This document shows, in pieces, positions 1 through 64,000 of a DNA stretch of 64,000 nt; the first letter of the stretch is position 1; every line of letters begins with the position of its first letter. Source of the stretch: Propioniciclava sinopodophylli (lineage in GTDB: Bacteria; Actinomycetota; Actinomycetes; Propionibacteriales; Propionibacteriaceae); assembly GCF_004324755.1 (NCBI RefSeq), contig NZ_SDMQ01000002.1, positions 124,001 to 188,000 of the forward strand, read 5' to 3'. The notes beneath the pieces are model-generated. The model ran no database searches and was not told the origin of the DNA. It was given only the letters and a program-made list of their open reading frames with translations. The position numbers and the translations under genes were made by a program.

Positions 1-211
1 CGCCCAGCGCTGGGCGATCGAGCGCTCCGTCGGGTCGCAGGATTCCCTCACCGAACCGCTGTACGACGGCAGCCAGCCCGGGGGTGCCGGGGGCGACCAC
101 CTCGCGGGCGAGCACGTCGGAGTCGACGAGCACCGCACCCTTCGCGGCGAGCAGGTCGGCCACGGCGGACTTTCCCGAGGCGATGCCGCCGGTGAGTGCG
201 ATGTGTGTCAT
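1..211 (-). CDS. coaE: Dephospho-CoA kinase, N-terminal part (runs off left edge)
   Basis: Last enzyme of coenzyme A synthesis; it phosphorylates the ribose 3'-hydroxyl of dephospho-CoA in the cytoplasm. Only the first 70 codons are inside the window. The N-terminus has a short strand followed by the P-loop GGIASGKS (residues 8-15) and then DSDVLAREV, the aspartate-containing substrate segment normal for this family. The ATG was chosen because the P-loop lies at the usual distance from it. A CAGGAT hexamer (218-223) ends 6 nt before the ATG, compatible with a leaderless message. The gene is divergent from the MFS gene to its right. Identification is firm; length and C-terminus cannot be judged. 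Confidence 0.93.
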
Positions 212-392
212 CCCACCATCCTGTCACCGCAGGGGCTGGGCCGCATGGAGCGAGAGGTGGGTCGCCACGGCGTCCGCAGCCCCGTGGCCATGGGCGCAGT
301 TCACCCTCCCACGGTGAGAAGGCGATGAAAGGGGATGACGCCCTGTTCGGGCCGCAGGTATCTTGATGTCGAGACAGACGGGGGGTGTGTGG

Positions 393-1604
393 GTGTACCG
401 GTTGATCTTCTGGCCTGTCCTCGCGCCGTCCTTCCTGCTCGGGGTGGCGATGGGCGCCATGGCCCCCGTGCTGGTGCTCGCCGCGCTCGAGCTGGGCGCC
501 TCGCAGGCGCTGGCGTCCGCCATCGTCGGCATCATCGGCGCCACCGCGCTGGCGTTCACGGTGCCGGTGGGGCTGTTCATCGACAGGGTGGGCGACCGCA
601 CGGCCATGGCCTTGGCCACGGGGGCGGCCGTGCTGACGATCTCGCTGGGCATCGTGGCCCTGGCGTCCGGGCAGCCGTGGTCGCTGGCCCTGTTCATCGG
701 GTCGGTGGTGCTGCGCGCCCCCGTGATGACGGCCTGGAACCTCGCCCGGCAGGCGGTTGTGGCCGAGACCGTCCCCGCGCACCAGCGCGGCCAGGCGATG
801 ACGGCGCTGGGCGGCACGATGCGAGCCGGCAACCTCGTCGGCCCGCTCTGCGGCGCCGCCCTGCTGCTGGCGTGGCCCCTGTGGTCCGTGTTCGCGTTCG
901 CCGCCCTCTGCGCCCTGGCCGCGACCGGACTGCTCTTCGTCAAGCGACTCAACAGCGCCTTCGACGCCCAGACCGCGCGCAACCTGGCGGCCCGCACCGA
1001 GGAGGAACTGGCCCAGGGCGTCCGCTGGCGGGCGGTCGGGCTGGCCGGCGTGGCCATCATCACGCTCGCCACGGCGCGGGTCGGCCAGCCGATCCTCGTC
1101 GCGCTGTGGGGCGTCCACCTCGGCTGGACCGCCGCCCAGATCTCCCTGCTCGTGGCCGTCGGCGCCGCCATCGAGCTGGTCATGATGGTGCCCGGCGGAT
1201 ACCTGAAGGACGCGCTGGGCCGCACCCCCACGCTCGTGCTGTGCCTGGCGGTCTACGGCGCGGGCTTCCTCGTCGCGCCGCTGTGGCCGACCCCCGCCGG
1301 GCTTGTCGTGGCCATGGGCGTCATGAGCATCGGCAACGGGTTGGGCGCCGGCATCAACATGACGATCGGCGCCGACCTGTCGCCGGCGCGCGGTCGGGCT
1401 CGGTTCCTGTCGATCTGGGCGATGTTCACCCAGGCCGGACAGCTCGGGGGGCCGCTGGCGATCTCCGCGCTGCTGGTCGTGGCGTCCCTGCCTGCCGCGA
1501 TCACCGTCGTGGGTGGCGCCGCACTGGCCGGGGCCGCCTGGGCATTGGCCGTCGCCCCGGTGACGCGGCTGCCGGGCCGGGCCGCCCGCGCGGGTAGCGT
1601 GTGA
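393..1604 (+). CDS. Major facilitator superfamily transporter
   Basis: About 403 residues with some 12 hydrophobic segments, the size and pattern of an MFS permease in the cytoplasmic membrane. The loop after the second segment, FIDRVGDRTAM, corresponds to the family's D-R-x-G-R/D-R loop 2-3 motif. The substrate cannot be read from sequence; drug or metabolite efflux is only a guess. In-frame starts are TTG 363, ATG 366, GTG 387 and GTG 393. GTG 393 is preferred because a run of six G lies 7 nt upstream and a TATCTT hexamer (359-364) would place the transcript start downstream of the ATG. The 3' end overlaps the next gene by 4 nt, so the two are probably co-translated. Confidence 0.82.
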   Translation: MYRLIFWPVLAPSFLLGVAMGAMAPVLVLAALELGASQALASAIVGIIGATALAFTVPVGLFIDRVGDRTAMALATGAAVLTISLGIVALASGQPWSLALFIGSVVLRAPVMTAWNLARQAVVAETVPAHQRGQAMTALGGTMRAGNLVGPLCGAALLLAWPLWSVFAFAALCALAATGLLFVKRLNSAFDAQTARNLAARTEEELAQGVRWRAVGLAGVAIITLATARVGQPILVALWGVHLGWTAAQISLLVAVGAAIELVMMVPGGYLKDALGRTPTLVLCLAVYGAGFLVAPLWPTPAGLVVAMGVMSIGNGLGAGINMTIGADLSPARGRARFLSIWAMFTQAGQLGGPLAISALLVVASLPAAITVVGGAALAGAAWALAVAPVTRLPGRAARAGSV

Positions 1605-2416
1605 GGATGCACCCGTCGCCACGCCATCCGCGCCTCCGCCTCGTGGCCGCGTCGGCGCTCGTCGCCCTCGCGCTGGCCGGGTGCGGACGCGCCGCCCCGG
1701 CGCCGGCTGCCGCGTCGGCATCCACCGCGCCCCGGCCGACCACCGCCGACACCACCGCCCCGGCACCGGCGCCCACGGCTTCCGGCCCCAGGCACGTGGT
1801 GGGGCTGGGCGACTCGATCATGGCCGGCACCAACTGCTCGTGCACGGGCCCGCTGGCCGCCTACGCCGACGCGGTGGATCGCGCCGGCGGCGCGCGCCCG
1901 GAGGTCACCAACCTCGGCGTGGCGGGCTGGACCACCCAAGACCTGCGCGAGTTCCTGACCACGGACGCCGACGCCCGGTCCGCCCTGGCCGCGGCCGACA
2001 CGGTCGTCATCATCATCGGGGCCAACGACCTGTTCCGGATGGGCGAGGCCTTCCGCGACGGCGCCGACGCCACGACGCTGGGCCGGCAAGCCCTCCTGCT
2101 CAACGCCGGGGTGACCGCCGCACTGGAGGCCGTTCGCGAGGCCGCCGGAGACCGCCCGGACACCTACTTGGTCACGGGCTACTGGGACATCCTCGCCCCG
2201 TCCGGTCGCTCGACCACCCAGTCGGCCGCCGCCACGGCGATGGTGAACGAAGCGATCCGCACCGCCGCCGAGAACGTGGGCATGGAGTACGTCGACCTGG
2301 CCGGGCCCTTCGACGCGTCCGGTGACGTCGGGGCGTTGATCTCCGACGACGGGCTGCACCCCAACGCCGAGGGCGTCCGCATCATCGGCGAGGCCTTGGC
2401 GGACGCCCACGCCTGA
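1601..2416 (+). CDS. SGNH/GDSL-type hydrolase lipoprotein
   Basis: Predicted secreted, lipid-anchored esterase or lipase-like hydrolase of 271 residues. The N-terminus has arginine-rich residues, a hydrophobic stretch and a lipobox ending LALAGC, followed by an Ala/Pro/Thr-rich linker. The SGNH blocks are visible: block I GLGDSIMAG (nucleophile Ser), block III IIIGANDLF (Asn) and block V DDGLHPNAEG (Asp and His of the triad). A start at GTG 1601 or at ATG 1607 are both possible, and either overlaps or abuts the MFS stop. The natural substrate is unknown; family members cleave acetyl or acyl esters on cell-wall glycans or lipids. Confidence 0.85.
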   Translation: MRMHPSPRHPRLRLVAASALVALALAGCGRAAPAPAAASASTAPRPTTADTTAPAPAPTASGPRHVVGLGDSIMAGTNCSCTGPLAAYADAVDRAGGARPEVTNLGVAGWTTQDLREFLTTDADARSALAAADTVVIIIGANDLFRMGEAFRDGADATTLGRQALLLNAGVTAALEAVREAAGDRPDTYLVTGYWDILAPSGRSTTQSAAATAMVNEAIRTAAENVGMEYVDLAGPFDASGDVGALISDDGLHPNAEGVRIIGEALADAHA

Positions 2417-2433
2417 GGTTCCCCCGAACGCGA

Positions 2434-2466
2434 CGGTGCCCCGCTCCACGAGGGAGCGGGGCACCG
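2434..2466. terminator. Bidirectional intrinsic terminator
   Basis: A perfect 14-bp inverted repeat (2434-2447 with 2453-2466, 5-nt loop) followed by TTTCGTC on the plus strand. It lies between the convergent ends of the SGNH hydrolase gene and rpsA and can serve both. Confidence 0.85.
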
Positions 2467-2488
2467 TTTCGTCAGATGACGGGTGGCG

Positions 2489-3949
2489 TCAGTTGGCGCC
2501 GCCGGTCAGCTTGTCGCGGAGGGCCTGCAGGGCCTCGTCGGACGCCAGCGAGCCCTCGGGCGCGCTGTCGATCGCCCCACCGGAGCTGTAGGACGCGGTC
2601 GAGACGGACTCGACGGCGGCCTGGGACTCGGCGGCCTCGGCCTGGACGACCTGCTCCTTGTGCGCCAGCCAACGGGCCTGCGCCTCGGCGTACTGCTGCT
2701 CCCAGGCGCGCTGCTGCTCCTCGTAGCCGGGCTTCCACTCCTGGAGCTCCGGATCGAAGCCCTCGGGGTAGATGTAGTTGCCCTGGTCGTCGTAGTTGGC
2801 GGTCATGCCGTACAGCGACGGGTCGAAGTCCTCGGACGCGGTGTCGACACCCTCGTTGGCCTGCTTGAGCGACAGAGAGATGCGGCGACGCTCGAGGTCG
2901 ATGTCGATGATCTTGACCATGACATCGTCGTTGACGGCGACGACCTGCTCGGGGATCTCCACGTGGCGCTCGGCCAGCTCGGAGACGTGCACCAGGCCCT
3001 CGATGCCATCGCCCACGCGGACGAACGCACCGAACGGCACCAGCTTGGTGACCTTGCCGGGCACGATGTGTCCGATCTGGTGGGTGCGGGCGAAGGTCTG
3101 CCAGGGATCCTCCTGGGTGGCCTTCAGCGACAGGGAGACGCGCTCGCGGTCCATGTCGACGTCGAGCACCTCGACGGTGACCTCGGTGCCGACCTCGACG
3201 ACCTCGGACGGGTGGTCGATGTGCTTCCAGGACAGCTCGGAGACGTGCACGAGGCCGTCCACGCCGCCCAGGTCGACGAACGCGCCGAAGTTGACGATGG
3301 AGGACACGACACCCTTGCGGATCTGGCCCTTCTGCAGCTGGTTGAGGAACGTGTGGCGCACCTCGGACTGCGTCTGCTCCAGCCACGCACGGCGGGACAG
3401 GACCACGTTGTTGCGGTTCTTGTCCAGCTCGATGATCTTGGCCTCGAGCTCCTGGCCCACGTAGGGCTGGAGGTCGCGGACACGGCGCATCTCGACCAGG
3501 GACGCGGGGAGGAAGCCACGGAGACCGATGTCGACGATGAGGCCGCCCTTGACGACCTCGATGACGCGGCCGGTGACGACGCCGTCCTCTTCCTTGACCT
3601 TCTCGATCGTGCCCCAGGCGCGCTCGTACTGCGCACGCTTCTTGGACAGGATCAGGCGGCCTTCCTTGTCCTCCTTCGTCTGGACGAGGGCCTCGATCAC
3701 ATCACCCACGGAAACCACGTCGAACGGGTCGACGTCGTGCTTGATGGAGAGTTCCTTGGAAGGAATGACGCCTTCGGTCTTGTAGCCGATGTCGAGGAGG
3801 ACCTCGTCCCGGTCGACCTTGACGACGGTGCCGGTGACGATGTCACCGTCGTTGAAGTACTTGATTGTGGCGTCGACGGCCTGCGCGAATTCTTCGGCGG
3901 ACTGGAAATCGTCGACTGCGACCTGAGCGGCCTCAGGAGTGGAGGTCAT
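2489..3949 (-). CDS. rpsA: 30S ribosomal protein S1
   Basis: Binds mRNA at the 30S subunit and helps translation initiation. The 486-residue protein has four S1 (OB-fold) repeats at about residues 34-105, 122-191, 208-278 and 295-365. The last two carry the strongest RNA-binding signature (NFGAFVDLGGVDGLVHVSEL and PFGAFVRVGDGIEGLVHVSE). An acidic, Ala/Gln/Glu-rich tail follows. Four repeats instead of the six of Proteobacteria is normal for actinobacteria. The start is the ATG at 3949, with GGAG 9 nt upstream; an upstream in-frame extension was rejected because it is proline-rich and not family-like. A structured 5' leader lies at 3987-4048. Confidence 0.97.
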   Translation of the reverse strand: MTSTPEAAQVAVDDFQSAEEFAQAVDATIKYFNDGDIVTGTVVKVDRDEVLLDIGYKTEGVIPSKELSIKHDVDPFDVVSVGDVIEALVQTKEDKEGRLILSKKRAQYERAWGTIEKVKEEDGVVTGRVIEVVKGGLIVDIGLRGFLPASLVEMRRVRDLQPYVGQELEAKIIELDKNRNNVVLSRRAWLEQTQSEVRHTFLNQLQKGQIRKGVVSSIVNFGAFVDLGGVDGLVHVSELSWKHIDHPSEVVEVGTEVTVEVLDVDMDRERVSLSLKATQEDPWQTFARTHQIGHIVPGKVTKLVPFGAFVRVGDGIEGLVHVSELAERHVEIPEQVVAVNDDVMVKIIDIDLERRRISLSLKQANEGVDTASEDFDPSLYGMTANYDDQGNYIYPEGFDPELQEWKPGYEEQQRAWEQQYAEAQARWLAHKEQVVQAEAAESQAAVESVSTASYSSGGAIDSAPEGSLASDEALQALRDKLTGGAN

Positions 3950-3986
3950 GTAGTAGGGCTCCGATTGTGGCTTGATGTGCTGGGAA

Positions 3987-4048
3987 AACCGGTGCGATCC
4001 TTGCGCACCCACCCCACTCCGTCCGGAGGTGGGCAGACCGCACCGGTT
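3987..4048 (-). promoter_or_regulatory. Structured 5' leader of rpsA
   Basis: A 10-bp inverted repeat (AACCGGTGCG at 3987-3996 with CGCACCGGTT at 4039-4048) encloses an inner 6-bp stem (CCCACC 4008-4013 with GGTGGG 4028-4033). Read on the minus strand it is followed by TTTTCCC and ends 37 nt before the rpsA ATG. It could be a weak terminator or an autoregulatory S1-binding leader; the sequence alone does not decide. Confidence 0.55.
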
Positions 4049-4063
4049 CGCCAGCCTACTCTC

Positions 4064-4100
4064 GGGATCGGGGTCACCGCAAAAGGCGACCACCGATCCC
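4064..4100 (-). terminator. Hairpin terminator after the symporter gene
   Basis: Outer 8-bp arms GGGATCGG / CCGATCCC (4064-4071 and 4093-4100) with an inner GGTCACC-type stem and a short loop. It lies directly downstream of the symporter gene on the minus strand. There is no U tract, as is common for actinobacterial terminators. Confidence 0.6.
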
Positions 4101-4118
4101 GCGTTGTGGTTGACGGGT

Positions 4119-5465
4119 TCAGGCGTGCGCGGCGGCCAGCCGGACGTCGTCGGCGTCCGGGGTGCGGCGGCCGTTGTAGACGTCCTCATCCAGGATGCCG
4201 TTGCGCTTGGCGACGATCGTCGGGATCAGCGACTGGCCGGCCACGTTGGTCGCGGTGCGCGCCATGTCGAGGATCGGGTCGATCGCCAGCAGCAGGCCGA
4301 CGCCCTCCAGGGGCAGGCCGAGCGTCGACAGCGTCAGCGTGAGCATCACGATGGCGCCGGTGAGGCCGGCTGTGGCGGCGGAGCCGACGACCGCAACGAA
4401 CGCGATGAGCACGTAGTGCTGGAGGCCGAGCGGGATGTCGAACAGCTGCGCAACGGTGATCGCGGCCAGCGCCGGGTAGATGGCGGCGCAACCATCCATC
4501 TTGGTGGTCGCGCCCAGCGGCACGGCGAACGACGCGTAGCTCTGCGGGACGCCGAGCTTGTTGATGGTGTTGCTCTGCGTGACCGGCAGGGTGCCGATCG
4601 AGCTGCGGGTCACGAAGGCCAGCGTGATCGACTCCCAGGCGCCGGAGAACCACCGCCGCACCGACAGGCCGTGCATCTTCAGCAGCAGCGGGTACAGGCC
4701 GAACATGACGATGGCGCAGCCGAGGTACACGTCGAGGGTGAAGATGCCGAGCGGGGCGATGAGGTCCCACCCGTAGGTGGCCACGGCACGGCCGATGAGG
4801 GCGGCGGTGCCGATCGGGGCGAGCAGGATGACCCACCACACCAGCTTCTGGAACACGGCCAGCAGCGAGCCCGCGACCTCGATGAACGGGTTGGCCTTCT
4901 CCCCCACCGCGAGCGCGGCGGCGCCCAGGGCGATGCCGAGCACGACGAGCTGGAGCACGTTGAAGTTGAGGCTGGTGGCGACGGTGGCGGCGTCGGCGTT
5001 GAAGCGGCTGGACGCCTCGAGGCCGAGGAAGTTGACCGGGACGAGGCCCTTGATGAAGTCGAGCCAGGTGCCCTGGGTCGCGACGGCGCGCGCGCCCTCG
5101 GTGCCGATGGAGGCCGACGCGCCCGGGTTGGTGAGGACGCCCAGGCCGATGCCGATCAGGACCGAGATGAAGGCGGTTATGGCGAACCAGGCGAGCGTCT
5201 GGACGGCCAGCTTCGCGGCGTTGGCCACGTGGCGCAGCTGGGTGATGGAGACGATGAGCGCGGTCAGGACCAGCGGGACGACGATGACGCGCAGCAGCTG
5301 CACGAAGATCGTGCCGACGGTGTTGAGGAGCTCCTTCAGCCAGGCGACGTCGAAGGTGCGGGCGAGCCAGCCGAGGAGGACGCCGGCGGCCAGGCCGGCG
5401 AGGACCTGAGCCCAGAACGGGAACGACGCCTTCTTGCGAGCGGGCGCCGCGGATGCGGTGGACAT
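4119..5465 (-). CDS. DAACS-family cation:amino acid/dicarboxylate symporter, possibly cystine uptake
   Basis: Membrane symporter of 448 residues of the dicarboxylate/amino acid:cation family. Visible motifs are the re-entrant loop SSIGTLPVTQSN (about residue 288) and GATTKMDGCAAIYPA (about residue 322). In sodium-coupled glutamate homologues the second motif reads NMDGT; here the first Asn is Lys and Thr is Cys, so ion coupling or substrate may differ. The ATG at 5465 has GAAAGG 7 nt upstream. A 22-codon leader peptide with two Cys codons precedes it (5581-5649). Because such leaders usually precede sulfur genes, and because DAACS includes the TcyP cystine importers, cystine or another sulfur amino acid is my inferred substrate. 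Glutamate or dicarboxylates remain possible. Confidence 0.85.
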   Translation of the reverse strand: MSTASAAPARKKASFPFWAQVLAGLAAGVLLGWLARTFDVAWLKELLNTVGTIFVQLLRVIVVPLVLTALIVSITQLRHVANAAKLAVQTLAWFAITAFISVLIGIGLGVLTNPGASASIGTEGARAVATQGTWLDFIKGLVPVNFLGLEASSRFNADAATVATSLNFNVLQLVVLGIALGAAALAVGEKANPFIEVAGSLLAVFQKLVWWVILLAPIGTAALIGRAVATYGWDLIAPLGIFTLDVYLGCAIVMFGLYPLLLKMHGLSVRRWFSGAWESITLAFVTRSSIGTLPVTQSNTINKLGVPQSYASFAVPLGATTKMDGCAAIYPALAAITVAQLFDIPLGLQHYVLIAFVAVVGSAATAGLTGAIVMLTLTLSTLGLPLEGVGLLLAIDPILDMARTATNVAGQSLIPTIVAKRNGILDEDVYNGRRTPDADDVRLAAAHA

Positions 5466-5513
5466 GGGTGTGCCTTTCACGGACGGGTTGCGACGAGGAG
5501 GACCGCCGGGCGT

Positions 5514-5561
5514 GCTCGCGCGCGGACGAGCGAGCAGGACGGCAGGGCGCCGAAGGGGCGC
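5514..5561 (-). promoter_or_regulatory. Hairpins between leader peptide and symporter gene
   Basis: Two small stems lie in the 115 nt between the leader stop codon and the symporter ATG: GCGCC/GGCGC (5547-5551 with 5557-5561) and GCTCGC/GCGAGC (5514-5519 with 5530-5535). They could form a Rho-dependent or intrinsic attenuator controlled by ribosome stalling on the leader. The arrangement is inferred, not proven. Confidence 0.4.
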
Positions 5562-5580
5562 GGGGGTTGGGGGTGGGAGG

Positions 5581-5649
5581 TCAGCCCCGACAACCACTGG
5601 TGCTGCGCAGGCAGAGGTCGACGGTCAGTCGACGCCAGAGACCCGGCAT
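5581..5649 (-). CDS. Cysteine-containing leader peptide (22 aa)
   Basis: Short gene starting with ATG at 5649 behind a perfect AGGAGG (5656-5661) 6 nt upstream. The product begins MPGLWRRL and ends VDLCLRSTSGCRG, with Cys at positions 13 and 20, the second just before the stop. The R-x-x-VDL-x-x-R-S-x-x-x-C pattern matches the short leader peptides that precede sulfur or cysteine genes in many actinobacteria. It lies 115 nt upstream of the DAACS symporter on the same strand. Ribosome stalling at the Cys codons under cysteine shortage would be the expected control. No other function is expected for so short a product. Confidence 0.75.
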   Translation of the reverse strand: MPGLWRRLTVDLCLRSTSGCRG

Positions 5650-5679
5650 GCAGCACCTCCTCGAAAAGTTGATGCATGA

Positions 5680-5709
5680 ACCATAAGCCCGCGCGGGGAC
5701 CGCCACCAA
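5680..5709 (-). promoter_or_regulatory. Promoter of the leader peptide-symporter unit
   Basis: On the minus strand TTGGTG (5704-5709) is followed after 18 nt by TATGGT (5680-5685). This would give a message starting about 25 nt before the leader ATG. No operator was recognised. Confidence 0.5.
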
Positions 5710-5728
5710 CTCGACTCGGCAACCGCGG

Positions 5729-6562
5729 TCAGGAACGCCACCAGTCCTCGAGGATCGTGACCGGCGTCGTCCGCTTGTGGCGGGTGCGCCGCCAGGTTGT
5801 CTCGATGCGCTCCGCGACGGCGTCGGGGACGTCGCGGCCCTCCAGGTAGTCATCGATGTGGTCGTAGCTGATGCCCAGCTCGTCTTCGTCCGGACGCCCC
5901 GCGTTGCCGTCCAGGAGGTCGGCGGTGGGCACCTTGGCCCACAGGCGCTCGGGCGCCTCGAGGTGCTGCAGCAACTGCCGGTTCTGGCGCTTGTTGAGCC
6001 CGAACAGCGGCAGGATGTCGGCCGCGCCGTCGCCGAACTTGGTGAAGAAGCCCATGACCGACTCCGCGCCGTGGTCGGTGCCGACCACCAGCAGGCCGTT
6101 GTCGCCGGCCACCGCGTACTGGGCGACCATCCGCAGGCGCGCCTTCACGTTGCCCTTGTTGAAGTCGGTCATCGCCTCGCCGACGGCGGTGTCGTACTCG
6201 GCCTCGAAGCCGTCCACGCCGGGCGCGACGTTGTAGGTGATGGTGCGGTCGGCGGCCACAAAGTCGATCGCGGCCGCGGCGTCCGCCTCGTCGTGTTGCA
6301 CCTTGTAGGGCAGCCGCATGGCGACGAAGGTCGCCTCTCCCCCGTTCGCGCGGACGCGCTCGACGGCCAGCTGCGCGAGGCGCCCGCCCAGCGTTGAGTC
6401 CACGCCACCGGAGATGCCCAGGACGTAGCCCTTCGCGCGCGCGGAGGTCAGGTAGTCGACCAGAAACCCGACGCGCGCCTCCACCTCGGCGCCGGGGTCG
6501 ATCTCGGGCTTGACGCCGAACTCGTCGACGATGGTCTGCTGGAGCTCTCGCATGGGTGCCAT
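5729..6562 (-). CDS. nadE: NH3-dependent NAD+ synthetase
   Basis: Amidates nicotinic acid adenine dinucleotide to NAD+ using ammonia and ATP in the cytoplasm. The 277-residue length equals the ammonia-dependent form; there is no N-terminal glutaminase (nitrilase) domain. The ATP-pyrophosphatase loop SGGVDST sits near residue 50, and downstream ELGISYDHIDDYLEG and TRHKRTTPVTI match the C-terminal part of bacterial NadE. ATG 6562 was used; a second in-frame ATG at 6553 is equally possible. It is divergent from the gene at 6608 and followed by the leader peptide-symporter unit, which has its own promoter. Confidence 0.95.
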   Translation of the reverse strand: MAPMRELQQTIVDEFGVKPEIDPGAEVEARVGFLVDYLTSARAKGYVLGISGGVDSTLGGRLAQLAVERVRANGGEATFVAMRLPYKVQHDEADAAAAIDFVAADRTITYNVAPGVDGFEAEYDTAVGEAMTDFNKGNVKARLRMVAQYAVAGDNGLLVVGTDHGAESVMGFFTKFGDGAADILPLFGLNKRQNRQLLQHLEAPERLWAKVPTADLLDGNAGRPDEDELGISYDHIDDYLEGRDVPDAVAERIETTWRRTRHKRTTPVTILEDWWRS

Positions 6563-6607
6563 TGTGGCCTAGCGTGGTGCCAACACCGTCATCGCCGGGA
6601 GGAAACC

Positions 6608-7186
6608 ATGAGTGGCACCGCCGACATCTACACCCAGACGTCCCTGCAGCCGGGCAAGCTCGAACTGCTGGCGCCCTGGCTGCAGCAGCAGGACTGGTTC
6701 GAGGGCGACGCCGCCGACCTGGAGCGCGTGGGCAACTTCCGCTTCGTCGACCCCGACGGCGAGGTCGGCCTGGACTCGATGCTGCTCGCCTCGGGCGGGC
6801 GGGTCTACCACGTGCCCGTCACCTGGCGCGGCGCGGAGCTGGCCGAAGGCGAGCTCATCGGCACCCTCGAGCACGGTGTGCTGGGCACCCGGTGGTGCTA
6901 CGACGCGCCGACCGACCCGGTCTACGTCGCCGAGCTGGTGCGGGTGATCCGCGAGGGCGACACGGGCGCGGCCATGCTGAACGTCGAGGCCCAGGAGCCG
7001 ATGCCCGAGAACACGGTCGTCGCCGGGTCGGGCGTGGTCCCGGGCGTGGACGCCCAGGGCCAGGTGCGCCTGATCCGCGTCCTGGACGCCGAGCACGAGG
7101 ACACCCACGCCGCCCGCGGCGTCCTGACGGCGACGTGGACGTACGAGGGCACCGAGCGCGAGGACGTGCTGGCCGTCCTGCGTTGA
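6608..7186 (+). CDS. Stand-alone maltokinase N-terminal cap-like protein
   Basis: A 192-residue cytoplasmic protein resembling the cap domain that precedes the kinase core of actinobacterial maltokinases. Features are YTQTSLQPGKLELLAPWLQQQDWF at the start (split in two blocks, 6632-6706), GLDSMLLASGG, and GVLGTRWCYDAPTDPVYV in the middle. No kinase domain follows, so it cannot phosphorylate maltose itself; a regulatory or binding role is possible but unproven. The ATG is preceded by GGGAGGAAACC, a good ribosome site. It is convergent with the kinase gene at 7188, leaving 1 nt between their stop codons. Confidence 0.65.
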   Translation: MSGTADIYTQTSLQPGKLELLAPWLQQQDWFEGDAADLERVGNFRFVDPDGEVGLDSMLLASGGRVYHVPVTWRGAELAEGELIGTLEHGVLGTRWCYDAPTDPVYVAELVRVIREGDTGAAMLNVEAQEPMPENTVVAGSGVVPGVDAQGQVRLIRVLDAEHEDTHAARGVLTATWTYEGTEREDVLAVLR

Positions 7187-7187
7187 G

Positions 7188-7667
7188 TCACCCCGACCGC
7201 AGGACGAGGTCGGCCCTGGCGCGGGTTCCGTCGGCGTCGAACAGGGCTCGCTCCTGTGCGGCCCACGACTCCCACCAGGGGGCGTAGGTCTCGCCGTCGC
7301 GGGCCAGCCCGCGTTGGCGGCGGACGTCGCTGGGGGCATCCAGCCAGACGCGGACGGCAGCCAGCTCGCCGGCCGGGCCCGCGGACGCGCCGCAGCCCTC
7401 GACCACGAGCAGCGGCACCGGGGCGACGGTGCGCTCCTGCCCCCATGCGGACGCGAGCCAGTCCCACGCGCGGTAGCGGGCGACCTCGCCGCGCGAAAGC
7501 GGCTCGAGCACGCGCTCGTGCAGCAGCCGGACGCCCTCGGCGAGCCCGTCCCAGCCCGGGTACAGGTCCTCCAAGCGGACGACCGGGCAGCCGAGGTCGG
7601 ACGCCACGGCGTCCGCCAGCGTCGTCTTGCCGGCGCCCGAGGGTCCGTCGAGCGCGACCACGACCAC
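7188..7667 (-). CDS. Small P-loop kinase, uridine kinase-like
   Basis: Cytoplasmic nucleotide-binding protein of 159 residues with a Walker A GPSGAGKTT near the N-terminus, a LEDLYPGWDGL segment like the substrate site of uridine kinases, and VEGCGAS as a Walker B-like strand. The LID-like arginines fall in APSDVRRQRGLARDG. Homologues are usually annotated only as AAA or uridine kinase family; the phosphorylated substrate is unknown. GTG 7667 is the first usable start after the polA stop (54 nt upstream); the frame stays open further up but has no standard start. It probably shares the polA message. Confidence 0.7.
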   Translation of the reverse strand: MVVVALDGPSGAGKTTLADAVASDLGCPVVRLEDLYPGWDGLAEGVRLLHERVLEPLSRGEVARYRAWDWLASAWGQERTVAPVPLLVVEGCGASAGPAGELAAVRVWLDAPSDVRRQRGLARDGETYAPWWESWAAQERALFDADGTRARADLVLRSG

Positions 7668-7720
7668 ATCGCCGCAGCGGGGTTCGGCGACCAGCGCCCG
7701 GGCGATGACCGCGTCGGCGC

Positions 7721-10417
7721 TCAGTGGGCGGCCTCGTGCCAGGAACGGCCCACGCCGACCGACACGTCGAGCGGGACGGCCATCGCGACGGCGTTGCCCA
7801 TACGCTCGCGGACGACCGCCTCGAGCGCGGTGGCCTCGCCGGGCGCCACCTCGAAGACAAGTTCGTCGTGCACCTGGAGCAGCATGCGCGAGGCCAGGCC
7901 GGCCTGCGCGAGACCCGCCTCGACGTCGAGCATGGCGACCTTGATGATGTCGGCGGCCGAGCCCTGGATGGGAGCGTTGAGCGCCATCCGCTCGGCCATC
8001 TCGCGGCGCTGGCGGTTGGACGAGGTCAGGTCGGGCAGGTAGCGGCGGCGACCGAGGATGGTCTCGGTGAAGCCAGTCCTGCGAGCGTCGTCGACGATGC
8101 CGGCCAGGTAGTCACGCACGTGCCCGAACCGCTCGAAGTACTCCTCCATCAGGCCCTTCGCCTCGGACACGGAGATCTTCAGCTGCCCCGAGAGGCCGAA
8201 CGCGCTCAGGCCGTAGGCCAGCCCGTAGTTCATCGCCTTGATCTTGGCGCGCATGCCGCCGCCGACCTCGTCGGGGGCGACGCCGAACACCCTGGCCGCC
8301 ATCACGGTGTGGAAGTCGGCGCCGGAGGTGAACGCCTCGATCAGCCCGGCGTCCTCGGACGCATGGGCCATGATGCGCATCTCGATCTGGGAGTAGTCGG
8401 CCGTCATGAGCGACTCGAAGCCCTCGCCCACGACGAAGGCCTCGCGGATGCGACGGCCCGCCTCGGTGCGGATCGGGATGTTCTGCAGGTTCGGGTCGGT
8501 CGAGCTCAGCCGGCCGGTCGCGGCGACGGTCTGCAGGTAGGTGGTGTGGACGCGGCCGTCGTCGGCGACCGACTTCTGCAGCCCCTCGACGGTCTGCCGC
8601 AGGCGGATCTGGTCTCGGTGGCGCAGCAGGGCCGCCAGGAACGGGTGCTCCGTCTTCTCGTAGAGCCCCTCGAGCGCGTCGGCGTCGGTGGTGTAGCCGG
8701 TGCGCGTGCGCCGGGTCTTGGGCATGCCGAGCTCGTCGAACAACACGACCTGGAGCTGCTTGGGCGAGCCCAGGTTGATCGGCTTGCCGATGGCGTCGTA
8801 GGCCCCCTGCTCGGCGCGGCGCACCTCGGCATCGAACTCGGCCCACAGCGCGTCGAGGGCGGCCAGGTCGAGGGCGATGCCGTCGCGCTCCATCACCGCG
8901 AGCGTGCGCTGCAACGGCAGCTCGACCTCGCGCAGCAGAGAGGCCCCGCCCGCGGCGTCCAGCTCGGCGTCGAGCGCCCCCGCCAGCTCGGCCACCGCGC
9001 GGGCCCGCACCATGGCGTCCTGCCCCTCGTCGGGGTCGCCGAAGTCGAGGGCCAGCTGGGAGTCGTCGGCACCCGAGCCGGCCTCGGCGGCCAGCTCGCG
9101 GCGCAGGTGGCGGACCGTCAGGTCGCCCAGGTCGTAGGTGCGCTGGTCGGGGCGCAGCAGGTAGGCAGCCAGCATCGTGTCGGACGCCAGCCCCGCGAGC
9201 TGCCAACCGCGCGACCACAGGGCCTGCATCGGGCCCTTGGCGTCGTGCAGCGCCTTGGGACGCCCCGGGTCGGCGAGCCAGGCGGCCAGCGCCGCGTCGT
9301 CGGCCGGTGTCAGCTCGGTGATGCGCACCCAGGCGGCCTCGCCGTCCAGCGAGGCGAGCGCCAGGCCGGTCACGTCGCCCTGTCCGCCGTGCCAGTGCCC
9401 CTGCGGTTGCACGCCGACCAGGCCGGCGGCGTGGGCGTCCAGCCAGTCGGCGAGCGCGCCTGGCTCGAGCACCGTTCCGGCGACCTCGAAGCCGCCCTCG
9501 GGCTCGGACTCCTCGGCCGGCAGGGTTTCCAGCAGCCGCTCGCGCAGCACCCGGAACTCGAGGCTGTCGAACAGGGTGTGCACGGCCTCCCTGTCCCAGT
9601 CGCGGCGTTCGAGGGCGTCGAGCGCGACGGGCAGGTCGAGCGTGCGGACGAGCGCGTTCAGCTCACGATTGCGCCGGACGCCCTCGAGGTGCTCGCGGAA
9701 GGACTCCCCCGCCTTGCCCTTCACCGCGTCCGCGTGGGCGATCAGGTTCTCCAGCCCGTCGTACTCGCCGAGCCACTTCGCAGCGGTCTTGGGGCCCACG
9801 CCGGGGACACCGGGCAGGTTGTCGGAGGTCTCCCCCACCAGCGCGGCCAGCTCGGGGTAGCGTGCGGGGGCCACGAGGTACTTCTCCTCGACGGTGGCCG
9901 GGGTCATGCGCGCGAGGTCGCTGACGCCCTTGCGTGGGTAGAGCACGGTCGTGTGCTCGTCCACGAGCTGCATGGCGTCGCGGTCGCCGGTGCAGATCAG
10001 CGTGTCCCACCCCGCGTTCCGGGCCTGGAGCGACAGCGTGCCGATGATGTCGTCGGCCTCGTAGCCGTCCACCTCGACGTGGACGATGTTGAGGGCGTCC
10101 AGCACCTCCTTGACCAGAGCGACCTGGCCCTTGAACTCCTCCGGGGAGGTCGACCGGTTGGCCTTGTACTCGGGGTAGGCCTCGGAGCGGAAGGTCTGGC
10201 GGCTGACGTCGAACGCGACCGCCAGGTGGGTCGGCTGCTCGTCGCGCAACACATTGATCAGCATGGAGGTGAAGCCGTAGACCGCGTTCGTGTGCTGCCC
10301 CGTGGTCGTGGAGAAGTTCTCCACCGGCAGGGCAAAAAACGCCCGGTACGCCACGGAGTGGCCGTCGATGAGCAGCAGGCGCGGCACGGACGCCGCCGGT
10401 GCGGTGGTCTGGGTCAC
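7721..10417 (-). CDS. polA: DNA polymerase I
   Basis: Fills gaps in excision repair and removes RNA primers. The 898-residue protein has an N-terminal 5'-3' flap exonuclease domain (DGHSVAYRAFFALP, VDGYEADDIIGT, GDRDAMQLV, and GVPGVGPKTA as helix-hairpin-helix). The middle domain lacks the DxE and other 3'-5' exonuclease acids, as in other actinobacteria. The C-terminal polymerase has motif A DYSQIEMRI (about 674), motif B RAKIKAMNYGLAYG (about 725) and motif C QVHDELV (about 849). The start is GTG 10417; TAGGCT (10424-10429) ends 6 nt before it, indicating a leaderless transcript. Confidence 0.97.
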   Translation of the reverse strand: MTQTTAPAASVPRLLLIDGHSVAYRAFFALPVENFSTTTGQHTNAVYGFTSMLINVLRDEQPTHLAVAFDVSRQTFRSEAYPEYKANRSTSPEEFKGQVALVKEVLDALNIVHVEVDGYEADDIIGTLSLQARNAGWDTLICTGDRDAMQLVDEHTTVLYPRKGVSDLARMTPATVEEKYLVAPARYPELAALVGETSDNLPGVPGVGPKTAAKWLGEYDGLENLIAHADAVKGKAGESFREHLEGVRRNRELNALVRTLDLPVALDALERRDWDREAVHTLFDSLEFRVLRERLLETLPAEESEPEGGFEVAGTVLEPGALADWLDAHAAGLVGVQPQGHWHGGQGDVTGLALASLDGEAAWVRITELTPADDAALAAWLADPGRPKALHDAKGPMQALWSRGWQLAGLASDTMLAAYLLRPDQRTYDLGDLTVRHLRRELAAEAGSGADDSQLALDFGDPDEGQDAMVRARAVAELAGALDAELDAAGGASLLREVELPLQRTLAVMERDGIALDLAALDALWAEFDAEVRRAEQGAYDAIGKPINLGSPKQLQVVLFDELGMPKTRRTRTGYTTDADALEGLYEKTEHPFLAALLRHRDQIRLRQTVEGLQKSVADDGRVHTTYLQTVAATGRLSSTDPNLQNIPIRTEAGRRIREAFVVGEGFESLMTADYSQIEMRIMAHASEDAGLIEAFTSGADFHTVMAARVFGVAPDEVGGGMRAKIKAMNYGLAYGLSAFGLSGQLKISVSEAKGLMEEYFERFGHVRDYLAGIVDDARRTGFTETILGRRRYLPDLTSSNRQRREMAERMALNAPIQGSAADIIKVAMLDVEAGLAQAGLASRMLLQVHDELVFEVAPGEATALEAVVRERMGNAVAMAVPLDVSVGVGRSWHEAAH

Positions 10418-10456
10418 CCGAGCAGCCTAGCCCGTGGGTCTGACAGGATTGCCCGC

Positions 10457-10879
10457 ATGGAGCTGAGTGAGTGGCAGGCGCTCGCCGACACGGGCCTGCA
10501 CACGCGGATGGGCCTGGAGCTGCTCGAGGTGTCCCCCGAGCGGGCGCGCGGGCGGATGCCGGTGGAGGGTAACACCCAGCCCTACGGCTTACTCCACGGC
10601 GGGGCGTCCTGCGTGCTGGCCGAGGCGCTGGCGTCCCTGGCCGCGGTCGCGGCGGCCGGAGAGGGCGGCGCAGCGTACGGCATCGAGATCAATGCCAGCC
10701 ACCACGAGGGGGCACGCGGGGGCTGGGTGACCGGCGAGGCGCGCGCGCTGCGCGTCGGCGGCACGGTGGGGACGTGGGAGGTCGTGCTCGCAGACGACGA
10801 CGGGCGGCGCCTGTGCACCGCCCGCGTCACGTGTGCGATCCGTCGTCCCAAGCGCGAACCCAAGCCCTCGGCGGACTGA
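10457..10879 (+). CDS. Hotdog-fold PaaI-family thioesterase
   Basis: A 140-residue protein with the HotDog acyl-CoA thioesterase pattern: GRMPVEGNTQPYGLLHGGASCVLAEALAS (in two blocks) with HGG near residue 52, then GIEINASHHEGARGGWV and GTWEVVLADDDGRRLCTARVT. Members hydrolyse aryl- or acyl-CoA thioesters such as DHNA-CoA or phenylacetyl-CoA; the substrate here is unknown. It is divergent from polA. The last five codons and the TGA stop lie inside the first of three 22-nt tandem repeats (10857-10922), so the C-terminal sequence KPSAD is repeat-derived. Confidence 0.85.
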   Translation: MELSEWQALADTGLHTRMGLELLEVSPERARGRMPVEGNTQPYGLLHGGASCVLAEALASLAAVAAAGEGGAAYGIEINASHHEGARGGWVTGEARALRVGGTVGTWEVVLADDDGRRLCTARVTCAIRRPKREPKPSAD

Positions 10880-10922
10880 ACCCAAGCCCTCGGCGGACTG
10901 AACCCAAGCCCTCGGCGGACTG
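10857..10922 (+). repeat. 22-nt tandem repeat, locus A (3 copies)
   Basis: Three perfect copies of a 22-nt unit (10857-10878, 10879-10900, 10901-10922) with core CAAGCCCTCGGCGGACTG. The first copy contains the stop codon of the thioesterase gene; the last ends 11 nt before the stop codon of the convergent pdtaR-like gene. The same core recurs inverted at locus D (39834-39906). Confidence 0.95.
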
Positions 10923-10933
10923 GACCCAGCGGG

Positions 10934-11605
10934 TCAGGCCTCGTCGAGGTCCTCGTCCAGGTCGACGGCCTTGGCCTTCTTGCCCTTCTTGCCGCCCTTG
11001 GGACCCTTGCCACTCTTGCTGTGGTCGATGACGCCCTCGGCGACCTCGCGCATCGACTTGCGCAGGTCCATGGCGGTCTTCTGGATCCAGCGGAACGCCT
11101 CGGCCTCGGACAGGCCCAGCCCCTCCTGCAGCAGGCCCTTGGCCTGGTCGACGGCCTTGCGGGAGGCCAGTCGCTCCTCGAGGTCGGCGACCTCGTCGTC
11201 CAGCGCGCGGATCTCGGCGTAGCGGGCCATGGCCAGCTCGATCGCGGGCACGACGTCGGAGGCGTCGAACGGCTTCACGACGTACGCCATCGCGCCGGCC
11301 TCGCGGGCGCGATCGACCAGCTCGCGCTGGCTGAACGCGGTCAGCATGACGACGGGCGCGATGCGGTCCTCGGCGATGGCGGTGGCCGAGGTGATGCCGT
11401 CCATCTTGGGCATCTTGACGTCCATCACGATGAGGTCCGGCTCAAGCTCTCGGGCCAGGCGCAGGGCCTCCTCGCCGTCGCCGGCCTCGCCGACCACGTC
11501 GTAGCCCTCACCGGTCAGCAATTCCACCAGGTCGAGCCGGATGAGCGCCTCGTCCTCGGCCACGAGGACACGGGGACGCCCCGTCGGCGGCAGGTTCGAA
11601 GTCAC
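10934..11605 (-). CDS. ANTAR-type response regulator (PdtaR-like)
   Basis: Two-component antiterminator of 223 residues. The REC domain (about 10-130) has the acidic pair in VAEDEAL, phospho-acceptor Asp in IVMDVKMPKMDG (about 61) and the Lys in YVVKPFD. The ANTAR RNA-binding domain (about 140-200) has AVDQAKGLLQEGLGLSEAEAF (two blocks) and DLRKSMREVAEGVID. In mycobacteria the homologue PdtaR binds paired hairpins in target mRNAs. A lysine/glycine-rich tail (GKGPKGGKKGKKAK) followed by acidic residues is an addition beyond the family core. No sensor kinase is adjacent. The start is GTG 11605. Confidence 0.9.
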   Translation of the reverse strand: MTSNLPPTGRPRVLVAEDEALIRLDLVELLTGEGYDVVGEAGDGEEALRLARELEPDLIVMDVKMPKMDGITSATAIAEDRIAPVVMLTAFSQRELVDRAREAGAMAYVVKPFDASDVVPAIELAMARYAEIRALDDEVADLEERLASRKAVDQAKGLLQEGLGLSEAEAFRWIQKTAMDLRKSMREVAEGVIDHSKSGKGPKGGKKGKKAKAVDLDEDLDEA

Positions 11606-11672
11606 CTGGAATCACCACTTCCTAATCGTCGGAATCCGGTTCGGACCCTACACCTCGCCACCCTAATCGGGT

Positions 11673-11693
11673 CGAGTCGATCCCACCGACTCG
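11673..11693. promoter_or_regulatory. Inverted repeat between pdtaR-like gene and tRNA-Leu
   Basis: CGAGTCG (11673-11679) and CGACTCG (11687-11693) form a perfect 7-bp inverted repeat with a 7-nt spacer, upstream of both the pdtaR-like gene and tRNA-Leu. It may be an operator or a short hairpin. A TATGTT hexamer at 11709-11714 is a candidate -10 for the tRNA. Confidence 0.35.
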
Positions 11694-11729
11694 GCGCGGA
11701 TGTGGCACTATGTTGCACGCGCTTCACGC

Positions 11730-11812
11730 GCCGGGGTGGCGGAATGGTATACGCGGACGGCTCAAACCCGTCTGGGCGCAAGCCCGTAGGGGTTCGAATC
11801 CCCTTCCCGGTA
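11730..11812 (+). tRNA. tRNA-Leu (anticodon CAA)
   Basis: Cloverleaf of class II type. The anticodon stem GACGG/CCGTC encloses the loop CTCAAAC with anticodon CAA (reads UUG). A long variable arm is present (GGGC-GCAA-GCCC), and the T arm is GGGG-TTCGAAT-CCCC. The acceptor pairs GCCGGGG with TCCCGGT through two G-U pairs; discriminator A at 11812. CCA is not encoded. It ends 4 nt before the stop of the convergent pyk gene. Confidence 0.95.
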
Positions 11813-11816
11813 CCGA

Positions 11817-13253
11817 TCAGGGGATGACCGCGACGCGCACCGAGTTGGTCTTGCCGGCGGAGTGCTTCGGGTTGCCCGCCACGATGACGATCGTGTCGCC
11901 GGTCTCCACCAGGCCAGAGCCCTTCAGCGCGTTCTGCACGGCCTCCACCATCGAGTCGATGGAGTAGAACTCCGGGGTCGTGAACGCCTTGATGCCCCAC
12001 GCCAGGGTCATCTTCTGGGCGGTCTCCACGTACGGGCTGAACGTGCACACCGGGATGGTCGAGCGCAGGCGGGTCAGGCGCAGCGCGGTGTCTCCGGTCT
12101 TGGTGAACGCGACGAGGTACTTGGCGCCGATGCGCTCGGCGATCTCCACTGCGGCCTTGGCGATGATGCCGGAGGTGGTGTGCGGGTTCCAGTCGATGGG
12201 GGCGATCCGCTCGAGGCCGAGCGACTCGATCTTGCGGACGATCCGACCCATCGTCTCGACGGTGACGATCGGCCACGCGCCGACCGCCGTCTCGCCGGAC
12301 AGCATGACCGCGTCCGCGCCGTCCAGGATCGCGTTCGCGACGTCGGACGCCTCGGCGCGCGTCGGGCGGGGGGCCGTGATCATCGACTCCAGCATCTGGG
12401 TGGCCACGATGACGGGCTTGGCCACCAAGCGGGCCGCGGTGATGATGCTCTTCTGGACGCCCGGGACGTCCTCCAGCGGCAGCTCGACGCCGAGGTCGCC
12501 GCGGGCGACCATGATCGCGTCGAACGCGCGGACGATCTCGTCGAGGGCGGCCACAGCCTGCGGCTTCTCGATCTTGGCGATGACGGGGACACGCATGCCG
12601 AACTCGTCCATGATCGCGTGGACGTCGTCGATGTCGCTGGCGTTGCGCACGAAGGAGAGCGCGACCATGTCGACGCCGTGCTCCAGCGCCCAGCGCAGGT
12701 CGTCGGCGTCCTTCTCGCTCAGGGCCGGGACCGACACGGCCACGCCCGGCAGGTTGATGCCCTTGTGGTCGCTGACCCGGCCGCCGATGACGACCTCGGT
12801 GACCACGTCGGTGTCGGTGACCTCGAGGGCGCGCAGCTCGATGGCGCCGTCGTTGATCAGGATCTGGTCGCCGGGCCGCACGTCGTTGGTCAGGGTGTGC
12901 AGGGTCGTGCCGGCGCGCTCCTTGGTGCCGGGCACATCCTGGGTGGTGATCGTGAAGCCGTCCCCGGCCTCGATCATCTCGGAGCCGTTCTCGAAGTTGC
13001 CGAGCCGGATCTTCGGGCCCTGCAGATCGGCGAAGACGCCGATCGGGCGCCCGGCGGCCTGGGCGGCCTGCCGCACGTTGTTGAGGCGGCGCAGGTGCGT
13101 CTCGTGGTCGCCGTGGCTCATGTTGAGGCGGGCGACGTTCATGCCGGCCTCGACGAGCTCCATGACGGACTCGTAGGAGTCGGTCGCGGGGCCGAGGGTG
13201 CACACGATCTTCGCACGGCGGGCGGGCAGTCCATCATTCTTCAGCTTGACCAC
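11817..13253 (-). CDS. pyk: Pyruvate kinase
   Basis: Final glycolytic step, phosphoenolpyruvate plus ADP to pyruvate plus ATP. At 478 residues the length is typical. Motifs are AKIVCTLGPATDSY and NMSHGDHETH at the N-terminus, KIEKPQAV with the metal-binding Glu, VARGDLGVELPLEDV, and TQMLESMI. The C-terminal regulatory domain contains VAFTKTGDTALRLTRLR. The start is GTG 13253 with AAGG about 8 nt upstream; an in-frame extension further upstream is not family-like. Direct GGTTGCC repeats lie upstream (13311-13346). Confidence 0.96.
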   Translation of the reverse strand: MVKLKNDGLPARRAKIVCTLGPATDSYESVMELVEAGMNVARLNMSHGDHETHLRRLNNVRQAAQAAGRPIGVFADLQGPKIRLGNFENGSEMIEAGDGFTITTQDVPGTKERAGTTLHTLTNDVRPGDQILINDGAIELRALEVTDTDVVTEVVIGGRVSDHKGINLPGVAVSVPALSEKDADDLRWALEHGVDMVALSFVRNASDIDDVHAIMDEFGMRVPVIAKIEKPQAVAALDEIVRAFDAIMVARGDLGVELPLEDVPGVQKSIITAARLVAKPVIVATQMLESMITAPRPTRAEASDVANAILDGADAVMLSGETAVGAWPIVTVETMGRIVRKIESLGLERIAPIDWNPHTTSGIIAKAAVEIAERIGAKYLVAFTKTGDTALRLTRLRSTIPVCTFSPYVETAQKMTLAWGIKAFTTPEFYSIDSMVEAVQNALKGSGLVETGDTIVIVAGNPKHSAGKTNSVRVAVIP

Positions 13254-13310
13254 GCCGCAGACCTTAGCGCACGGCCCTGAACGGCCGGGGGCCGTCCGTG
13301 ATCGCGAGGC

Positions 13311-13346
13311 GGCAACCTGGGGCAACCTGACAACCGCTTGGCAACC
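13311..13346 (-). promoter_or_regulatory. Iteron-like direct repeats upstream of pyk
   Basis: Four copies of GGTTGCC or GGTTGTC (read on the minus strand) at 13311-13317, 13321-13327, 13329-13335 and 13340-13346, about one helical turn apart. They lie between the pseudouridine synthase stop and pyk. Candidate regulator sites; the regulator is unknown. Confidence 0.4.
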
Positions 13347-13348
13347 GG

Positions 13349-14263
13349 TCAGTCCTCGGCGACCACCGCGAGCGCGTGTGCCAGGTCGGCCGGGTAGTCC
13401 GACGAGAACACGACCCACTCCCCCGTTCCCGGGTGTGTGAGGCCGAGCTCCACGGCGTGCAACCACTGGCGCTCCAGCCCCAGCCGCGCCGCGAGCACGG
13501 GGTCGGACCCGTACAGCGGGTCACCCACGCACGGGTGCCGCAGGGCAGCCATGTGCACGCGGATCTGGTGGGTGCGGCCAGTCTCCAGGTGCACCTCGAG
13601 CAGCGTGGTGGAGCGGAACGCCTCGAGCGTCTCGTAGTGGGTCACCGAGTGGCGGCCCCCGTCCACGATCGCCATCTTCCAGTCGTGGCCGGGGTGGCGC
13701 CCGATGGGGGCGTCGATCGTGCCGGTGAACGGGTCGGGGTGGCCCTGGACGAGGGTGTGGTAGATCTTCGTGACCTCCCGGTCACGGAACGCGCGCTTCA
13801 GGGCCGTGTAGGCGGGCTCACTCTTGGCGACCACCATCAGGCCGGACGTGCCCACGTCGAGGCGCTGCACGATGCCCTGGCGTTCGGGAGCCCCCGACGT
13901 GGAGATGCGGAACCCGGCGGCGGACAGGTGGGCGACGACGTCGGGGCCGTCCCAGCCCAGCGACGGGTGGGCGGCCACCCCAGCGGGCTTGTCGACGACG
14001 ACGATGTCGGCGTCGTCGTGAACGATGCGAATGCCCTCCACCTCGCGCGGCGTAACGCTGGCCACCCTGGGCGCGGGGATCTCCAATTCCAGCATGTCGC
14101 CGGCCGCGACCCGGGCGGACTTGGAGACGACTTCGCCGTTGAGTCGGACGAGCCCCTCGGCCAGCAGTTCGGCCAGGCGGCTGCGGCTGACGCCGGTCAT
14201 CCGGGACGCCGCGGCGTCCACACGCTCCCCGGCGAGACCGTCGGGGACCAGGTGGATGCTCAC
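13349..14263 (-). CDS. RluA-family rRNA pseudouridine synthase (RluD-like)
   Basis: Converts specific uridines to pseudouridine in 23S rRNA. The 304 residues comprise an N-terminal S4 RNA-binding domain ([21 protein letters not shown], two blocks) and a catalytic domain with [18 protein letters not shown], the catalytic loop [19 protein letters not shown] and [11 protein letters not shown]. The loop begins QRLD where most homologues have HRLD; the catalytic Asp is kept. The start is GTG 14263, overlapping the lspA stop by 4 nt (GTGA), so the pair is translationally coupled. RluD is the closest description; the exact target uridines are not determined. Confidence 0.9.
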
Positions 14264-14856
14264 GCGTCGCCCTCGGGGGCGGCGACCGGGGCGTCCACCG
14301 CCTTCTCCTCCTTGGTGGAGGTGCCGTTCAGGTCCACCTGCGTGATGACGACCAGCCAGATTATCGTGATCGCGGCGAACGTGATGCAGATGTCGGCGAC
14401 GTTGAAGATCGCGAAGTTGGGCACCTGGAAGAAATCGATGACGTGCCCGTGCAGCGGGGCGGGCGGGCGGATCAGCCGGTCGGTCAGGTTGCCGAGGATG
14501 CCGGCCAGCAGCAGGCCCATGCCCACCGTCCAGCCCACGTGCCGGGTGCGCGGCAGCACCCAGGCGAGCACGCCGGCCAGGGCCGCCACCGAGACGAGGG
14601 TGAGGACGACGGTGAAGTCCTCCCCCATGCTGAAGGCGGCGCCGGGGTTACGGATGAGCTGGAGGCGCAGCAGCCCGCCGAGCAGCACGGGGGGGTTCTG
14701 CGGGTCCAGGTGGGCGAGCGCGAGCTCCTTGGTCCCGAAGTCGACGGCGTAGCCGACCGCTCCGATGCCGAGGGCGAGCGCCCAGGCGGCACGAGCCGTC
14801 AGAACGCCCCGGCGGGGTGTCGGGCCGTTCAGCGCCGCTCCTCCCGCTGCTTGCAC
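14260..14856 (-). CDS. lspA: Lipoprotein signal peptidase (signal peptidase II)
   Basis: Membrane aspartic protease that cleaves prolipoprotein signal peptides after lipidation. Four hydrophobic segments, and conserved blocks [15 protein letters not shown] (first catalytic Asp) and [20 protein letters not shown] (second Asp in NVAD). A Glu/Ala/Lys-rich cytoplasmic tail of about 25 residues extends the usual length. The start is uncertain: GTG 14856 lies inside the dksA-like gene without a ribosome site, while CTG 14832 sits exactly on that gene's TGA (CTGA overlap) behind GGGAGGAG at good spacing. The lower end overlaps the next gene by 4 nt. Confidence 0.93.
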
Positions 14857-15245
14857 GTCACGCACATGGTGGCTCGGGGGAAGACCATCAGCCGATCCTT
14901 GCCGATCGGCTCGTCGCAGTTCTCGCACCAGCCGTACTGGCCGGCGTCGAAGAGGCGCAGGGCGTTGGTGGCCTGGTCCAGCAGGTCGCGCGCGTTCTGC
15001 ACCAGCGACATCTCCTGGTCGCGCTCGAAGTTGGTCGACCCCACGTCGGCGGGGTCACGGCCCGCACCCTCGGTGCCCTCGTCGAAAAGCTTCTCCAGGC
15101 CCTTCTCGGCGATGCGGATCGCGCGCTGCATCCGCTCGATGTCGAAGACCAGGTCCTCCCGGACCTCGGCGAGCTCCTCGGACGTCCACGGGTCCTCGCC
15201 ATCGAGGACGGGAACGCGGACGTCCCCATCAGCGGCCCTGGCCAT
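14829..15245 (-). CDS. DksA/TraR-type C4 zinc-finger protein
   Basis: A 138-residue regulator that, in the family, enters the RNA polymerase secondary channel and alters initiation. An N-terminal helical part with DLVFDIERMQRAI and DPADVGSTNFERDQEM is followed by a four-Cys finger WCENCDEP...MCVTCKQ (C-x2-C then C-x2-C). ATG 15245 has GAAGGGG 7 nt upstream. It lies upstream of lspA in the same orientation, a conserved actinobacterial pairing, and probably shares a message with lspA and the pseudouridine synthase. Confidence 0.88.
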   Translation of the reverse strand: MARAADGDVRVPVLDGEDPWTSEELAEVREDLVFDIERMQRAIRIAEKGLEKLFDEGTEGAGRDPADVGSTNFERDQEMSLVQNARDLLDQATNALRLFDAGQYGWCENCDEPIGKDRLMVFPRATMCVTCKQREERR

Positions 15246-15320
15246 GCTGCCACCCCTTCTTCGGTGATCGTGAGCGCAGACAGTACCACCACAGCGGCAC
15301 CGGCGCGGAACGAACATGCA

Positions 15321-15351
15321 CGACGCCCCCGGCTTGGGGCCGGGGGCGTCG
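15321..15351 (-). terminator. Terminator after divIVA-like gene
   Basis: A perfect 13-bp stem (CGACGCCCCCGGC at 15321-15333 with 15339-15351) and a 5-nt loop, beginning 18 nt after the divIVA-like stop codon on the minus strand. No U tract. Confidence 0.75.
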
Positions 15352-15368
15352 CGGTCGATCTGGGTCGA

Positions 15369-16724
15369 TCAGTTCTCCCTGTTCAGCAGCGCGTCCAGAC
15401 GCGGCGTGGCCGACGTGCCACGGACGCCGTCGCGCAGCAGGTCCGGCTCATCCTCCGGGGCGAACTTGCCGGAGCGCAGGGCCTCGGCCTGGCGCTCCAG
15501 GTCGCCGAGGAAGGTCTCGCGGAAGCGGCCCTCGAAGCTGCGCAGATGGTCGACGCGGGTAGCCAGCTCGTCGCGTTCCGACTCCAGCGTGCTGAAGAGC
15601 TCGGCGCGGCGGGCCACGGCGTCCTTGTCGACCTGCTCGGCACGGGCGGTGGCCTCGTTGGTCACCTGCTCGGCGTACGCGTTGGCGTCGTTGGTGACCT
15701 GCTCGGCCGCGGCGCGGGCGTCCGCCTCGATCTGCTCGCCGCGCGACGTGGCGTCGGCGACGATCTGGCGGGCGGAGGCGTCTGCCTCGGCGTTGACGCG
15801 CTCGGCGTTGGCGTTGGCCTCGGAGGTGACCTTCTCGGCGTACGCGTCGGCCTCGGTGGTCACGCGCTCGGCGTTGGCGTTGGCCTCGGCCGTGACGCGC
15901 TCGGCGTTGCTGTTCGCCTCGGCCGTGACGCGCTGGGCCTCGTCCTGGGCCTCGGAGACGAGGCGCTCGGCCTGCTCGGTGGCCATCTGCAGCAGTCGGG
16001 TCACGGCCGGGGAGGCCTCGGCGGCCGTCCGGACCACGATTTCCTGGGCGCCGGCGCCCACACCCGCCGCGAACGCGACAGGGGCCTGGGCGGGCTGGGC
16101 GTTGCGCAGGGACTCGACCTCACCGCGGAGACCGTTGAGCTCGTCGTCGCGCTGCGCGAGCTGCTGGCGCAGGTTCTCCACCTCGCCGCGCAGGCCGTTC
16201 AGCTCGCCGTCGCGGTGCTCGAGCTCGCCGCGCAGGTGCTGCGCCTCGTCGCCGCCACCGGCCAGCGACTCGGTGAGGTGCTGGATCTCCTCCTGCTTGC
16301 GACCGAGCTCCTCCTCCTTGGCGCGGAGCGCGTCGTTCAGGTTGGCCAACTCGGCGTCCTTGGCCTGCAGCTCGGCGTCCTTACCCTCGAGCAGGGCACG
16401 CGTGTCGTCGTCGCGGCCCTCGCCGGAGGCGCGGAGCTCGTCGTCCTTCGCGCCGAGCTGGGCACGGGCTTCGTCCAGCTCGCGGCGGAGGGACTCGATC
16501 TCGGCGTCCCGCTCCTCCAGCCGGCTGCGGAGTTCGGCGTCGCCCTGGCCGCCACCGGAGGAGAGCGTCGCAACCTGCTGCTGCAGGGTCGCGTTCTCCT
16601 CGGCCAGCGTGACGAGCGTGGTCTCGACCTTGTCGACGAACGTGTCGACGTCTTGCGGGTCGTAGCCGTTGCGGCGGGCCAGGTGGAAACGCGTGTCGCG
16701 CACCTGCTCGATGGTCAAGGTCAT
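15369..16724 (-). CDS. DivIVA/Wag31-type polar growth protein with expanded coiled coil
   Basis: Predicted scaffold that marks curved membrane at poles or septa and recruits wall-synthesis enzymes. It opens with a DivIVA-like N-terminal domain (MTLTIEQVRDTRFHLARR, GYDPQDVDTFVDKVE) that binds membrane. A long heptad coiled coil (about 55-215) includes two near-identical GLRGEVE blocks, then a hydrophobic linker. About ten 11-residue repeats of the type AERVTAEANAN follow (about 258-370). At 451 residues it is far longer than typical Wag31 (roughly 250-300). ATG 16724 with GAGGTG 5 nt upstream. It lies beside sepF, as in other actinobacterial dcw regions. Confidence 0.85.
   Translation of the reverse strand: MTLTIEQVRDTRFHLARRNGYDPQDVDTFVDKVETTLVTLAEENATLQQQVATLSSGGGQGDAELRSRLEERDAEIESLRRELDEARAQLGAKDDELRASGEGRDDDTRALLEGKDAELQAKDAELANLNDALRAKEEELGRKQEEIQHLTESLAGGGDEAQHLRGELEHRDGELNGLRGEVENLRQQLAQRDDELNGLRGEVESLRNAQPAQAPVAFAAGVGAGAQEIVVRTAAEASPAVTRLLQMATEQAERLVSEAQDEAQRVTAEANSNAERVTAEANANAERVTTEADAYAEKVTSEANANAERVNAEADASARQIVADATSRGEQIEADARAAAEQVTNDANAYAEQVTNEATARAEQVDKDAVARRAELFSTLESERDELATRVDHLRSFEGRFRETFLGDLERQAEALRSGKFAPEDEPDLLRDGVRGTSATPRLDALLNREN
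15612..15945 (-). repeat. 33-bp coding repeats in divIVA-like gene
   Basis: About ten tandem 33-bp units encode 11-residue repeats following A-E-[RQK]-V-T-x-[ED]-A-[ND]-A-x. The first four or five are most alike at DNA level (about 15780-15945), suggesting recent unit duplication. Boundaries are approximate. Confidence 0.85.
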
Positions 16725-16826
16725 CGGTTCACCTCATGTGATGGACAGGTAAGAAAAAACGGGCCGGACGCCCACGAGGGCGCGCCGAGACCTGAGGTTA
16801 GTCTAGCCACTTTCCGAGCGCCAAGA

Positions 16827-16859
16827 CGCCCGCGGTTTCCCTGAGAGGAACCGCGGGCG
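16827..16859 (-). terminator. Terminator after sepF
   Basis: An 11-bp perfect stem CGCCCGCGGTT / AACCGCGGGCG (16827-16837 with 16849-16859) begins 24 nt after the sepF stop codon on the minus strand. It separates sepF from the divIVA-like gene. Confidence 0.75.
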
Positions 16860-16883
16860 TGGCCGTGCGACGGGACGTGCTTG

Positions 16884-17411
16884 TCAGCTCTGGTTGAAGA
16901 ACCCGCCGGCGATGCGCTCCTTGTCCTCCGCGGTGACGTTGACGTCGGCCGGGGAGAGCAGGAACACCTTGCTGGTGACGCGCTCGATGGTGCCGCGCAG
17001 GCCGAAGATCAGGCCGGCGGCGAAGTCGACGAGGCGCTTGGCGTCAACGTCCTCCATGTCGGTGAGGTTCATGATCACCGGCACGCCGTCGCGGAAGTGC
17101 TCGCCGATCGTGCGGGCCTCGTTGTAGGTGCGCGGGTGGACGGTGACGATGCGGCTCAGGTCGGCCGTGCGGGGCACCGGCGCCGGGCGGCGGGGCTCGA
17201 GGGCGGTGACGCTGGCGTCCTGCGACGCGAGGGCGCGTTCGGAACGCTGCTCGCGGTCGTCACGGACACGGTGGTCGTCGCGCCGGTCACGACGGTCGTC
17301 ACGCATCGGCTCGACCGCCTCGGTGAGCTCGTCGTCACGGTCCTCGTCGCCGTAGGGGGCGTCGGACATGAGGCCCAGCCAGACGGCGGCCTTCTTGAAA
17401 CCTTCGGCCAT
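16884..17411 (-). CDS. sepF: Cell division protein SepF
   Basis: Membrane anchor of the FtsZ ring, essential where FtsA is absent as in actinobacteria. The 175 residues start with the amphipathic helix [10 protein letters not shown], followed by a charged linker rich in Arg and Asp. The SepF core has [40 protein letters not shown], and a C-terminal [13 protein letters not shown] 17411 has GGAGG at good spacing. It follows pgeF at 26 nt and ends at a terminator, closing the dcw transcript. Confidence 0.95.
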
Positions 17412-17437
17412 GGGTTCCTCCGTTCAGGGATCGGACA

Positions 17438-18205
17438 TCACCCTAGCGCGGGGCCGATGCCGTCCCGGTGCGGCACGCCCGCGCCGCCGGCCGAATCATC
17501 CGCGGTGCCGCGGGCCCGCCAGACGACGCCGACGAGGCGTCCGGTGCTGCCGCCGCGGTGCGAGTGCAGGCCCTGGCCATGCAGCGTGCACCCGCCCCTG
17601 AACTCGACCCGCGCGCCGGCCACGGCGAGCTGGACTGCGGTCGCCGCGCCGAGGTCCAGCGAAGGCGTGCCCCAGCTGGTGGTCGTCGCGGCGACGCCGA
17701 GCCGCTCGCCCGACTCGGCGGCCATCGCGGCGGGCACCTCGTAGCAGGCGGCGCACACGTGCGGGCCGACCCACGCCACCAGAGGCGCCGCGGACGCGCT
17801 GCGCATCGCGTCGACCGCCCCGCCGATGACGCCGTTCAGCAGCCCGGCGCGGCCGGCGTGCACGGCGGCGACGACGGCCCCGTCGGTGGTGGCGAGCAGG
17901 ATGGGCACGCAGTCGGCGACCCGGACGGCCAGCCCGAGGCCCTCCCGGGTCGTGACGAGGGCGTCCGCCTCGTGCCGGGTGCTGTCGACGAGACCCGGGG
18001 TGTCGCCCGGCGAGTCCGCCCACCAGACGTCGCTGCCGTGCACTTGGGCGGTCACCGCCACCGGGACGCCGAGGGCGTCCGACAGGGCGGCGTACGCCGC
18101 GGCGCGCGGCTCGGCGGGCTGGTTGTCGCCCAGGTCGAGGGCGGCGGACGTGAACGCGACCCCGACGCCGAGCTCGCCGTCGGGGTCGCGACGGTGGATG
18201 AACAA
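17438..18205 (-). CDS. pgeF: YlmD/PgeF-type laccase-domain protein (polyphenol oxidase family)
   Basis: A 255-residue zinc enzyme of the Cu-oxidase_4 family. Members act on purine nucleosides or correct misincorporated residues in peptidoglycan precursors. Metal ligands and core motifs are visible: AQVHGSDVWW (His), VRVADCVPILLA (Cys) and AAVHAGRAGLLNGV (His). Conserved CAACYEVP and HRGGSTGRLVGVVW follow. It sits between ftsZ and sepF, the usual place in actinobacterial dcw clusters. ATG 18205 is 10 nt after the ftsZ stop, so expression is coupled to ftsZ. Confidence 0.88.
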   Translation of the reverse strand: MFIHRRDPDGELGVGVAFTSAALDLGDNQPAEPRAAAYAALSDALGVPVAVTAQVHGSDVWWADSPGDTPGLVDSTRHEADALVTTREGLGLAVRVADCVPILLATTDGAVVAAVHAGRAGLLNGVIGGAVDAMRSASAAPLVAWVGPHVCAACYEVPAAMAAESGERLGVAATTTSWGTPSLDLGAATAVQLAVAGARVEFRGGCTLHGQGLHSHRGGSTGRLVGVVWRARGTADDSAGGAGVPHRDGIGPALG

Positions 18206-18215
18206 GGCCCGCGGA

Positions 18216-19394
18216 CTACTTGAGGAAGTCCGGGACGTCGAGCTCGTCGTCGTCGATCGGTTCCGGACGCGGGGCCGGCCGGGACTGCTGCTGGACGGGC
18301 TGGGCCTGCACCGGGGCGGCGGGCTGCTGCGCCGGGGCGGGCTCGACCGGGCGCTGCTGCTGCGGCTCGGGCTGGCGCGGGGCCGGCTGCTGCTGCTTGC
18401 GCAGGTCGGGCTGGCGGGTCACGCCGGGCTGGCGCCGCGAGGGCGCTCCCCCGTCGAAGCCGGCCGCGATGACCGTCACGCGCACCTCGTCACCCAGGGC
18501 GTCGTCGATGACCGTGCCGAAGATGATGTTCGCGTCCTCGTGAGCGGACTCCTCGATGAGGTTGGCCGCGGCCGAAACCTCGAACAGGCCCAGGTCGGAG
18601 CCGCCGGCGATCGACAGCAGGACGCCGTGGGCGCCGTCGATGGACGCCTCGAGCAGCGGGCTGCTGACGGCCATCTCGGCGGCGGCGCGGGCGCGGTCCT
18701 CGCCGCGGGCCGAGCCGATGCCCATGAGCGCCGAGCCGGCGTTGCTCATGACGGCCTTCACGTCGGCGAAGTCGAGGTTGATCAGGCCCGGCGTGGTGAT
18801 CAGGTCGGTGATGCCGGAGACGCCCTGCATGAGCACCTGGTCGGCCTGCTTGAAGGCGTCGAGGATCGCGACGTGGTGGTCGGTCATCTCCAGCAGCTTG
18901 TCGTTGGGGATGACGATGAGGGTGTCGACCTCCTCGCGCAGCTTGGTGATGCCGTCCTCGGCCTGGGTCGAACGGCGCCTGCCCTCGAAGGAGAAGGGAC
19001 GGGTCACGACGCCGATGGTCAGCGCGCCCAGCGAGCGGGCGATGCGGGCCACGACCGGGGCGCCGCCCGTGCCGGTGCCGCCACCCTCGCCGGCGGTGAC
19101 GAAGACCATGTCGGCCCCCTTGAGGACCTCCTCGATCTCGTCGGCGTGGTCCTCTGCGGCCTGGCGGCCCTTGTCCGGGTCAGCGCCGGCGCCGAGGCCG
19201 CGGGTCAGGTCGCGGCCGATGTCGAGCTTCACGTCGGCGTCGCTCATCAGGAGCGCCTGGGCGTCGGTGTTCACCGCGATGAACTCAACGCCCCGCAGGC
19301 CCGCCTCGATCATGCGGTTGACGGCGTTGACTCCGCCGCCGCCGACGCCCACGACCTTGATGATCGCCAGGTAGTTCTGGGATGCACTCGCCAC
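18216..19394 (-). CDS. ftsZ: Cell division protein FtsZ
   Basis: Tubulin-like GTPase forming the division ring. In 392 residues: the N-terminal GTPase with [11 protein letters not shown], the tubulin signature GGGTGTG (104-110) and NTDAQAL. The C-terminal activation domain is followed by a Gln/Pro/Ala/Arg-rich linker (about 320-378). The conserved C-terminal peptide [12 protein letters not shown] is the docking site for SepF and others. Start GTG 19394 ([10 protein letters not shown]), the standard actinobacterial N-terminus, although the ribosome site is weak. A 198-nt structured gap upstream suggests ftsZ has its own promoter or translational control. Confidence 0.97.
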
Positions 19395-19505
19395 GTTGGG
19401 TACCCGTTCTGTCGTTCGTTGCCAATGGTGTTGCTGGCCCCACCTCGGCGTTACGAGTGGGAAGGCAAACGACGTGGCTTGGGGCTGGGGTTCAGGGTAT
19501 TCAGT

Positions 19506-19567
19506 GGGCGCGCCACGGTCCATCACCGCCCGCCTGTCGGGCGCGCCCCTCAACCTGAAGTTGAGGG
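19506..19567 (-). promoter_or_regulatory. Hairpin pair in the ftsQ-ftsZ gap
   Basis: The 198-nt gap holds an 8-bp stem CCCTCAAC/GTTGAGGG (19547-19554 with 19560-19567, 5-nt loop) and a 9-bp stem GGGCGCGCC/GGCGCGCCC (19506-19514 with 19540-19548). The two overlap by 2 nt, so they are partly exclusive. Could be a terminator/antiterminator or an ftsZ leader; no promoter was assigned with confidence. Confidence 0.45.
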
Positions 19568-19592
19568 TTGGGGCGAGACCCTGGACCAGCGG

Positions 19593-20315
19593 TCAGCGGC
19601 TCGTCGGATGGGTGGGGGCCGAGACGTCGTACTCGGTCGCCTTCACCTTGAGCAGGGGCACCAGAACGCGGCCCTTGAGCTCGCCGTCCTCGGCGCTCCC
19701 CCACACCACGCGGCGCTTGCCGGTGAGCTCGACGACCACCGAGTCGACCGACCCCGCCGAGATGGCCTCCGCCTGGTCGACGACCTCCTGCGGGAGGGTG
19801 TCCGCGACGCGGGCGAGCGTGACGAGGACGTCCTCGTCGGAGAGGTTGCCGCGCGCCTCGAGCACCCCCTCGGGGGGCTCGGGGGTGCTGTGGAACGAGC
19901 GGCCGTCGCCGGCCACCCACACCCACGACCCGGGCAGGGCGAGGACGACGCTGGGCCGCGCCTCGGTGACCGCGACCGAGACAGTGTTGGGCCAGGCCCG
20001 GTCGACCTCGACGGTCGCCACCGCCGGCAGGGCCTCCCGGACGCGCTGGGCCGCGGCCCCGGTGTCGACCTGCGCGAGCGGACCGCCCAGCGGGATCGCG
20101 GCGGCTTGGGCGACCTGGTCGGCGGTCAGCAGCTGGTTGCCCGTGACGCGCACCTCGGTGGCGGCCAGCAAAGGCGAGCCGAGCACGACCCACGCGACGC
20201 CGCCGATGAGGGCGATCACGCCCGCGACGATGCCCGCGATGCGGAGCCGGCGCTGCCTCCGCGCCCTCGCGCGGCGGCGCCTGGCCCCGGTGACGTCGAC
20301 CAACGGTTCCGTCAC
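19593..20315 (-). CDS. ftsQ: Cell division protein FtsQ
   Basis: Bitopic divisome protein linking FtsL/FtsB-type proteins and FtsW/FtsI. In 240 residues: an Arg-rich cytoplasmic tail (GARRRRARARRQRRLR), one transmembrane segment (IAGIVAGVIALIGGVAWVVL), a POTRA domain starting ATEVRVTGNQLLTADQVAQ and the FtsQ beta domain with VEVDRAWPNTVSVAVTEARP. Start GTG 20315 overlaps the murC stop by 4 nt (GTGA), indicating translational coupling. Confidence 0.93.
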   Translation of the reverse strand: MTEPLVDVTGARRRRARARRQRRLRIAGIVAGVIALIGGVAWVVLGSPLLAATEVRVTGNQLLTADQVAQAAAIPLGGPLAQVDTGAAAQRVREALPAVATVEVDRAWPNTVSVAVTEARPSVVLALPGSWVWVAGDGRSFHSTPEPPEGVLEARGNLSDEDVLVTLARVADTLPQEVVDQAEAISAGSVDSVVVELTGKRRVVWGSAEDGELKGRVLVPLLKVKATEYDVSAPTHPTSR

Positions 20316-21730
20316 GGACGCTCCCGCAGCAGGGCCACGAGCTCGGCTCCGACGGTGGTCACGCTGCCCGCGCCGATGGTGAGCACCAGGTCACCCGGGC
20401 GCACGGCGTCCGCCAGCGCGGGTGCGACGTCGCCCAGCCCCTCCACCACGGTGGCCTCCCGGCCCAGCGATCGGACACGGCCGGCCAGAGCGGACGCGGT
20501 GACGCCGGGGAAGTCCTCGGCCGCCTCGCGCGCGGGGTAGATGCCGGCGAGCACCACCACGTCGGCCAGGGTCAGCGCGGCGGCGAACTCGTCGAGGAAG
20601 TCGCGGGTGCGGCTGAACAGGTGGGGCTGGAAGCAGGCGACGAGGCGTCCGCCCGGCCCGACGCGGGGACGCGCGGCCCGCAGCACCGCCGCCACCTCGG
20701 TCGGGTGGTGGGCGTAGTCGTCGTAGACGCGGACGCCCCCGACCTCGCCCTTGGCCTCGAAGCGGCGCTGGGTGCCGGCGAAGGCGCCCAGCGCGGCGCG
20801 CAGCTCGGGGCCGGCGTGGCCCAGCGCCCGGCCGACCGCGTACGCGGCCGCGGCGTTGTGCAGGTTGAAGCGGCCGGGCACGGCCAGCGCGAGACGTCCG
20901 GTGTCGCCTTCGGCGGCCAGCGTCGCGGCGGTGACGTCGGGGGTCAGCTCCAGGTCGGACAGCCGGATGTCGGCGTCCGGCGCCTCGCCGTAGGTGACGA
21001 CGGTCCTGCCGCGGTCGCGCAGGACGGCGGCGACCTCGCGCGAGGAGCGCTCGTCGGCGGTCATGACGACGACCTCGACCGCGTCGGCGGCGCCGAGGCG
21101 GACGAACCCGTCGACGTAGGCCTCGGCGGTGCCCCAGTTGTCGAGGTGGTCGACCTCGATGTTGGTGATGACGACGACCTGGGCCGGGTACTGCAGGAAG
21201 GAGCCGTCCGACTCGTCGGCCTCGACCACGAAGGCGGGGCCGGTGCCGAGGGCGGCGCTCTCCCCCGTCGCGGCCAGCGGCGAGCCGATGACGTAGCCGG
21301 GGTCGGCTCCGACGTGGGTGAGCATGGTCGCGACCATGCCGGTGGTGGTCGTCTTGCCGTGGGTCCCGGTGATGGCGACGCCGCGGCGTCCGAGCATGAG
21401 GGCGCCGAGGGCCGCCGAGCGGTGCCAGACGCGCAGGCCGCGGCGGTGGGCCTCGTCCAGCTCGGCGTTGCCGGGCTTGATGGCGGACGACACGACCACG
21501 GTGCGGGCGTCGCCGAGTTGCTCGGCGGCGTGGCCGACGTGGGTGCGGACGCCGGCGGCGGCCAGCTTGCGCAGGGCGGTGGAGTCGTCGCGGTCGGAAC
21601 CGGAGACGGTGACGCCGAGGTCGGCGTAGGCCTGCGCGATGCCGCTCATGCCGGCGCCGCCGATCGCGATGAAGTGGACGGGGCCCACCTCGGCGGCGGG
21701 GGCCAGTTCGACAGGTTCGACGAGCGGCAT
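20312..21730 (-). CDS. murC: UDP-N-acetylmuramate--L-alanine ligase
   Basis: Adds L-Ala to UDP-MurNAc, the first amino acid of the peptidoglycan stem. In 472 residues: the N-terminal nucleotide-sugar domain with FIAIGGAGMSGIAQAYADLG, the central ATPase loop GTHGKTTTT, NIEVDHLDNWG, and the C-terminal domain with YDDYAHHPTEVAA. ATG 21730 lies 1 nt after the murG stop. The first residues (LVEPVELAPA) are encoded by a TTCGACAGGTTCGACGAG-type sequence resembling an intergenic repeat fragment, so the extreme N-terminus may not be ancestral. Confidence 0.97.
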   Translation of the reverse strand: MPLVEPVELAPAAEVGPVHFIAIGGAGMSGIAQAYADLGVTVSGSDRDDSTALRKLAAAGVRTHVGHAAEQLGDARTVVVSSAIKPGNAELDEAHRRGLRVWHRSAALGALMLGRRGVAITGTHGKTTTTGMVATMLTHVGADPGYVIGSPLAATGESAALGTGPAFVVEADESDGSFLQYPAQVVVITNIEVDHLDNWGTAEAYVDGFVRLGAADAVEVVVMTADERSSREVAAVLRDRGRTVVTYGEAPDADIRLSDLELTPDVTAATLAAEGDTGRLALAVPGRFNLHNAAAAYAVGRALGHAGPELRAALGAFAGTQRRFEAKGEVGGVRVYDDYAHHPTEVAAVLRAARPRVGPGGRLVACFQPHLFSRTRDFLDEFAAALTLADVVVLAGIYPAREAAEDFPGVTASALAGRVRSLGREATVVEGLGDVAPALADAVRPGDLVLTIGAGSVTTVGAELVALLRERP

Positions 21731-21731
21731 G

Positions 21732-22829
21732 TCACTTCACCCCGGCGGCGTCGAGGACGATGCGGGCCAGATCGGCCGCGGCGTCGGCGGGCACCAGCCC
21801 GGCCAGGCGGGCGCGCAGGGCGTCCAGCTTCGCCGGCTCGGTGAGCAGCGGCAGCACCTCGGCAAGCAGGCGCGGGCCGTCGAGCTCGGCGTTGGGCACG
21901 AGGACGCCCGCGTCGGCGTCGATGAGGAAGTCGGCGTTGCGCGCCTGCTCCCCGTTCCCGTGCGGCAGGGGGACGAACACGACCGGGAGCCCGACCGTGG
22001 CGGTCTCGATGACGGTTCCGGCGCCGGAGCGGCCCACCATGAGGTCGGCGGCGGCGTAGGCCTGCTCCATGGCGTCCACGTACCCGACCGGCACGTAGCG
22101 CGCGCCGGTGGTCGGGTGGGTGACGACGCGGTGGGCGTCGGTGAGGTTCTTCGGGCCGAGCACGTGCAGGATGTCGATGCCGTGCGCGAGCAGCTCGGCG
22201 CGGGCCGCGTCCGTGGCGTTGTTGATGGCCACGGCGCCCTGCGAGCCGCCCGAGACCAGCAGCAGCGGGCGGTCGGCGTCGAAGCCGAGCTCGAGGCGCG
22301 CGGACGCGCGGGCGGAGGCACGATCGAGCTCGGAGATTGCGGCGCGGACGGGCATACCCACGTAGCGCGCTCCCCGCAGCGGCGTGTTCGGGAACGAGAC
22401 GGCGACCACCTTGGCGAACGTGGCGGCGATCTTGTTGGCCAGGCCCGGGACCGCGTTCTGCTCGTGGATGACCACGGGGACGCGGCGCATCAGCGCGGCG
22501 AGGTAGACCGGGAGGGACACATAGCCCCCGAAGCCGACCACGGCGTCCGCGCCGACCGCGTCGAGGATGCCGGCGGCCTGCTTCACCGCACCGGCCAGAC
22601 GCGCGGGGACGGCGACGAGTTCGGGGGTCAGCTTTCGGGGCAGGGGGACGGGCGGGATCATGCGCAGGTCCAGGCCGGCGGCCGGGATCACGCGGGCCTC
22701 CAGGCCCTTGGGCGTGCCGACCGAGGTCAGGCGGACGTCCGGGGCCAGCTCGCGCAGCCGCTCGGCGGTGGCGATGAGAGGTGACGTGTGGCCGGCGGTG
22801 CCCCCGCCGGCCAGGACGATCGAAACCAT
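21732..22829 (-). CDS. murG: UDP-GlcNAc:lipid I N-acetylglucosaminyltransferase
   Basis: Makes lipid II from lipid I at the inner face of the membrane. In 365 residues of GT-B fold: N-terminal GGGTAGHTSPLIA, VGFGGYVSLPVYLAA and VIHEQNAVPGLANK. The C-terminal UDP-GlcNAc site has VSGGSQGAVAINNA, and DLMVGRSGAGTVIETATVGLP with HGNGEQARNADFL. ATG 22829 is 10 nt after the ftsW stop. Position between ftsW and murC is the usual dcw order. Confidence 0.97.
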   Translation of the reverse strand: MVSIVLAGGGTAGHTSPLIATAERLRELAPDVRLTSVGTPKGLEARVIPAAGLDLRMIPPVPLPRKLTPELVAVPARLAGAVKQAAGILDAVGADAVVGFGGYVSLPVYLAALMRRVPVVIHEQNAVPGLANKIAATFAKVVAVSFPNTPLRGARYVGMPVRAAISELDRASARASARLELGFDADRPLLLVSGGSQGAVAINNATDAARAELLAHGIDILHVLGPKNLTDAHRVVTHPTTGARYVPVGYVDAMEQAYAAADLMVGRSGAGTVIETATVGLPVVFVPLPHGNGEQARNADFLIDADAGVLVPNAELDGPRLLAEVLPLLTEPAKLDALRARLAGLVPADAAADLARIVLDAAGVK

Positions 22830-22839
22830 GGGTCTCCTT

Positions 22840-24120
22840 CTACGGGCGGCGACCCGGGAGGATCGCCGAGAGGCGGCGGCGCGGGCCCTTCGCCTTGGCG
22901 CGCCGGCGCAGCCACGCCTTCGCGTCGGGTTCCTCCCGCGCGCAGGCGACGAGGATGCCGACGGCCACGACGTTGGCGAGCAGGGCCGAGCCGCCGTAGG
23001 ACAGGAACGGCAGCGGGACGCCGAGCACGGGCAGCAGGCCGAGGACGACCATCACGTTGACCAGCGCCTGCAGGACCAGCCACGTGGTGATGCCGGAGGC
23101 CAGCAGGCGGCCGAAGAAGGTCGAGCTGCCCAGCGCGATGCGGACGCCGCCCCAGGCCAGCAGCACGAACAGGGTCAGCACCAGCAGGGTGCCGAAGAGG
23201 CCGAGCTCCTCACCGATGATCGCGAGCACGTAGTCGGTGTGGGCCTCGGCCAGGCTGCCCCACTTCTGGCGGCTGCGGCCCAGGCCGACCCCCAGCCAGC
23301 CGCCGGTCGCCAGCCCGTACAGGGCCTGGGTCATCTGGTGGTTGATGCCGGTGGGGTCGGACGTCGGGTCCAGGAACCCGAGGATGCGCTCGATGCGCGA
23401 CTGGTTGAACGTGACCAGGACACCGGCCCCGACGGCGACGAGGCCGAGCATCCCGCCCAGCACGCGCCACGGGGCGCCGACGCACCAGAGGACGGCGATC
23501 ATCAGGGCGCCGAGGATGATGGCCGTGCCGAGGTCCTTCTGCAGGACGACGAGCCCCACCAGCCCGAGCGCGAACGGCATGAACGGGATGATGAGGTGCT
23601 TGGGCTGGTCGAGCAGCTTGCGCTTGTTCGCCAGCACGGCGCTGCCCCAGACGATGAGCGCGAGCTTGGCGAGCTCGGCCGGTTGCAGGCGCAGCATCTG
23701 GCCCGGGCCGCCGAAGTTCAGCCAGTTCTTGTTGCCGCCCACGCCGTAGCCCAGCGGGGTGAAGGTCAGCACGAGCAGTAACCCGGCGACCGCGTAGATC
23801 ACCCAGGCCCACGAGCGCAGGGTCTCGGTGGGCACCCGGGAGGCGACCCAGCCGCAGGCGATCGCGACCGCCATGAAGACGAGGTGGCGCTCCATGAAGT
23901 AGAAGGCGTCGTCGAACTGGCGGTAGGCGAAGACCGTGGACGCCGACCACACCATCAGGGAGCCGAGCGCCAGCAGGATCATCGTCGGCACGAGCACGAG
24001 CACGGCGTCCGCCATCGGGTGGCTGAGCCAACCCGAGGCGGTGTCGGCAAGGGAGGCCTGGCCGCGGTCGCGCTTGCGTCCGGACGACCGGGGCGGCCTG
24101 CTGGGGGTCAGGATCGCCAC
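22840..24120 (-). CDS. ftsW: SEDS-family peptidoglycan polymerase FtsW
   Basis: Septal glycosyltransferase working with FtsI. In 426 residues there are about ten transmembrane segments after a basic cytoplasmic tail. Motifs are NWLNFGGPGQMLRLQPAELAKLALI (two blocks), VVLQKDLGTAIIL with the catalytic-region Asp, the AEAHTDYVLAIIGEELGL loop, and PLPFLSYGGSALL near the end. Start GTG 24120 has AAGGAGG 7 nt upstream, a strong site that decides against the longer frame. Genes on both sides are dcw members. Confidence 0.96.
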   Translation of the reverse strand: MAILTPSRPPRSSGRKRDRGQASLADTASGWLSHPMADAVLVLVPTMILLALGSLMVWSASTVFAYRQFDDAFYFMERHLVFMAVAIACGWVASRVPTETLRSWAWVIYAVAGLLLVLTFTPLGYGVGGNKNWLNFGGPGQMLRLQPAELAKLALIVWGSAVLANKRKLLDQPKHLIIPFMPFALGLVGLVVLQKDLGTAIILGALMIAVLWCVGAPWRVLGGMLGLVAVGAGVLVTFNQSRIERILGFLDPTSDPTGINHQMTQALYGLATGGWLGVGLGRSRQKWGSLAEAHTDYVLAIIGEELGLFGTLLVLTLFVLLAWGGVRIALGSSTFFGRLLASGITTWLVLQALVNVMVVLGLLPVLGVPLPFLSYGGSALLANVVAVGILVACAREEPDAKAWLRRRAKAKGPRRRLSAILPGRRP

Positions 24121-24133
24121 CGTCTGTCCTCCT

Positions 24134-25624
24134 TCAGTCCTGTTGCTGTCCGGCCACGCGTCGGGCCGCTTCGGTGAAGTCGCGTCCGCGGGCGTCGTAC
24201 CCCGTCCACATGTCCCGACTGGCACATCCGGGCGCCATCAGGACGGTGTCGCCCGGGGAAGCCAGGCCCGCCGCGGCCTCAACGGCCTCGGCCATGGCTC
24301 CAGTCTCGCCCGAGTCGATGACGATCACCGGGACGTCGGGCGCGTGTCGGGCGAGCGCCCCGGCGATCACGCCGCGGTCCACGCCCAGCACGACGGCGCC
24401 CCTCAGCTTGCCCGCGTAGGTCGTGACGAGGTCATCGAAGCTGGTGCCCTTGGCCTGGCCGCCGGCGATCCAGACGATCGAGTCGAAGGCGCGCATCGAG
24501 GACGCCGCCGCGTGCGGGTTGGTCGCCTTGGAGTCATCCACCCACGTGACGCCGCCGCCCTCGGCGACGGTCTGGATCCGGTGGTCGCCGATCTCCAGGT
24601 CGCGCAGCCCCTGGGCGACCGCCCGCGGCGGGACGCCGAAGCTGCGGGCCAGCGCGGCGGCGGCCAGCGCGTTCTCGACGTTGTGCGGGGCGAAGGGGCG
24701 GACGTCGGTCAGCTCGGCCAGCGGCATCGCCGAGTCGCGGCGCTGCTCGATGAACGCCCGGTCGACCAGCATGTCGTCGACGACGCCGACCATGGACGGC
24801 GCGGGCACCTCGAGGCGAAAGCCGATGGCGCGGGCGCCCTCGGCGACGTCGGCCTCCTCGACCATGTGCTCGGTGGCGGGGTCGGCGACGTTGTAGACGC
24901 AGGCGTGGGTGACGCGCTCGTAGATCTTCGCCTTGTCGGCGGCGTAGGCGGCGTACGGGTCGTGCGCGTGGGCGTACCACTCGAGGTGGTCGGCCTGCAG
25001 GTTGAGCACGGCGGCCGAGTGGAGGGCGACGGTGTCGGTGTAGTGCAGCTGGAAGCTGGAGAGTTCGACCGCGAGCACGTCGTAGTCCACCTCGTCGAGG
25101 ATCGCCTCGATGATCGGACGCCCCACGTTGCCGACCGCCGACGTCTTCAGCCCGGCGGCCAGCAGGATCGACTCCAGCATGTTGGTGGTCGTGGTCTTGC
25201 CGTTGGTGCCGGTGATGCCCAGCCACGGGACGACCCGGTCGGGCTGCATCATGCGCCACGCCAGCTCGACCTCGCCCCAGATCGGGACGCCGCGCTCGGC
25301 GGCCTGGGCGAGCAGCGGCGCGGTGGGCCGCCAGCCGGGCGAGGTGACGACGAGGTGGACGCCGTCGGGCAGCAGCGCGGTCGACCCGGCGCCGAGGGTG
25401 ACCTCGACGTCGAGGGCGCGCAGCAGGTCTGCCTTCTCGCGATTGCCGGGGCTGTCGGCGTCGTCCAGCACGATGATGCGGCCGGCGCCGAGCGCCATCA
25501 GGCCGTCGGCCGCGGCGTAGCCGGAGGTGCCCAGGCCGGCCACCACGACGGTGGCCTCGCCCCAGGGCGAGAGGCGGTCGGCGTTCGCGATCCAGTCCGG
25601 ACCCTGGGCTTGTCGGAGGGTCAC
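24134..25624 (-). CDS. murD: UDP-N-acetylmuramoylalanine--D-glutamate ligase
   Basis: Adds D-Glu to UDP-MurNAc-Ala. In 496 residues: N-terminal Rossmann-like [20 protein letters not shown] loop [22 protein letters not shown], and C-terminal [13 protein letters not shown], where the Lys of DSKATN is conserved. Start GTG 25624 overlaps the mraY stop by 4 nt. The first codons ([11 protein letters not shown]) come from a CTCCGACAAGCCCAGGG sequence that looks like a fragment of a common actinobacterial intergenic repeat. ACCCT/AGGGT arms (25601-25605, 25617-25621) could fold over the start region. Confidence 0.96.
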
Positions 25625-26691
25625 TGGGCCGACACCCACTCGGCGTAGAAGATGCCGGTGCCGAGCGCGACGAGGATGCCGCAGATGATCCAGAACCGGA
25701 CCACCACGGTCTGCTCGGCCCACCCGATCATCTCGAAGTGGTGGTGCAGGGGCGCCATCTTGAACAGGCGCTTGCCCTTGGACAGCTTGAAGTAGCCGAC
25801 CTGCAGGATCACCGACAGGGTGATCAGCACGAACATGCCACCGAGGATGACCACCAGCAGCTCCGTGCGGGTCAGGATCGCGAGGCCGGCGACGGCGCCG
25901 CCGAGGGCCAGCGATCCGGAGTCGCCCATGAAGATCTTGGCCGGGGAGGCGTTCCACCACAGGAAGCCGAAGCAGGCGCCGGCCAGCGCCATCGAGATGG
26001 CGGCCAGGTCGTTGGGGTCGCGCACCTCGTAGCAGAGCGGACCGGCGGTCGACAGCCGGCTGCACCACTGGTTGTACTGCCACAGGTTCACCAGCGCGTA
26101 GGCGGCGAACACCATGGTGGACAGGCCGGTGGCCAGGCCGTCGAGACCGTCGGAGAGGTTCACGCCGTTGGAGAGCGCGGCGATGATGAAGACGATCCAG
26201 GCCAGGCCGAGCCACGGGCCGAGGTTGAGCCACTCGATGTCGCGCAAGAACGACACGAACGTCGAGCCGGGCGTCAGCCCGCGCTCGTTGGGGAACTGGA
26301 AGGCGCCGATGCCGAACGCGACCGCGATCAGGGTCTGCAGGGCGAGCTTGGCCTTGCTGTTGAGGCCGAGGCTGCGGGCGCGGGAGATCTTGATCCAGTC
26401 GTCCAGGAAGCCGACGAAGCCCAGACCGGTGAACAGGCCGAGCAGCAGCAGGCCGGACGCCGTGGGCGGCCGCCACAGGATCAGGTGGGCCAGCGTGTAG
26501 GCCAGCAGCACGCTGAGGATGATGGCGATGCCGCCCATCGTGGGCGTGCCCGCCTTCTTCAGGTGCTCCTTGGGTCCGTCGTCACGGACGTACTGTCCGT
26601 ACCCGCGGCTCACCAGGACATGGATGGCCAGGCGCGTCCCCACCAGGGTGCCCAACAGGCCGAGCGCGCCGGCCAGCAGCATCATGATCAC
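25621..26691 (-). CDS. mraY: Phospho-MurNAc-pentapeptide transferase
   Basis: Membrane enzyme that transfers phospho-MurNAc-pentapeptide to undecaprenyl phosphate, giving lipid I. In 356 residues there are ten hydrophobic segments. Signature motifs are [27 protein letters not shown] with the first Asp pair, [29 protein letters not shown] and [13 protein letters not shown]. Start GTG 26691 overlaps the murF stop by 4 nt; ATG 26685 is an alternative. One loop includes two Cys ([16 protein letters not shown]), a local feature of this protein. Confidence 0.97.
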
Positions 26692-28121
26692 GGGTGCGAC
26701 TCTCCTTCGTCGTGGGCGGCCAGGGCGGCCGCCACCGTCTCCAGCGCCAGCCCGCGCGACGCCTTGACCAGCACCACGTCGTTCGGGCCGAGGATGGCCC
26801 GGAGTGCCTCGATGAGCTGGTCCTTGTCCTCCAGATACTGGCCCCGTCCGCCTGCCGCGGCAACTCCGGAGACCGTGTGATTGCCAAACGCGCCGAGCAC
26901 CAGGACGTCGTCGACGCCCAGCTGGGCCGCCAGCCGGCCGACCTCGTGGTGGGCCTGCTCGGTGCTGTCGCCGAGCTCCAGCATGTCGCCCAGGGCGGCG
27001 ACGATCCGCCCGCCCGGACGCCGCATCCCGGCGAGGCTGCGCAAGGCGGCGGCCATCGAGTCGGGGTTGGCGTTGTAGGCGTCGTTCAGGATCGCCAGGC
27101 CGTCGGCGCGGGTGTCCAGCTCCATCCGCCAGCGCGACAGGGACCTGGCGGAGCTGAGGGCGGCGGCCACGGCGTCCGGTGCGAGACCGGCGGCCAGCCC
27201 GACGGCGGCCGCGGCCAGCGCGTTGTCGACGTTGTGCCGGCCGAGCACGCGCAGGGAGACCCGCTCGCGGACGTCCCCGGGTGCGGCGTTCAGGGTGAAG
27301 GTGAAGCGCTGCAGGTCGTCGCCGTGGACGTCGGACGCCCACACGCGCAGGTCGGCGCCCGTGGCGGCGGGGTCGCCGGCCGCGCTGAAGGCGGCCACGC
27401 GGGCGCGGGTGCGGGACGCCATGGCGATGACCCGGGCGTCGTCACCGTTCAGGACGGCCCAACCGTCGGCGTCCAGCGCCTCGACGAGCTCGCCCTTGGC
27501 CTGCGCGATGCCGTCGACGGAGCCGAACTCCCCCACGTGGGCCTGGCCCACGTTGAGCACCGCGCCGATGGTCGGGGGCGTGATCTGGGTGAGGTGGCGG
27601 ACGTGGCCGATGCCGCGCGCCCCCATCTCGCTGACGAGGAAGCGGGTGCCGGCGTCGACCCGGCACGCGGTCAGCGGCGCGCCGATCTCGTTGTTGAACG
27701 AGCCGGGCGGGGCGACCGTTGGGCCCGCGGCGCCGAGCACCTGGGCGATGAGGTCCTTGGTGGAGGTCTTGCCCGAGGAGCCGGTCACCCCGACGACGAC
27801 CAGCCCGCGTCCCCGCCCGGCGTCCACGCAGGAGCGGGCCAGGCGCGACAGGCCGGCCACGGGATCCTCCACGATGACCTGGGGCAGGTCGGCGTCCACT
27901 TCGCGAGCGACGAGCGCGACACCCGCGCCGGCGTCCGCGGCGTTCGCCACGAAGTCGTGGCCGTCCACCCGCTCGCCGGCGAACGCGACGAACACGGAAC
28001 CCGGGGTGACCTGGCGCGAGTCGATGAGCACGTCCGGGCCCACGACGGCGCCCTGGTCGGCGGCCCGCACGAGCCGCCCGCCGGCGGCGTCGGCGAACGC
28101 GGCGAGGGTGATGGGTTCCAC
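26688..28121 (-). CDS. murF: UDP-MurNAc-tripeptide--D-Ala-D-Ala ligase
   Basis: Completes the UDP-MurNAc-pentapeptide with D-Ala-D-Ala. In 477 residues: the N-terminal substrate domain with DSRQVTPGSVFVAFAGERVDG, the ATP loop GVTGSSGKTSTKD, FNNEIGAPLTAC, SEMGARGIGHV, NVGQAHVGEFGS, and the C-terminal ILNDAYNANPDSM. Start GTG 28121 lies 1 nt after the murE stop. The strand and order match the dcw operon. Confidence 0.96.
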   Translation of the reverse strand: MEPITLAAFADAAGGRLVRAADQGAVVGPDVLIDSRQVTPGSVFVAFAGERVDGHDFVANAADAGAGVALVAREVDADLPQVIVEDPVAGLSRLARSCVDAGRGRGLVVVGVTGSSGKTSTKDLIAQVLGAAGPTVAPPGSFNNEIGAPLTACRVDAGTRFLVSEMGARGIGHVRHLTQITPPTIGAVLNVGQAHVGEFGSVDGIAQAKGELVEALDADGWAVLNGDDARVIAMASRTRARVAAFSAAGDPAATGADLRVWASDVHGDDLQRFTFTLNAAPGDVRERVSLRVLGRHNVDNALAAAAVGLAAGLAPDAVAAALSSARSLSRWRMELDTRADGLAILNDAYNANPDSMAAALRSLAGMRRPGGRIVAALGDMLELGDSTEQAHHEVGRLAAQLGVDDVLVLGAFGNHTVSGVAAAGGRGQYLEDKDQLIEALRAILGPNDVVLVKASRGLALETVAAALAAHDEGESHP

Positions 28122-28122
28122 G

Positions 28123-29625
28123 TCAGTCGTCCCAGGTGTCGCGGATCACCGCGGCGTCGTCGAACGGGGTGACGTTACCGCCAATGTCCTGCCCGGTCTC
28201 GTGCCCCTTGCCGAGGACGGCCACCCAGTCCCCCGGGCGTGCCAGGCGGAGCGCGGTGCGGATCGCCGCACGGCGGTCGCCGCCGTCGATGACCTCGGTG
28301 CCTGCCACCGCGCGGGCACCGGCCAGAACGGCGGCGCGGATGGCCGCCGGCTCCTCGCTGCGCGGGTTGTCGTCGGTCACCACCACGACGTCGGACGCCT
28401 CGGCCGCGGCCCGGCCCATGGGGCCGCGCTTGGTGGTGTCGCGGTCGCCGCCGGCACCGAGCACGGCGATGCGGCGGCCCGTGGCCGGCAGCGCCGCCAG
28501 CGCGGCCGCGACGGCCTGGGGCGTGTGGGCGAAGTCGACGACGGCGTGCGGGGCGTGCGGCCCGAGGTCGATGCGCTGCATGCGTCCGGGCACCTGGGCG
28601 TCGGCCAGGCCCGCGGCGGCGGCGTCCACGTCGAGGCCGGCGGCGTGCACCAGACCGAGCGCGGTGACGGCGTTGGCGACGTTGAAGGAGCCGAGCATGG
28701 AGAGCTCGAAGCGTGTCGTGCCGCCGGGGTGGGCCAGCGTGACCAACGACCCGCCGGCGCCGCGCGGCTCGGCGGACAGGACCCGCAGGTCGGCGTCTTC
28801 GGCGAGCGTGGTCACCAGGCGGGCGGTGCCGTCGGCGTGGACGAGGTCGGCCAGGCGGCGGCCCCAGGCATCGTCGGTGTTCACGACCGCGTTGCGGGTG
28901 TGTCCGTCGAGGAAGAGGGCCGTCTTGGCGGCGAAGTACTCCTCGAGGGTGTGGTGGAACTCGAGGTGGTCCTGGCCGAACATCGTGAAGGCGGCGGCGC
29001 CGAACGTCAGGGCGTCCACGCGGTGGAGGGCCAGGGCGTGGGAGCTGACCTCCATGGCGATGGTGTCGGCGCCCGCCTCCCGCATGACCGCGAGCAGGGC
29101 CTGCAGGTCGGGCGACTCGGGCGTGGTGATCGTGGTGCGGGTGCCGGGCAGGGGGCGTCCGGCGACGCGGAACCCGATGGTGCCGACCGTGCCGACGCTG
29201 CGGCCCAAGGCGGTGAGCGCGGCCTCGAGCAGGAAGGTCACCGACGTCTTGCCGTTGGTGCCGGTGACGCCGAACAGGTCCACGGCGTCGCCGGGGCGTC
29301 CGTAGACGTCGGCGGCCAGCGCGGCCATGGCGGCGCGCGGATCGTCGACGGTGAGAACGGGCAGGCTGGTGTCGGCGGCCAGGGCCGTGCCCGCGGCGTC
29401 CGTCAGGAGCGCGAGGGCGCCTGACGCCTGTGCCTGCGCCGCGAAGCGGGCCCCGTGCGTGGTGGCGCCGGGCAGGCCGACGTAGAGGTCGCCCGGGCGC
29501 ACCTGTCGGGAGTCGAGGGCGACGCCGGTGAGGACGCCCGAGGCCCCCGGCACCAGCTGGGCCAGGGGCACTCCGGGGGCGGCGGCGGGCCGCAGGACGG
29601 TGTCGGTGGTCACCGGACGCATCAT
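28123..29625 (-). CDS. murE: UDP-MurNAc-dipeptide--diaminopimelate ligase
   Basis: Adds the third stem residue. In 500 residues: the N-terminal domain with LDSRQVRPGDLYVGLPG, ATP loop GVTGTNGKTSVTF, TTPESPDLQALLAVM, AMEVSSHALAL and GSFNVANAVTAL. The C-terminal motif VVTDDNPRSEEP is the DNPR signature for diaminopimelate rather than lysine; whether meso- or LL-DAP cannot be told. ATG 29625 overlaps the ftsI stop (ATGA); a second ATG at 29622 follows directly and either may be used. Confidence 0.96.
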   Translation of the reverse strand: MMRPVTTDTVLRPAAAPGVPLAQLVPGASGVLTGVALDSRQVRPGDLYVGLPGATTHGARFAAQAQASGALALLTDAAGTALAADTSLPVLTVDDPRAAMAALAADVYGRPGDAVDLFGVTGTNGKTSVTFLLEAALTALGRSVGTVGTIGFRVAGRPLPGTRTTITTPESPDLQALLAVMREAGADTIAMEVSSHALALHRVDALTFGAAAFTMFGQDHLEFHHTLEEYFAAKTALFLDGHTRNAVVNTDDAWGRRLADLVHADGTARLVTTLAEDADLRVLSAEPRGAGGSLVTLAHPGGTTRFELSMLGSFNVANAVTALGLVHAAGLDVDAAAAGLADAQVPGRMQRIDLGPHAPHAVVDFAHTPQAVAAALAALPATGRRIAVLGAGGDRDTTKRGPMGRAAAEASDVVVVTDDNPRSEEPAAIRAAVLAGARAVAGTEVIDGGDRRAAIRTALRLARPGDWVAVLGKGHETGQDIGGNVTPFDDAAVIRDTWDD

Positions 29626-31508
29626 TCCTTGAAGAGCGGGAGCTTGACCTGCTCGATGTCGTTGCTGGGCTGGACACCGTAGCGCGGGAGGGCCAGCGAC
29701 ATGATGTCGCGGTACACCGGGCCGGCCATGCCGAGGCCGGCGCCCGTGGTGTCGGGGCGGGCGATGAGGACGTACACGAGGATCTGCGGGTCCTCGACGG
29801 GGGCGACGCCGACGATGGAGGCGACCTGGCCCGCGTAACCGCCGGTGGCGGCCGTCAGGCGGGCGGTACCGGTCTTGGAGCCGGAGCGGTAGCCGGGGAT
29901 GCTCAGGAGGCTTTCGCTGTCGAGCGTGCGCTGCTCCATCATCTCGACAGTGGCGCGGGCGGCCTCCTCGGAGACGACGCGGCGGCTGACGGGCTCGGCG
30001 ACCGGGGTGAGTGCGCCGTTGTGGGGCCCGCTGGCCTTGATGATCGAGGGGGCGGTGTAGACGCCGTCGTTGGCGACCGCACCGATGGCGGCGGCCATCT
30101 GCACCGCCGACGTCGACAGCGAGTAGCCGTAGGACATCGAGTCGGCCTGGAACTGGGGCATGCCGGCGCCCGGCAGGCTGCCGGCGGACTCGCCCGGCAG
30201 GCCGAGGTTGGCCTTCTGGCCCAGGCCGAAGCCGGCAAGGTAGCCGCGCAGCTGGGCGGGCGTGAGATCGCGGGCGGCCGTGATCGCACCGACGTTGGAC
30301 GACTTGACCAGGATGCCGCGCGTGGTGATGTCGATGTCGCCGTGCTTGAAGGCGTCCGAGACGGTGTGCTCGCCGATGGTGATCGTCGGGCCGATCGGGT
30401 ACGTGCGGTCGGGGGTGGTCACGCCCGCGTCCAGCAGGGACGCGATGGTGAGCACCTTCTGCACCGAGCCGGGCTCGTACACCGCGGAGATCGCGCGGTT
30501 GCCGGTGTCGCCCGCCTCGGCGTCGCCGGGGGCGTTCGAGTCGTACGACGGGTAGTTGGCCAGCGAGAGCAACTCGCCGTTCTCCACATCGAGGACGACC
30601 GCGACCCCCCAGTTGCCGCCGACCTCGTCGACGCGCTCGCCGAGGCGCTTCTCGACCATCCACTGGAGGTCGGGGTCGATGGTCAGCTGGACGTCCTGGC
30701 CGTCGACGGCGGGCAGCAACTCCTGGTTGCCGAGCGGGATCTTGCCGTTGGGCGAGGTCTCGAACTGCTCGCGGCCCTTGGTTCCGGCGAGCGCGGTCTC
30801 CTGCGCCATCTCCAGGCCGGAGCGGCCCTTGCCGTCGCTCATGAAGCCCACGACGTTGGACGCGACCGTCCCCATCGGGTAGATCCGCTTGGGGTTGGAC
30901 TCGCGGAACACGCCCACGTAGCCGCCGCGGACGACGGTGCCGGCCGCGTCGCGGACGACCTCGTTCAGCGCCGCGTTGAGGCTCACCCACGTGCTGGAGG
31001 GCACCTGCTTGGCCAGCTGGACGTACTTCAGCGGCACCGTCTCGCCGCGGGCGTTCGTCGTGGTGGTGCGGCGCAGCTTGGCCTCGATCTCTGCGGCGGG
31101 GACGCCGGTGTGGGCGGCGATGATCGCCGCCATCTCCGTCGGGGCCACGGCCGCTTTCGCGCGGTCGGAGTCGCGCATCGCCTCCGGCTCCTTGCCGTTG
31201 GTGGCGATCATCGACGGGTCGGCGATCACGTTCACGGTCGCCTCCGTCTGGGCCAGCACCTGGCCGTCGCGGCCGGTGATGGTGCCGCGCTGTGCGGGGA
31301 CGTCCCGGCCGACGGTCATCTTCTTCGCCGCCTCGGCCGCCATCGCCTCGGCGCTGACGACCTGCACCTGGATCGCGCGGGCGCCCACCAGGGAGAACAG
31401 GATCGCGACCATCAGGGTCAGCAAGCGCAGCCGGAAGGCGGAGGACGCGAGCGGGACGCGACCTGGGCGCCGCCGGCTCGACGACGGACGGCGGGACGGC
31501 TGGCTCAT
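29622..31508 (-). CDS. ftsI: Septal class B penicillin-binding protein (FtsI/PBP3)
   Basis: Septum-specific transpeptidase. In 628 residues: a basic cytoplasmic tail, one membrane anchor (LRLLTLMVAILFSLVGARAI), the dimerisation domain with RDVPAQRGTITGRDGQVLA, and the transpeptidase domain. Active-site motifs are SVQK (about 348, in YEPGSVQKVLT), SSN (about 403) and KTG (about 544, in SGSKTGTAR). No PASTA domains follow. Its start overlaps the ftsL stop by 4 nt. It pairs with FtsW downstream in the same cluster. Confidence 0.95.
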   Translation of the reverse strand: MSQPSRRPSSSRRRPGRVPLASSAFRLRLLTLMVAILFSLVGARAIQVQVVSAEAMAAEAAKKMTVGRDVPAQRGTITGRDGQVLAQTEATVNVIADPSMIATNGKEPEAMRDSDRAKAAVAPTEMAAIIAAHTGVPAAEIEAKLRRTTTTNARGETVPLKYVQLAKQVPSSTWVSLNAALNEVVRDAAGTVVRGGYVGVFRESNPKRIYPMGTVASNVVGFMSDGKGRSGLEMAQETALAGTKGREQFETSPNGKIPLGNQELLPAVDGQDVQLTIDPDLQWMVEKRLGERVDEVGGNWGVAVVLDVENGELLSLANYPSYDSNAPGDAEAGDTGNRAISAVYEPGSVQKVLTIASLLDAGVTTPDRTYPIGPTITIGEHTVSDAFKHGDIDITTRGILVKSSNVGAITAARDLTPAQLRGYLAGFGLGQKANLGLPGESAGSLPGAGMPQFQADSMSYGYSLSTSAVQMAAAIGAVANDGVYTAPSIIKASGPHNGALTPVAEPVSRRVVSEEAARATVEMMEQRTLDSESLLSIPGYRSGSKTGTARLTAATGGYAGQVASIVGVAPVEDPQILVYVLIARPDTTGAGLGMAGPVYRDIMSLALPRYGVQPSNDIEQVKLPLFKE

Positions 31509-32122
31509 GGGGTCGCTCCGGCGGTGTCGGTGGCGGTCGGCTGCTCGGCGGCGGGCTGTTCTGCGGCGGGCTGTTCTGCGGCGGGCTGCTCGGCGGCGGG
31601 GGCGTCAGCGGCCGGCTCACCCTCGGCGGGCTGTGCCCCGTCGGCGGGCGGGGCATCCGCCGGCGGCACCTCGTCCTCCAGCGGCGGGACGACGGGGACG
31701 CGGGTCAGGGAGGGGATCTCGTCGCCGCGGACGGGCACCGGCTTCCCGAGCACCTCGCCGGTGCTGAGGTCGATGAAGACGGCGCGGGGGTTCGGCACCA
31801 TGCCCAGTGCGGCGGCGCGCTGGCCGAGGGCCACGGGCGCCTTCGCCCGGTTGACCTGCGCCTCGAGGTCGGAGGCGCGGTAGCTGAGCTCGCTGGCGGT
31901 GCGCTGCGCGGCGCGGATCTCGAAGGCCTGGTTCTGCAGCAACGTGGTGAGCAGCAGCATGCCGACCATGCCGCTGAAGAACAGGCCGATGACGAACACC
32001 GCGAAGGTCGCGCCGGCCATGCGACGCCGCGGACTGGTGATGCTGCGCAACTGCGGGCGCGCCTGGGCGGCGGCCTCGCCGATCCGGCGCGGGGCCTCGC
32101 GGATGGTCTCCCAGGCGGTCAT
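31505..32122 (-). CDS. ftsL: FtsL-like septum formation protein with acidic repeat tail
   Basis: Small bitopic protein of 205 residues located where ftsL belongs, between rsmH and ftsI. A basic N-terminus precedes one membrane helix ([20 protein letters not shown]), and a periplasmic helical stretch [20 protein letters not shown] then LEAQVNRAK gives a short coiled coil. The motif [14 protein letters not shown] is typical of actinobacterial FtsL-type proteins. The last 60 residues are low-complexity Pro/Ala/Glu, ending in four PAAEQ units. Sequence similarity in FtsL is weak, so the name rests mainly on position and topology. Confidence 0.8.
31541..31600 (-). repeat. 15-bp tandem repeat in ftsL (4 copies)
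   Basis: Four 15-bp units (31541-31555, 31556-31570, 31571-31585, 31586-31600); the two middle copies are identical and the outer two are identical. They encode the PAAEQ pentapeptide in the extracytoplasmic tail. Copy number is likely variable between strains. Confidence 0.9.
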
Positions 32123-33078
32123 GCTGCTGCCTCCAGTCGTTCGGTCGCACGCAGGCGGGCGGACGCCGCGCGGGGGTTGTCGGCCTCTTCGCCGGGCGAG
32201 GGGCGCTCGGCGCCCCGGGTGAGCAGCCGAAACCCGGCCCGGTGCTCGGCGGGCACCACGGGCAGGCCTCGCGGTGCGGTGTCGGTGGTGGCGGCGGCGA
32301 AGGCCTTCTTGACCAGCCGGTCCTCCAGCGAGTGGTAGGACAGCACGGCGAAGCGACCGCCGGGCGCGAGGGCGGCCAGGGCGGCCGGGAGGAGCCCCTC
32401 GAGGGCCTCCAGCTCACGGTTGACCTCGATGCGCAGGGCCTGGAACGTCCGCTTGGCGGGGTGCCCGCCCGTGGCGCGCGTGGCTGCGGGGATGGCGTCC
32501 GTCAGCACCTGCACGAGGCGGGCCGACGTGGTGAAGGGCTCGGTGGCGCGCTCGGCGACGATGCGGCGTGCGATGCGGTCGGCGAACCGCTCCTCGCCGT
32601 AGGTGCGCAGGATGCGGGCCAGGTCGCGGGCCTCGTAGGTGTTGAGGACGTCGGCGGCCGTCGGACCGGACGCCTGCGTCATGCGCATGTCGAGCGGCGC
32701 ATCGACCGAGTAGGCGAAGCCGCGCTCGCGTCGGTCGATCTGCAGGCTGGACAGGCCGAGGTCGGCGACGATGGCCTGCACGTGCGGCGTCCCGTCCTCG
32801 GCCAGCACGTCCGGCAGTTCGTCGTAGACGGCCTCGTAGAGGGCGACCCGGTCGCCGAAGGGAGCGAGGCGCTCGCGCGCGATGGCGAGGGCGTCCGCGT
32901 CACGATCGATGCCGACGAGCCGGGCCTGCGGGCAGGCCTCCAGCACGAGGCGGGCGTGGCCGCCGAGGCCCAGGGTGCAGTCGACGTAGGTGCCGCCGCC
33001 GGCAAGCGCGGGGGCCAGCAGTTCGACGATGCGCGCAGCCATGACGGGGACGTGTCCCGTCGGGGCGGCCTGCACCAT
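32119..33078 (-). CDS. rsmH: 16S rRNA m4C1402 methyltransferase
   Basis: SAM-dependent methyltransferase (MraW) acting on N4 of C1402 in the decoding centre. In 319 residues: [16 protein letters not shown], the SAM motif [63 protein letters not shown] and [19 protein letters not shown] 33078 has GGAG 6 nt upstream. The gene overlaps ftsL by 4 nt. A 112-nt leader between mraZ and this gene contains a small hairpin (33133-33147). Confidence 0.96.
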
Positions 33079-33132
33079 GCCTTGCTCCAATCCGTTCCCT
33101 GCGTCGCGGTTTCGAACCGGGAGGGCCACCTG

Positions 33133-33147
33133 CCACCGGGGAAGTGG
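33133..33147 (-). ncRNA. Candidate cis-acting hairpin (mraW-motif position)
   Basis: On the minus strand CCAC-TTCCCCG-GTGG forms a 4-bp hairpin with a 7-nt loop, in the mraZ-rsmH gap about 55 nt before the rsmH ATG. A conserved RNA called the mraW motif is known at this location in some actinobacteria. Whether this sequence belongs to it needs a covariance search. Confidence 0.3.
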
Positions 33148-33190
33148 TGTCAGGGGATCCGACCGGGTCGAAGCCTCGGCGCAGGGCTCC

Positions 33191-33637
33191 TCAGTCGATC
33201 GGGCGGGGGGCCCCGCCCGGGAAGATCTCCTCGTCCATCCGCGCGAACTCCTCGTCCTGCGCGGACTGGTACGCCTCCCAGGCGGCGAGGTCCCAGACCT
33301 CGACCCGGTTGAACGCACCGATCACGGCGATCTCCTTGTCCAGACCCGCGTAGTTCCGCAGAACCGGCGGGATCGTCACGCGTCCCTGCTTGTCGGGGGC
33401 CTCCTCCGAGGCTCCCGCGGCGAACATGCGCTGGAAGTCACGGATGCCCCGGACCGTCGAGGACCCGCTCATGGCCGCCTGCGCCTGCCGCTGGAACTCC
33501 TCGACGGTGTAGATCGCGAGGCAGCGCTCCTGCCCCTTCGCGATCACCAGGCCGTCGCCGAGCTCGTCACGGAATTTCGCCGGGAGGACGAAGCGGCCCT
33601 TCTCGTCGACCTTCGGGAAGTGGGTGCCCAGAAACAT
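33191..33637 (-). CDS. mraZ: Transcriptional regulator MraZ
   Basis: DNA-binding repressor of the dcw operon, 148 residues with two SpoVT/AbrB domains: [21 protein letters not shown] near the start (two blocks) and [19 protein letters not shown] in the second half. ATG 33637 has GGGAGG 6 nt upstream. It is the first gene of the cluster, and the upstream region holds four 10-bp spaced AGTGG sites (33668-33702), the expected MraZ target, so autoregulation is likely. Confidence 0.96.
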
Positions 33638-33667
33638 CCGGACCCTCCCTTCGGCTGCCCTCATCCT

Positions 33668-33702
33668 CCACTTGCCCCCACTCTAACCCACTCTCCTCCA
33701 CT
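33668..33702 (-). promoter_or_regulatory. MraZ boxes over the dcw promoter
   Basis: Four direct repeats AGTGG (read on the minus strand) at 33668-33672, 33678-33682, 33688-33692 and 33698-33702, spaced exactly 10 bp. MraZ proteins bind G-rich direct repeats with this spacing. A TTGCCT (33703-33708) and TTAGAG (about 33679-33684) pair may be the -35 and -10, so bound MraZ would cover the promoter. Confidence 0.75.
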
Positions 33703-33777
33703 GAAGGCAACGGCACGCCCCCTTTTCGGGTCGGTCCGCCTCATCGGGCGCGCGGGGGCGGCCGGTAGGGTGGGCCC

Positions 33778-34749
<972 letters not shown>

Positions 34750-34755
34750 GACCGC

Positions 34756-35973
34756 ATGCTCCCGCTCCCCCAGCCCACCGTCCGCACGCTGCTGTTCTGG
34801 GTCCTCGGCGCGCTGGTCCTGCTGCTCGGCATCGGCCTGGGCAACCAGGACACGGTCTGGCCCGCCCTCTTCCTGCTCGCGCTGCCGGTGGTGGCGCTGC
34901 TGGCGCTGCTCGTGCTGCGGCCCCGGTTCGTGTTGGAGCGGTCGGTCACGCCGCCGGTGGTCGGCGTCCGCGAGCCCGCGACCGTGCAGGTGCTGGCCAC
35001 GGCCGTCCGGCCCAGCCCCGGCGGCAACGTCGTGGCCGAGGACGACCCCGGCAGCCTGCTCGGCGGCCCGCACCACGCGCACTTGCACGCCGACCACGCG
35101 GGGGCACGCACGGAGACCACCTACAGCGTCCGGCCGCGGCGTCGGGGGCGGCACACGCTCGACGGCTTCCGCATCCGGTTCACCGACATCCTGGGCTTCT
35201 GGGTGCACACCGTCCGCGTCGCGCAGCCCACCGAGCTGGTCGTCACGCCGGCCGTCGTGCCGCTGCCGCCGAGCCGGGCCGCCGCCTACGGCGTCACGGG
35301 CGAGACCCCCATCCCCCAGACCGCGGTGTCCGGCCCCGACGACGTGCTCGTCCGCGAGTACCAGGCCCGCGACGACGTCCGCCGCATCCACTGGCCCTCG
35401 ACCGCGCGCAGCGGCACCCTCATGGTGCGCCGCGAGGAGGCCGCCTGGGACCCGACCGCCTGGGTGCTCCTCGACTCGCGCCTGGGCGTCCACCCCGCCT
35501 CCCGGGACGAGCGCGTGACATTCGAGTGGCTGGTGTCGGCCGCGGCGTCCATCGGGCTGCGGCTGCTGTCGGACGGCTACACCGTCACCCTGATCGACGC
35601 GGACGGCTCCCGCCACGAGGTGTCCTCCGACCGAGTCGGCGCGTCCGCCGCGTGGCTCGACCCGCTGGTGGACGCCACGGTCTCCCACGCGCCCGACCTG
35701 CACGAGGCCACCGTCTGGATGGCGCAGGCCCACTCCGAGAACCGGATCGTCGCGCTGCTGGGCGGCCTCGACCGCGGCACCGCCGACCTGCTGGCCGCCA
35801 CCACGGCGTCCCGCCACGAGCGGGTCGCCCTCGTCATGGCCCCGGACGCCGACGCCCGGCCCGGCTTCGAGGACGGCCGCACCGTTCTGGTCGACCACGG
35901 CTGGGAGGTGCGCGAGGTGGACGCCACCAGCGAACTGGCCCACGCCTGGGCGCCAGAAGGGGTGGCCCAATGA
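34756..35973 (+). CDS. DUF58 domain membrane protein
   Basis: A 405-residue protein with two N-terminal membrane helices (LLFWVLGALVLLLGIGLG and WPALFLLALPVVALLALLVL) and a large domain with the DUF58 signature REYQARDDVRRIHWPSTARS, then LMVRREEAAWDPTAW and a vWA-like fold. It is the usual partner of MoxR ATPases. The ATG is 6 nt after the MoxR stop with AGGA just upstream. It overlaps the transglutaminase start by 4 nt, so the three genes form a tight operon. Biochemical function is not known. Confidence 0.88.
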   Translation: MLPLPQPTVRTLLFWVLGALVLLLGIGLGNQDTVWPALFLLALPVVALLALLVLRPRFVLERSVTPPVVGVREPATVQVLATAVRPSPGGNVVAEDDPGSLLGGPHHAHLHADHAGARTETTYSVRPRRRGRHTLDGFRIRFTDILGFWVHTVRVAQPTELVVTPAVVPLPPSRAAAYGVTGETPIPQTAVSGPDDVLVREYQARDDVRRIHWPSTARSGTLMVRREEAAWDPTAWVLLDSRLGVHPASRDERVTFEWLVSAAASIGLRLLSDGYTVTLIDADGSRHEVSSDRVGASAAWLDPLVDATVSHAPDLHEATVWMAQAHSENRIVALLGGLDRGTADLLAATTASRHERVALVMAPDADARPGFEDGRTVLVDHGWEVREVDATSELAHAWAPEGVAQ

Positions 35974-38114
35974 GGTTGGACACCCGCGTCGGCCTCGCCC
36001 TGGCCGTGGCCCTGTGCCTCCAGCTGTGGCCCTGGACCCAGATGACCCGCCATGCCGAGGCGCTGCAGGCCGCCGGCGCCGCGATGGTGCTCGTGCTGGC
36101 CGCCGGCTGGCTCGGACGCCGCGTGCTGCGCCTGCCCACCATCGGCGTGGCGCTGCTGCAAGTCGTTGCGGCCGCCGTCTCCCTCGTGGGCGCGATCTGG
36201 TGGGCGCACGGCGTCCGCCACGTGCTGCGCCTGCCCGCCCTGCTCGGCGAGGGGATCAGCTTCATCCAGGGCAGCTCGGCCCCGATGTTCCCCAACCCGG
36301 GGGCCACTCTCGCCATCGTCCTCGGCGCCGCGCTCGTCGCCCTCGCCGCTGACGCCATCGCCGTCGGCGGCGAGCGCCCCGGCCTGGCCGTGATCCCCTT
36401 GGTCGCGCTGCACCTGGTCGTCGCCGTCGCGTTGAGCACGCCCACGCTGTTCAGCGAGTTCGTGGCGCTGGCGGTCGGCATCGGGCTGGTGCTGCTCGCC
36501 GCCGCCCCGTGGGGCCACGGCGAGCGGCCCGCCGCCCGGGCGGCCGCGCTCCTCACGGCGGTCGCCATGACGGCCGGCGCCGTGGGCGTCACGTGGGTGG
36601 CGGCCCAGTTCGTGCCGACCTTCGAGCCGCGCACCAACAGCGAGCCCCTGCAGATGAGCGACCCCTCGCTCGACCTCAAGCGCAACCTCATCCAGGGCTC
36701 AGACGAGGTCATCATCCGCTACACCACCGACAGCCCCGGCGGCGCGTACCTCAAGCTCGCCACGCTGCCGTCCCTGTCGACGGCCGGTTTCGCCCTGTCC
36801 GACGTCAGGGTCGCCACCGGACGCATCCCCAGCCCGCCCGGTTCCCCCCGCGGTGTCGGCCGGACGACCAACGTCGAGGTGGGCGACTTCTCCAGCGAGT
36901 GGCTGCCTGTCCCGTATGCCCCGACCGCGTTCGACGCCCCGGGTGACTGGGGCTTCGCGCTCGACACCCTCGATGTCATGGCCATGGCCGGCCCCGGCCG
37001 CGGGCGCGCCACCGAGGGGATCAGCTACGAGGTGCGCAGCCTCGACGTCCGCCCCGACGCAGAGGCGATCGCCCGCGCGGAGGCGGACGGCGGCCCGGGG
37101 CGCGAGCTCACCACGAGCCTGCCGGTCGAGCTGCCCTCCCGCATCCGCGAGCTCGCCCGCGAGGTGACCGGGGCGGCACCGACCGCGGGCGCCAAGGCGC
37201 AGGCCCTCGAGGCCTACCTCCGATCGGACGCCTTCACCTACTCCATCGCGCCGACCACCGGCAACGGGGACGGCCTGGCCACCATCGACGACTTCCTGTT
37301 CGGTTCGCGGACGGGCTACTGCGAGCAGTTCGCCGGCGCGATGGCGATCATGGCGCGCGAGGTCGGCATCCCGACCCGGATGGCCGTGGGCTTCGTCCCC
37401 GGCACCGAGGAGGAGGGCGTCTGGGGCGTCACCGAGCGCGACCTGCACACGTGGCCGGAGCTGTGGCTGGACGGCCTGGGCTGGGTCGCCTTCGAGCCGA
37501 CGCCCTCCCGCGGGGACTCCGGGGCGGGCCCGGCGACCACCCAGGAGCCCACCGGGACGGCCGCGCCCACCGCCGGCCCGACCGCCGAGGCCACGCCGTC
37601 GGCCGAGCCCTCCGAACCCACGCCGACCGCCTCGCCGGTCCCCACGCCGGTGGACCCCGGAGCTCCGGCCGTCCCGGGCGCGGTCCCCTGGGTGCTGTTC
37701 GGGCTGCTCGCCGCCGCGGGTGTGGCGGCCGCCGTCCTCGTCCCCCGCTGGCTGCGCGCGCGTCGCCGCACGCAGCGCCTGGCCGGCACGGGGGACGCCC
37801 GCGCGGACACCCTGTCCGCGTGGGAGGAGGTGTGCGAGGTGGTGGCCGACCTGGAGCTGTCGTGGCCGGGCGGGTCTCCGCGGTTCGCGGCCGAGCGCCT
37901 CGTCGGGTCGCTGGGCGGGGACGCCGGGGCCGCCGAGGCGTTGCGCAGCCTGGCGGCGGCATCCGAGCGCGCCCTATTCGACCGCAGCGAGAACTTCGAC
38001 CTGCCCGGCCGGTGGGGCGCCGAGGTGGACGCCATCACCGCCGCGCTCACCGCGCAGGCGCGCGAACGGGCCGGGAAACGCAAGAGCGCGCAACCCCGCA
38101 GGGTCGCGCGCTGA
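35970..38114 (+). CDS. Transglutaminase-like membrane protein (DUF3488 type)
   Basis: A 714-residue protein. About seven N-terminal membrane helices (DUF3488-like, residues 1-210) lead into an extracytoplasmic part. This contains a transglutaminase/protease core with the catalytic Cys in TGYCEQFAGAMA (about 451) and His in HTWPELWLDGLGW (about 493). A Pro/Thr-rich linker, another helix (AVPWVLFGLLAAAGVAAAVL) and a DUF4129-like cytoplasmic tail follow. ATG 35970 overlaps the DUF58 stop (ATGA). With MoxR and DUF58 it forms the common three-gene actinobacterial set; cross-linking or peptidase action on the envelope is inferred. Confidence 0.9.
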   Translation: MRLDTRVGLALAVALCLQLWPWTQMTRHAEALQAAGAAMVLVLAAGWLGRRVLRLPTIGVALLQVVAAAVSLVGAIWWAHGVRHVLRLPALLGEGISFIQGSSAPMFPNPGATLAIVLGAALVALAADAIAVGGERPGLAVIPLVALHLVVAVALSTPTLFSEFVALAVGIGLVLLAAAPWGHGERPAARAAALLTAVAMTAGAVGVTWVAAQFVPTFEPRTNSEPLQMSDPSLDLKRNLIQGSDEVIIRYTTDSPGGAYLKLATLPSLSTAGFALSDVRVATGRIPSPPGSPRGVGRTTNVEVGDFSSEWLPVPYAPTAFDAPGDWGFALDTLDVMAMAGPGRGRATEGISYEVRSLDVRPDAEAIARAEADGGPGRELTTSLPVELPSRIRELAREVTGAAPTAGAKAQALEAYLRSDAFTYSIAPTTGNGDGLATIDDFLFGSRTGYCEQFAGAMAIMAREVGIPTRMAVGFVPGTEEEGVWGVTERDLHTWPELWLDGLGWVAFEPTPSRGDSGAGPATTQEPTGTAAPTAGPTAEATPSAEPSEPTPTASPVPTPVDPGAPAVPGAVPWVLFGLLAAAGVAAAVLVPRWLRARRRTQRLAGTGDARADTLSAWEEVCEVVADLELSWPGGSPRFAAERLVGSLGGDAGAAEALRSLAAASERALFDRSENFDLPGRWGAEVDAITAALTAQARERAGKRKSAQPRRVAR

Positions 38115-38160
38115 GTTCGGTCGGCTGAGTCTGCCGGGTGGCCGTGCCTTGGTGGAGCCC

Positions 38161-38517
38161 TCAGAAGGCGTCGTCGCCGCGGCGCCACGGCTCGTCGAGG
38201 CGGTCGGTGAACGCCGAGTCGGTCTCCGGGTGACGCCCGGGCTGCTGCGTCTCGACGACGCGCCACGAGCTGATGGCGACCACCGTGGCGGCCAGCATGA
38301 TGAGGAAACCGATGACGCTGACGAACCAGGCGACCTGCATGCCGCCGATGAGGGTGGCCAGGCCGATCACGAAGCCAAGGCCGGCGATCGCGGCCCTGCG
38401 GCGGTGGAGGGTGCGGTTGGTCGTGCCACGCAGCGTGTTGGCCAGCTTCGGATCCTCGGCCGCGAGGGCAGCCTCGAGCTGCTCGAGAAGACGTTGCTCC
38501 TTGTCGGACAGTGCCAT
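38161..38517 (-). CDS. DUF3040 small membrane protein
   Basis: A 118-residue protein. It begins MALSDKEQRLLEQLEAALAAEDPKLA (typical DUF3040 start, shown here in part), has two adjacent membrane helices (IAGLGFVIGLATLIGGM and FVSVIGFLIMLAATVVAI) and a short acidic tail. Widespread in actinobacteria with no known function. ATG 38517 has GAAGGGAGG upstream. Convergent with the transglutaminase gene and downstream of dinB on the same strand. Confidence 0.85.
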   Translation of the reverse strand: MALSDKEQRLLEQLEAALAAEDPKLANTLRGTTNRTLHRRRAAIAGLGFVIGLATLIGGMQVAWFVSVIGFLIMLAATVVAISSWRVVETQQPGRHPETDSAFTDRLDEPWRRGDDAF

Positions 38518-38584
38518 CGCGCCTCCCTTCGTCGTGGGCGGGACCCGGTTGCCGGGCGTGCGACAAGTGTAGGCGCCCGCTGCC

Positions 38585-39757
38585 TCAAACGGAACCGGCC
38601 CTTCTCGTCAACGTGGCCCGTGAGACGGCGTGCGGCCCGAACCGCGCGATGGCCGCGTCGGCGGCCCGCTCCGCCTCGCGCCACCCCCGCTCGGGTTCGT
38701 CGAGGGCCGGCTGGGTGGCGACCTGGTCGACGTCGAGGACGTGCTCGACCCGGATGCCCACCCGCCGCAGCCGCGGGCGCTCCAGCCGGAAGGCCCGCAG
38801 CAGCCGGACTGCGGCGGCGTACACCTCGTCCGTCGCGTCGGTCGGGTAGGGCAGGGTCAGGGACTTCTGCACGGTGCGGAAGTCGGCGAACCGCAGCGTG
38901 AGCGTCACCGTGCGCCCGACGACGCGGGCCAGCCGCATGCGGGACGTGACCCGCACGCTGGTGCGCAGCAGCTCGGCGCGGACGAAGTCGAGGTCGTCGG
39001 TGTCCTTCCCGAACGTCTCCTGGCTGCCCACGCTGCGGTCGGTCGGCTCGGTGGCGACGACGCGGCGCCCGTCGATGCCCCAGGCGCACTCCCACAGCTC
39101 TCCCCCGGCGCGAGCGCCGAACGCGCGCTGCAGCGTCGACTTCGGCGTGTGGGCGACGTCGGCGATCGTGTGGAGGCCGAGCTTGTGGAGCTTCTCGGTG
39201 GTGGCCGGCCCCACGCCCCAGATCTTCTCGACCGTCTGGGGGTGGAGGAAACCGATGACCTCGCCCGGGTGGACGCGGAACAGTCCGTTCGGCTTGGCCC
39301 GGTTCGAGGACATCTTGGCGATCAGCTTGGTCGGCGCGATGCCCACCGAGCAGGGAATGCCCTGCTCGTCGGCCACCAGCGCCCGGATGAGCTCACCCAC
39401 CTCCTCCGGCTCGCCGAGCAGGCGCCGGGTGCCGGTGAGGTCGAGGAACGCCTCGTCCAACGACACCCGCTCCACGTGCGGGGTGATCGTGGAGAAGATC
39501 GCGAACACCCCGTCGGACGCCGCCTCGTACGCGTCGTAGTCGGGGTTGATGGCCACCGCGTCCGGGCACAGCCGGCGGGCCCGCGTCGACGACATGCCCC
39601 CCTCGACGCCGAACGCCCGCGCCTCGTAGGACGCCGACAGCACCACCCCGCGGTTGGCGCCGCCCACCCACACCGGACGCCCACGCAACTCGGGACGCCG
39701 CCGCAGCTCGACGGCGACGTAGAAGGCATCCATGTCGACGTGGGCGATGACCGGCAC
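38585..39757 (-). CDS. dinB: Y-family DNA polymerase IV
   Basis: Translesion polymerase of 390 residues. The catalytic acids are present: HVDMDAFYVAVE at the start and VSLDEAFLDLTG (about 103-112). The steric-gate region ASYEARAFGVEGGMSS, IPCSVGIAPTKLIAKMSSNRAKPNG (two blocks) and the thumb helix-hairpin-helix KIWGVGPATTEKL follow. No clear QxxLF clamp-binding motif is visible at the C-terminus. GTG 39757 has GAGGAGG 4 nt upstream. A LexA box and SOS-type promoter lie upstream (39775-39825), built like the one before the dnaE2 operon 5.5 kb away. Confidence 0.95.
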   Translation of the reverse strand: MPVIAHVDMDAFYVAVELRRRPELRGRPVWVGGANRGVVLSASYEARAFGVEGGMSSTRARRLCPDAVAINPDYDAYEAASDGVFAIFSTITPHVERVSLDEAFLDLTGTRRLLGEPEEVGELIRALVADEQGIPCSVGIAPTKLIAKMSSNRAKPNGLFRVHPGEVIGFLHPQTVEKIWGVGPATTEKLHKLGLHTIADVAHTPKSTLQRAFGARAGGELWECAWGIDGRRVVATEPTDRSVGSQETFGKDTDDLDFVRAELLRTSVRVTSRMRLARVVGRTVTLTLRFADFRTVQKSLTLPYPTDATDEVYAAAVRLLRAFRLERPRLRRVGIRVEHVLDVDQVATQPALDEPERGWREAERAADAAIARFGPHAVSRATLTRRAGSV

Positions 39758-39774
39758 GGCACCTCCTCAATGAT

Positions 39775-39825
39775 TCGAACGTTGATTCGAATCCAGAGTA
39801 GGCGGTGCCCCCGACATTCCGTCAA
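39775..39825 (-). promoter_or_regulatory. SOS promoter and LexA box of dinB
   Basis: TTGACG (39820-39825), a 19-nt spacer containing TGTCGGGGGC, and TACTCT (39795-39800) form the promoter on the minus strand. TCGAACGTTGATTCGA (39775-39790) follows and matches the actinobacterial LexA consensus TCGAAC-N4-GTTCGA with one mismatch. Confidence 0.8.
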
Positions 39826-39833
39826 GCGCCCAT

Positions 39834-39906
39834 CCGCCGAGGGCTTGCCTTCCGTCCGCCGAGGGCTTGCCTCCAGTCCGCCGAGGGCTTGCCTCCAGTC
39901 CGCCGA
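39834..39906 (-). repeat. 22-nt tandem repeat, locus D (3 copies plus part)
   Basis: Units at 39834-39855, 39856-39877 and 39878-39899, then CCGCCGA at 39900-39906. The last two full units are identical. Read on the minus strand the core CAAGCCCTCGGCGGACTG is the same as locus A. It lies between the dinB promoter and the next gene. Confidence 0.93.
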
Positions 39907-39932
39907 CCAAGGTTGGACAGGCTTGTCGCATA

Positions 39933-39949
39933 AGTTTGATATTCAAACT
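39933..39949 (+). promoter_or_regulatory. AT-rich palindrome upstream of DUF1295 gene
   Basis: AGTTTGA (39933-39939) and TCAAACT (39943-39949) form a 7-bp inverted repeat with a 3-nt centre; a third half-site GTTTGA follows at once. The stretch is markedly AT-rich for this genome. It is a good candidate operator about 40 nt before the ATG. Confidence 0.45.
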
Positions 39950-39989
39950 GTTTGATTAGGCTGAAAGCTCATCCACCCGAAGGACACCC

Positions 39990-40886
39990 ATGAGCAACCG
40001 CACGGCGCTGATCGCCCTCCCCCTCGTCGTGGCGGTGGGCGCGCTCGTCGCCCTCGCCGGAAGCCAGGGCGGTGCCACCGTCGCGGGCGTCCCGGTGTTC
40101 GCGCTCGCGGTCACCGTCGCCTTCGTCATCCAGTGGGGGGCGTTCGTCCCAGCGTTCCTCGGCCAGACCGAACGCTTCTTCGACCTGACCGGCAGCCTCA
40201 CCTACATCTTCATCACGTTGTCCCTCCTTCTGCTGACGCCCGGGGTGGACGCACGCGCCCTGCTGGTCGGCGCGCTCGTCATCGCGTGGGCCGGACGCCT
40301 GGGCACCTTCCTGTTCCGCCGCGTCAGCCGCGCCGGGGCGGACGACCGCTTCGACGAGATCAAGCCCTCGCTACCCCGGTTCCTCAACGTGTGGACGATC
40401 CAGGGCCTGTGGGTGACGTTCACCGCCGCCGCGGCGTGGGTGACGATCACGTCGGCCAACCGCGTCCCGCTCGGATGGTTCGCCCTCCTCGGCACGCTGG
40501 TGTGGCTGCTCGGCTTCGGGCTGGAGGTCGTCGCCGACTGGCAGAAGAGCCGGTTCCGGGCCGACCCCGACAACCGCGGCCGGTTCATCTCCACCGGCCT
40601 GTGGTCGATCTCGCGGCACCCGAACTACCTGGGTGAGATCCTGCTGTGGGCCGGGGTGGCGATCATCGCGCTGCCCGTCCTGCAGGGGTGGCAGTGGGTG
40701 GCCATCATCTCCCCGCTGTTCGTGACCCTGCTGCTGACCCGCGTGAGCGGCATCCCGCTGCTGGAGAAGAAGGCGGAGCAGAAGTGGGGCGGCCAGGCCG
40801 ACTACGAGGAGTACAAGGCCCGCACCCCCGTGCTGGTGCCGCGACCGGGGGCGGGGCGGCGCGACCGGCTCGTCGCGGCTCGCTGA
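39990..40886 (+). CDS. DUF1295 / steroid reductase-like membrane protein
   Basis: Multi-pass membrane protein of 298 residues with about seven hydrophobic segments. The C-terminal motif FISTGLWSISRHPNYLGEILLW (two blocks) is the signature of the DUF1295 and isoprenylcysteine methyltransferase/steroid 5-alpha-reductase superfamily. It is followed by IPLLEKKAEQKWGGQADYEEY. The substrate is unknown; NADPH-dependent lipid reduction is known only for eukaryotic relatives. ATG 39990 has GAAGGA 5 nt upstream, and the palindrome at 39933-39949 suggests regulation by a repressor not seen in the window. Confidence 0.85.
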   Translation: MSNRTALIALPLVVAVGALVALAGSQGGATVAGVPVFALAVTVAFVIQWGAFVPAFLGQTERFFDLTGSLTYIFITLSLLLLTPGVDARALLVGALVIAWAGRLGTFLFRRVSRAGADDRFDEIKPSLPRFLNVWTIQGLWVTFTAAAAWVTITSANRVPLGWFALLGTLVWLLGFGLEVVADWQKSRFRADPDNRGRFISTGLWSISRHPNYLGEILLWAGVAIIALPVLQGWQWVAIISPLFVTLLLTRVSGIPLLEKKAEQKWGGQADYEEYKARTPVLVPRPGAGRRDRLVAAR

Positions 40887-40944
40887 CGCGCCCGCTGAGG
40901 TCAAACGAAGGAGCCTCGAAGGACGCGCCTCAGGCACCTGCTGC

Positions 40945-43900
40945 TCAGCGGCCCGACGACCCCGGGCTGGAGTGCCACAGCTTGCGGCCCGGGTCGGCGT
41001 ACTCCTGGGGGATCGAACGCGGCGACTCACCGGCGGGGGCGACGTCGGTGTAGGGAGACTGCACGAACCCGCTGGGGTGGATGAGCACGCGCCGCTGCCC
41101 CATGCCGCCGGCGGCGCCGGCGTGCTCGGTGTCTGCGCGGCGCCGGGCGCGTTCTCCCTGGCTGCCGGCCTCGGCCGGCTCGGCCATGCGTGGGGCGTTG
41201 ACCTCGGCTGCCCGCGCCGCGAGGTCGGCGTCGATGAGGGCGTGGACCGCCGCCACCGCGGCCCGCTCGTCGCCGGTCGCCTCCAGCGTGGAGCGCCACA
41301 GCGCCTCGAGGTGGAGCAGGTCCCAGGCGCCCAGCGCCCGCAACGAGACCCCACGGGCGCCGGTGCGGCGCAGTTCCCCCAGACCGACGAGCAGCCAGGA
41401 GTTGAAGACCGTCCGGGCGAAGGGCCCCTGGGCGTCCTCGAAGAAGGTGAGGTCAACCGGGCCGGTGCCGTCGTCGAGGGTGAGGAAGACGACGCGGCGG
41501 CCCGACTTCACCGGCGGTGTCTGCGTGGCCACCTTCACCCCGGCCACCAGCAGGCGGCTGCCGCTGCGCCGCTTCATCTGCTGGTCGGACGCCGTCGTGC
41601 CGATCGCCTCGATGAAGGCACGGTGGTCCTCCATGACGTGGCGGGTGGCGTCCATGCCCAACACGGCCAGCTCTGCGGCCATCCGCTCCTCGTCGCTCAT
41701 CTCGGGCAGGCCCGACACCCGCACGTCGCCCGGGATCGCACCCGGGGCGTCCGGTGCGGCGGGCTCGGTGAAGTCGAACGCCACCTGGACGGCCTGGTGC
41801 CCCGTCGCGCCGCCGGACCCCAGCCCCCGCGCGCGGCCGTGGGCGCGGGCGTCCACCCGGTCGGCGCGCTCGAGGTCGGCCAGGGTGAGCAGCAGGTCGC
41901 GGCGCGTCACCCGCCCGCGCGTGCCCAACCCGCGCGGGCGATCGATGCCGTACAGCGCGTCGAAACCCCCGGCCAGCACGAGGTGCTCGGCCACGTCGGA
42001 GCCCGGCCGCGCGCGGTGCCAGAAGTCGACCAGCCCGGAGTACGGCTGCCCGGCGACGATGCGCTCCACCTCGGCGGCGCTGATGTTCTTCACGTCCGTG
42101 AGCGCGAGCCGGACGCCCAGGGTGGCCCTTTCGACAGGCTCAGGGAACCGATCGACGGGCCCAGGGACCCGCTCGACCCGGTGGACGTCGCCGGAGGCGT
42201 TCACGTCCAGCCCCAGCACCGGGATGCCCATCCGCCGCGCCTCGGCGAGGATGAGCCGCTTGGGGTACATGCCCGGGTCGTGGGTGAGCAGCCCCGAGAT
42301 GAACGCGGCGCCGTGGTGCCACTTCAGCCATGCCGACTGGTAGGTCGGCAGCGCGAACGCCGCCGCGTGCGCCTTGCAGAACCCGAAGGAGGCGAACGAG
42401 ACCAGGATCGCCCACACGTCGTCGATGAGCCGCTCGTCGTAGCCGAGCTTGCGCGCGGCCGGGTGGAACCAGCGCTTCACGTCTTCCTGCCCCTCGGGCG
42501 AGCCCAGCGCGCGGCGCGCCTCGTCGCCGTAGGCCAGCGAGCAGCCTGTCATCGCCGCGACCACCTTGATCACCTGCTCGTGGAAGACGATCACCCCGCG
42601 CGTCTCGGCCAGCGCCGCGCGCAGGTTCGGGTGCGGGTAGACCGCCTCGGCCCAGCCGTTGCGGGCGCGCAGGAACGGCACCACCATCTCGGACTTCACC
42701 GGGCCCGGACGGAACAGGCTGATGTCGATGACCAGGTCGTTGAACTCGCTCGGGGAGAACTTGCCGACCAGCTCCCGCTGCCCGGGCGACTCGATCTGGA
42801 AGCAGCCGATCGTCTCGGCGCGGCTGATCATCGCGTACACCTCCGGGTCGTCGTAGGGCGCCAGCGCATCGATGTCGACCCGCTCCCCCGTCACGCGCTC
42901 GACCTCGGACAGGGCGTGCGCCATCGAGCTCTGCATCCGGATGCCGAGGATGTCGAGCTTGAGCAGCCCCAGGTCCTCGACGTCGTCCTTGTCGAACTGG
43001 CTCATCTGGTAGCCGCCGAGCGAGGACTCCACCGGCGTCCGGTCGCCCAGCGTCGCGTCCGACAGGATCACTCCGCACGGGTGCAGCGCCACGTGCCGCG
43101 GCAGGCCGTCGAGACCCTCGACCAGCTCGAACAGCACGCGCAGCCGCTCGTCGCCGAGGTTGGCCCGCCGCAGTTCGGGCAGCTCCCGCAGCGCGTGCCG
43201 GACGTCGCGCGCCCGGATGTGCGGGAACGACTTCGCGATCTGGTCGATGTCGCCCGGCGGCAGGCTCATCGCGGCCCCCACGTCCCTGATCGCGTGGCGG
43301 ACGCGGTACGTCTCCAGCATCGCCACGGCGGCGACCCGGTCGGTGCCGAAGTCGGCGAACACCCGGTCGTAGACCTCGAGGCGGCGCGCGGACTCGACGT
43401 CGATGTCGATGTCGGGCAGCGCCCTGCGCAGCGGCGACAGGAACCGCTCCATGATCAGGTCGTACCGGATCGGGTCGACCCCCGAGATGCCCAGGCAGTA
43501 GTTGACCAGCGAGCCCGCCCCCGACCCGCGCGCCGCGACCCGGATGCCCATCTCCTTCACACTGTCGACCACCTGGGCCACGGTCAGGAAGTAGGCGGCG
43601 AACCCCATCTGCCCGATGACGGCCAGCTCCTCGTCCAACCGCTCGACGACGGACGCCGCGGGCGCGGCGTAGCGGGCGGCCAGGCCGGACTCGCAGCGGG
43701 CCCGGAGCTCAGCCAGCCCGCCGGGGAACTCGGGCAGGTGGATCTCCCCCAGCCCGATGTCGGCGACCGGGTCGAGGCGGCAGCGCAGCGCCAGGTGCCG
43801 GGTGTCGCCGATGAGCCGCGTGGCGTCGCGCCGGCCGGCGAGGCGGGCGACCTCCTCGGCCGTGGCCAGCATCTCCTTGCCGGACTTGAGGTAGCCCTCG

Positions 43901-44634
43901 GCGTTGCGCCGGTCGACGTTGCGGACGTCCAGCGGCACGAGGCGCCGGGCGGCGTCCAGCACGTCGGCGATCGGGGCGTCCGACTTGCGGGCCATCCGGA
44001 CCGCGTTGGTGAGGACACCCGTCAGCCCGTGCGCGTCGGCGAAGGCGAGCATGCGCCCGGCCAGGTGCGCCGTCCCCTCCCCGCCGCGGCCCGGGCCGGC
44101 CCGCCCGCCGAGGTGGTGGTTGGTGACGCCGACGACGAGCTGGTGCGGCTCGACGACCTCCAGCCAGTCGCCGAGGACGCCCTCGGCCGCCCGCTCGTCG
44201 CGCCTGGCCAGCGCGACGCCGAGGTCGGAGTCGGGGCCGAGCACGACGACCGCCTCGTCGCGGTGCTCCCCGACGAGCGCGCGGGTGGTGACCGGCGAGC
44301 CCCGGTCGCCGCGGGCGTGCGTGGCGCTGACCAGTCGGCACAGCGACCCCCAACCGGCCCTCGACTCGGCCAGCACGACCGCCCGAGTGCTGCCCCGCTC
44401 GGGACGCCGCGGGTCGTTCGCCACCGCCAGGTCGGCGCCCACCACCGGGGCGATGCCGGCCCGCAGGCACGCCTTCGCGAACCGGACCGCCCCGTACAGC
44501 CCGTCGCGGTCGGTGAGGGCGAGGGTGTCCATGTCGTGGCCGGCGGCGGCCTCGACGAGCGCGCTGGGGTGGGACGCCCCGTACTGCAGGGAGTACCCGG
44601 ACGCCACGCGCAGGTGGACGAAGGGGTCAGGCAT
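40945..44634 (-). CDS. dnaE2: Error-prone DNA polymerase III alpha subunit (DnaE2/ImuC)
   Basis: SOS-induced C-family polymerase for damage-induced mutagenesis. In 1229 residues: an N-terminal PHP domain (HLRVASGYSLQYGASHPSALVEAA, two blocks), a catalytic palm with ARGSGAGSLVNYCLGIS and the acids in LPDIDIDVESARR (about 407), and a fingers/thumb block FCKAHAAAFALPTYQSAWL. A C-terminal OB domain ends DDGTGPVDLTFFEDAQGPFA. It is longer than most DnaE2 (roughly 1050-1100) through a Glu/Arg/Ala-rich C-terminal insert and three in-frame 7-residue repeats near residue 825. Start ATG 44634 overlaps the HEPN gene by 8 nt. Expressed from the LexA promoter at 45332-45388. Confidence 0.95.
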   Translation of the reverse strand: MPDPFVHLRVASGYSLQYGASHPSALVEAAAGHDMDTLALTDRDGLYGAVRFAKACLRAGIAPVVGADLAVANDPRRPERGSTRAVVLAESRAGWGSLCRLVSATHARGDRGSPVTTRALVGEHRDEAVVVLGPDSDLGVALARRDERAAEGVLGDWLEVVEPHQLVVGVTNHHLGGRAGPGRGGEGTAHLAGRMLAFADAHGLTGVLTNAVRMARKSDAPIADVLDAARRLVPLDVRNVDRRNAEGYLKSGKEMLATAEEVARLAGRRDATRLIGDTRHLALRCRLDPVADIGLGEIHLPEFPGGLAELRARCESGLAARYAAPAASVVERLDEELAVIGQMGFAAYFLTVAQVVDSVKEMGIRVAARGSGAGSLVNYCLGISGVDPIRYDLIMERFLSPLRRALPDIDIDVESARRLEVYDRVFADFGTDRVAAVAMLETYRVRHAIRDVGAAMSLPPGDIDQIAKSFPHIRARDVRHALRELPELRRANLGDERLRVLFELVEGLDGLPRHVALHPCGVILSDATLGDRTPVESSLGGYQMSQFDKDDVEDLGLLKLDILGIRMQSSMAHALSEVERVTGERVDIDALAPYDDPEVYAMISRAETIGCFQIESPGQRELVGKFSPSEFNDLVIDISLFRPGPVKSEMVVPFLRARNGWAEAVYPHPNLRAALAETRGVIVFHEQVIKVVAAMTGCSLAYGDEARRALGSPEGQEDVKRWFHPAARKLGYDERLIDDVWAILVSFASFGFCKAHAAAFALPTYQSAWLKWHHGAAFISGLLTHDPGMYPKRLILAEARRMGIPVLGLDVNASGDVHRVERVPGPVDRFPEPVERATLGVRLALTDVKNISAAEVERIVAGQPYSGLVDFWHRARPGSDVAEHLVLAGGFDALYGIDRPRGLGTRGRVTRRDLLLTLADLERADRVDARAHGRARGLGSGGATGHQAVQVAFDFTEPAAPDAPGAIPGDVRVSGLPEMSDEERMAAELAVLGMDATRHVMEDHRAFIEAIGTTASDQQMKRRSGSRLLVAGVKVATQTPPVKSGRRVVFLTLDDGTGPVDLTFFEDAQGPFARTVFNSWLLVGLGELRRTGARGVSLRALGAWDLLHLEALWRSTLEATGDERAAVAAVHALIDADLAARAAEVNAPRMAEPAEAGSQGERARRRADTEHAGAAGGMGQRRVLIHPSGFVQSPYTDVAPAGESPRSIPQEYADPGRKLWHSSPGSSGR
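42126..42180 (-). repeat. 21-bp in-frame repeats within dnaE2 (REP-like insertion)
   Basis: Units start at 42131, 42152 and 42173 (21-bp period), each beginning TCGAC. The first, with CCCTTTCGACAGGCTCAGGG, resembles a palindromic intergenic repeat common in actinobacteria. Being a multiple of three it adds heptapeptides (VERVPGP, VDRFPEP, VERATLG) without breaking the gene. Confidence 0.7.
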
Positions 44635-44992
44635 GGGCGGCCGCCGCGAACGCCTGCGCGTCGCGGACCAGGTCGTCCGCCTCCCGCGTCGTGACCAGGC
44701 CGACCGCGCCGGCCTGCACCGCCTCCACCTTGAGCTGGAGCATCGCGAAGTAATCCGCCCACTCGGCCAGCTCGGGAGCGACGCCGGCCAGCACCGCCCA
44801 GATGCTGCGCCGCTCCCGCAGCCGCGGACGCCGCCGCGCGAGCACGCCGGCCGCCACGCGCAGCGCGGCCCGGTGGGCGGCGAGGTAGCGGTCGGCCGGG
44901 CGCACCGCGTCCTCCGCCGAGGCGAGCGCGGCGGCCACGTCGTCGAAGACCACCTCGGCCGGCACCCAGCGCCCGTTCGACTCGGCGGACAT
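44627..44992 (-). CDS. SAV_6107-type HEPN domain protein
   Basis: A 121-residue mostly helical protein with the pattern of the SAV_6107 HEPN family: AEDAVRPADRYLAAHRAALRVAAGVLA (two blocks), RERRSIWAVLAGVAPELAEWADYFA (two blocks) and a C-terminal AREADDLVRDAQAF-like helix. It lacks an obvious RNase R-x4-6-H motif in the usual place. ATG 44992 overlaps the DUF6504 stop and its end overlaps dnaE2 by 8 nt, so all three are translated together. Constant neighbour of dnaE2 in actinobacteria; role in the SOS response unknown. Confidence 0.8.
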   Translation of the reverse strand: MSAESNGRWVPAEVVFDDVAAALASAEDAVRPADRYLAAHRAALRVAAGVLARRRPRLRERRSIWAVLAGVAPELAEWADYFAMLQLKVEAVQAGAVGLVTTREADDLVRDAQAFAAAAHA

Positions 44993-45306
44993 CAGTCCAC
45001 CACCGCCCGCAGGAACCACGCGTCGCCGGACAGCGGGTGTGCCAGCTCGTAGACCCCCGGCAGCGACGAGCGCCCCGCGCTGGCCAGCACCCGGTAGACC
45101 TCGGCCTCGGCGAGCAGGTCGTTGCCCGACCCTTCGGCGGAGCCCCGGGAACCGCCGCCCAGCACCCACCACTGACCGGTCTCGCGCCAGCGGGTCTCAA
45201 CCCCCAGCACCCGCCAGAGCCGGCGGCGCCAGACGAACTCCACCGGCGCGGGCTCACCGGCCACCTCACCCGACCGCACCGCGATCGGCTCGTCGTAGCG
45301 CCGCAT
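44992..45306 (-). CDS. DUF6504 family protein, first gene of the SOS operon
   Basis: A 104-residue protein (start ATG 45306, MRRYDEPIAVRSGEVAGEPA; GTG 45312 is an alternative). Conserved points are PVEFVWRRRLWRVLGVETRWRE (two blocks), WWVLGG and YELAHPLSGDAWFLRAVVD. In many actinobacteria this family lies between imuB and dnaE2. Here it is the first gene after the LexA-controlled promoter, and no imuA or imuB is present. It is the operon member most likely to help the mutasome, but no activity is known. Confidence 0.78.
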   Translation of the reverse strand: MRRYDEPIAVRSGEVAGEPAPVEFVWRRRLWRVLGVETRWRETGQWWVLGGGSRGSAEGSGNDLLAEAEVYRVLASAGRSSLPGVYELAHPLSGDAWFLRAVVD

Positions 45307-45331
45307 GACCACCCCCGGGAGGAACCCTCAT

Positions 45332-45388
45332 TCGAACCTTTGTTCGAAGGGTTCCCCACTCTACGCGCCGCCCCCGACAGTCCGTCAA
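45332..45388 (-). promoter_or_regulatory. SOS promoter and LexA box of the dnaE2 operon
   Basis: On the minus strand TTGACG (45383-45388), a 19-nt spacer containing TGTCGGGGGC, TAGAGT (45358-45363), and the perfect LexA palindrome TCGAACCTTTGTTCGA (45332-45347). Spacing and spacer sequence match the dinB promoter almost base for base. The promoter lies directly behind the stop codon of the deacetylase gene. Confidence 0.88.
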
Positions 45389-45396
45389 GACGTGGG

Positions 45397-46821
45397 TCAC
45401 CGGCGCCGGTGCACGCTCCCGGGGACCGCATCACCCAGCAGTTGGGAGACCGTCACGAGGGTGAAGCCGCGCTCACGCAGGCCGGCCACGACTCCCGGCA
45501 CGGCGTCCACCGTCGACGCGTGGATGTCGTGCATCAGCACGATCGAGCCGGCGCGGGCATCCCGCAGGGCGATGCTCGTCGTCTGCTCGGTCGAGCGGTG
45601 CTTCCAGTCGAGGGTGTCGACGTCCCAGAGGATGATGGGCAGCCCGGCGACCTCCCGCGTGGTGGCGTCGTAGGAGCCGTACGGCGGCCGGCAGACGGTG
45701 GCCCGGACGCCGGCGCCCGCGATCGCTGCCTGCGCGCGCTCGACCTGGGCGCGCTGCCGGTCGGGGCCGAGCTTGGTGAGCTGCCGGTGGTCGTCGGTGT
45801 GGTTGCCGACCTCGTGCCCCTCGGCGGCCATCCGGCGCACCAGGTCGGGCGCGACCCGCACCGACGCGCCGAGCGTGAAGAACGTGGCGGGCGCGTCGAG
45901 GCTGTCGAGGTCGTCGAGCAGGCGGGCGGTGTGGCGTCCGGGGCCGTCGTCGAAGGTGAGGGCGACGCACTGGGCGACCGTGCAGTCGACGGACGCCGCG
46001 GGCGCGGACTTGACGGAGGTCACCGGGGTGGCGGACGGGGAGGCGACCAGGCCGGTGACGTCCTCCCGCACGGCCCAGCCCTGCTCCGAAAGCAGCCCCT
46101 CCACCACGGACGGGGCGAGCGTCGCCGTGACCACCCCGTCGCTGAACGACAGCACGGTGCCCTCCGGGATGCGGGCGACGAGCTCGCCGCGGGGGCTGAA
46201 GGACAGGTCCTGGAGCAGGCGGTCCCGCACCTCGGCGTTGGTGACGAGTTCCTCCAGCACCTCGCGCCCCTCGGCGCGCAGCGCAGACACGAGGGCGTCC
46301 GCCGCGGCGTGGCGCGCGCTCGGCGCGATGAGGTCGCGCGCGTGGAGGGCCTGCCCGGCCGTCCGCTCGCCGTAGTAGACGGCCGAGGATTCGTTGCCCG
46401 AGGCGCCGGCGAACTCGTACAGCGACAGCCGGACGCCGACCCACGCGGGCCCGTCCAACACCGTCTCCCACGTGCCCCGGAGCTCGGGCGGGGCCACGTC
46501 GGAGGGGGTCGTGTTGGCGAGGAACGCGGCCTCGCTCGCGGCCGACTCCTCGGCGATCAGGGCGGTCAGCGTCGTGGCGCCCGGGACCACCGGCCACTGC
46601 ACGTGGACGGGCCGGGTCGGGTCGTTACGGGAGAGGGTCTCGACCGTCCAGCGGGGCACCTCCACCGCGATCGCCGACGGCGAGGGGGCGGCCGTGGCCG
46701 ACACGCTCGGGGACGTCGCGGGAGCGGTCGGCCCGGCCGTGGGGCCCGGGGGCGTGACGGCGCAGCCCGTCAGGGCGAGCGCCAACACGCCCAGGACCAC
46801 CCCGGCCGGGCGCCGGGTCAC
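45397..46821 (-). CDS. NodB-type polysaccharide deacetylase lipoprotein
   Basis: A 474-residue extracellular enzyme. The lipobox LALTGC puts the anchor at Cys20, followed by a Thr/Ser/Pro-rich linker. An N-terminal domain (about 50-260) resembles the DUF3298/PdaC accessory domain. The NodB domain has TFDDGPG (catalytic and metal Asp), NHTDDHRQ (metal His), CRPPYGSYD, WDVDTLDW and IVLMHDIH. It probably deacetylates peptidoglycan amino sugars. The start is GTG 46821, overlapping the small upstream gene by 4 nt, so translation is coupled. Its end abuts the dnaE2 operon promoter. Confidence 0.9.
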   Translation of the reverse strand: MTRRPAGVVLGVLALALTGCAVTPPGPTAGPTAPATSPSVSATAAPSPSAIAVEVPRWTVETLSRNDPTRPVHVQWPVVPGATTLTALIAEESAASEAAFLANTTPSDVAPPELRGTWETVLDGPAWVGVRLSLYEFAGASGNESSAVYYGERTAGQALHARDLIAPSARHAAADALVSALRAEGREVLEELVTNAEVRDRLLQDLSFSPRGELVARIPEGTVLSFSDGVVTATLAPSVVEGLLSEQGWAVREDVTGLVASPSATPVTSVKSAPAASVDCTVAQCVALTFDDGPGRHTARLLDDLDSLDAPATFFTLGASVRVAPDLVRRMAAEGHEVGNHTDDHRQLTKLGPDRQRAQVERAQAAIAGAGVRATVCRPPYGSYDATTREVAGLPIILWDVDTLDWKHRSTEQTTSIALRDARAGSIVLMHDIHASTVDAVPGVVAGLRERGFTLVTVSQLLGDAVPGSVHRRR

Positions 46822-47024
46822 TGAGCGCGGAAGGTGTCGTCCATGACGTCCACCCGCGGCGGGCGCAGGATGGAACGGGCGACGTTGCGGAAGTCATGGG
46901 TGTCGAGGATGTGCGCCGCCTCCTGGTCGGTCAGGTGGTAAGCGTGCGCCAGCATGCGCACGTGCTCGGTGTAGAAGGCGTGGAGCTTGTCAACGCCCTT
47001 GAGGAACTCGAGTGCATCGCTCAT
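46818..47024 (-). CDS. Small protein (68 aa) coupled to the deacetylase
   Basis: ATG 47024 has AGGAG 7 nt upstream and the stop overlaps the deacetylase GTG by 4 nt, so this is very likely a real gene. The product has no signal or membrane segment. It is helical, with AHAYHLTDQEAAHILDTHDF in the middle, which recalls the short alpha-subunit (LigA-like) fold of some ring-opening dioxygenases; that likeness is weak. A TAGGGT at about 47076-47081 may be its -10. Function unknown; coupling suggests it serves or regulates the deacetylase. Confidence 0.7.
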   Translation of the reverse strand: MSDALEFLKGVDKLHAFYTEHVRMLAHAYHLTDQEAAHILDTHDFRNVARSILRPPRVDVMDDTFRAQ

Positions 47025-47101
47025 CGGAACTCTCCTGAGGGTGCGGGGCGTGCCGGGGTCGGAACACGGTCACCACCCTAGTCGGTACTACCCTGACCCC
47101 C

Positions 47102-47701
47102 ATGGAGATGCTTCCCGCCGCGTTCGCGTCCGGTTGGGCCAGCGGGATCAACGCGTGGGCGACGGTGCTCGTCCTCGGCGTCCTGGGCCGGTTCGCCGGC
47201 ATCGAGGGGATCCCCGCCGGCTTCCAGCGCACCGACGTCCTCGTCATCGTCGGGATCCTGTGCGCGATCGAGCTGGTCGCGGACAAGATCCCCTACATCG
47301 ACAGCGCGTGGGACACCGTCTCGACCGTCATCCGGCCCATCGCCGGTGCCGCGATCGGCGCCATCTACGCCGGCGCGACCGGCGACCTGGCCACCGTCAC
47401 GCTGGCGTCCGTCGGCGGCATCACCGCGCTGGTCAGCCACCTCACCAAGGCGGGGCTGCGGCTGGCGGTGAACACCTCGCCCGAACCCTTCACCAACGTG
47501 GCCGCCTCGGCCGCCGGCGACGTCGCGGTCACCGGCGTCGCGACGCTGGTGGCGCTGGCGCCCGTCGCCGCCGCCGTCGTCGTGGCGGTGCTGCTGGTGC
47601 TGGGCCTGATCGCGCTGTGGGCCATCGCGAGCCGCATCCGCCGGGGCTGGGCCGCGCTCCAGCGCTGGCGCACCCGCGGCCAGACGCCCACCGCCGCCTG
47701 A
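47102..47701 (+). CDS. DUF4126 membrane protein
   Basis: A 199-residue protein with five or six hydrophobic segments and the DUF4126 features ASGINAWATVLVLGVLGR, DKIPYIDSAWDTVSTVIRPIAG (two blocks) and TPEPFTNVAAS-like NTSPEPFTNVAAS. The family is widespread and uncharacterised; the glycine-rich packing suggests a channel or transporter but nothing more can be said. TACCCT (47089-47094) ends 7 nt before the ATG, so the message is probably leaderless. The next gene begins 1 nt after its stop. Confidence 0.82.
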   Translation: MEMLPAAFASGWASGINAWATVLVLGVLGRFAGIEGIPAGFQRTDVLVIVGILCAIELVADKIPYIDSAWDTVSTVIRPIAGAAIGAIYAGATGDLATVTLASVGGITALVSHLTKAGLRLAVNTSPEPFTNVAASAAGDVAVTGVATLVALAPVAAAVVVAVLLVLGLIALWAIASRIRRGWAALQRWRTRGQTPTAA

Positions 47702-47702
47702 C

Positions 47703-48656
47703 GTGGCGCGCGTCACCGTCCTCGGCCGCACGTTCGCCGGGGTGGCCGCCGCCGTCCGGCTCGCCCGCGTCGGCCACGACGTCACGCTCGTGGAGTCCCC
47801 AGGAGAGGCGGACGCCCTGCGCCGCGCCCTCGGCGACACGCTCGGCTTCCCCGCGCCGTGGCGCGACCTGTTCAAGAAGTCCGGACGGCCCGCCACCGGC
47901 GCGCTCGGCCTGCACGGGCTCGACCTGGTGCCCGATCCCGACGGCGCCCCCACCGACCGCGGCGACGTCTGGTACGCCGACGTGGACACGCTCGGGGAGC
48001 CCGCCGCCCGCGCATGGCGCGACTACGTGGACGCCGCCGACGACACCTGGCAGGCCCTGCGCCCCCTCGGCCTGGAGTCCGAGCTGACCCCCGAGGCCGT
48101 CGAGCGCGCCGGCCTGCACCCGCGCCGCAGCCTCGCCCACGAGGCGGCCGGGCTCCCTCACCCCGCCCTGGCCGAGCGCGTCCGCCGCCTCGCGTCCGCG
48201 CGCGGGCTCGACCCCGCCGACGTCCCCGCCTGGTGGACGGCCCGGCTCGCCGTGGAGCGCACCTTCGGCCGTTGGCGGCTGCAGGACGCCGACGGGACGC
48301 CTCGGCCCGCGTCCGCGCTGGCCGACGTCCTCGACGATCGGCTCGTCGAGCGCGGCGTCCGGGTGGTGGAGACCGCCGGACAGGACGCCGACGCCACGAT
48401 CGACACCCGGGACCCGGGCGTCCGGTGGCGCCGCCCGCCCCGCTTCGGGCGCCGCGACACGTTCACCGCCCAGCTGCTGGCGCGCCCCGCGCTGCGCGAC
48501 CCGCGTCGTCCGGACGTGTTCCACGCGTCGGCGTCCAGCCCGGGGGGCGACGAGCCGTGGGCCCAGCTGCTCTCGGGGGCCCTGGCCACCTACGCCGCGC
48601 ACGCGTTCCTGACGGGCGAGGACATCCGCCCGACGAACAAGGCGCTCGCGCGTTGA
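47703..48656 (+). CDS. Probable FAD/NAD(P)-dependent oxidoreductase-like protein
   Basis: A 317-residue protein beginning with a Rossmann strand-turn-helix, VTVLGRTFAGVAAAVRLARV followed by GHDVTLVES. The glycine signature is degenerate (G-R-T-F-A-G instead of GxGxxG). The C-terminal part ends ALATYAAHAFLTGEDIRPTNK, where flavoproteins usually close the FAD site. It is shorter than phytoene desaturase-like relatives and may lack a full substrate domain. GTG 47703 lies 1 nt after the DUF4126 stop, so co-translation is likely. Substrate unknown; a pseudo-enzyme cannot be excluded. Confidence 0.6.
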   Translation: MARVTVLGRTFAGVAAAVRLARVGHDVTLVESPGEADALRRALGDTLGFPAPWRDLFKKSGRPATGALGLHGLDLVPDPDGAPTDRGDVWYADVDTLGEPAARAWRDYVDAADDTWQALRPLGLESELTPEAVERAGLHPRRSLAHEAAGLPHPALAERVRRLASARGLDPADVPAWWTARLAVERTFGRWRLQDADGTPRPASALADVLDDRLVERGVRVVETAGQDADATIDTRDPGVRWRRPPRFGRRDTFTAQLLARPALRDPRRPDVFHASASSPGGDEPWAQLLSGALATYAAHAFLTGEDIRPTNKALAR

Positions 48657-48713
48657 GGCGAGGGGGTAAGGTAGGCCTCTGGCCGAAACCAGACAGGACA
48701 GGGACCCTCCGCC

Positions 48714-50909
48714 TTGAACGACTCTGAACTTCTCGCCCACGAACTGGCCCATGAACAGGCCCACGTGGATGCCGTCTACGCACGCCTCGATGAGGCGACC
48801 CGGTCGGCCCGCGACGCGGCCCAGACTGGCCGGCAGATCTTCCAGTCGGACCGCCAGACGTGGATGCGCGAGGAGGACGGCACCGCCCTCTTCGAGCGCG
48901 ACGCCTTCACCTTCCAGGCCGCCAAGCGGCTGGCGGTGCTGGACGCCGAGCACGAGGGCCTGGTCTTCGGCCGCCTCGACCTGGAGGAGCCCGAGGAGCG
49001 CGAGGTGCGCTACATCGGCCGCATCGGCGTCCGCGACGAGGACTACGAGCCGCTCGTGATCGACTGGCGCGCCCGCGCCGCCGAGCCGTTCTACCGCGCC
49101 ACCCCGCAGCAGCCGATGGACGTCGTGCGCCGCCGCGTCCTGCGCTGCCGCAACGACCAGGTCGTCGGCATCGAGGACGACCTGTTGGACGCCGAGTCCA
49201 ATACCGACGACCTGCCGATCATCGGGGAGGGCGCCCTGATGGCGTCACTGTCGCGCTCGCGCGGCACGCGGATGAAGGACATCGTCGCCACGATCCAGGC
49301 CGAGCAGGACCTGGCGATCCGCGCCGACCACGCCGGCGTCACGATCATCAGCGGTGGCCCCGGCACCGGGAAGACCGTCGTGGCGCTGCACCGCGCCGCC
49401 TACCTCCTCTACTCCAACCGGCGCCGGTTCGAGCGCGGCGGCATCCTCGTCGTCGGCCCCGGCCCGGTGTTCATGAACTACATCGAGCGCGTGCTGCCCT
49501 CCCTCGGCGAGGACTCGGTGGTGCTGCGCGCCATCGGTCAGGTCGCCGGCGACGTCCTGGGCGGTCTGTCGGCCGAACAGGTCGACGACGCGGGCACCGC
49601 GGCCGTCAAGGGCAGCCTCCGCATGGTGGGCCTGCTGAAGAATCTCGTGAACCTGCCGCTGGTCGACCCGGGTTCGGACGGCCTGTCGCTCGTCGTCACG
49701 GTCAAGGGCAACGTTCTCAAGCTGAACGACGCGCAGCTCTCCCGCATCCGGTCGGGCGTGTTGTCGCACCAGCGGGTGAACCTCGCCCGCGAGTCGGCCG
49801 AGAAGGCGCTGGTGAACGCCCTGGCGACCCAGGTGCCCGAGGACGCCGACGTGGACCCCGATGCGGTCCCCGAGCTGATCACCGACTCGGCGGCCTACCG
49901 CGACTTCGTGGACGCGTGGTGGCCCCCGCTGTCGGCCCCCGACGTGCTGCGGCGCCTGGGCGACCCGCGGGTCACCGCCAAGGTCGCCGACGGCATCCTG
50001 GACGCCGACGAGCAGGCCCTGCTCGCGGCCTCGTACGCCGAGGGCCACGACTGGACGGTCGCCGACATGGCGCTGCTCGACGAGCTGGTCTCCGTGCTCG
50101 GCCCCGAGCCGATCGAGGACCACGGCCCCAACCTCTTCATCGAGGGCGGCGAGAACGTCAGCGAGTTCGTAACCACCGCCGACCGGCTGCGCCGCACCAT
50201 CGAGAACGACCTCACCGACGACCGCCATGAGACGTACGCGCACGTGCTGGTCGACGAGAGCCAGGACATCACGCCGATGCAGTGGCGGATGCTGCGCCGC
50301 CGCGGCTCGCAGGCGTCGTGGACCATCGTGGGCGACATCGCGCAGTCGTCCTGGCCGGACCTGGACGAGGTCGGCCGAGCCGTCCGAGACCTGGTCGGCA
50401 CCGCGCCGCACCGCGAGTTCCGCCTGTCGGTGAACTACCGCTCGCCCGCCGAGGTGTTCGACCTGGCCTCGAAGGTGGTGCAGGTCTCCTACCCGCGGGC
50501 CGACCTGCCGCGCGCCGTCCGGTCGACGGGCTTCGACCCGGAGCTGTTGGAGACCTCGTCGTCGGCGCTGGTGAGCGACCTGGTCCGCATCGTCGACCGC
50601 CTCACCGACGCCGTGGGCGGCACCGTGGGCATCATCGCGCCGCCCTCGCGCCTGGACGCGCTGAAGCGCCTCCTGCCCCCGCGCCTGGGCACCCGGATGA
50701 ACACGGCCAACCTCGACCGCGTCCTGTTCGTGACGCCACTGGAGGCCAAGGGCCTGGAGTACGACGCCGTCGTGGTCGTCGCGCCGGACGAGATCGTCGC
50801 CGAGTCCCCCGGCGGCGTCCGGGTGCTCTACGTGGCCCTGACCAGGCCCACCCAGCGGCTGGTCACCCTCGACGTCGACGGTCCCGGGGCCTGGCGTCCC
50901 GCCCCCTGA
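48714..50909 (+). CDS. HelD/HelR-type RNA polymerase-associated ATPase
   Basis: UvrD-like superfamily 1 ATPase of 731 residues. An N-terminal helical arm (about 1-60, EQAHVDAVYARLDEATRSARD) fits the coiled coil that HelD inserts in RNA polymerase. Motifs are Walker A SGGPGTGKTVVALHR (about 213), Walker B HVLVDESQDITPMQW, FRLSVNYRSP (motif IV region) and YVALTRPTQRLVTLD (motif VI). In actinobacteria such proteins recycle stalled polymerase, and some displace rifamycins. The start is TTG 48714 with AGGGA 9 nt upstream. I see no rifamycin-associated element in the upstream gap. Confidence 0.88.
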   Translation: MNDSELLAHELAHEQAHVDAVYARLDEATRSARDAAQTGRQIFQSDRQTWMREEDGTALFERDAFTFQAAKRLAVLDAEHEGLVFGRLDLEEPEEREVRYIGRIGVRDEDYEPLVIDWRARAAEPFYRATPQQPMDVVRRRVLRCRNDQVVGIEDDLLDAESNTDDLPIIGEGALMASLSRSRGTRMKDIVATIQAEQDLAIRADHAGVTIISGGPGTGKTVVALHRAAYLLYSNRRRFERGGILVVGPGPVFMNYIERVLPSLGEDSVVLRAIGQVAGDVLGGLSAEQVDDAGTAAVKGSLRMVGLLKNLVNLPLVDPGSDGLSLVVTVKGNVLKLNDAQLSRIRSGVLSHQRVNLARESAEKALVNALATQVPEDADVDPDAVPELITDSAAYRDFVDAWWPPLSAPDVLRRLGDPRVTAKVADGILDADEQALLAASYAEGHDWTVADMALLDELVSVLGPEPIEDHGPNLFIEGGENVSEFVTTADRLRRTIENDLTDDRHETYAHVLVDESQDITPMQWRMLRRRGSQASWTIVGDIAQSSWPDLDEVGRAVRDLVGTAPHREFRLSVNYRSPAEVFDLASKVVQVSYPRADLPRAVRSTGFDPELLETSSSALVSDLVRIVDRLTDAVGGTVGIIAPPSRLDALKRLLPPRLGTRMNTANLDRVLFVTPLEAKGLEYDAVVVVAPDEIVAESPGGVRVLYVALTRPTQRLVTLDVDGPGAWRPAP

Positions 50910-50916
50910 TCCGCCG

Positions 50917-50952
50917 CACCGACACCCCGGCCTTGACCGCCGACAGCCCCTA
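50917..50952 (-). repeat. Degenerate 22-nt-type repeat pair, locus E
   Basis: Two diverged units about 21 nt apart (around GACACCCCGG at 50921 and CGACAGCCCC at 50941) in the gap between the helR-like gene and metF. Read on the minus strand the second gives TAGGGGCTGTCGGCGG, in which TAG is the metF stop codon. Core matches loci B and C. Confidence 0.65.
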
Positions 50953-51837
50953 CGACGCCCGCGCCACCCCGGGGTCGCGCAACCGCCCCAGGATCTCGAC
51001 GGTCGCCGTCGAACGGTTCAGCGTGAAGAACTGCAGACCCGGCGCGCCGGCGTCCAGCACGTCGCGGCACAGCTGGGTGATGAGGTCGACGCCCACCTCG
51101 CGGAACTTCTCCTTCGAGTCGGCCACCGCCAGCAGCGGCCCGACGACGTCGCGCGGCAGCTCGGCCCCGGACATCGCCCCGAACCGCTCGATCTGGGAGG
51201 GGACCGTGATCGGCATGATGCCGGCGACCACGGGCATGGTGCCGCCGAGCGACCGGAAGCGCCCCAGCATCGACACGTAGGCCTGCGGGTCGAAGAACAT
51301 CTGCGAGACGGCGAACTCGGCTCCGGCCTCCTGCTTGTCCAGCAGGATCCGCGCGTCGAGTTCGGCCGAGCCCTCGGGGTGCGCGTTCGCGAAGGCCGCC
51401 ACGCCGACGGTGAAGTCGCCGTAGCCCTTGATGAAGCGCACCAGCTCGGTGGCGTTGATGAAGCCGTCCGGGTGCGGCACGAACGCACCGCCGCCGGGAG
51501 GGTCGCCCCGCAGCGCCAGGACGTGCGTCACGCCGAGCCGCGCGTAGGCGTCCAGCGCCCGGCGGATCTCGCCCAGCGGCTGCCCAGCCACGGTCAGGTG
51601 GCCGATCAGCGGGGTGTCGGTCGTGCCGCGGATCGCACCGACCGCGGAGAAGGTCTTGTAGCGGCTCGCGCCGGTGGCGCCGTAGGTCACCGACAGCCAG
51701 TCCGGCCGCAGCCCGCCGAGAGCGTCCACGGTGCCGATGAGCTGCTGGACGCCCGCGTCGTCCGAGGGCGGGAAGAACTCCACGCTGAATGTCGGACCAT
51801 CGCTGGCGCGCAGTCGGTCGACGATCGTCTCGGGCAT
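50950..51837 (-). CDS. metF: Methylenetetrahydrofolate reductase
   Basis: FAD enzyme reducing 5,10-methylene-THF to 5-methyl-THF for methionine synthesis. In 295 residues of TIM-barrel form: FSVEFFPPSDD, SVTYGATGASRYKT, HVLALRGDPPGGG, GVAAFANAHPEG, LDKQEAGAEFAVSQMFFD and GIMPITVPSQIERF. TAGGGT (51845-51850) lies 7 nt before ATG 51837, so it is probably leaderless and divergent from the prenyl synthase gene. Its TAG stop lies inside a degenerate 22-nt-type repeat. Confidence 0.95.
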   Translation of the reverse strand: MPETIVDRLRASDGPTFSVEFFPPSDDAGVQQLIGTVDALGGLRPDWLSVTYGATGASRYKTFSAVGAIRGTTDTPLIGHLTVAGQPLGEIRRALDAYARLGVTHVLALRGDPPGGGAFVPHPDGFINATELVRFIKGYGDFTVGVAAFANAHPEGSAELDARILLDKQEAGAEFAVSQMFFDPQAYVSMLGRFRSLGGTMPVVAGIMPITVPSQIERFGAMSGAELPRDVVGPLLAVADSKEKFREVGVDLITQLCRDVLDAGAPGLQFFTLNRSTATVEILGRLRDPGVARAS

Positions 51838-51888
51838 GCGGGCTACCCTAGTTCAGGCGCCCCCGAGGGCTCCCGGTAGGCTCGCAGC
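51838..51888. promoter_or_regulatory. Divergent leaderless promoters of metF and prenyl synthase
   Basis: Within a 51-nt gap, TAGGGT (51845-51850, minus) ends 7 nt before the metF ATG and TAGGCT (51877-51882, plus) ends 6 nt before the prenyl synthase GTG. Both starts would coincide with the first transcribed bases. The -35 elements must lie in the gap or in the opposite gene and are not obvious. Confidence 0.6.
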
Positions 51889-53004
51889 GTGGTCAGCCTC
51901 GTTCCCGCCAACCCCGTCTCCGCCGACTTCCGCGCCGCGGTGTCGGGCGCGATCACGGCGTTCCTCGACGGCCAGGCCGAGACCCTGGCGTCCATCCACC
52001 CCGCCACCGCTCCCCTGCTCGAACGCGCCCGCGTCTTCACCGACGGCGGCAAGCGCCTGCGCCCCGCGTTCTGCGCGTGGGCGTACGCCGCGGTCGCCGG
52101 CTCCGAGGACCTGCCGGACGCCGTGGTGCGGGCCGCCGCGTCGCTGGACGTGCTGCACGTGTCGGCGCTCATGCACGACGACGTGATGGACGCCTCCGAC
52201 TACCGCCGCGGCGTCCCGGCCGCCCATCGCCAGTTCGAGGCCGACCACCGCTCCGCGGCGTGGCGCGGCGACCCCGAGCAGTTCGGGCGCGCCGGCGCGA
52301 TCCTGCTCGGCGACCTGCTGCTCGTCTGGTCGGAGGAGATGTACCGCCGCTCCGGCCTCGGCACCGTGGAACTCGGGCGCGGGCGTCCGCACCTGGAGGC
52401 GGTGCGCACCGAGGTGACCGCCGGCCAGTACCTGGACGTGCTCGCGCAGGCCCGCGACCCGCACGCGCTGAGCCGCACCCCCGAGGGCCGCCGGCACCTG
52501 ACCGAGCTGACCCGCACCGTCGTGACGTGGAAGTCGGCCTCCTACACGATCCGCCGTCCGCTCCTGCTGGGCGCGGCGCTGGCCGGCGGGTCCGACGACC
52601 AGCTCGACGCGCTGACCGCGTTCGCCCAGCCGCTGGGCCGCGCGTTCCAGTACCGCGACGACGTGCTGGGCATCTACGGCGACGAGGCGCTCACCGGCAA
52701 GGATTCCGGCGAGGACCTCCGCGTCGGCAAGCTCACCCTGCTGGTCGCCGAGGCGTTCGGCCGGGCGTCCGAGGCGGACGCCGCCGAGCTGGCCGGCCTG
52801 TTCGGCGACCCGGGGCTGGACGCCGCGGGCGTGGCCCGCGCGCGCGCGATCATCGACTCCTCGGGCGCCACGGGGGCAGTGGAGGAGGAGATCGACCGCG
52901 AGTTCGACCGGGCGATGGCCGCCCTGGCGGGGTCCGATCTCAGCGACGACGGCCGCGCGGGCCTGACCGCGTTGGCCCGGCTCGCGGTGCGCCGCGACTT
53001 CTGA
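51889..53004 (+). CDS. Polyprenyl (geranylgeranyl-type) diphosphate synthase
   Basis: Chain-elongating trans-prenyltransferase of 371 residues (IdsA/GGPP-synthase family). First Asp-rich motif MHDDVMDASD (DDxxD at about 97-101), GGKRLRPAFCAWAY upstream, second motif FQYRDDVLGIYGDE (about 255), and GKDSGEDLRVGKLTLLVAEAF. The residues before DDxxD are small (SALMH), which often allows chains beyond C15; the exact product is not determined. Leaderless start at GTG 51889. Adjacent to metF and near a Ser/Thr kinase and aroG, as around idsA2 in mycobacteria. Confidence 0.9.
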   Translation: MVSLVPANPVSADFRAAVSGAITAFLDGQAETLASIHPATAPLLERARVFTDGGKRLRPAFCAWAYAAVAGSEDLPDAVVRAAASLDVLHVSALMHDDVMDASDYRRGVPAAHRQFEADHRSAAWRGDPEQFGRAGAILLGDLLLVWSEEMYRRSGLGTVELGRGRPHLEAVRTEVTAGQYLDVLAQARDPHALSRTPEGRRHLTELTRTVVTWKSASYTIRRPLLLGAALAGGSDDQLDALTAFAQPLGRAFQYRDDVLGIYGDEALTGKDSGEDLRVGKLTLLVAEAFGRASEADAAELAGLFGDPGLDAAGVARARAIIDSSGATGAVEEEIDREFDRAMAALAGSDLSDDGRAGLTALARLAVRRDF

Positions 53005-53012
53005 GCCGGGCC

Positions 53013-53753
53013 CTACAGGTGCCGCCCGTCCGCGGGCGGGACCAGCTTCGTGTCGAACGTCAGCTGCGGCGACGTGCCGAACGCCGACGCGCTGACGGCC
53101 TCCATGCGCTCGTCGGCGTTCCAAGCCTCGCGCAGGATGTCCTTCAGCTGCATCGCTGCCGCCTCGGGGTTGGACGCCCGGGTGATGGCCCCGCCGACAG
53201 CCGCGCGCATCGCGCCGCCGCGGATGACGGCCGGGAGCGACTCGATCGTGATGCCGCCCACCGCGAACCACGGCTTGGACTTCGGGTCATGCTGCGGCGC
53301 GTGCTCGGCGGCGTGCCGGATCAGCGGCAGGCCGGGGCCCACCACCAGGAAATCGACGTCGGGGTGGGCCAGGGCCGCCTCGGTCTCGGCGGTGCTGTTG
53401 CAGCGGCGTCCGATCATCGTCCACTCCCCCACGACCTTGCGGGTGCGGGCGGGATCGGCCTCGTCGTCGGCGAGCACGAAGAGGTCGGGTGACAACGACG
53501 CCGCGCGGACGGGGCGCCCGAGGTACGCGGTCAGCCCCTGGGTGGCGCGGGCCGCCTCGGTGATGGCGTCGAGCCCGAGCGCGGCGGTGTCGTCGGCGAT
53601 GACCTCGGCGAGGTCCTCGTCCAGCATCACGGCGTCGGCTCCGCCGGCGTAGCTGGCACGGGCCAAGGGGCCTGCTGCGTCCGGCTCGTCGGGCAGGATG
53701 TGGATCAGGCGGGCGAGCTTCAGCCGGGCGGCAATCCCCATCAATGCGGTCAC
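53013..53753 (-). CDS. Thiamine phosphate synthase-like (ThiE/TenI) protein
   Basis: A 246-residue TIM-barrel protein of the ThiE/TenI group. Visible are ADAVMLDEDL, CNSTAETEAALAHPDVDFLVVGP (two blocks), KPWFAVGGITIESLPAVIRGG (two blocks) and GGAITRASNPEAAAMQL, the GG-I phosphate-binding pattern of the family. Several ThiE active-site residues are not evident, so TenI-like or unknown activity is possible. GTG 53753 was chosen; ATG 53741 is the alternative. No other thiamine genes are close. Convergent with the prenyl synthase gene and divergent from the kinase. Confidence 0.7.
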   Translation of the reverse strand: MTALMGIAARLKLARLIHILPDEPDAAGPLARASYAGGADAVMLDEDLAEVIADDTAALGLDAITEAARATQGLTAYLGRPVRAASLSPDLFVLADDEADPARTRKVVGEWTMIGRRCNSTAETEAALAHPDVDFLVVGPGLPLIRHAAEHAPQHDPKSKPWFAVGGITIESLPAVIRGGAMRAAVGGAITRASNPEAAAMQLKDILREAWNADERMEAVSASAFGTSPQLTFDTKLVPPADGRHL

Positions 53754-53867
53754 AGGGCAAGCCTGCCACAACACCGGCGGGTCGGCGCAGGCCGCCATGG
53801 CGCGTCTGCCTACACTCAACTCGGGCCTGGCATGCCTCCCTTCCCCGATCCATGCCGGAGATTCGTG

Positions 53868-55922
53868 TTGACGACAGACCGCAACAGTGGCCTCGTGGGT
53901 CACGTGCTCGACGACCGTTACGAGGTCGTCAAGAAGCTTGCGCGCGGGGGCATGGCCACCGTCTACGTCGCCAACGACCTCCGCCTATCGCGCACGGTCG
54001 CCATCAAGGTCATGAACGACGGGCTGGGCGACTCCGACGACTTCGCCGCGCGCTTCGACACCGAGGCCCGCGCGGCCGCCCACCTGTCGCACGCCAACGT
54101 CGTCAGCGTGTTCGACCAGGGCACGGACGCCGGACGCCCCTACATCGTCATGGAGTACGTGCAGGGCTTCACGCTGCGCCAGCTCATCACCCGCGAGGCA
54201 CCGATGGACCCCCAACGCGCCATCGAACTGCTCGAGCCCGTGGCGTCCGCCCTGGCGGCCGCCCACGGCGCCGGGCTGATCCACCGCGACATCAAGCCCG
54301 AGAACGTGCTCATCTCCGATCGCGGCCAGGTCAAGGTCGCCGACTTCGGCCTCGCCCGCGCGGTGACCGCGCAGTCCAACGCGGCCACGACCGGGCTGGT
54401 CATCGGCACCGTCAGCTACATCGCGCCCGAGCTGGTGACCCGCGGCCGCGCTGACGCCCGCTCCGACGTGTACTCGCTCGGCATCGTGCTGTACGAGATG
54501 CTGACCGGCCGCAAGCCGCACCAGGGCGAGACGCCGATCCAGGTCGCGTACAGCCACGTGCACAACCAGATCTCGGCCCCGTCGATGGAGGTCTCCACGA
54601 CGTGGCGCGACGGCCGTGGCGGCATCCCGCCGTACGTCGACGCCCTGGTCACGACCGCTGCCAACCGCGACCGTGCGAACCGGCCGATGGACGCCGGCGT
54701 GCTGCTCGGGCACCTCCGCGCCGCCAAGGACGCCCTGGCCCGCGGCGTCGTCGACGACCCGGCCCTCGTGGCGCGCATGCGGCGCACCGAGCCCGAGCCC
54801 ACCGATGGCGCGACCACGCCCGTGCCGACCATGCCCCCGCGGATGGGCGCCGAGCGCCGGTTCACCCCGGTCACGCCCGTGTCACCGACGTTCGACGTCT
54901 CGGTCGACGGGGCGCCGTTCTACAGCGACGGGCCGCTGCCCTACTCCCCGCACTCCCCGCACACGCGGGCGCTGCCCGATCTCACCGGTCCGCAGTCGCC
55001 CGTGCCGCCCCCGCGGGTGGCGCGGCCCACGGCGTCCGCCCCGCGCTGGAAGCGCCTCGTGTCGCTGCTGGCCGTGCTCGCGGTGCTGGGCTGTGCGGGC
55101 TGGGGCGGCTGGTACCTGTTCGAGGGCCGCTGGACGACCGCGCCCGCGTTGGCCACGCTGACGCAGGACGAGGCCGTCGCCCTCGCGGTCGGCTCCGACG
55201 TGCAGGTCGTCTTCCAGCAGGAGTTCTCCGAGGACGTGGAGGCCGGCAAGGTCATCCGCACCGAGCCGGCCGAGGGCGACCGCGTGCTGCGCGACGGGAC
55301 GATCACGGCCTGGATGTCGCGCGGTCCCGAGCGGTTCGACGTCCCGTCGGTCGTCGAGGAGCCCCGCGCGGACGCCGAGCAGCTCATCACCGGCATGTCA
55401 CTGTCGGTGGGCGAGGTGGTCGAGCAGTACCACGACACCGTCGCCAGCGGCATCGTGATTTCCCAGGGCACCGAGCCGGGCACGCCCGTCAAGCGAAACA
55501 CCCCGATCGACATCGTGGTCTCGAAGGGCCCTGCCCCCGTGGCCGTGACGGACTTCGCCGGCAAGCCAGTGGCCGAGCTGCAGGCCTGGGCCAAGGAGAA
55601 CGCCATCAAGGTCACCCTCGGCGAGGCCAACCACGACACCGTGCCCAAGGGAGCCGTCATCAGCCAGGACCCGCGCGAGGGCCGGCTGCTGCGCGGCGGT
55701 GCGCTGTCGGCGACGGTCTCCAAGGGCCCCGTCATGGTGACGATCCCCACCGGGCTGCGCGGCATGGGCGCCGACCAGGCCGCCGCCAAGGTCCGCGCCG
55801 CGGGCCTGGAGCCGGTCTTCAAGCGCCTGGTCAACGGCGGCTTCGGCATGGTCCTGAGCGTCGAGCCCGCCGAGGGCGCCTCGGTCCCCAAGGGCTCCCG
55901 GGTCACCCTGAACCTCGTCTGA
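53868..55922 (+). CDS. PASTA-domain Ser/Thr protein kinase
   Basis: Transmembrane sensor kinase of 684 residues. The kinase domain (about 15-280) has the loop LARGGMATVYVAND, the ATP-binding Lys in VAIKVM (about 46), catalytic HRDIKPENVLI (about 140), DFGLAR, and GTVSYIAPELVTRGRADARS. A Pro/Thr-rich juxtamembrane part and one membrane helix (LVSLLAVLAVLGCAGWGGWY) follow, then four extracellular PASTA domains to the C-terminus, which bind muropeptides or lipid II in relatives. TTG 53868 has GGAG 7 nt upstream; GTG 53865 is possible. Its place near the prenyl synthase, metF and aroG genes resembles mycobacterial pknL, which lacks PASTA domains. Confidence 0.93.
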   Translation: MTTDRNSGLVGHVLDDRYEVVKKLARGGMATVYVANDLRLSRTVAIKVMNDGLGDSDDFAARFDTEARAAAHLSHANVVSVFDQGTDAGRPYIVMEYVQGFTLRQLITREAPMDPQRAIELLEPVASALAAAHGAGLIHRDIKPENVLISDRGQVKVADFGLARAVTAQSNAATTGLVIGTVSYIAPELVTRGRADARSDVYSLGIVLYEMLTGRKPHQGETPIQVAYSHVHNQISAPSMEVSTTWRDGRGGIPPYVDALVTTAANRDRANRPMDAGVLLGHLRAAKDALARGVVDDPALVARMRRTEPEPTDGATTPVPTMPPRMGAERRFTPVTPVSPTFDVSVDGAPFYSDGPLPYSPHSPHTRALPDLTGPQSPVPPPRVARPTASAPRWKRLVSLLAVLAVLGCAGWGGWYLFEGRWTTAPALATLTQDEAVALAVGSDVQVVFQQEFSEDVEAGKVIRTEPAEGDRVLRDGTITAWMSRGPERFDVPSVVEEPRADAEQLITGMSLSVGEVVEQYHDTVASGIVISQGTEPGTPVKRNTPIDIVVSKGPAPVAVTDFAGKPVAELQAWAKENAIKVTLGEANHDTVPKGAVISQDPREGRLLRGGALSATVSKGPVMVTIPTGLRGMGADQAAAKVRAAGLEPVFKRLVNGGFGMVLSVEPAEGASVPKGSRVTLNLV

Positions 55923-55931
55923 CGCCCCTCC

Positions 55932-56056
55932 GCCGACAGCCCCGGTCTTCTGCGCCGACAGCCCCGGTGTTCTGCGCCGACAGCCCCGGTGTTCTGCGCC
56001 GACAGCCCCGGTGTTCTGCGCCGACAGCCCCGGTGTTCTGCGTCGAGAGCCCCTAC
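55932..56056 (-). repeat. 22-nt tandem repeat, locus C (5 copies plus part)
   Basis: Units at 55932-55953, 55954-55975, 55976-55997, 55998-56019 and 56020-56041, nearly identical (one base differs in the first), then a diverged part at 56042-56056. On the minus strand the core is GGGGCTGTCGGCGCAGAAC. The diverged part contains the TAG stop of the M20 gene (56053-56055). Confidence 0.95.
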
Positions 56057-57225
56057 ACGCGCACGTGATCGATCAGGCGTCCGATGAACGCCTGGCACTG
56101 CGCGAGCTGGTCGGGGTCGATGAACTCGTCCGGCTTGTGCGCCTGCGCGATGTCGCCGGGGCCGACCACGACGGTCGAGATGCCCGCGTTGGCGTAGATG
56201 CCCGCCTCCGTGCCGTAGGTGACCTTGTCGTCCTGCACCTCGAGCCCGAGTTGCTCCCCCAGCCGCACGGCGTCGCTGTCGGTGGGCGTGTCCAGCCCGG
56301 GCGTCTGCGCGCGCACGTCGATCTCGACCGAGGCCGAGGCGTCCTCCGCCCGCATGGCACGCTCGATCTCACGGCAGTACGCCACGAGCGCGTCGATCTC
56401 GGCCTGGTCGTCGGCGGCCGTCCCGATCGAACGGAACTCGAGCGTCACCGAGCATTCCGCCGGGATGATGTTGACCCCGTTGCCGCCAGCGATCTGGTTG
56501 ACCGACCCGGTCGTGTGGGCGATCGGGTACGCCTCGTCGAACGGGCCGGTGGTGCGCCAGGCGTCCGCCCGCTCGCGCCAGTACCGCACCACGGACGCCG
56601 CGTGCTCGATGGCGTTCACGCCCTGGGCGGTCAGCGAGCTGTGCGCGGCGAGCCCGTGCAGCGTGATCGTGACCAGGTTGATGGACTTGTGCCCGCGGAT
56701 CATCCGCATCGACGTCGGCTCACCCACGAAGCAGACCCGCGGCGCGAGCCCGACCGAGCGCATCCCGTCCACGAGGGGCTGGGCTCCGATGCACCCGACC
56801 TCCTCGTCATGGGACAGCGCGATGTGCACCGGCTCACGCAGCGGCTGGGCGACGAGTTCGGCGAGGGCGTCCACGATGATCGCGTTGAAGCCCTTCATGT
56901 CGGCGGTGCCGCGGCCGTAGAGCAGTCCGTCCCGCTCGGTCAGGGTGAAAGGGTTGGACGCCCACGCCTGGCCGTCCACGGGGACGACGTCGGAGTGCCC
57001 GCTCAGCATGACGCCCCCGGCGGTCTTGCCGTCGGCGTCGGGCACCGTGACGACGAGGTTCGCCTTCGTCCCGTCCTCGTTCGGGAAGACGTGCGGGTCG
57101 AGGCCCAGAGAGCGCGCGTGCTCAGCGACCAGGTCGACCAGCGGCAGGTTCGAGTCGCGGCTGGTGGTGTCGAGGGCGATCAGGCGCGCGAGCCAGTCGA
57201 GCACGCCAGGCGAGGGGGACGTCAT
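56053..57225 (-). CDS. M20-family deacetylase (acetylornithine deacetylase-like)
   Basis: Zinc metallopeptidase/deacylase of 390 residues. Metal ligands are seen as LSGHSDVVPVDG (His, Asp), YGRGTADMKGF (Asp), SHDEEVGCIG (Glu pair) and GDIAQAHKPDEF (His). The dimerisation domain has HKSINLVTITLHGLAAHSS. Closest to ArgE-type acetylornithine deacetylases, but succinyl-diaminopimelate or dipeptide substrates are possible; no arginine genes are adjacent. ATG 57225 has GGAAGG 5 nt upstream. Both ends are flanked by 22-nt repeat arrays, and the stop codon lies within one. Confidence 0.88.
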   Translation of the reverse strand: MTSPSPGVLDWLARLIALDTTSRDSNLPLVDLVAEHARSLGLDPHVFPNEDGTKANLVVTVPDADGKTAGGVMLSGHSDVVPVDGQAWASNPFTLTERDGLLYGRGTADMKGFNAIIVDALAELVAQPLREPVHIALSHDEEVGCIGAQPLVDGMRSVGLAPRVCFVGEPTSMRMIRGHKSINLVTITLHGLAAHSSLTAQGVNAIEHAASVVRYWRERADAWRTTGPFDEAYPIAHTTGSVNQIAGGNGVNIIPAECSVTLEFRSIGTAADDQAEIDALVAYCREIERAMRAEDASASVEIDVRAQTPGLDTPTDSDAVRLGEQLGLEVQDDKVTYGTEAGIYANAGISTVVVGPGDIAQAHKPDEFIDPDQLAQCQAFIGRLIDHVRV

Positions 57226-57263
57226 GATCTCCTTCCTATCACGACGCGGCAACGGCCCGGGCA

Positions 57264-57345
57264 GGGCTCTCGACGCCAGAGGGCGGGGCTCTCGACGCCA
57301 GAAGCCGGGGCTCTCGACGCCAGAAGCCGGGGCCCTCGGCGCAGG
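57264..57345 (+). repeat. 22-nt tandem repeat, locus B (3 copies plus part)
   Basis: Units start at 57264, 57286 and 57308, with a partial, diverged copy at 57330-57345. The core is GGGGCTCTCGACGCCAGAAG. It fills most of the 126-nt gap between the M20 gene start and the MBL gene stop. Confidence 0.93.
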
Positions 57346-57351
57346 GGGACG

Positions 57352-57999
57352 TCAGCCCGCGGGAGTCCAGGGCATGCGGTCGCGGAGGTCGTGGACCGTC
57401 GTGGGGGTCATCTCGTTGTAGCGACCGTGTGACAGCTTCCAGCCCCGGTCCGACAGCAGCCCGTCGTGGATGCCGAAGCCCTGCGGGGCGCCGACCTCAC
57501 GCAGGAAGTCGATGTGCTCCTTCATCGCCGCCCACGGCCCCATCATCGGGATCGCGATGACATCGACGCCCGCGGGCGCGGTGTCGAGCGAGTCGCCCGG
57601 GTGAAAGAACGTCGGCTCCCCCTCGGCGCTCACGACGAGCCCCACGTTGCCGATGCGCGGGATGTCCCGGTGGATGACCGCGTGCAGCCCGCCGACCGCC
57701 TCGATGCGGACGCCGCCCAGCTCGACCGACTCGTCCTCGGCGATGCCCTGGACGCCCGGGGGCAGGTCGTACTGCGACAGCACGCCCGGCTCGACCCAGA
57801 CCTGCGCGCCCGGGTTGTCGGCCAGCAGGCCGCCGATGTGGTCGGGGTCGATGTGGTCGGGGTGCAGGTGGGTGACGACGATCGCGTCCAGGTCGGTAGT
57901 GCCGTGCCAGCCGTCGGAGAAGTTGCCCGGATCGAACAGGATCCGGCGGTCGGCCACCTCCAGCAGGACGGCCGCGTGGCCCAGGTGCGTGATCTGCAT
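57352..57999 (-). CDS. MBL-fold metal-dependent hydrolase (UlaG-like)
   Basis: A 215-residue metallo-beta-lactamase fold protein. The metal motif VVTHLHPDHIDPDHIGG (about 41-57), an early FDPGNF, FFHPGDSLDTAPA, and IPMMGPWAAMKEHIDF with a late GIHDGLLSDRG give the order expected for UlaG-like hydrolases. The substrate is unknown. TAGGTT (58006-58011) lies 6 nt before ATG 57999, so it is probably leaderless; this -10 overlaps that of the divergent thioredoxin gene. Confidence 0.87.
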   Translation of the reverse strand: MQITHLGHAAVLLEVADRRILFDPGNFSDGWHGTTDLDAIVVTHLHPDHIDPDHIGGLLADNPGAQVWVEPGVLSQYDLPPGVQGIAEDESVELGGVRIEAVGGLHAVIHRDIPRIGNVGLVVSAEGEPTFFHPGDSLDTAPAGVDVIAIPMMGPWAAMKEHIDFLREVGAPQGFGIHDGLLSDRGWKLSHGRYNEMTPTTVHDLRDRMPWTPAG

Positions 58000-58021
58000 G
58001 ACCCCAACCTAAGCTCGGGGG
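58000..58021. promoter_or_regulatory. Overlapping divergent leaderless promoters
   Basis: The two genes are only 22 nt apart. TAGGTT (58006-58011) serves the MBL gene and TAAGCT (58010-58015) serves thioredoxin; they share two base pairs, and each lies 6 nt from its own start codon. Each -35 must sit inside the opposite coding region, so both promoters cannot be occupied at once. Confidence 0.6.
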
Positions 58022-58342
58022 ATGAACGCTGGCTACCTCGTGAACCAACCCAACCGCGACGAGGTCGACGCCATGGCCGGCCGGGTCGTCGTCGAGTTCG
58101 GCACCGACTGGTGCGGCTACTGCCGTGCCGCCTCCCGGTTCGTCGAGCCGGCCCTGTCCGACCGGCCGGACATCACCCGCATCCGCGCCGAGGACGGCAA
58201 GGGCCGCCCCCTGGGTCGTTCGTTCCGTGTCAAGCTCTGGCCGACGCTGGTCTTCCTGCGTGACGGCGAAGAGGTCTCCCGGGTCGTCCGCCCGGGCAGC
58301 CGCGAGGCGGTCGAGGAGGCCATCGCCGCCCTCGACGCCTGA
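58022..58342 (+). CDS. Thioredoxin-family protein
   Basis: Small cytoplasmic thiol-disulfide protein of 106 residues. The active site is DWCGYC (Cys31 and Cys34), with the cis-proline in KLWPTLVFL and a C-terminal helix SREAVEEAIAAL. CGYC rather than CGPC indicates a thioredoxin-like reductase or oxidase with altered potential, not the main thioredoxin. The transcript is probably leaderless. Its TGA stop is immediately followed by the stop of the convergent aldolase gene (TGATCA). Confidence 0.87.
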   Translation: MNAGYLVNQPNRDEVDAMAGRVVVEFGTDWCGYCRAASRFVEPALSDRPDITRIRAEDGKGRPLGRSFRVKLWPTLVFLRDGEEVSRVVRPGSREAVEEAIAALDA

Positions 58343-59359
58343 TCACGCGCCGAGGATCTCCCCCAGCACGGCCCCGGCGTCCGCGCACCGGGCGGTCGTG
58401 ACGTCGAGGTGGGTGACCGCACGCACGACGCGCGCGCCCACGGCCGAGATCCGCACGCCCCGCTCGGACGCCCGCGCCACGACTTCGGCGGCCGGGTGCG
58501 CGCCGGTCGGCACGACGACGATGTTGGTCTCGGGCTCGGTCACCGCGACCCCGGCCGCGCGCACGGCGTCCGCGAACGCCCGCGCACCCGCGTGGTCGTC
58601 GGCCAGCCGCTCGACGTGGTGGTCCAGCGCATGCAGGCAGGCCGCGGCGAGCAGCCCCGCCTGGCGCCAGCCGCCGCCGAGCCGCTTGCGCAGGACCCGG
58701 GCGGACGACATGGCCTCGGCCGGGCCGACCAGCACCGACCCCACCGGCGCCCCCAGTCCCTTGGAGAAGCAGACGCTGACGGTGTCGAACAGCCCGCCGT
58801 AGGTGGCCAGCGGTACGCCGGTCGCCACATGGGCGTTCCACAGGCGTGCGCCGTCCAGGTGCATGCGGACGCCCGCGTCACGGCACAGCGCCGCGAGCGA
58901 CTCCAGCGCGGCCAGCGGCTGAATCGTGCCGCCCCCGAAGTTGTGGGTGTTCTCGACCTCGACGCAGGCTGTCGAGACGAGGTAGGGGCCGGCGTCCGGC
59001 GAGAACAGCGCCTCGACGCCGGCTGGATCGACGCGACCGTCGGGGGTCACCCACGTGCGCATCGTGACGCCGGTCAGGGCGCCGTGGGCGCCCATCTCCG
59101 CCCGGGCGATGTGGGCCCCGGAGTCGCAGAGCACCTCCTGGCCGGGCGCGACGTGCTGGGCGACGCCGAGCACGTTGGCCAGCGAGCCGGTGGCGCAGAA
59201 CAGGCCCGCCTCGTGGCCCAGCAGCGCGGCGACGCGCGCCTCGAGCTCGCCGATGGTCGGGTCCTCGGCGTAGACATCGTCTCCGACGGGTGCGGCGGCC
59301 ATGGCCGCGCGCATCGCGTCCGTCGGCCGGGTGACCGTGTCGGAGCGCAGATCGATCAT
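58343..59359 (-). CDS. ltaE: Low-specificity L-threonine aldolase
   Basis: PLP enzyme cleaving L-threonine or allo-threonine to glycine and acetaldehyde. In 338 residues: the start IDLRSDTVTRPTDAMRAAM, VGDDVYAEDPT, GLFCATGSLANVL, ENTHNFGGGTIQPL, MHLDGARLWNAHVATGV (PLP-binding Asp) and VSVCFSKGLGAPVGSVL with the Schiff-base Lys at about 200. ATG 59359 overlaps the aroG stop (TGATG), so the two are coupled. Confidence 0.94.
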   Translation of the reverse strand: MIDLRSDTVTRPTDAMRAAMAAAPVGDDVYAEDPTIGELEARVAALLGHEAGLFCATGSLANVLGVAQHVAPGQEVLCDSGAHIARAEMGAHGALTGVTMRTWVTPDGRVDPAGVEALFSPDAGPYLVSTACVEVENTHNFGGGTIQPLAALESLAALCRDAGVRMHLDGARLWNAHVATGVPLATYGGLFDTVSVCFSKGLGAPVGSVLVGPAEAMSSARVLRKRLGGGWRQAGLLAAACLHALDHHVERLADDHAGARAFADAVRAAGVAVTEPETNIVVVPTGAHPAAEVVARASERGVRISAVGARVVRAVTHLDVTTARCADAGAVLGEILGA

Positions 59360-60750
59360 CACATCTCCCGCGGGGTGAACTCCTGAATGGGGTTCGTCCC
59401 GCGCCGCAGGATGTCGTTGCGCAGCCGCTCGGCCAGGTAGAACGCCAGCTCGATGCCCTGGTTGCGGTTCAGGCGCGGGTCGCAGGCCGTCTCGTAGCGG
59501 TCGGCCAGCGCGTCCTCGTCGAGCTCGTCGACGCCACCGACGCATTCGGTGACGTCGTTGCCGGTCAGCTCGATGTGGACGCCGCCGGGCCAGGTCCCCA
59601 GCTCGGCGTGCACGTCGAAGAAGCCGTCGACCTCGTCCCAGATGACCGGGAAGGCGCGCGTCTTGAAGCCCTTCTCCGTCGAATAGGTGTTGCCATGCAT
59701 CGGGTCGCACACCCACGCGACCTTGCGGCCGGTGGCCTCCACGGCCTCGATGATCGCGGGCAGGGCGTCGCGGACCTTGCCGGCGCCCATCCGCGTGATG
59801 ATCGTGAGGCGGCCCGGCTCGTTGTCGGGGTCGAGGCGCTCGACCAGCTCGCGCGCGACCTCGGGCGTGGTGGTGGGGCCGAGCTTGACGCCGACGGGGT
59901 TGCGCAGGCGGCTCAGCAGCTCGACGTGGGCGCCGTCGATCTGGCGGGTGCGCTCGCCGATCCACAGCAGGTGGCCGGACGTGCCGTACGGGGTGCCCGT
60001 GCGGGAGTCGATGCGGGTGAGCGCGTGCTCGTACTCCATGAGCAGCGCCTCGTGGGAGGCCCAGTAGTTGACCGTCCGGAACGCGTCGTCGCTCACGCCG
60101 CAGGCGATCATGAACGCCATCGCGCGCTCGATCTCGTCCGACAGCGCCTCGTACTTGGCCTCGACGCGCGAGTTGCGCACGAAGTCGGTGTTCCAGCTGT
60201 GCACGGTGCGCAGGTCGGCGAAGCCGCCGTTGACGAACGCGCGGACGAGGTTCAGCGTCGCCGCCGAGGAGTTGTAGACGTCCAGCAGGCGGCGCGGGTC
60301 GGGCACGCGGGACTCGGCGTTGAAGTCGAGCCCGTTCACGGCGTCCCCGCGGTAGGACGGCAGGGTCAGGCCGTCGCGCGTCTCGTCGTTGCTGCTGCGC
60401 GGCTTGGCGTACTGGCCGGCGATGCGGCCCACCTTGACCACGGGCACCTGCGCGGCGTACTGGAGCACGACCGCCATCGACAGTTGCACGCGCAGCGCGT
60501 TGCGGATGTTGACGGCGGTCACGTTGCCGAAGGTCTCGGCGCAGTCGCCCGCCTGCAGCATGAACGCCCGGCCCGCAGCGACGTCGGCGATGCGCTCCTT
60601 CAGGTCGTCGGCCTCACCGGCGAACACCAGCGGGGGACGCTCCCGGAGCTCGCCGACCACGGACGCCAACGCGGCGGCGTCGGGATAGGTCGGCTGCTGG
60701 GCCGCTCCGCGCGCGTGCAGGTCGGTCAGGGAAGGAATCGTCGTGGACAC
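59359..60750 (-). CDS. aroG: Class II DAHP synthase
   Basis: First enzyme of the shikimate pathway, joining phosphoenolpyruvate and erythrose 4-phosphate. In 463 residues of the plant/mycobacterial class II type: RAFMLQAGDCAETF, VVKVGRIAGQYAKPRSS, SHEALLMEYEHALTR, GHLLWIGERTRQIDGAHVE (two blocks), GVKLGPTTTP, WVCDPMHGNTY and HIELTGNDVTECVGG. Metal-binding Cys, His, Glu and Asp lie in these blocks. TATCCT (60757-60762) ends 6 nt before GTG 60750, so the transcript is probably leaderless. The aldolase gene follows with a 3-nt overlap. Confidence 0.96.
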   Translation of the reverse strand: MSTTIPSLTDLHARGAAQQPTYPDAAALASVVGELRERPPLVFAGEADDLKERIADVAAGRAFMLQAGDCAETFGNVTAVNIRNALRVQLSMAVVLQYAAQVPVVKVGRIAGQYAKPRSSNDETRDGLTLPSYRGDAVNGLDFNAESRVPDPRRLLDVYNSSAATLNLVRAFVNGGFADLRTVHSWNTDFVRNSRVEAKYEALSDEIERAMAFMIACGVSDDAFRTVNYWASHEALLMEYEHALTRIDSRTGTPYGTSGHLLWIGERTRQIDGAHVELLSRLRNPVGVKLGPTTTPEVARELVERLDPDNEPGRLTIITRMGAGKVRDALPAIIEAVEATGRKVAWVCDPMHGNTYSTEKGFKTRAFPVIWDEVDGFFDVHAELGTWPGGVHIELTGNDVTECVGGVDELDEDALADRYETACDPRLNRNQGIELAFYLAERLRNDILRRGTNPIQEFTPREM

Positions 60751-60821
60751 CGGGTCAGGATAGTCGGGCCCGGCCGCATGCCCCGACGGGTACCGCGACC
60801 CGGTACCGCCACGCCACCGGT

Positions 60822-61580
60822 TCAGGCGGACGCCGTGGGTGGCGCCTGGGGCGCCGGCCCACCGCCCGGGCGCTCGCGGACGCGGCGGTCCGCCTCTGCG
60901 GCGTCCATCGAGCCGGACTTCACCGAGGACGCGTAGGCCTGCACGTAGGTCTGGCCGGTGAGCTGCTGGATGGCCGCCATCACCTCGTCGGTGACCCAAC
61001 GCCCCACGGCGCGGTCTTCCTCCATGCCCTTCCACGCGGAGAAGTCGAGCGGCTTCCCGACGACGATGCGCGGGCGTTCGACCCACGGGATGCCGAGCTT
61101 CTTACCGGTGATCTTCGCGTCGAGGATTCCGACGGGCACGACGGGGGCACCGGTGGACAGCGCCAGGCGGGCCACGCCCGTCCTGCCCTGGTACAGGCGG
61201 CCGTCGGGCGAGCGGGTGCCCTCGGGGTAGATGCCGACGACCCGGCCCTCCTTCAGCGCCTCGATGACCGGGCCCAGCCCGTCCAGGGCGGCGCGGCCGC
61301 CGGTGCGGTCGAGCGGCACCATGCCGACCGCCTTGAGGAACCAGCCGATGACGCCCCACACCAGGCCCTGGTCGCGGCGGAAGGCCTCGGCCTTGACCGG
61401 CAGGGTCACCTGGCGGTCGATCAGCGCGGGGGTCAGGAAGGTGTCCGCGGACGAGACGTGGTTGCTGGCCAGGATCACGCCACCGGTGCGCGGGATGTTC
61501 TCCGCGCCGGTGATGGTCGCCTTGTAGCCGTGCTTCACGAACTGACGGAACGGCACCTTGAAGAACCCGTACCAACTCAT
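60822..61580 (-). CDS. 1-acyl-sn-glycerol-3-phosphate acyltransferase (PlsC-like)
   Basis: Membrane-associated acyltransferase of 252 residues in phospholipid synthesis. The catalytic H-x4-D motif is in ILASNHVSSADTFL (about 39), and the second conserved block is GIYPEGTRSPDGRLYQG (about 120). TGVARLALSTGAPVVPVGI follows. The last 40 residues are a Pro/Gly/Glu-rich tail outside the family core. ATG 61580 has AGGAGG 9 nt upstream. Divergent from the lipase gene; together they may act in lipid turnover. Confidence 0.9.
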   Translation of the reverse strand: MSWYGFFKVPFRQFVKHGYKATITGAENIPRTGGVILASNHVSSADTFLTPALIDRQVTLPVKAEAFRRDQGLVWGVIGWFLKAVGMVPLDRTGGRAALDGLGPVIEALKEGRVVGIYPEGTRSPDGRLYQGRTGVARLALSTGAPVVPVGILDAKITGKKLGIPWVERPRIVVGKPLDFSAWKGMEEDRAVGRWVTDEVMAAIQQLTGQTYVQAYASSVKSGSMDAAEADRRVRERPGGGPAPQAPPTASA

Positions 61581-61634
61581 GTGTCGAAACCTCCTGGCGG
61601 GCCAGCCTAGTGGCCGGGCCCCTACGATGGCGCC

Positions 61635-62390
61635 ATGGCGAACCCGGACCACATGGCCCCGTTTCATGCCGACGGCGGCCCCGTCGGCATCCTCTTCTGC
61701 CACGGCTTCACCGGATCCCCCGCCTCCCTGCGCGGCTGGGCCGAGCAGGCGGCCGAGGCCGGCCACACCGTCTCGCTCCCCCGGCTGCCGGGCCACGGCA
61801 CCGTCTGGCAGGAGTTGAACGTCACCAGCTGGCGCGACTGGTACGACCGCGTGGACGCCGAGTACCGGGGACTGCAGGAGCGCTGCGACCAGGTCTTCGT
61901 CGCCGGCCTGTCGATGGGCGGGTCGCTCGCGCTGCGACTGGCCGAGCAGCACACCGACGTGGCCGGCCTGATGCTGGTCAACCCGGCCCTGGGCGCCGTC
62001 GACCCCATGGCCCGCTTCGCCGGCGTGCTCAAGTACCTGGTGCCGGCCACCCCGTCGATCGGCAACGACATCGCCCTGGAGGGCGTCGACGAGGGCGCCT
62101 ACGACATGACGCCGGTGTACGGGGTGCACGAGCTCTTCAAGCTGTGGACCGACGTGAAGTCCGTGCTCGACCTCGTCACCTGCCCGCTCATCCTGTTCCG
62201 CTCGACCGTCGACCACGTCGTGCCCGGCACGTCGTCCGACACCATCCTGCGGCTGGTGTCGTCGGCCGACATCACCGAGGTGCACCTGCCGAACAGCTAC
62301 CACGTCGCCACGCTCGACCACGACGCCAACACCATCGTCGACCAGTCGCTGCAGTTCGTGGAGCGGGTGGCCGCCGCGCCGGTCGCCTAG
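61635..62390 (+). CDS. Alpha/beta-hydrolase, carboxylesterase or monoacylglycerol lipase
   Basis: A 251-residue serine hydrolase close to the Est30/monoglyceride lipase group. The oxyanion loop is ILFCHGFTGSPASL, the nucleophile elbow VAGLSMGGSLAL (Ser at about 95), acid STVDHVVP and base NSYHVATLDHD, giving a complete Ser-Asp-His triad. TACGAT (61623-61628) ends 6 nt before ATG 61635, so it is probably leaderless. Its TAG stop shares a CTAG palindrome with the stop of the convergent small gene. Confidence 0.9.
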   Translation: MANPDHMAPFHADGGPVGILFCHGFTGSPASLRGWAEQAAEAGHTVSLPRLPGHGTVWQELNVTSWRDWYDRVDAEYRGLQERCDQVFVAGLSMGGSLALRLAEQHTDVAGLMLVNPALGAVDPMARFAGVLKYLVPATPSIGNDIALEGVDEGAYDMTPVYGVHELFKLWTDVKSVLDLVTCPLILFRSTVDHVVPGTSSDTILRLVSSADITEVHLPNSYHVATLDHDANTIVDQSLQFVERVAAAPVA

Positions 62391-62623
62391 GCGCGGCGGG
62401 TCAGCGGCCACTGCTCCTTTGGGACCGGGCCGACGGCCTGCACCAGCCGCAGCGGCGGCAGGAGGCCGCCGCCCGCGAGGGCGTCCAGAGCCGCCCTCTC
62501 GTCGGGGGCCAGTCCGCCCCCCTCCGCGGCCCCGGGCATGCCGAGCAGCACCGAGACCACGCACTCGCCACAGGCCGGCCCGCGGGCGGCACAGGCGTTG
62601 CAATCGACCAGCATCGTGTCCAT
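62387..62623 (-). CDS. Small four-cysteine protein (78 aa)
   Basis: Small actinobacterial-type protein with four cysteines near the N-terminus arranged C-x2-C-x6-C-x2-C (DCNACAARGPACGECVV, Cys8, 11, 18, 21), followed by SVLLG and a helical Leu/Ala-rich end. The Cys pattern fits a zinc or iron-sulfur site. The start is uncertain: ATG 62623, GTG 62632 (GGAGG 11 nt upstream) or TTG 62653. TATTGT at about 62650-62655 may be the -10. Function unknown. Confidence 0.72.
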   Translation of the reverse strand: MDTMLVDCNACAARGPACGECVVSVLLGMPGAAEGGGLAPDERAALDALAGGGLLPPLRLVQAVGPVPKEQWPLTRRA

Positions 62624-62725
62624 GGCGCACACGCTGTCAGGCGCCTCCGACAATACGCGCGCGGTCCCGGATGGACCGGGCAGCGTGCCATGGATTGTCG
62701 GACCCGCCCCCTAGCGTCTGCGGAC

Positions 62726-64000
62726 ATGACGACGTCCGCGCTCCAACCCACCTTCGAGGACCTGGGCCGCCACCTGGCCACCACCCCCTTCGTGGTGGTC
62801 GACCTCGAGACGACCGGGGCGGGGGCGGACGCGTCCATCACCGAGGTGGGCGCCGTGCGGGTGGAGGGCGGCGAGGTCGTCGGCGAGTTCCAGACGATGG
62901 TGAACCCGAACGCCCACATCCCGCCGCTGATCTCGGTGCTCACCGGCATCACGGACGCGATGGTGGCGGACGCCCCGCGCGTCGACCAGGTGATCCCGCC
63001 CTTCCTGGAGTTCGCCCGCGGGGCGGTGCTGGTGGCCCACAACGCAGGCTTCGACGTGGGGTTCCTCAAGCGCGCCTGCGCCGCCCAGCAGCTCCCGTGG
63101 CCGGGCTTCGGCGTGGTCGACACCGTGACGCTGGCGCGGGGCGTCCTCATGCGCGACGAGGTGCCGAACGTGAAGCTGGCCACGCTCGCCCACCACTTCC
63201 GGGCCCCCGAGGCCCCCAACCACCGCGCGCTGACGGACGCCCGGGCCACGGTCCATGTGCTGCACGGCCTCCTGGAGCGGGTCGGCAACCTCGGAGTCTC
63301 GACGCTGGAGGACCTGCTGGAGTTCACCCGCGGGGTCTCCCCCGAGCGGCGCGCCAAGCGCACGTGGGCGTCCGACGTGCCCGTCGCGCCGGGGGTCTAC
63401 CAGTTCGTGGCCGACCTGCCCGATCGCGACGGCGTGATCCGGCGGCAGGTGCTGTACGTGGGCAAGAGCGTGAACCTGCGCGCCCGCGTCCGCAGCTACT
63501 TCACCGCCGCCGAGAAGCGCCCCCGCATGGAGGAGATGGTGCGCATCAGCACGGGCGTTGAGGCGACGGTGTGCCGCACACCGCTGGAGGCCGAGGTGCT
63601 CGAACTGCGCCTCATCGCCGCCCACGCACCGCGGTACAACCGGCGCTCGAAGTTCCCCGAGCGCCAGCTGTGGCTCAAGCTCACCGACGAGCCCTTCCCG
63701 CGGCTGTCGCTGGTGCGGAAGGTCGCGGACGACGGCGCCTGCTACTTCGGCCCGTTCGGGCGGCGCGAGGCCGCGGAGCAAGCGGCGCTGGCCGTCTACG
63801 AGGCGTTCCCCATCCGCCAGTGCACCGAACGCCTGAGCGAGCGGAGGCTGACCGGCCGGTGCGCGCTCGGCGACCTCGGCAAGTGCCTGGCGCCGTGCGA
63901 CGGAACCACCTCGCGCGCCGACTACGTCGCCGTGACGGACGCCGTGCGCGCCAGCCTGACCACCGACGTGCGGGGCATCCTGACCGCGCCCCGGTCGAAG
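62726..64000 (+). CDS. DEDDh exonuclease fused to GIY-YIG (UvrC/Cho-like) nuclease, 5' part
   Basis: The gene runs off the right edge; 425 codons are present. The N-terminal exonuclease (about 15-190) resembles DNA polymerase III epsilon: VVVDLETTGAGA (Asp, Glu), AHNAGFDVGFL (Asp) and NHRALTDARAT (His, Asp). The second domain (about 225-320) is a GIY-YIG nuclease, APGVYQFVADLP then QVLYVGKSVNLRARVRSYF, as in UvrC and Cho. It continues with YFGPFGRREAAEQAALAVYEAFPIRQC (two blocks) and GKCLAPCDG, UvrC-like Cys segments. Such fusions are known in actinobacteria; a role in repair incision is inferred. TAGCGT (62712-62717) lies 8 nt before the ATG. Confidence 0.9.
   Translation, partial: MTTSALQPTFEDLGRHLATTPFVVVDLETTGAGADASITEVGAVRVEGGEVVGEFQTMVNPNAHIPPLISVLTGITDAMVADAPRVDQVIPPFLEFARGAVLVAHNAGFDVGFLKRACAAQQLPWPGFGVVDTVTLARGVLMRDEVPNVKLATLAHHFRAPEAPNHRALTDARATVHVLHGLLERVGNLGVSTLEDLLEFTRGVSPERRAKRTWASDVPVAPGVYQFVADLPDRDGVIRRQVLYVGKSVNLRARVRSYFTAAEKRPRMEEMVRISTGVEATVCRTPLEAEVLELRLIAAHAPRYNRRSKFPERQLWLKLTDEPFPRLSLVRKVADDGACYFGPFGRREAAEQAALAVYEAFPIRQCTERLSERRLTGRCALGDLGKCLAPCDGTTSRADYVAVTDAVRASLTTDVRGILTAPRSK

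Follow-up and report, generated by a model that had tools for sequence, protein, structure and literature searches.

What is the role of a 22-codon open reading frame with two cysteine codons that lies just ahead of a transporter gene in Propioniciclava sinopodophylli, and what does the transporter carry? Both are on the minus strand of the 64,000-nucleotide stretch of DNA analysed here (the window). The leader ORF, MPGLWRRLTVDLCLRSTSGCRG, consists of 22 codons and a TGA stop (5581..5649) and is preceded by a strong ribosome site, GAGGAGG (5656..5662). Its first Cys codon is the TGC of codon 13 (5611..5613), and the proposed sensor is the TGT of codon 20 (5590..5592), which is followed by two codons and the stop (CGG GGC TGA). 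A Val-Asp-Leu core (5614..5622) sits seven residues ahead of the sensor Cys. A gap of 115 nt (5466..5580), with two short hairpins predicted by RNA folding (about 5547..5561 and about 5514..5535), separates the leader stop from the start of a DAACS/SDF symporter gene (4119..5465; Pfam PF00375) that encodes 448 aa and contains GATTKMDGCAAIYPALAAI. On the other side of the leader is an ORF (6562-5729, minus strand) that we take to be nadE. The original prediction had described the leader with its ribosome site, the second Cys two codons before the stop, the distance to the symporter and the two hairpins, and all of this is borne out. An Rfam search at gathering thresholds gave no match near the leader; elsewhere in the window an mraW RNA (RF01746) scores above gathering at 33087-33192 on the minus strand.

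Is the leader more than a chance reading frame? A strict leader was defined as a short ORF, located in the 300 nt ahead of the symporter gene, with [VI]D[LF]-x7-C and a stop within nine codons. The same GTDB family provided 147 genomes, 66 with some symporter match; 44 of the 46 rows with at least 54% identity to the symporter were used as loci, and two partial orthologues at contig ends (G085, G078) were left out. The motif is present upstream of 29 of these 44 orthologues, and it is absent from the 44 reverse strands, from 2200 dinucleotide shuffles and from 984 other 300-nt windows of the family loci. Looser forms that keep the sensor Cys are found at L007, L009, L019, L026 and L038, and others were spotted by eye at L011, L028 and L029. 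At L017 and L021 the VIDLC sequence is retained and the sensor Cys is gone, and no leader was seen upstream of L004, L031, L032, L033 and L037.

The class set began with 296 genomes, of which 76, own genome counted, match the symporter at E 1e-60 or better; 75 were used (G236, a partial orthologue, was left out), and the resulting 118 loci include 74 added beyond the family loci. Strict leaders precede 88 of the 118 symporter orthologues and are spread over ten GTDB families (f1, f2, f5, f18, f20, f21, f29, f31, f38, f46), and 8 of the remaining 30 loci have looser forms. Strict leaders are absent in f4 (2 loci), f34 (2), f37 (5) and f44 (1); f41 also has none, but one looser form is present. 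Two loci, L009 and L116, offer just 201 and 160 nt of upstream sequence. A further, named set represents the best 80 of 586 loci, with class assigned from organism names, and has strict leaders at 36 of 65 actinobacterial loci and at none of 15 alphaproteobacterial orthologues; several named loci align from residue 31 or later only, so that the annotated start may be misplaced and the leader count there can be too low. The alphaproteobacterial orthologues in this best 80 of 586 (L179, L182, L185, L186, L188, L199, L203, L219, L222, L226, L234, L235, L242, L243, L254) show 56-60% identity and were possibly transferred. Control paralogues, 20 SDF symporters of the same family drawn from rows with 24-33% identity to the symporter, have no leader. 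The loci share ancestry, and at least one contig of the named set is a repeat (L184 has the length and place of L027); the counts are therefore of non-independent events. As judged by these comparisons, the leader is real and conserved, and the original prediction, which had staked itself on conservation among orthologues, withstands them.

The sensor position is distinguished by its codon. It is TGT in 88 of 88 strict class leaders and in all 8 looser forms. The pooled set gives the same result for all 124 symporter leaders and for 107 of 107 unique 42-nt cores, both counts including named loci from the best 80 of 586. The same codon occupies the sensor position in 31 of 31 leaders ahead of other genes that were found in the A1 or NF042934 searches; these comprise the NF042934-type leaders L053-L082, Cys-run leaders too, together with L051. 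The position seven codons ahead of the sensor is also Cys in 44 of the 88 strict leaders; in the pooled set, where 68 leaders have this Cys, its codon is TGC 62 times and TGT 6 times, or TGC 63 and TGT 6 when no start and stop filter is applied, both tallies including the best 80 of 586. The first Cys codon of the window leader, a TGC, is by this comparison probably not the sensor. In the symporter genes Cys is encoded by TGC 171 times and by TGT 4 times; ten ORFs of the window that were treated as genes use TGC 19 times and never TGT. Thus the sensor Cys is always the rarer of the two Cys codons in the copies examined. The codon UGU is decoded by tRNA-Cys through wobble. An unusual choice is also seen at the conserved leader Asp, which is GAT in 32 of 88 leaders, as against 98 of 1663 Asp codons in the symporter genes (GAC 1565), and CGA is likewise elevated at Arg positions of class-set leaders. 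The GAT excess indicates that leader codon use is unusual beyond Cys; it is absolute for Cys only.

From which promoter might the leader be transcribed? In the window, a possible housekeeping-type promoter, TTGGTG-N18-TATGGT (5680..5709, minus strand), was seen by eye and is not of the SigR type; a similar layout is also visible by eye in L005, and a consensus scan of 5400-5800 found no consensus sigma-70 site. The relatives present a different picture. The sequence GGAAT-N17-19-GTT is the consensus given for Corynebacterium glutamicum SigH, and the thiol-stress sigma factor SigR of Streptomyces coelicolor is the orthologue of mycobacterial SigH, according to the available portion of PMC10012870. 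Among upstream regions of 320 nt, 17 of the 44 in the family set contain the N18 form and 18 contain the N17-19 form; family-set shuffles gave 7/4400 and 20/4400, respectively, and the N18 form is absent from the 44 reverse strands and from 896 other windows. The class set has the N17-19 form at 46 of 118 loci, 35 of which also carry a strict leader, with 0/118 reverse strands and 8/3540 shuffles as controls. The site is present at all 13 loci of family f21 and at 8 of 65 actinobacterial named loci (best 80 of 586), and at none of the 20 upstream regions of the paralogues. It is absent from the window and from L002-L006, which thus lack the mark of the SigR/SigH regulon; L008, from the same genus as the window genome, has it. 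Of the 35 loci with both site and leader, 32 have an in-frame start codon 9-14 nt past the GTT (194 of 2345 anchor positions in the control), a spacing that fits a leaderless transcript at the SigR-type loci. Promoters of this type are also present without a recognised leader at L116, L124, L125 and L139 (f37), and at the Corynebacterium loci L249, L251 and L252 among the best 80 of 586 named loci.

The leader also has a counterpart elsewhere in its own genome. A profile built from the leaders finds the window leader at E 3e-10 (itself a profile member) and a second leader on another contig at E 2.6e-5, ending in ...HVDFARVRSSQCCCGC; a third match, at E 1.4, was set aside. The second leader (L051, C43:143678-143731) has a QCCCGC end, and the gene just after it is presumably that of a ferredoxin sulfite/nitrite reductase-like protein. 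The NCBIfam family NF042934 (cis_reg_atten, putative leader peptide) shares the [VI]DL pattern and a Cys near the end with the window leader type, but the window leader scores 12.4 bits and falls below the curated cut-off of 27. At E 0.1 the window genome has no NF042934 match; a sub-threshold match elsewhere in it, at 12.9 bits, was not used, as the threshold concerned also matched 10 of 14 control genomes. Of 98 class genomes, 83 have a match to the family at E 0.1 and 67 have one above cut-off; of 14 control genomes, 1 and 0 do, respectively. Matches above cut-off lie directly upstream of f21 orthologous symporters in three cases (G205:C1:3087149, G187:C119:8936, G221:C295:34960). Where the genes behind several NF042934-type leaders are readable, we take them to encode rhodanese, sulfite reductase, cysteine synthase and other sulfur functions.

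What, then, does the symporter carry? It belongs to the SDF family (Pfam PF00375, E 3.2e-95), as a TcyP-type protein should, and the segment GATTKMDGCAAIYPA is well conserved among its orthologous proteins. The best NCBIfam matches, DctA and GltP, are all far below cut-off, so that the symporter is without assigned function there, and among solved structures it comes closest to aspartate/glutamate transporters. Both observations would suit a real Cys leader in front of a symporter that is merely co-regulated and moves another substrate, e.g. glutamate/aspartate or a C4 acid. Overall identity is of little help, as it is 30% to Escherichia coli TcyP and 28% to GltP, hardly different. Against another substrate is a one-residue insertion with the motif GCAxxYPA, in which the symporter and E. 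coli TcyP, annotated as a cystine/sulfocysteine:cation symporter, are alike, and which is absent from GltP, DctA and SstT among the four E. coli SDF proteins compared. This signature, derived here from one TcyP sequence and not a published family definition, is present in 111 of 118 orthologues and in none of the 20 paralogues. In the same segment E. coli TcyP has GQNG where the window symporter has KMDG. The paralogues, with neither leader nor SigR-type promoter, also speak against simple co-regulation, and another substrate appears unlikely, if still a reading with some weight.

On the strength of these comparisons, the probable substrate is cystine or another, related sulfur amino acid. SDF proteins have been linked to cystine in other bacteria. 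Cj0025c of Campylobacter jejuni, of the TcyP type, is described in the excerpted text of PMC8015009 as a demonstrated cystine transporter. Cg2810 of C. glutamicum, an SDF symporter as well, belongs to the sulfur regulons of both McbR and CysR and is a proposed cyst(e)ine transporter; it is likened to the window symporter by SDF family and proposed sulfur link, but it is controlled by repressors at the promoter, unlike the leader control proposed for the window gene, as far as the excerpt of PMC2580772 goes. The earlier suggestion of a cystine or sulfur importer gains support from the TcyP signature, from the second leader with its presumed reductase gene and from the SigR-type promoters of the relatives.

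How could a paused ribosome be felt by the symporter gene? The same Cys leader could act on translation, with the paused ribosome opening an RNA structure that would otherwise occlude the ribosome site of the symporter. A precedent is the translation attenuation of Mycobacterium smegmatis cysteine genes cited in the accessible part of PMC13236596, and the predicted fold of the window leader RNA is somewhat more stable than those of shuffled sequences, although the gain is modest (5670-5440, z -1.91; 8 of 200 shuffles equally good). Models of the 88 leaders led to the rejection of sequestration: the symporter ribosome site has a mean unpaired probability of 0.454 in the free RNA, 0.459 once the Cys codon is masked and 0.462 under a control mask (p 0.72 and 0.55), and the Cys mask produces a rise of more than 0.1 in 3 of the 88 and a fall of more than 0.1 in 1. 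The gap is also unconserved in length, ranging from 30 to 219 nt across loci. Control at the level of symporter translation is for these reasons quite unlikely. The same gap lengths, together with the lack of a terminator-like site in the window and of any unmasking of the ribosome site in the 88 leaders, speak against the hairpins as the switch, a part of the original prediction that does not hold up.

Other pairings were seen near the leader start. Base pairing is possible between the ribosome site of the leader, GGTGCTGC, and GCAGCACC within the leader. It is predicted in the window fold and can also be read in relatives of the genus, being exact in L001, L003, L005 and L006 and having a mismatch in L002, but it does not occur in L008; by this fold model it might hide the leader start. 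Another candidate partner for the ribosome site is CCTCCTCG, which lies in the gap.

Which positions of the leader are constrained? Numbered from the sensor Cys (0), V/I (-10) and D (-9) are present in all 88 strict leaders, R (-13) and L (-8) in 87 each, and S/T (-3) in 79; the search pattern itself demands V/I, D, L/F and C, and does not demand R and S/T. Four codons (AGC, AGT, TCC, TCG) are used for the conserved Ser, and five for the Arg at -13. As Ser appears in both AGY and TCN forms and Arg in five codons, selection seems to act on the leader peptide. In the pooled set of 183 actinobacterial loci (class and named, the named drawn from the best 80 of 586, as for all pooled figures here), a Cys lies 7 residues past [VI]D[LF] in 124. 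Spacings of 2, 3, 4, 5 and 6 residues are found at 29, 4, 4, 9 and 0 loci, and spacings of 8, 9, 10 and 11 at 19, 3, 1 and 1; in all but one locus such a Cys is an extra one in a spacing-7 leader. From sensor to stop there are 0-8 codons, where up to 29 were permitted, and the distance from sensor to symporter is 39-246 nt.

The peptide-level conservation, above all R at -13, D and L, and the fixed distance to the sensor codon with a free distance to the downstream RNA, would be expected if the nascent R-x-x-[VI]-D-L segment caused a pause at UGU from within the exit tunnel, the ligand possibly being cysteine or a related small molecule. The arrest peptide TnaC has a spacing that resembles that of the leader motif. 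However, plain codon hunger would equally yield an invariant Cys codon, and because D and L/F are built into the search motif, R alone counts independently; nascent-peptide arrest is thus decidedly unlikely as the explanation. A trp-type attenuator, in which the gap hairpins form an intrinsic terminator, is highly improbable, since in spite of the two short hairpins and of the intrinsic terminator reported for the M. tuberculosis ilvB1 leader (in the portion of PMC13236596 consulted), no terminator-like site lies between leader and symporter or anywhere at 5400-5800, TTTT occurs in just 10 of 88 leader-symporter gaps, and the leader is retained even with gaps of 30 to 32 nt.

Regulation through Rho is left as the favoured reading. 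The window gap is 0.53 C and 0.23 G, a candidate Rho-loading (rut-like) stretch of C-rich, G-poor RNA past the leader stop, such as a Rho-dependent (tna-like) attenuator would have; base composition is the property examined here. In the class set 82 gaps measure 30 nt or more, and C exceeds 1.5 times G in 76 of them. The region -100..-14, which runs into leader coding sequence wherever the gap is short, passes this mark at 68 of 88 loci with a strict leader versus 8 of 30 without (Fisher p 1.3e-6), at 1 of 20 paralogues and at 3 of 15 alphaproteobacterial loci (best 80 of 586). C-richness extends into the symporter genes, whose first 90 nt have C>G in 116 of 118. The absence of a terminator and of site unmasking, the C-rich gap and an earlier suggestion of Rho for such leaders together favour Rho, with reservations, and action at the gap is judged from base composition. 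The C-rich gap, the TGT rule and the SigR-type promoters of relatives go beyond the original prediction.

The leader is accordingly read as a cysteine sensor that would control a TcyP-like symporter, a cystine or sulfur amino acid importer, by way of Rho, a reading to which we assign a probability of roughly 0.6. For ribosome pausing, the part of Rho, the substrate and the direction of the response we infer the following. When charged tRNA-Cys is plentiful, ribosomes would pass the UGU codon and exit at the nearby stop; Rho could then load on the bare C-rich gap, and transcription would end ahead of the symporter gene or soon after entering it. Under a shortage of charged tRNA-Cys, a ribosome would wait at UGU, near the stop, and exclude Rho, and the symporter would be made. 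In relatives with a SigR-type promoter two signals would meet, as oxidised thiols would activate the promoter and a lack of cysteine would let the transcript through.

How does this compare with leaders already described? Like the actinobacterial Cys attenuators, the window leader is a short ORF with a Cys codon near its stop, here ahead of a gene with a proposed role in sulfur uptake. Cysteine-responsive attenuation by leaderless polycysteine short ORFs of mycobacteria was reportedly described by Canestrari in 2020; the leaderless start resembles that of the SigR-type relatives, whereas the window leader is preceded by a ribosome site. Cys leader peptides of the cys operons of Mycobacterium and Propionibacterium acnes and of cbs in Bifidobacterium longum are described in the excerpt of Seliverstov 2005 (PMC1262725), and these are similarly short ORFs with Cys codons near the stop and no terminator hairpin. 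Rho was suggested there, as a weak prediction. In that text they have runs of Cys codons ahead of cys or cbs, whereas the window type has one invariant UGU ahead of a symporter. The metL leader of Streptomyces lividans, annotated as methionine-dependent, precedes metNIQ and so a sulfur amino acid importer, as the window leader would on the present proposal; it has three Cys near its end and an unclear terminator, and unlike the window leader its sequence is without the VDL motif, as given in the excerpt of PMC8079986. Among the matches listed in the open-licence literature, within the portions of text available, neither an SDF symporter behind a Cys leader nor a fixed UGU is described.

Could one rule hold across the actinobacteria? 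A tunnel-acting R-x-x-[VI]-D-L that stalls the ribosome with a single UGU in the A site, joined to a SigR-type promoter, might constitute a two-input switch. This is a tentative proposal, on balance rather doubtful. If true, a single codon, and not a Cys run, would sense charged (or correctly modified) tRNA-Cys, and disulfide stress and cysteine shortage together would gate a class-wide cystine importer.

For the cysteine-sensing leader as such, the invariant UGU and the fixed peptide geometry offer a sharp prediction for amino acid sensing by a single codon. A widespread SDF family without NCBIfam function would be linked to cysteine supply and becomes a candidate actinobacterial cystine importer. 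The SigR-type promoters of the relatives would connect cystine uptake with the response to oxidised thiols.
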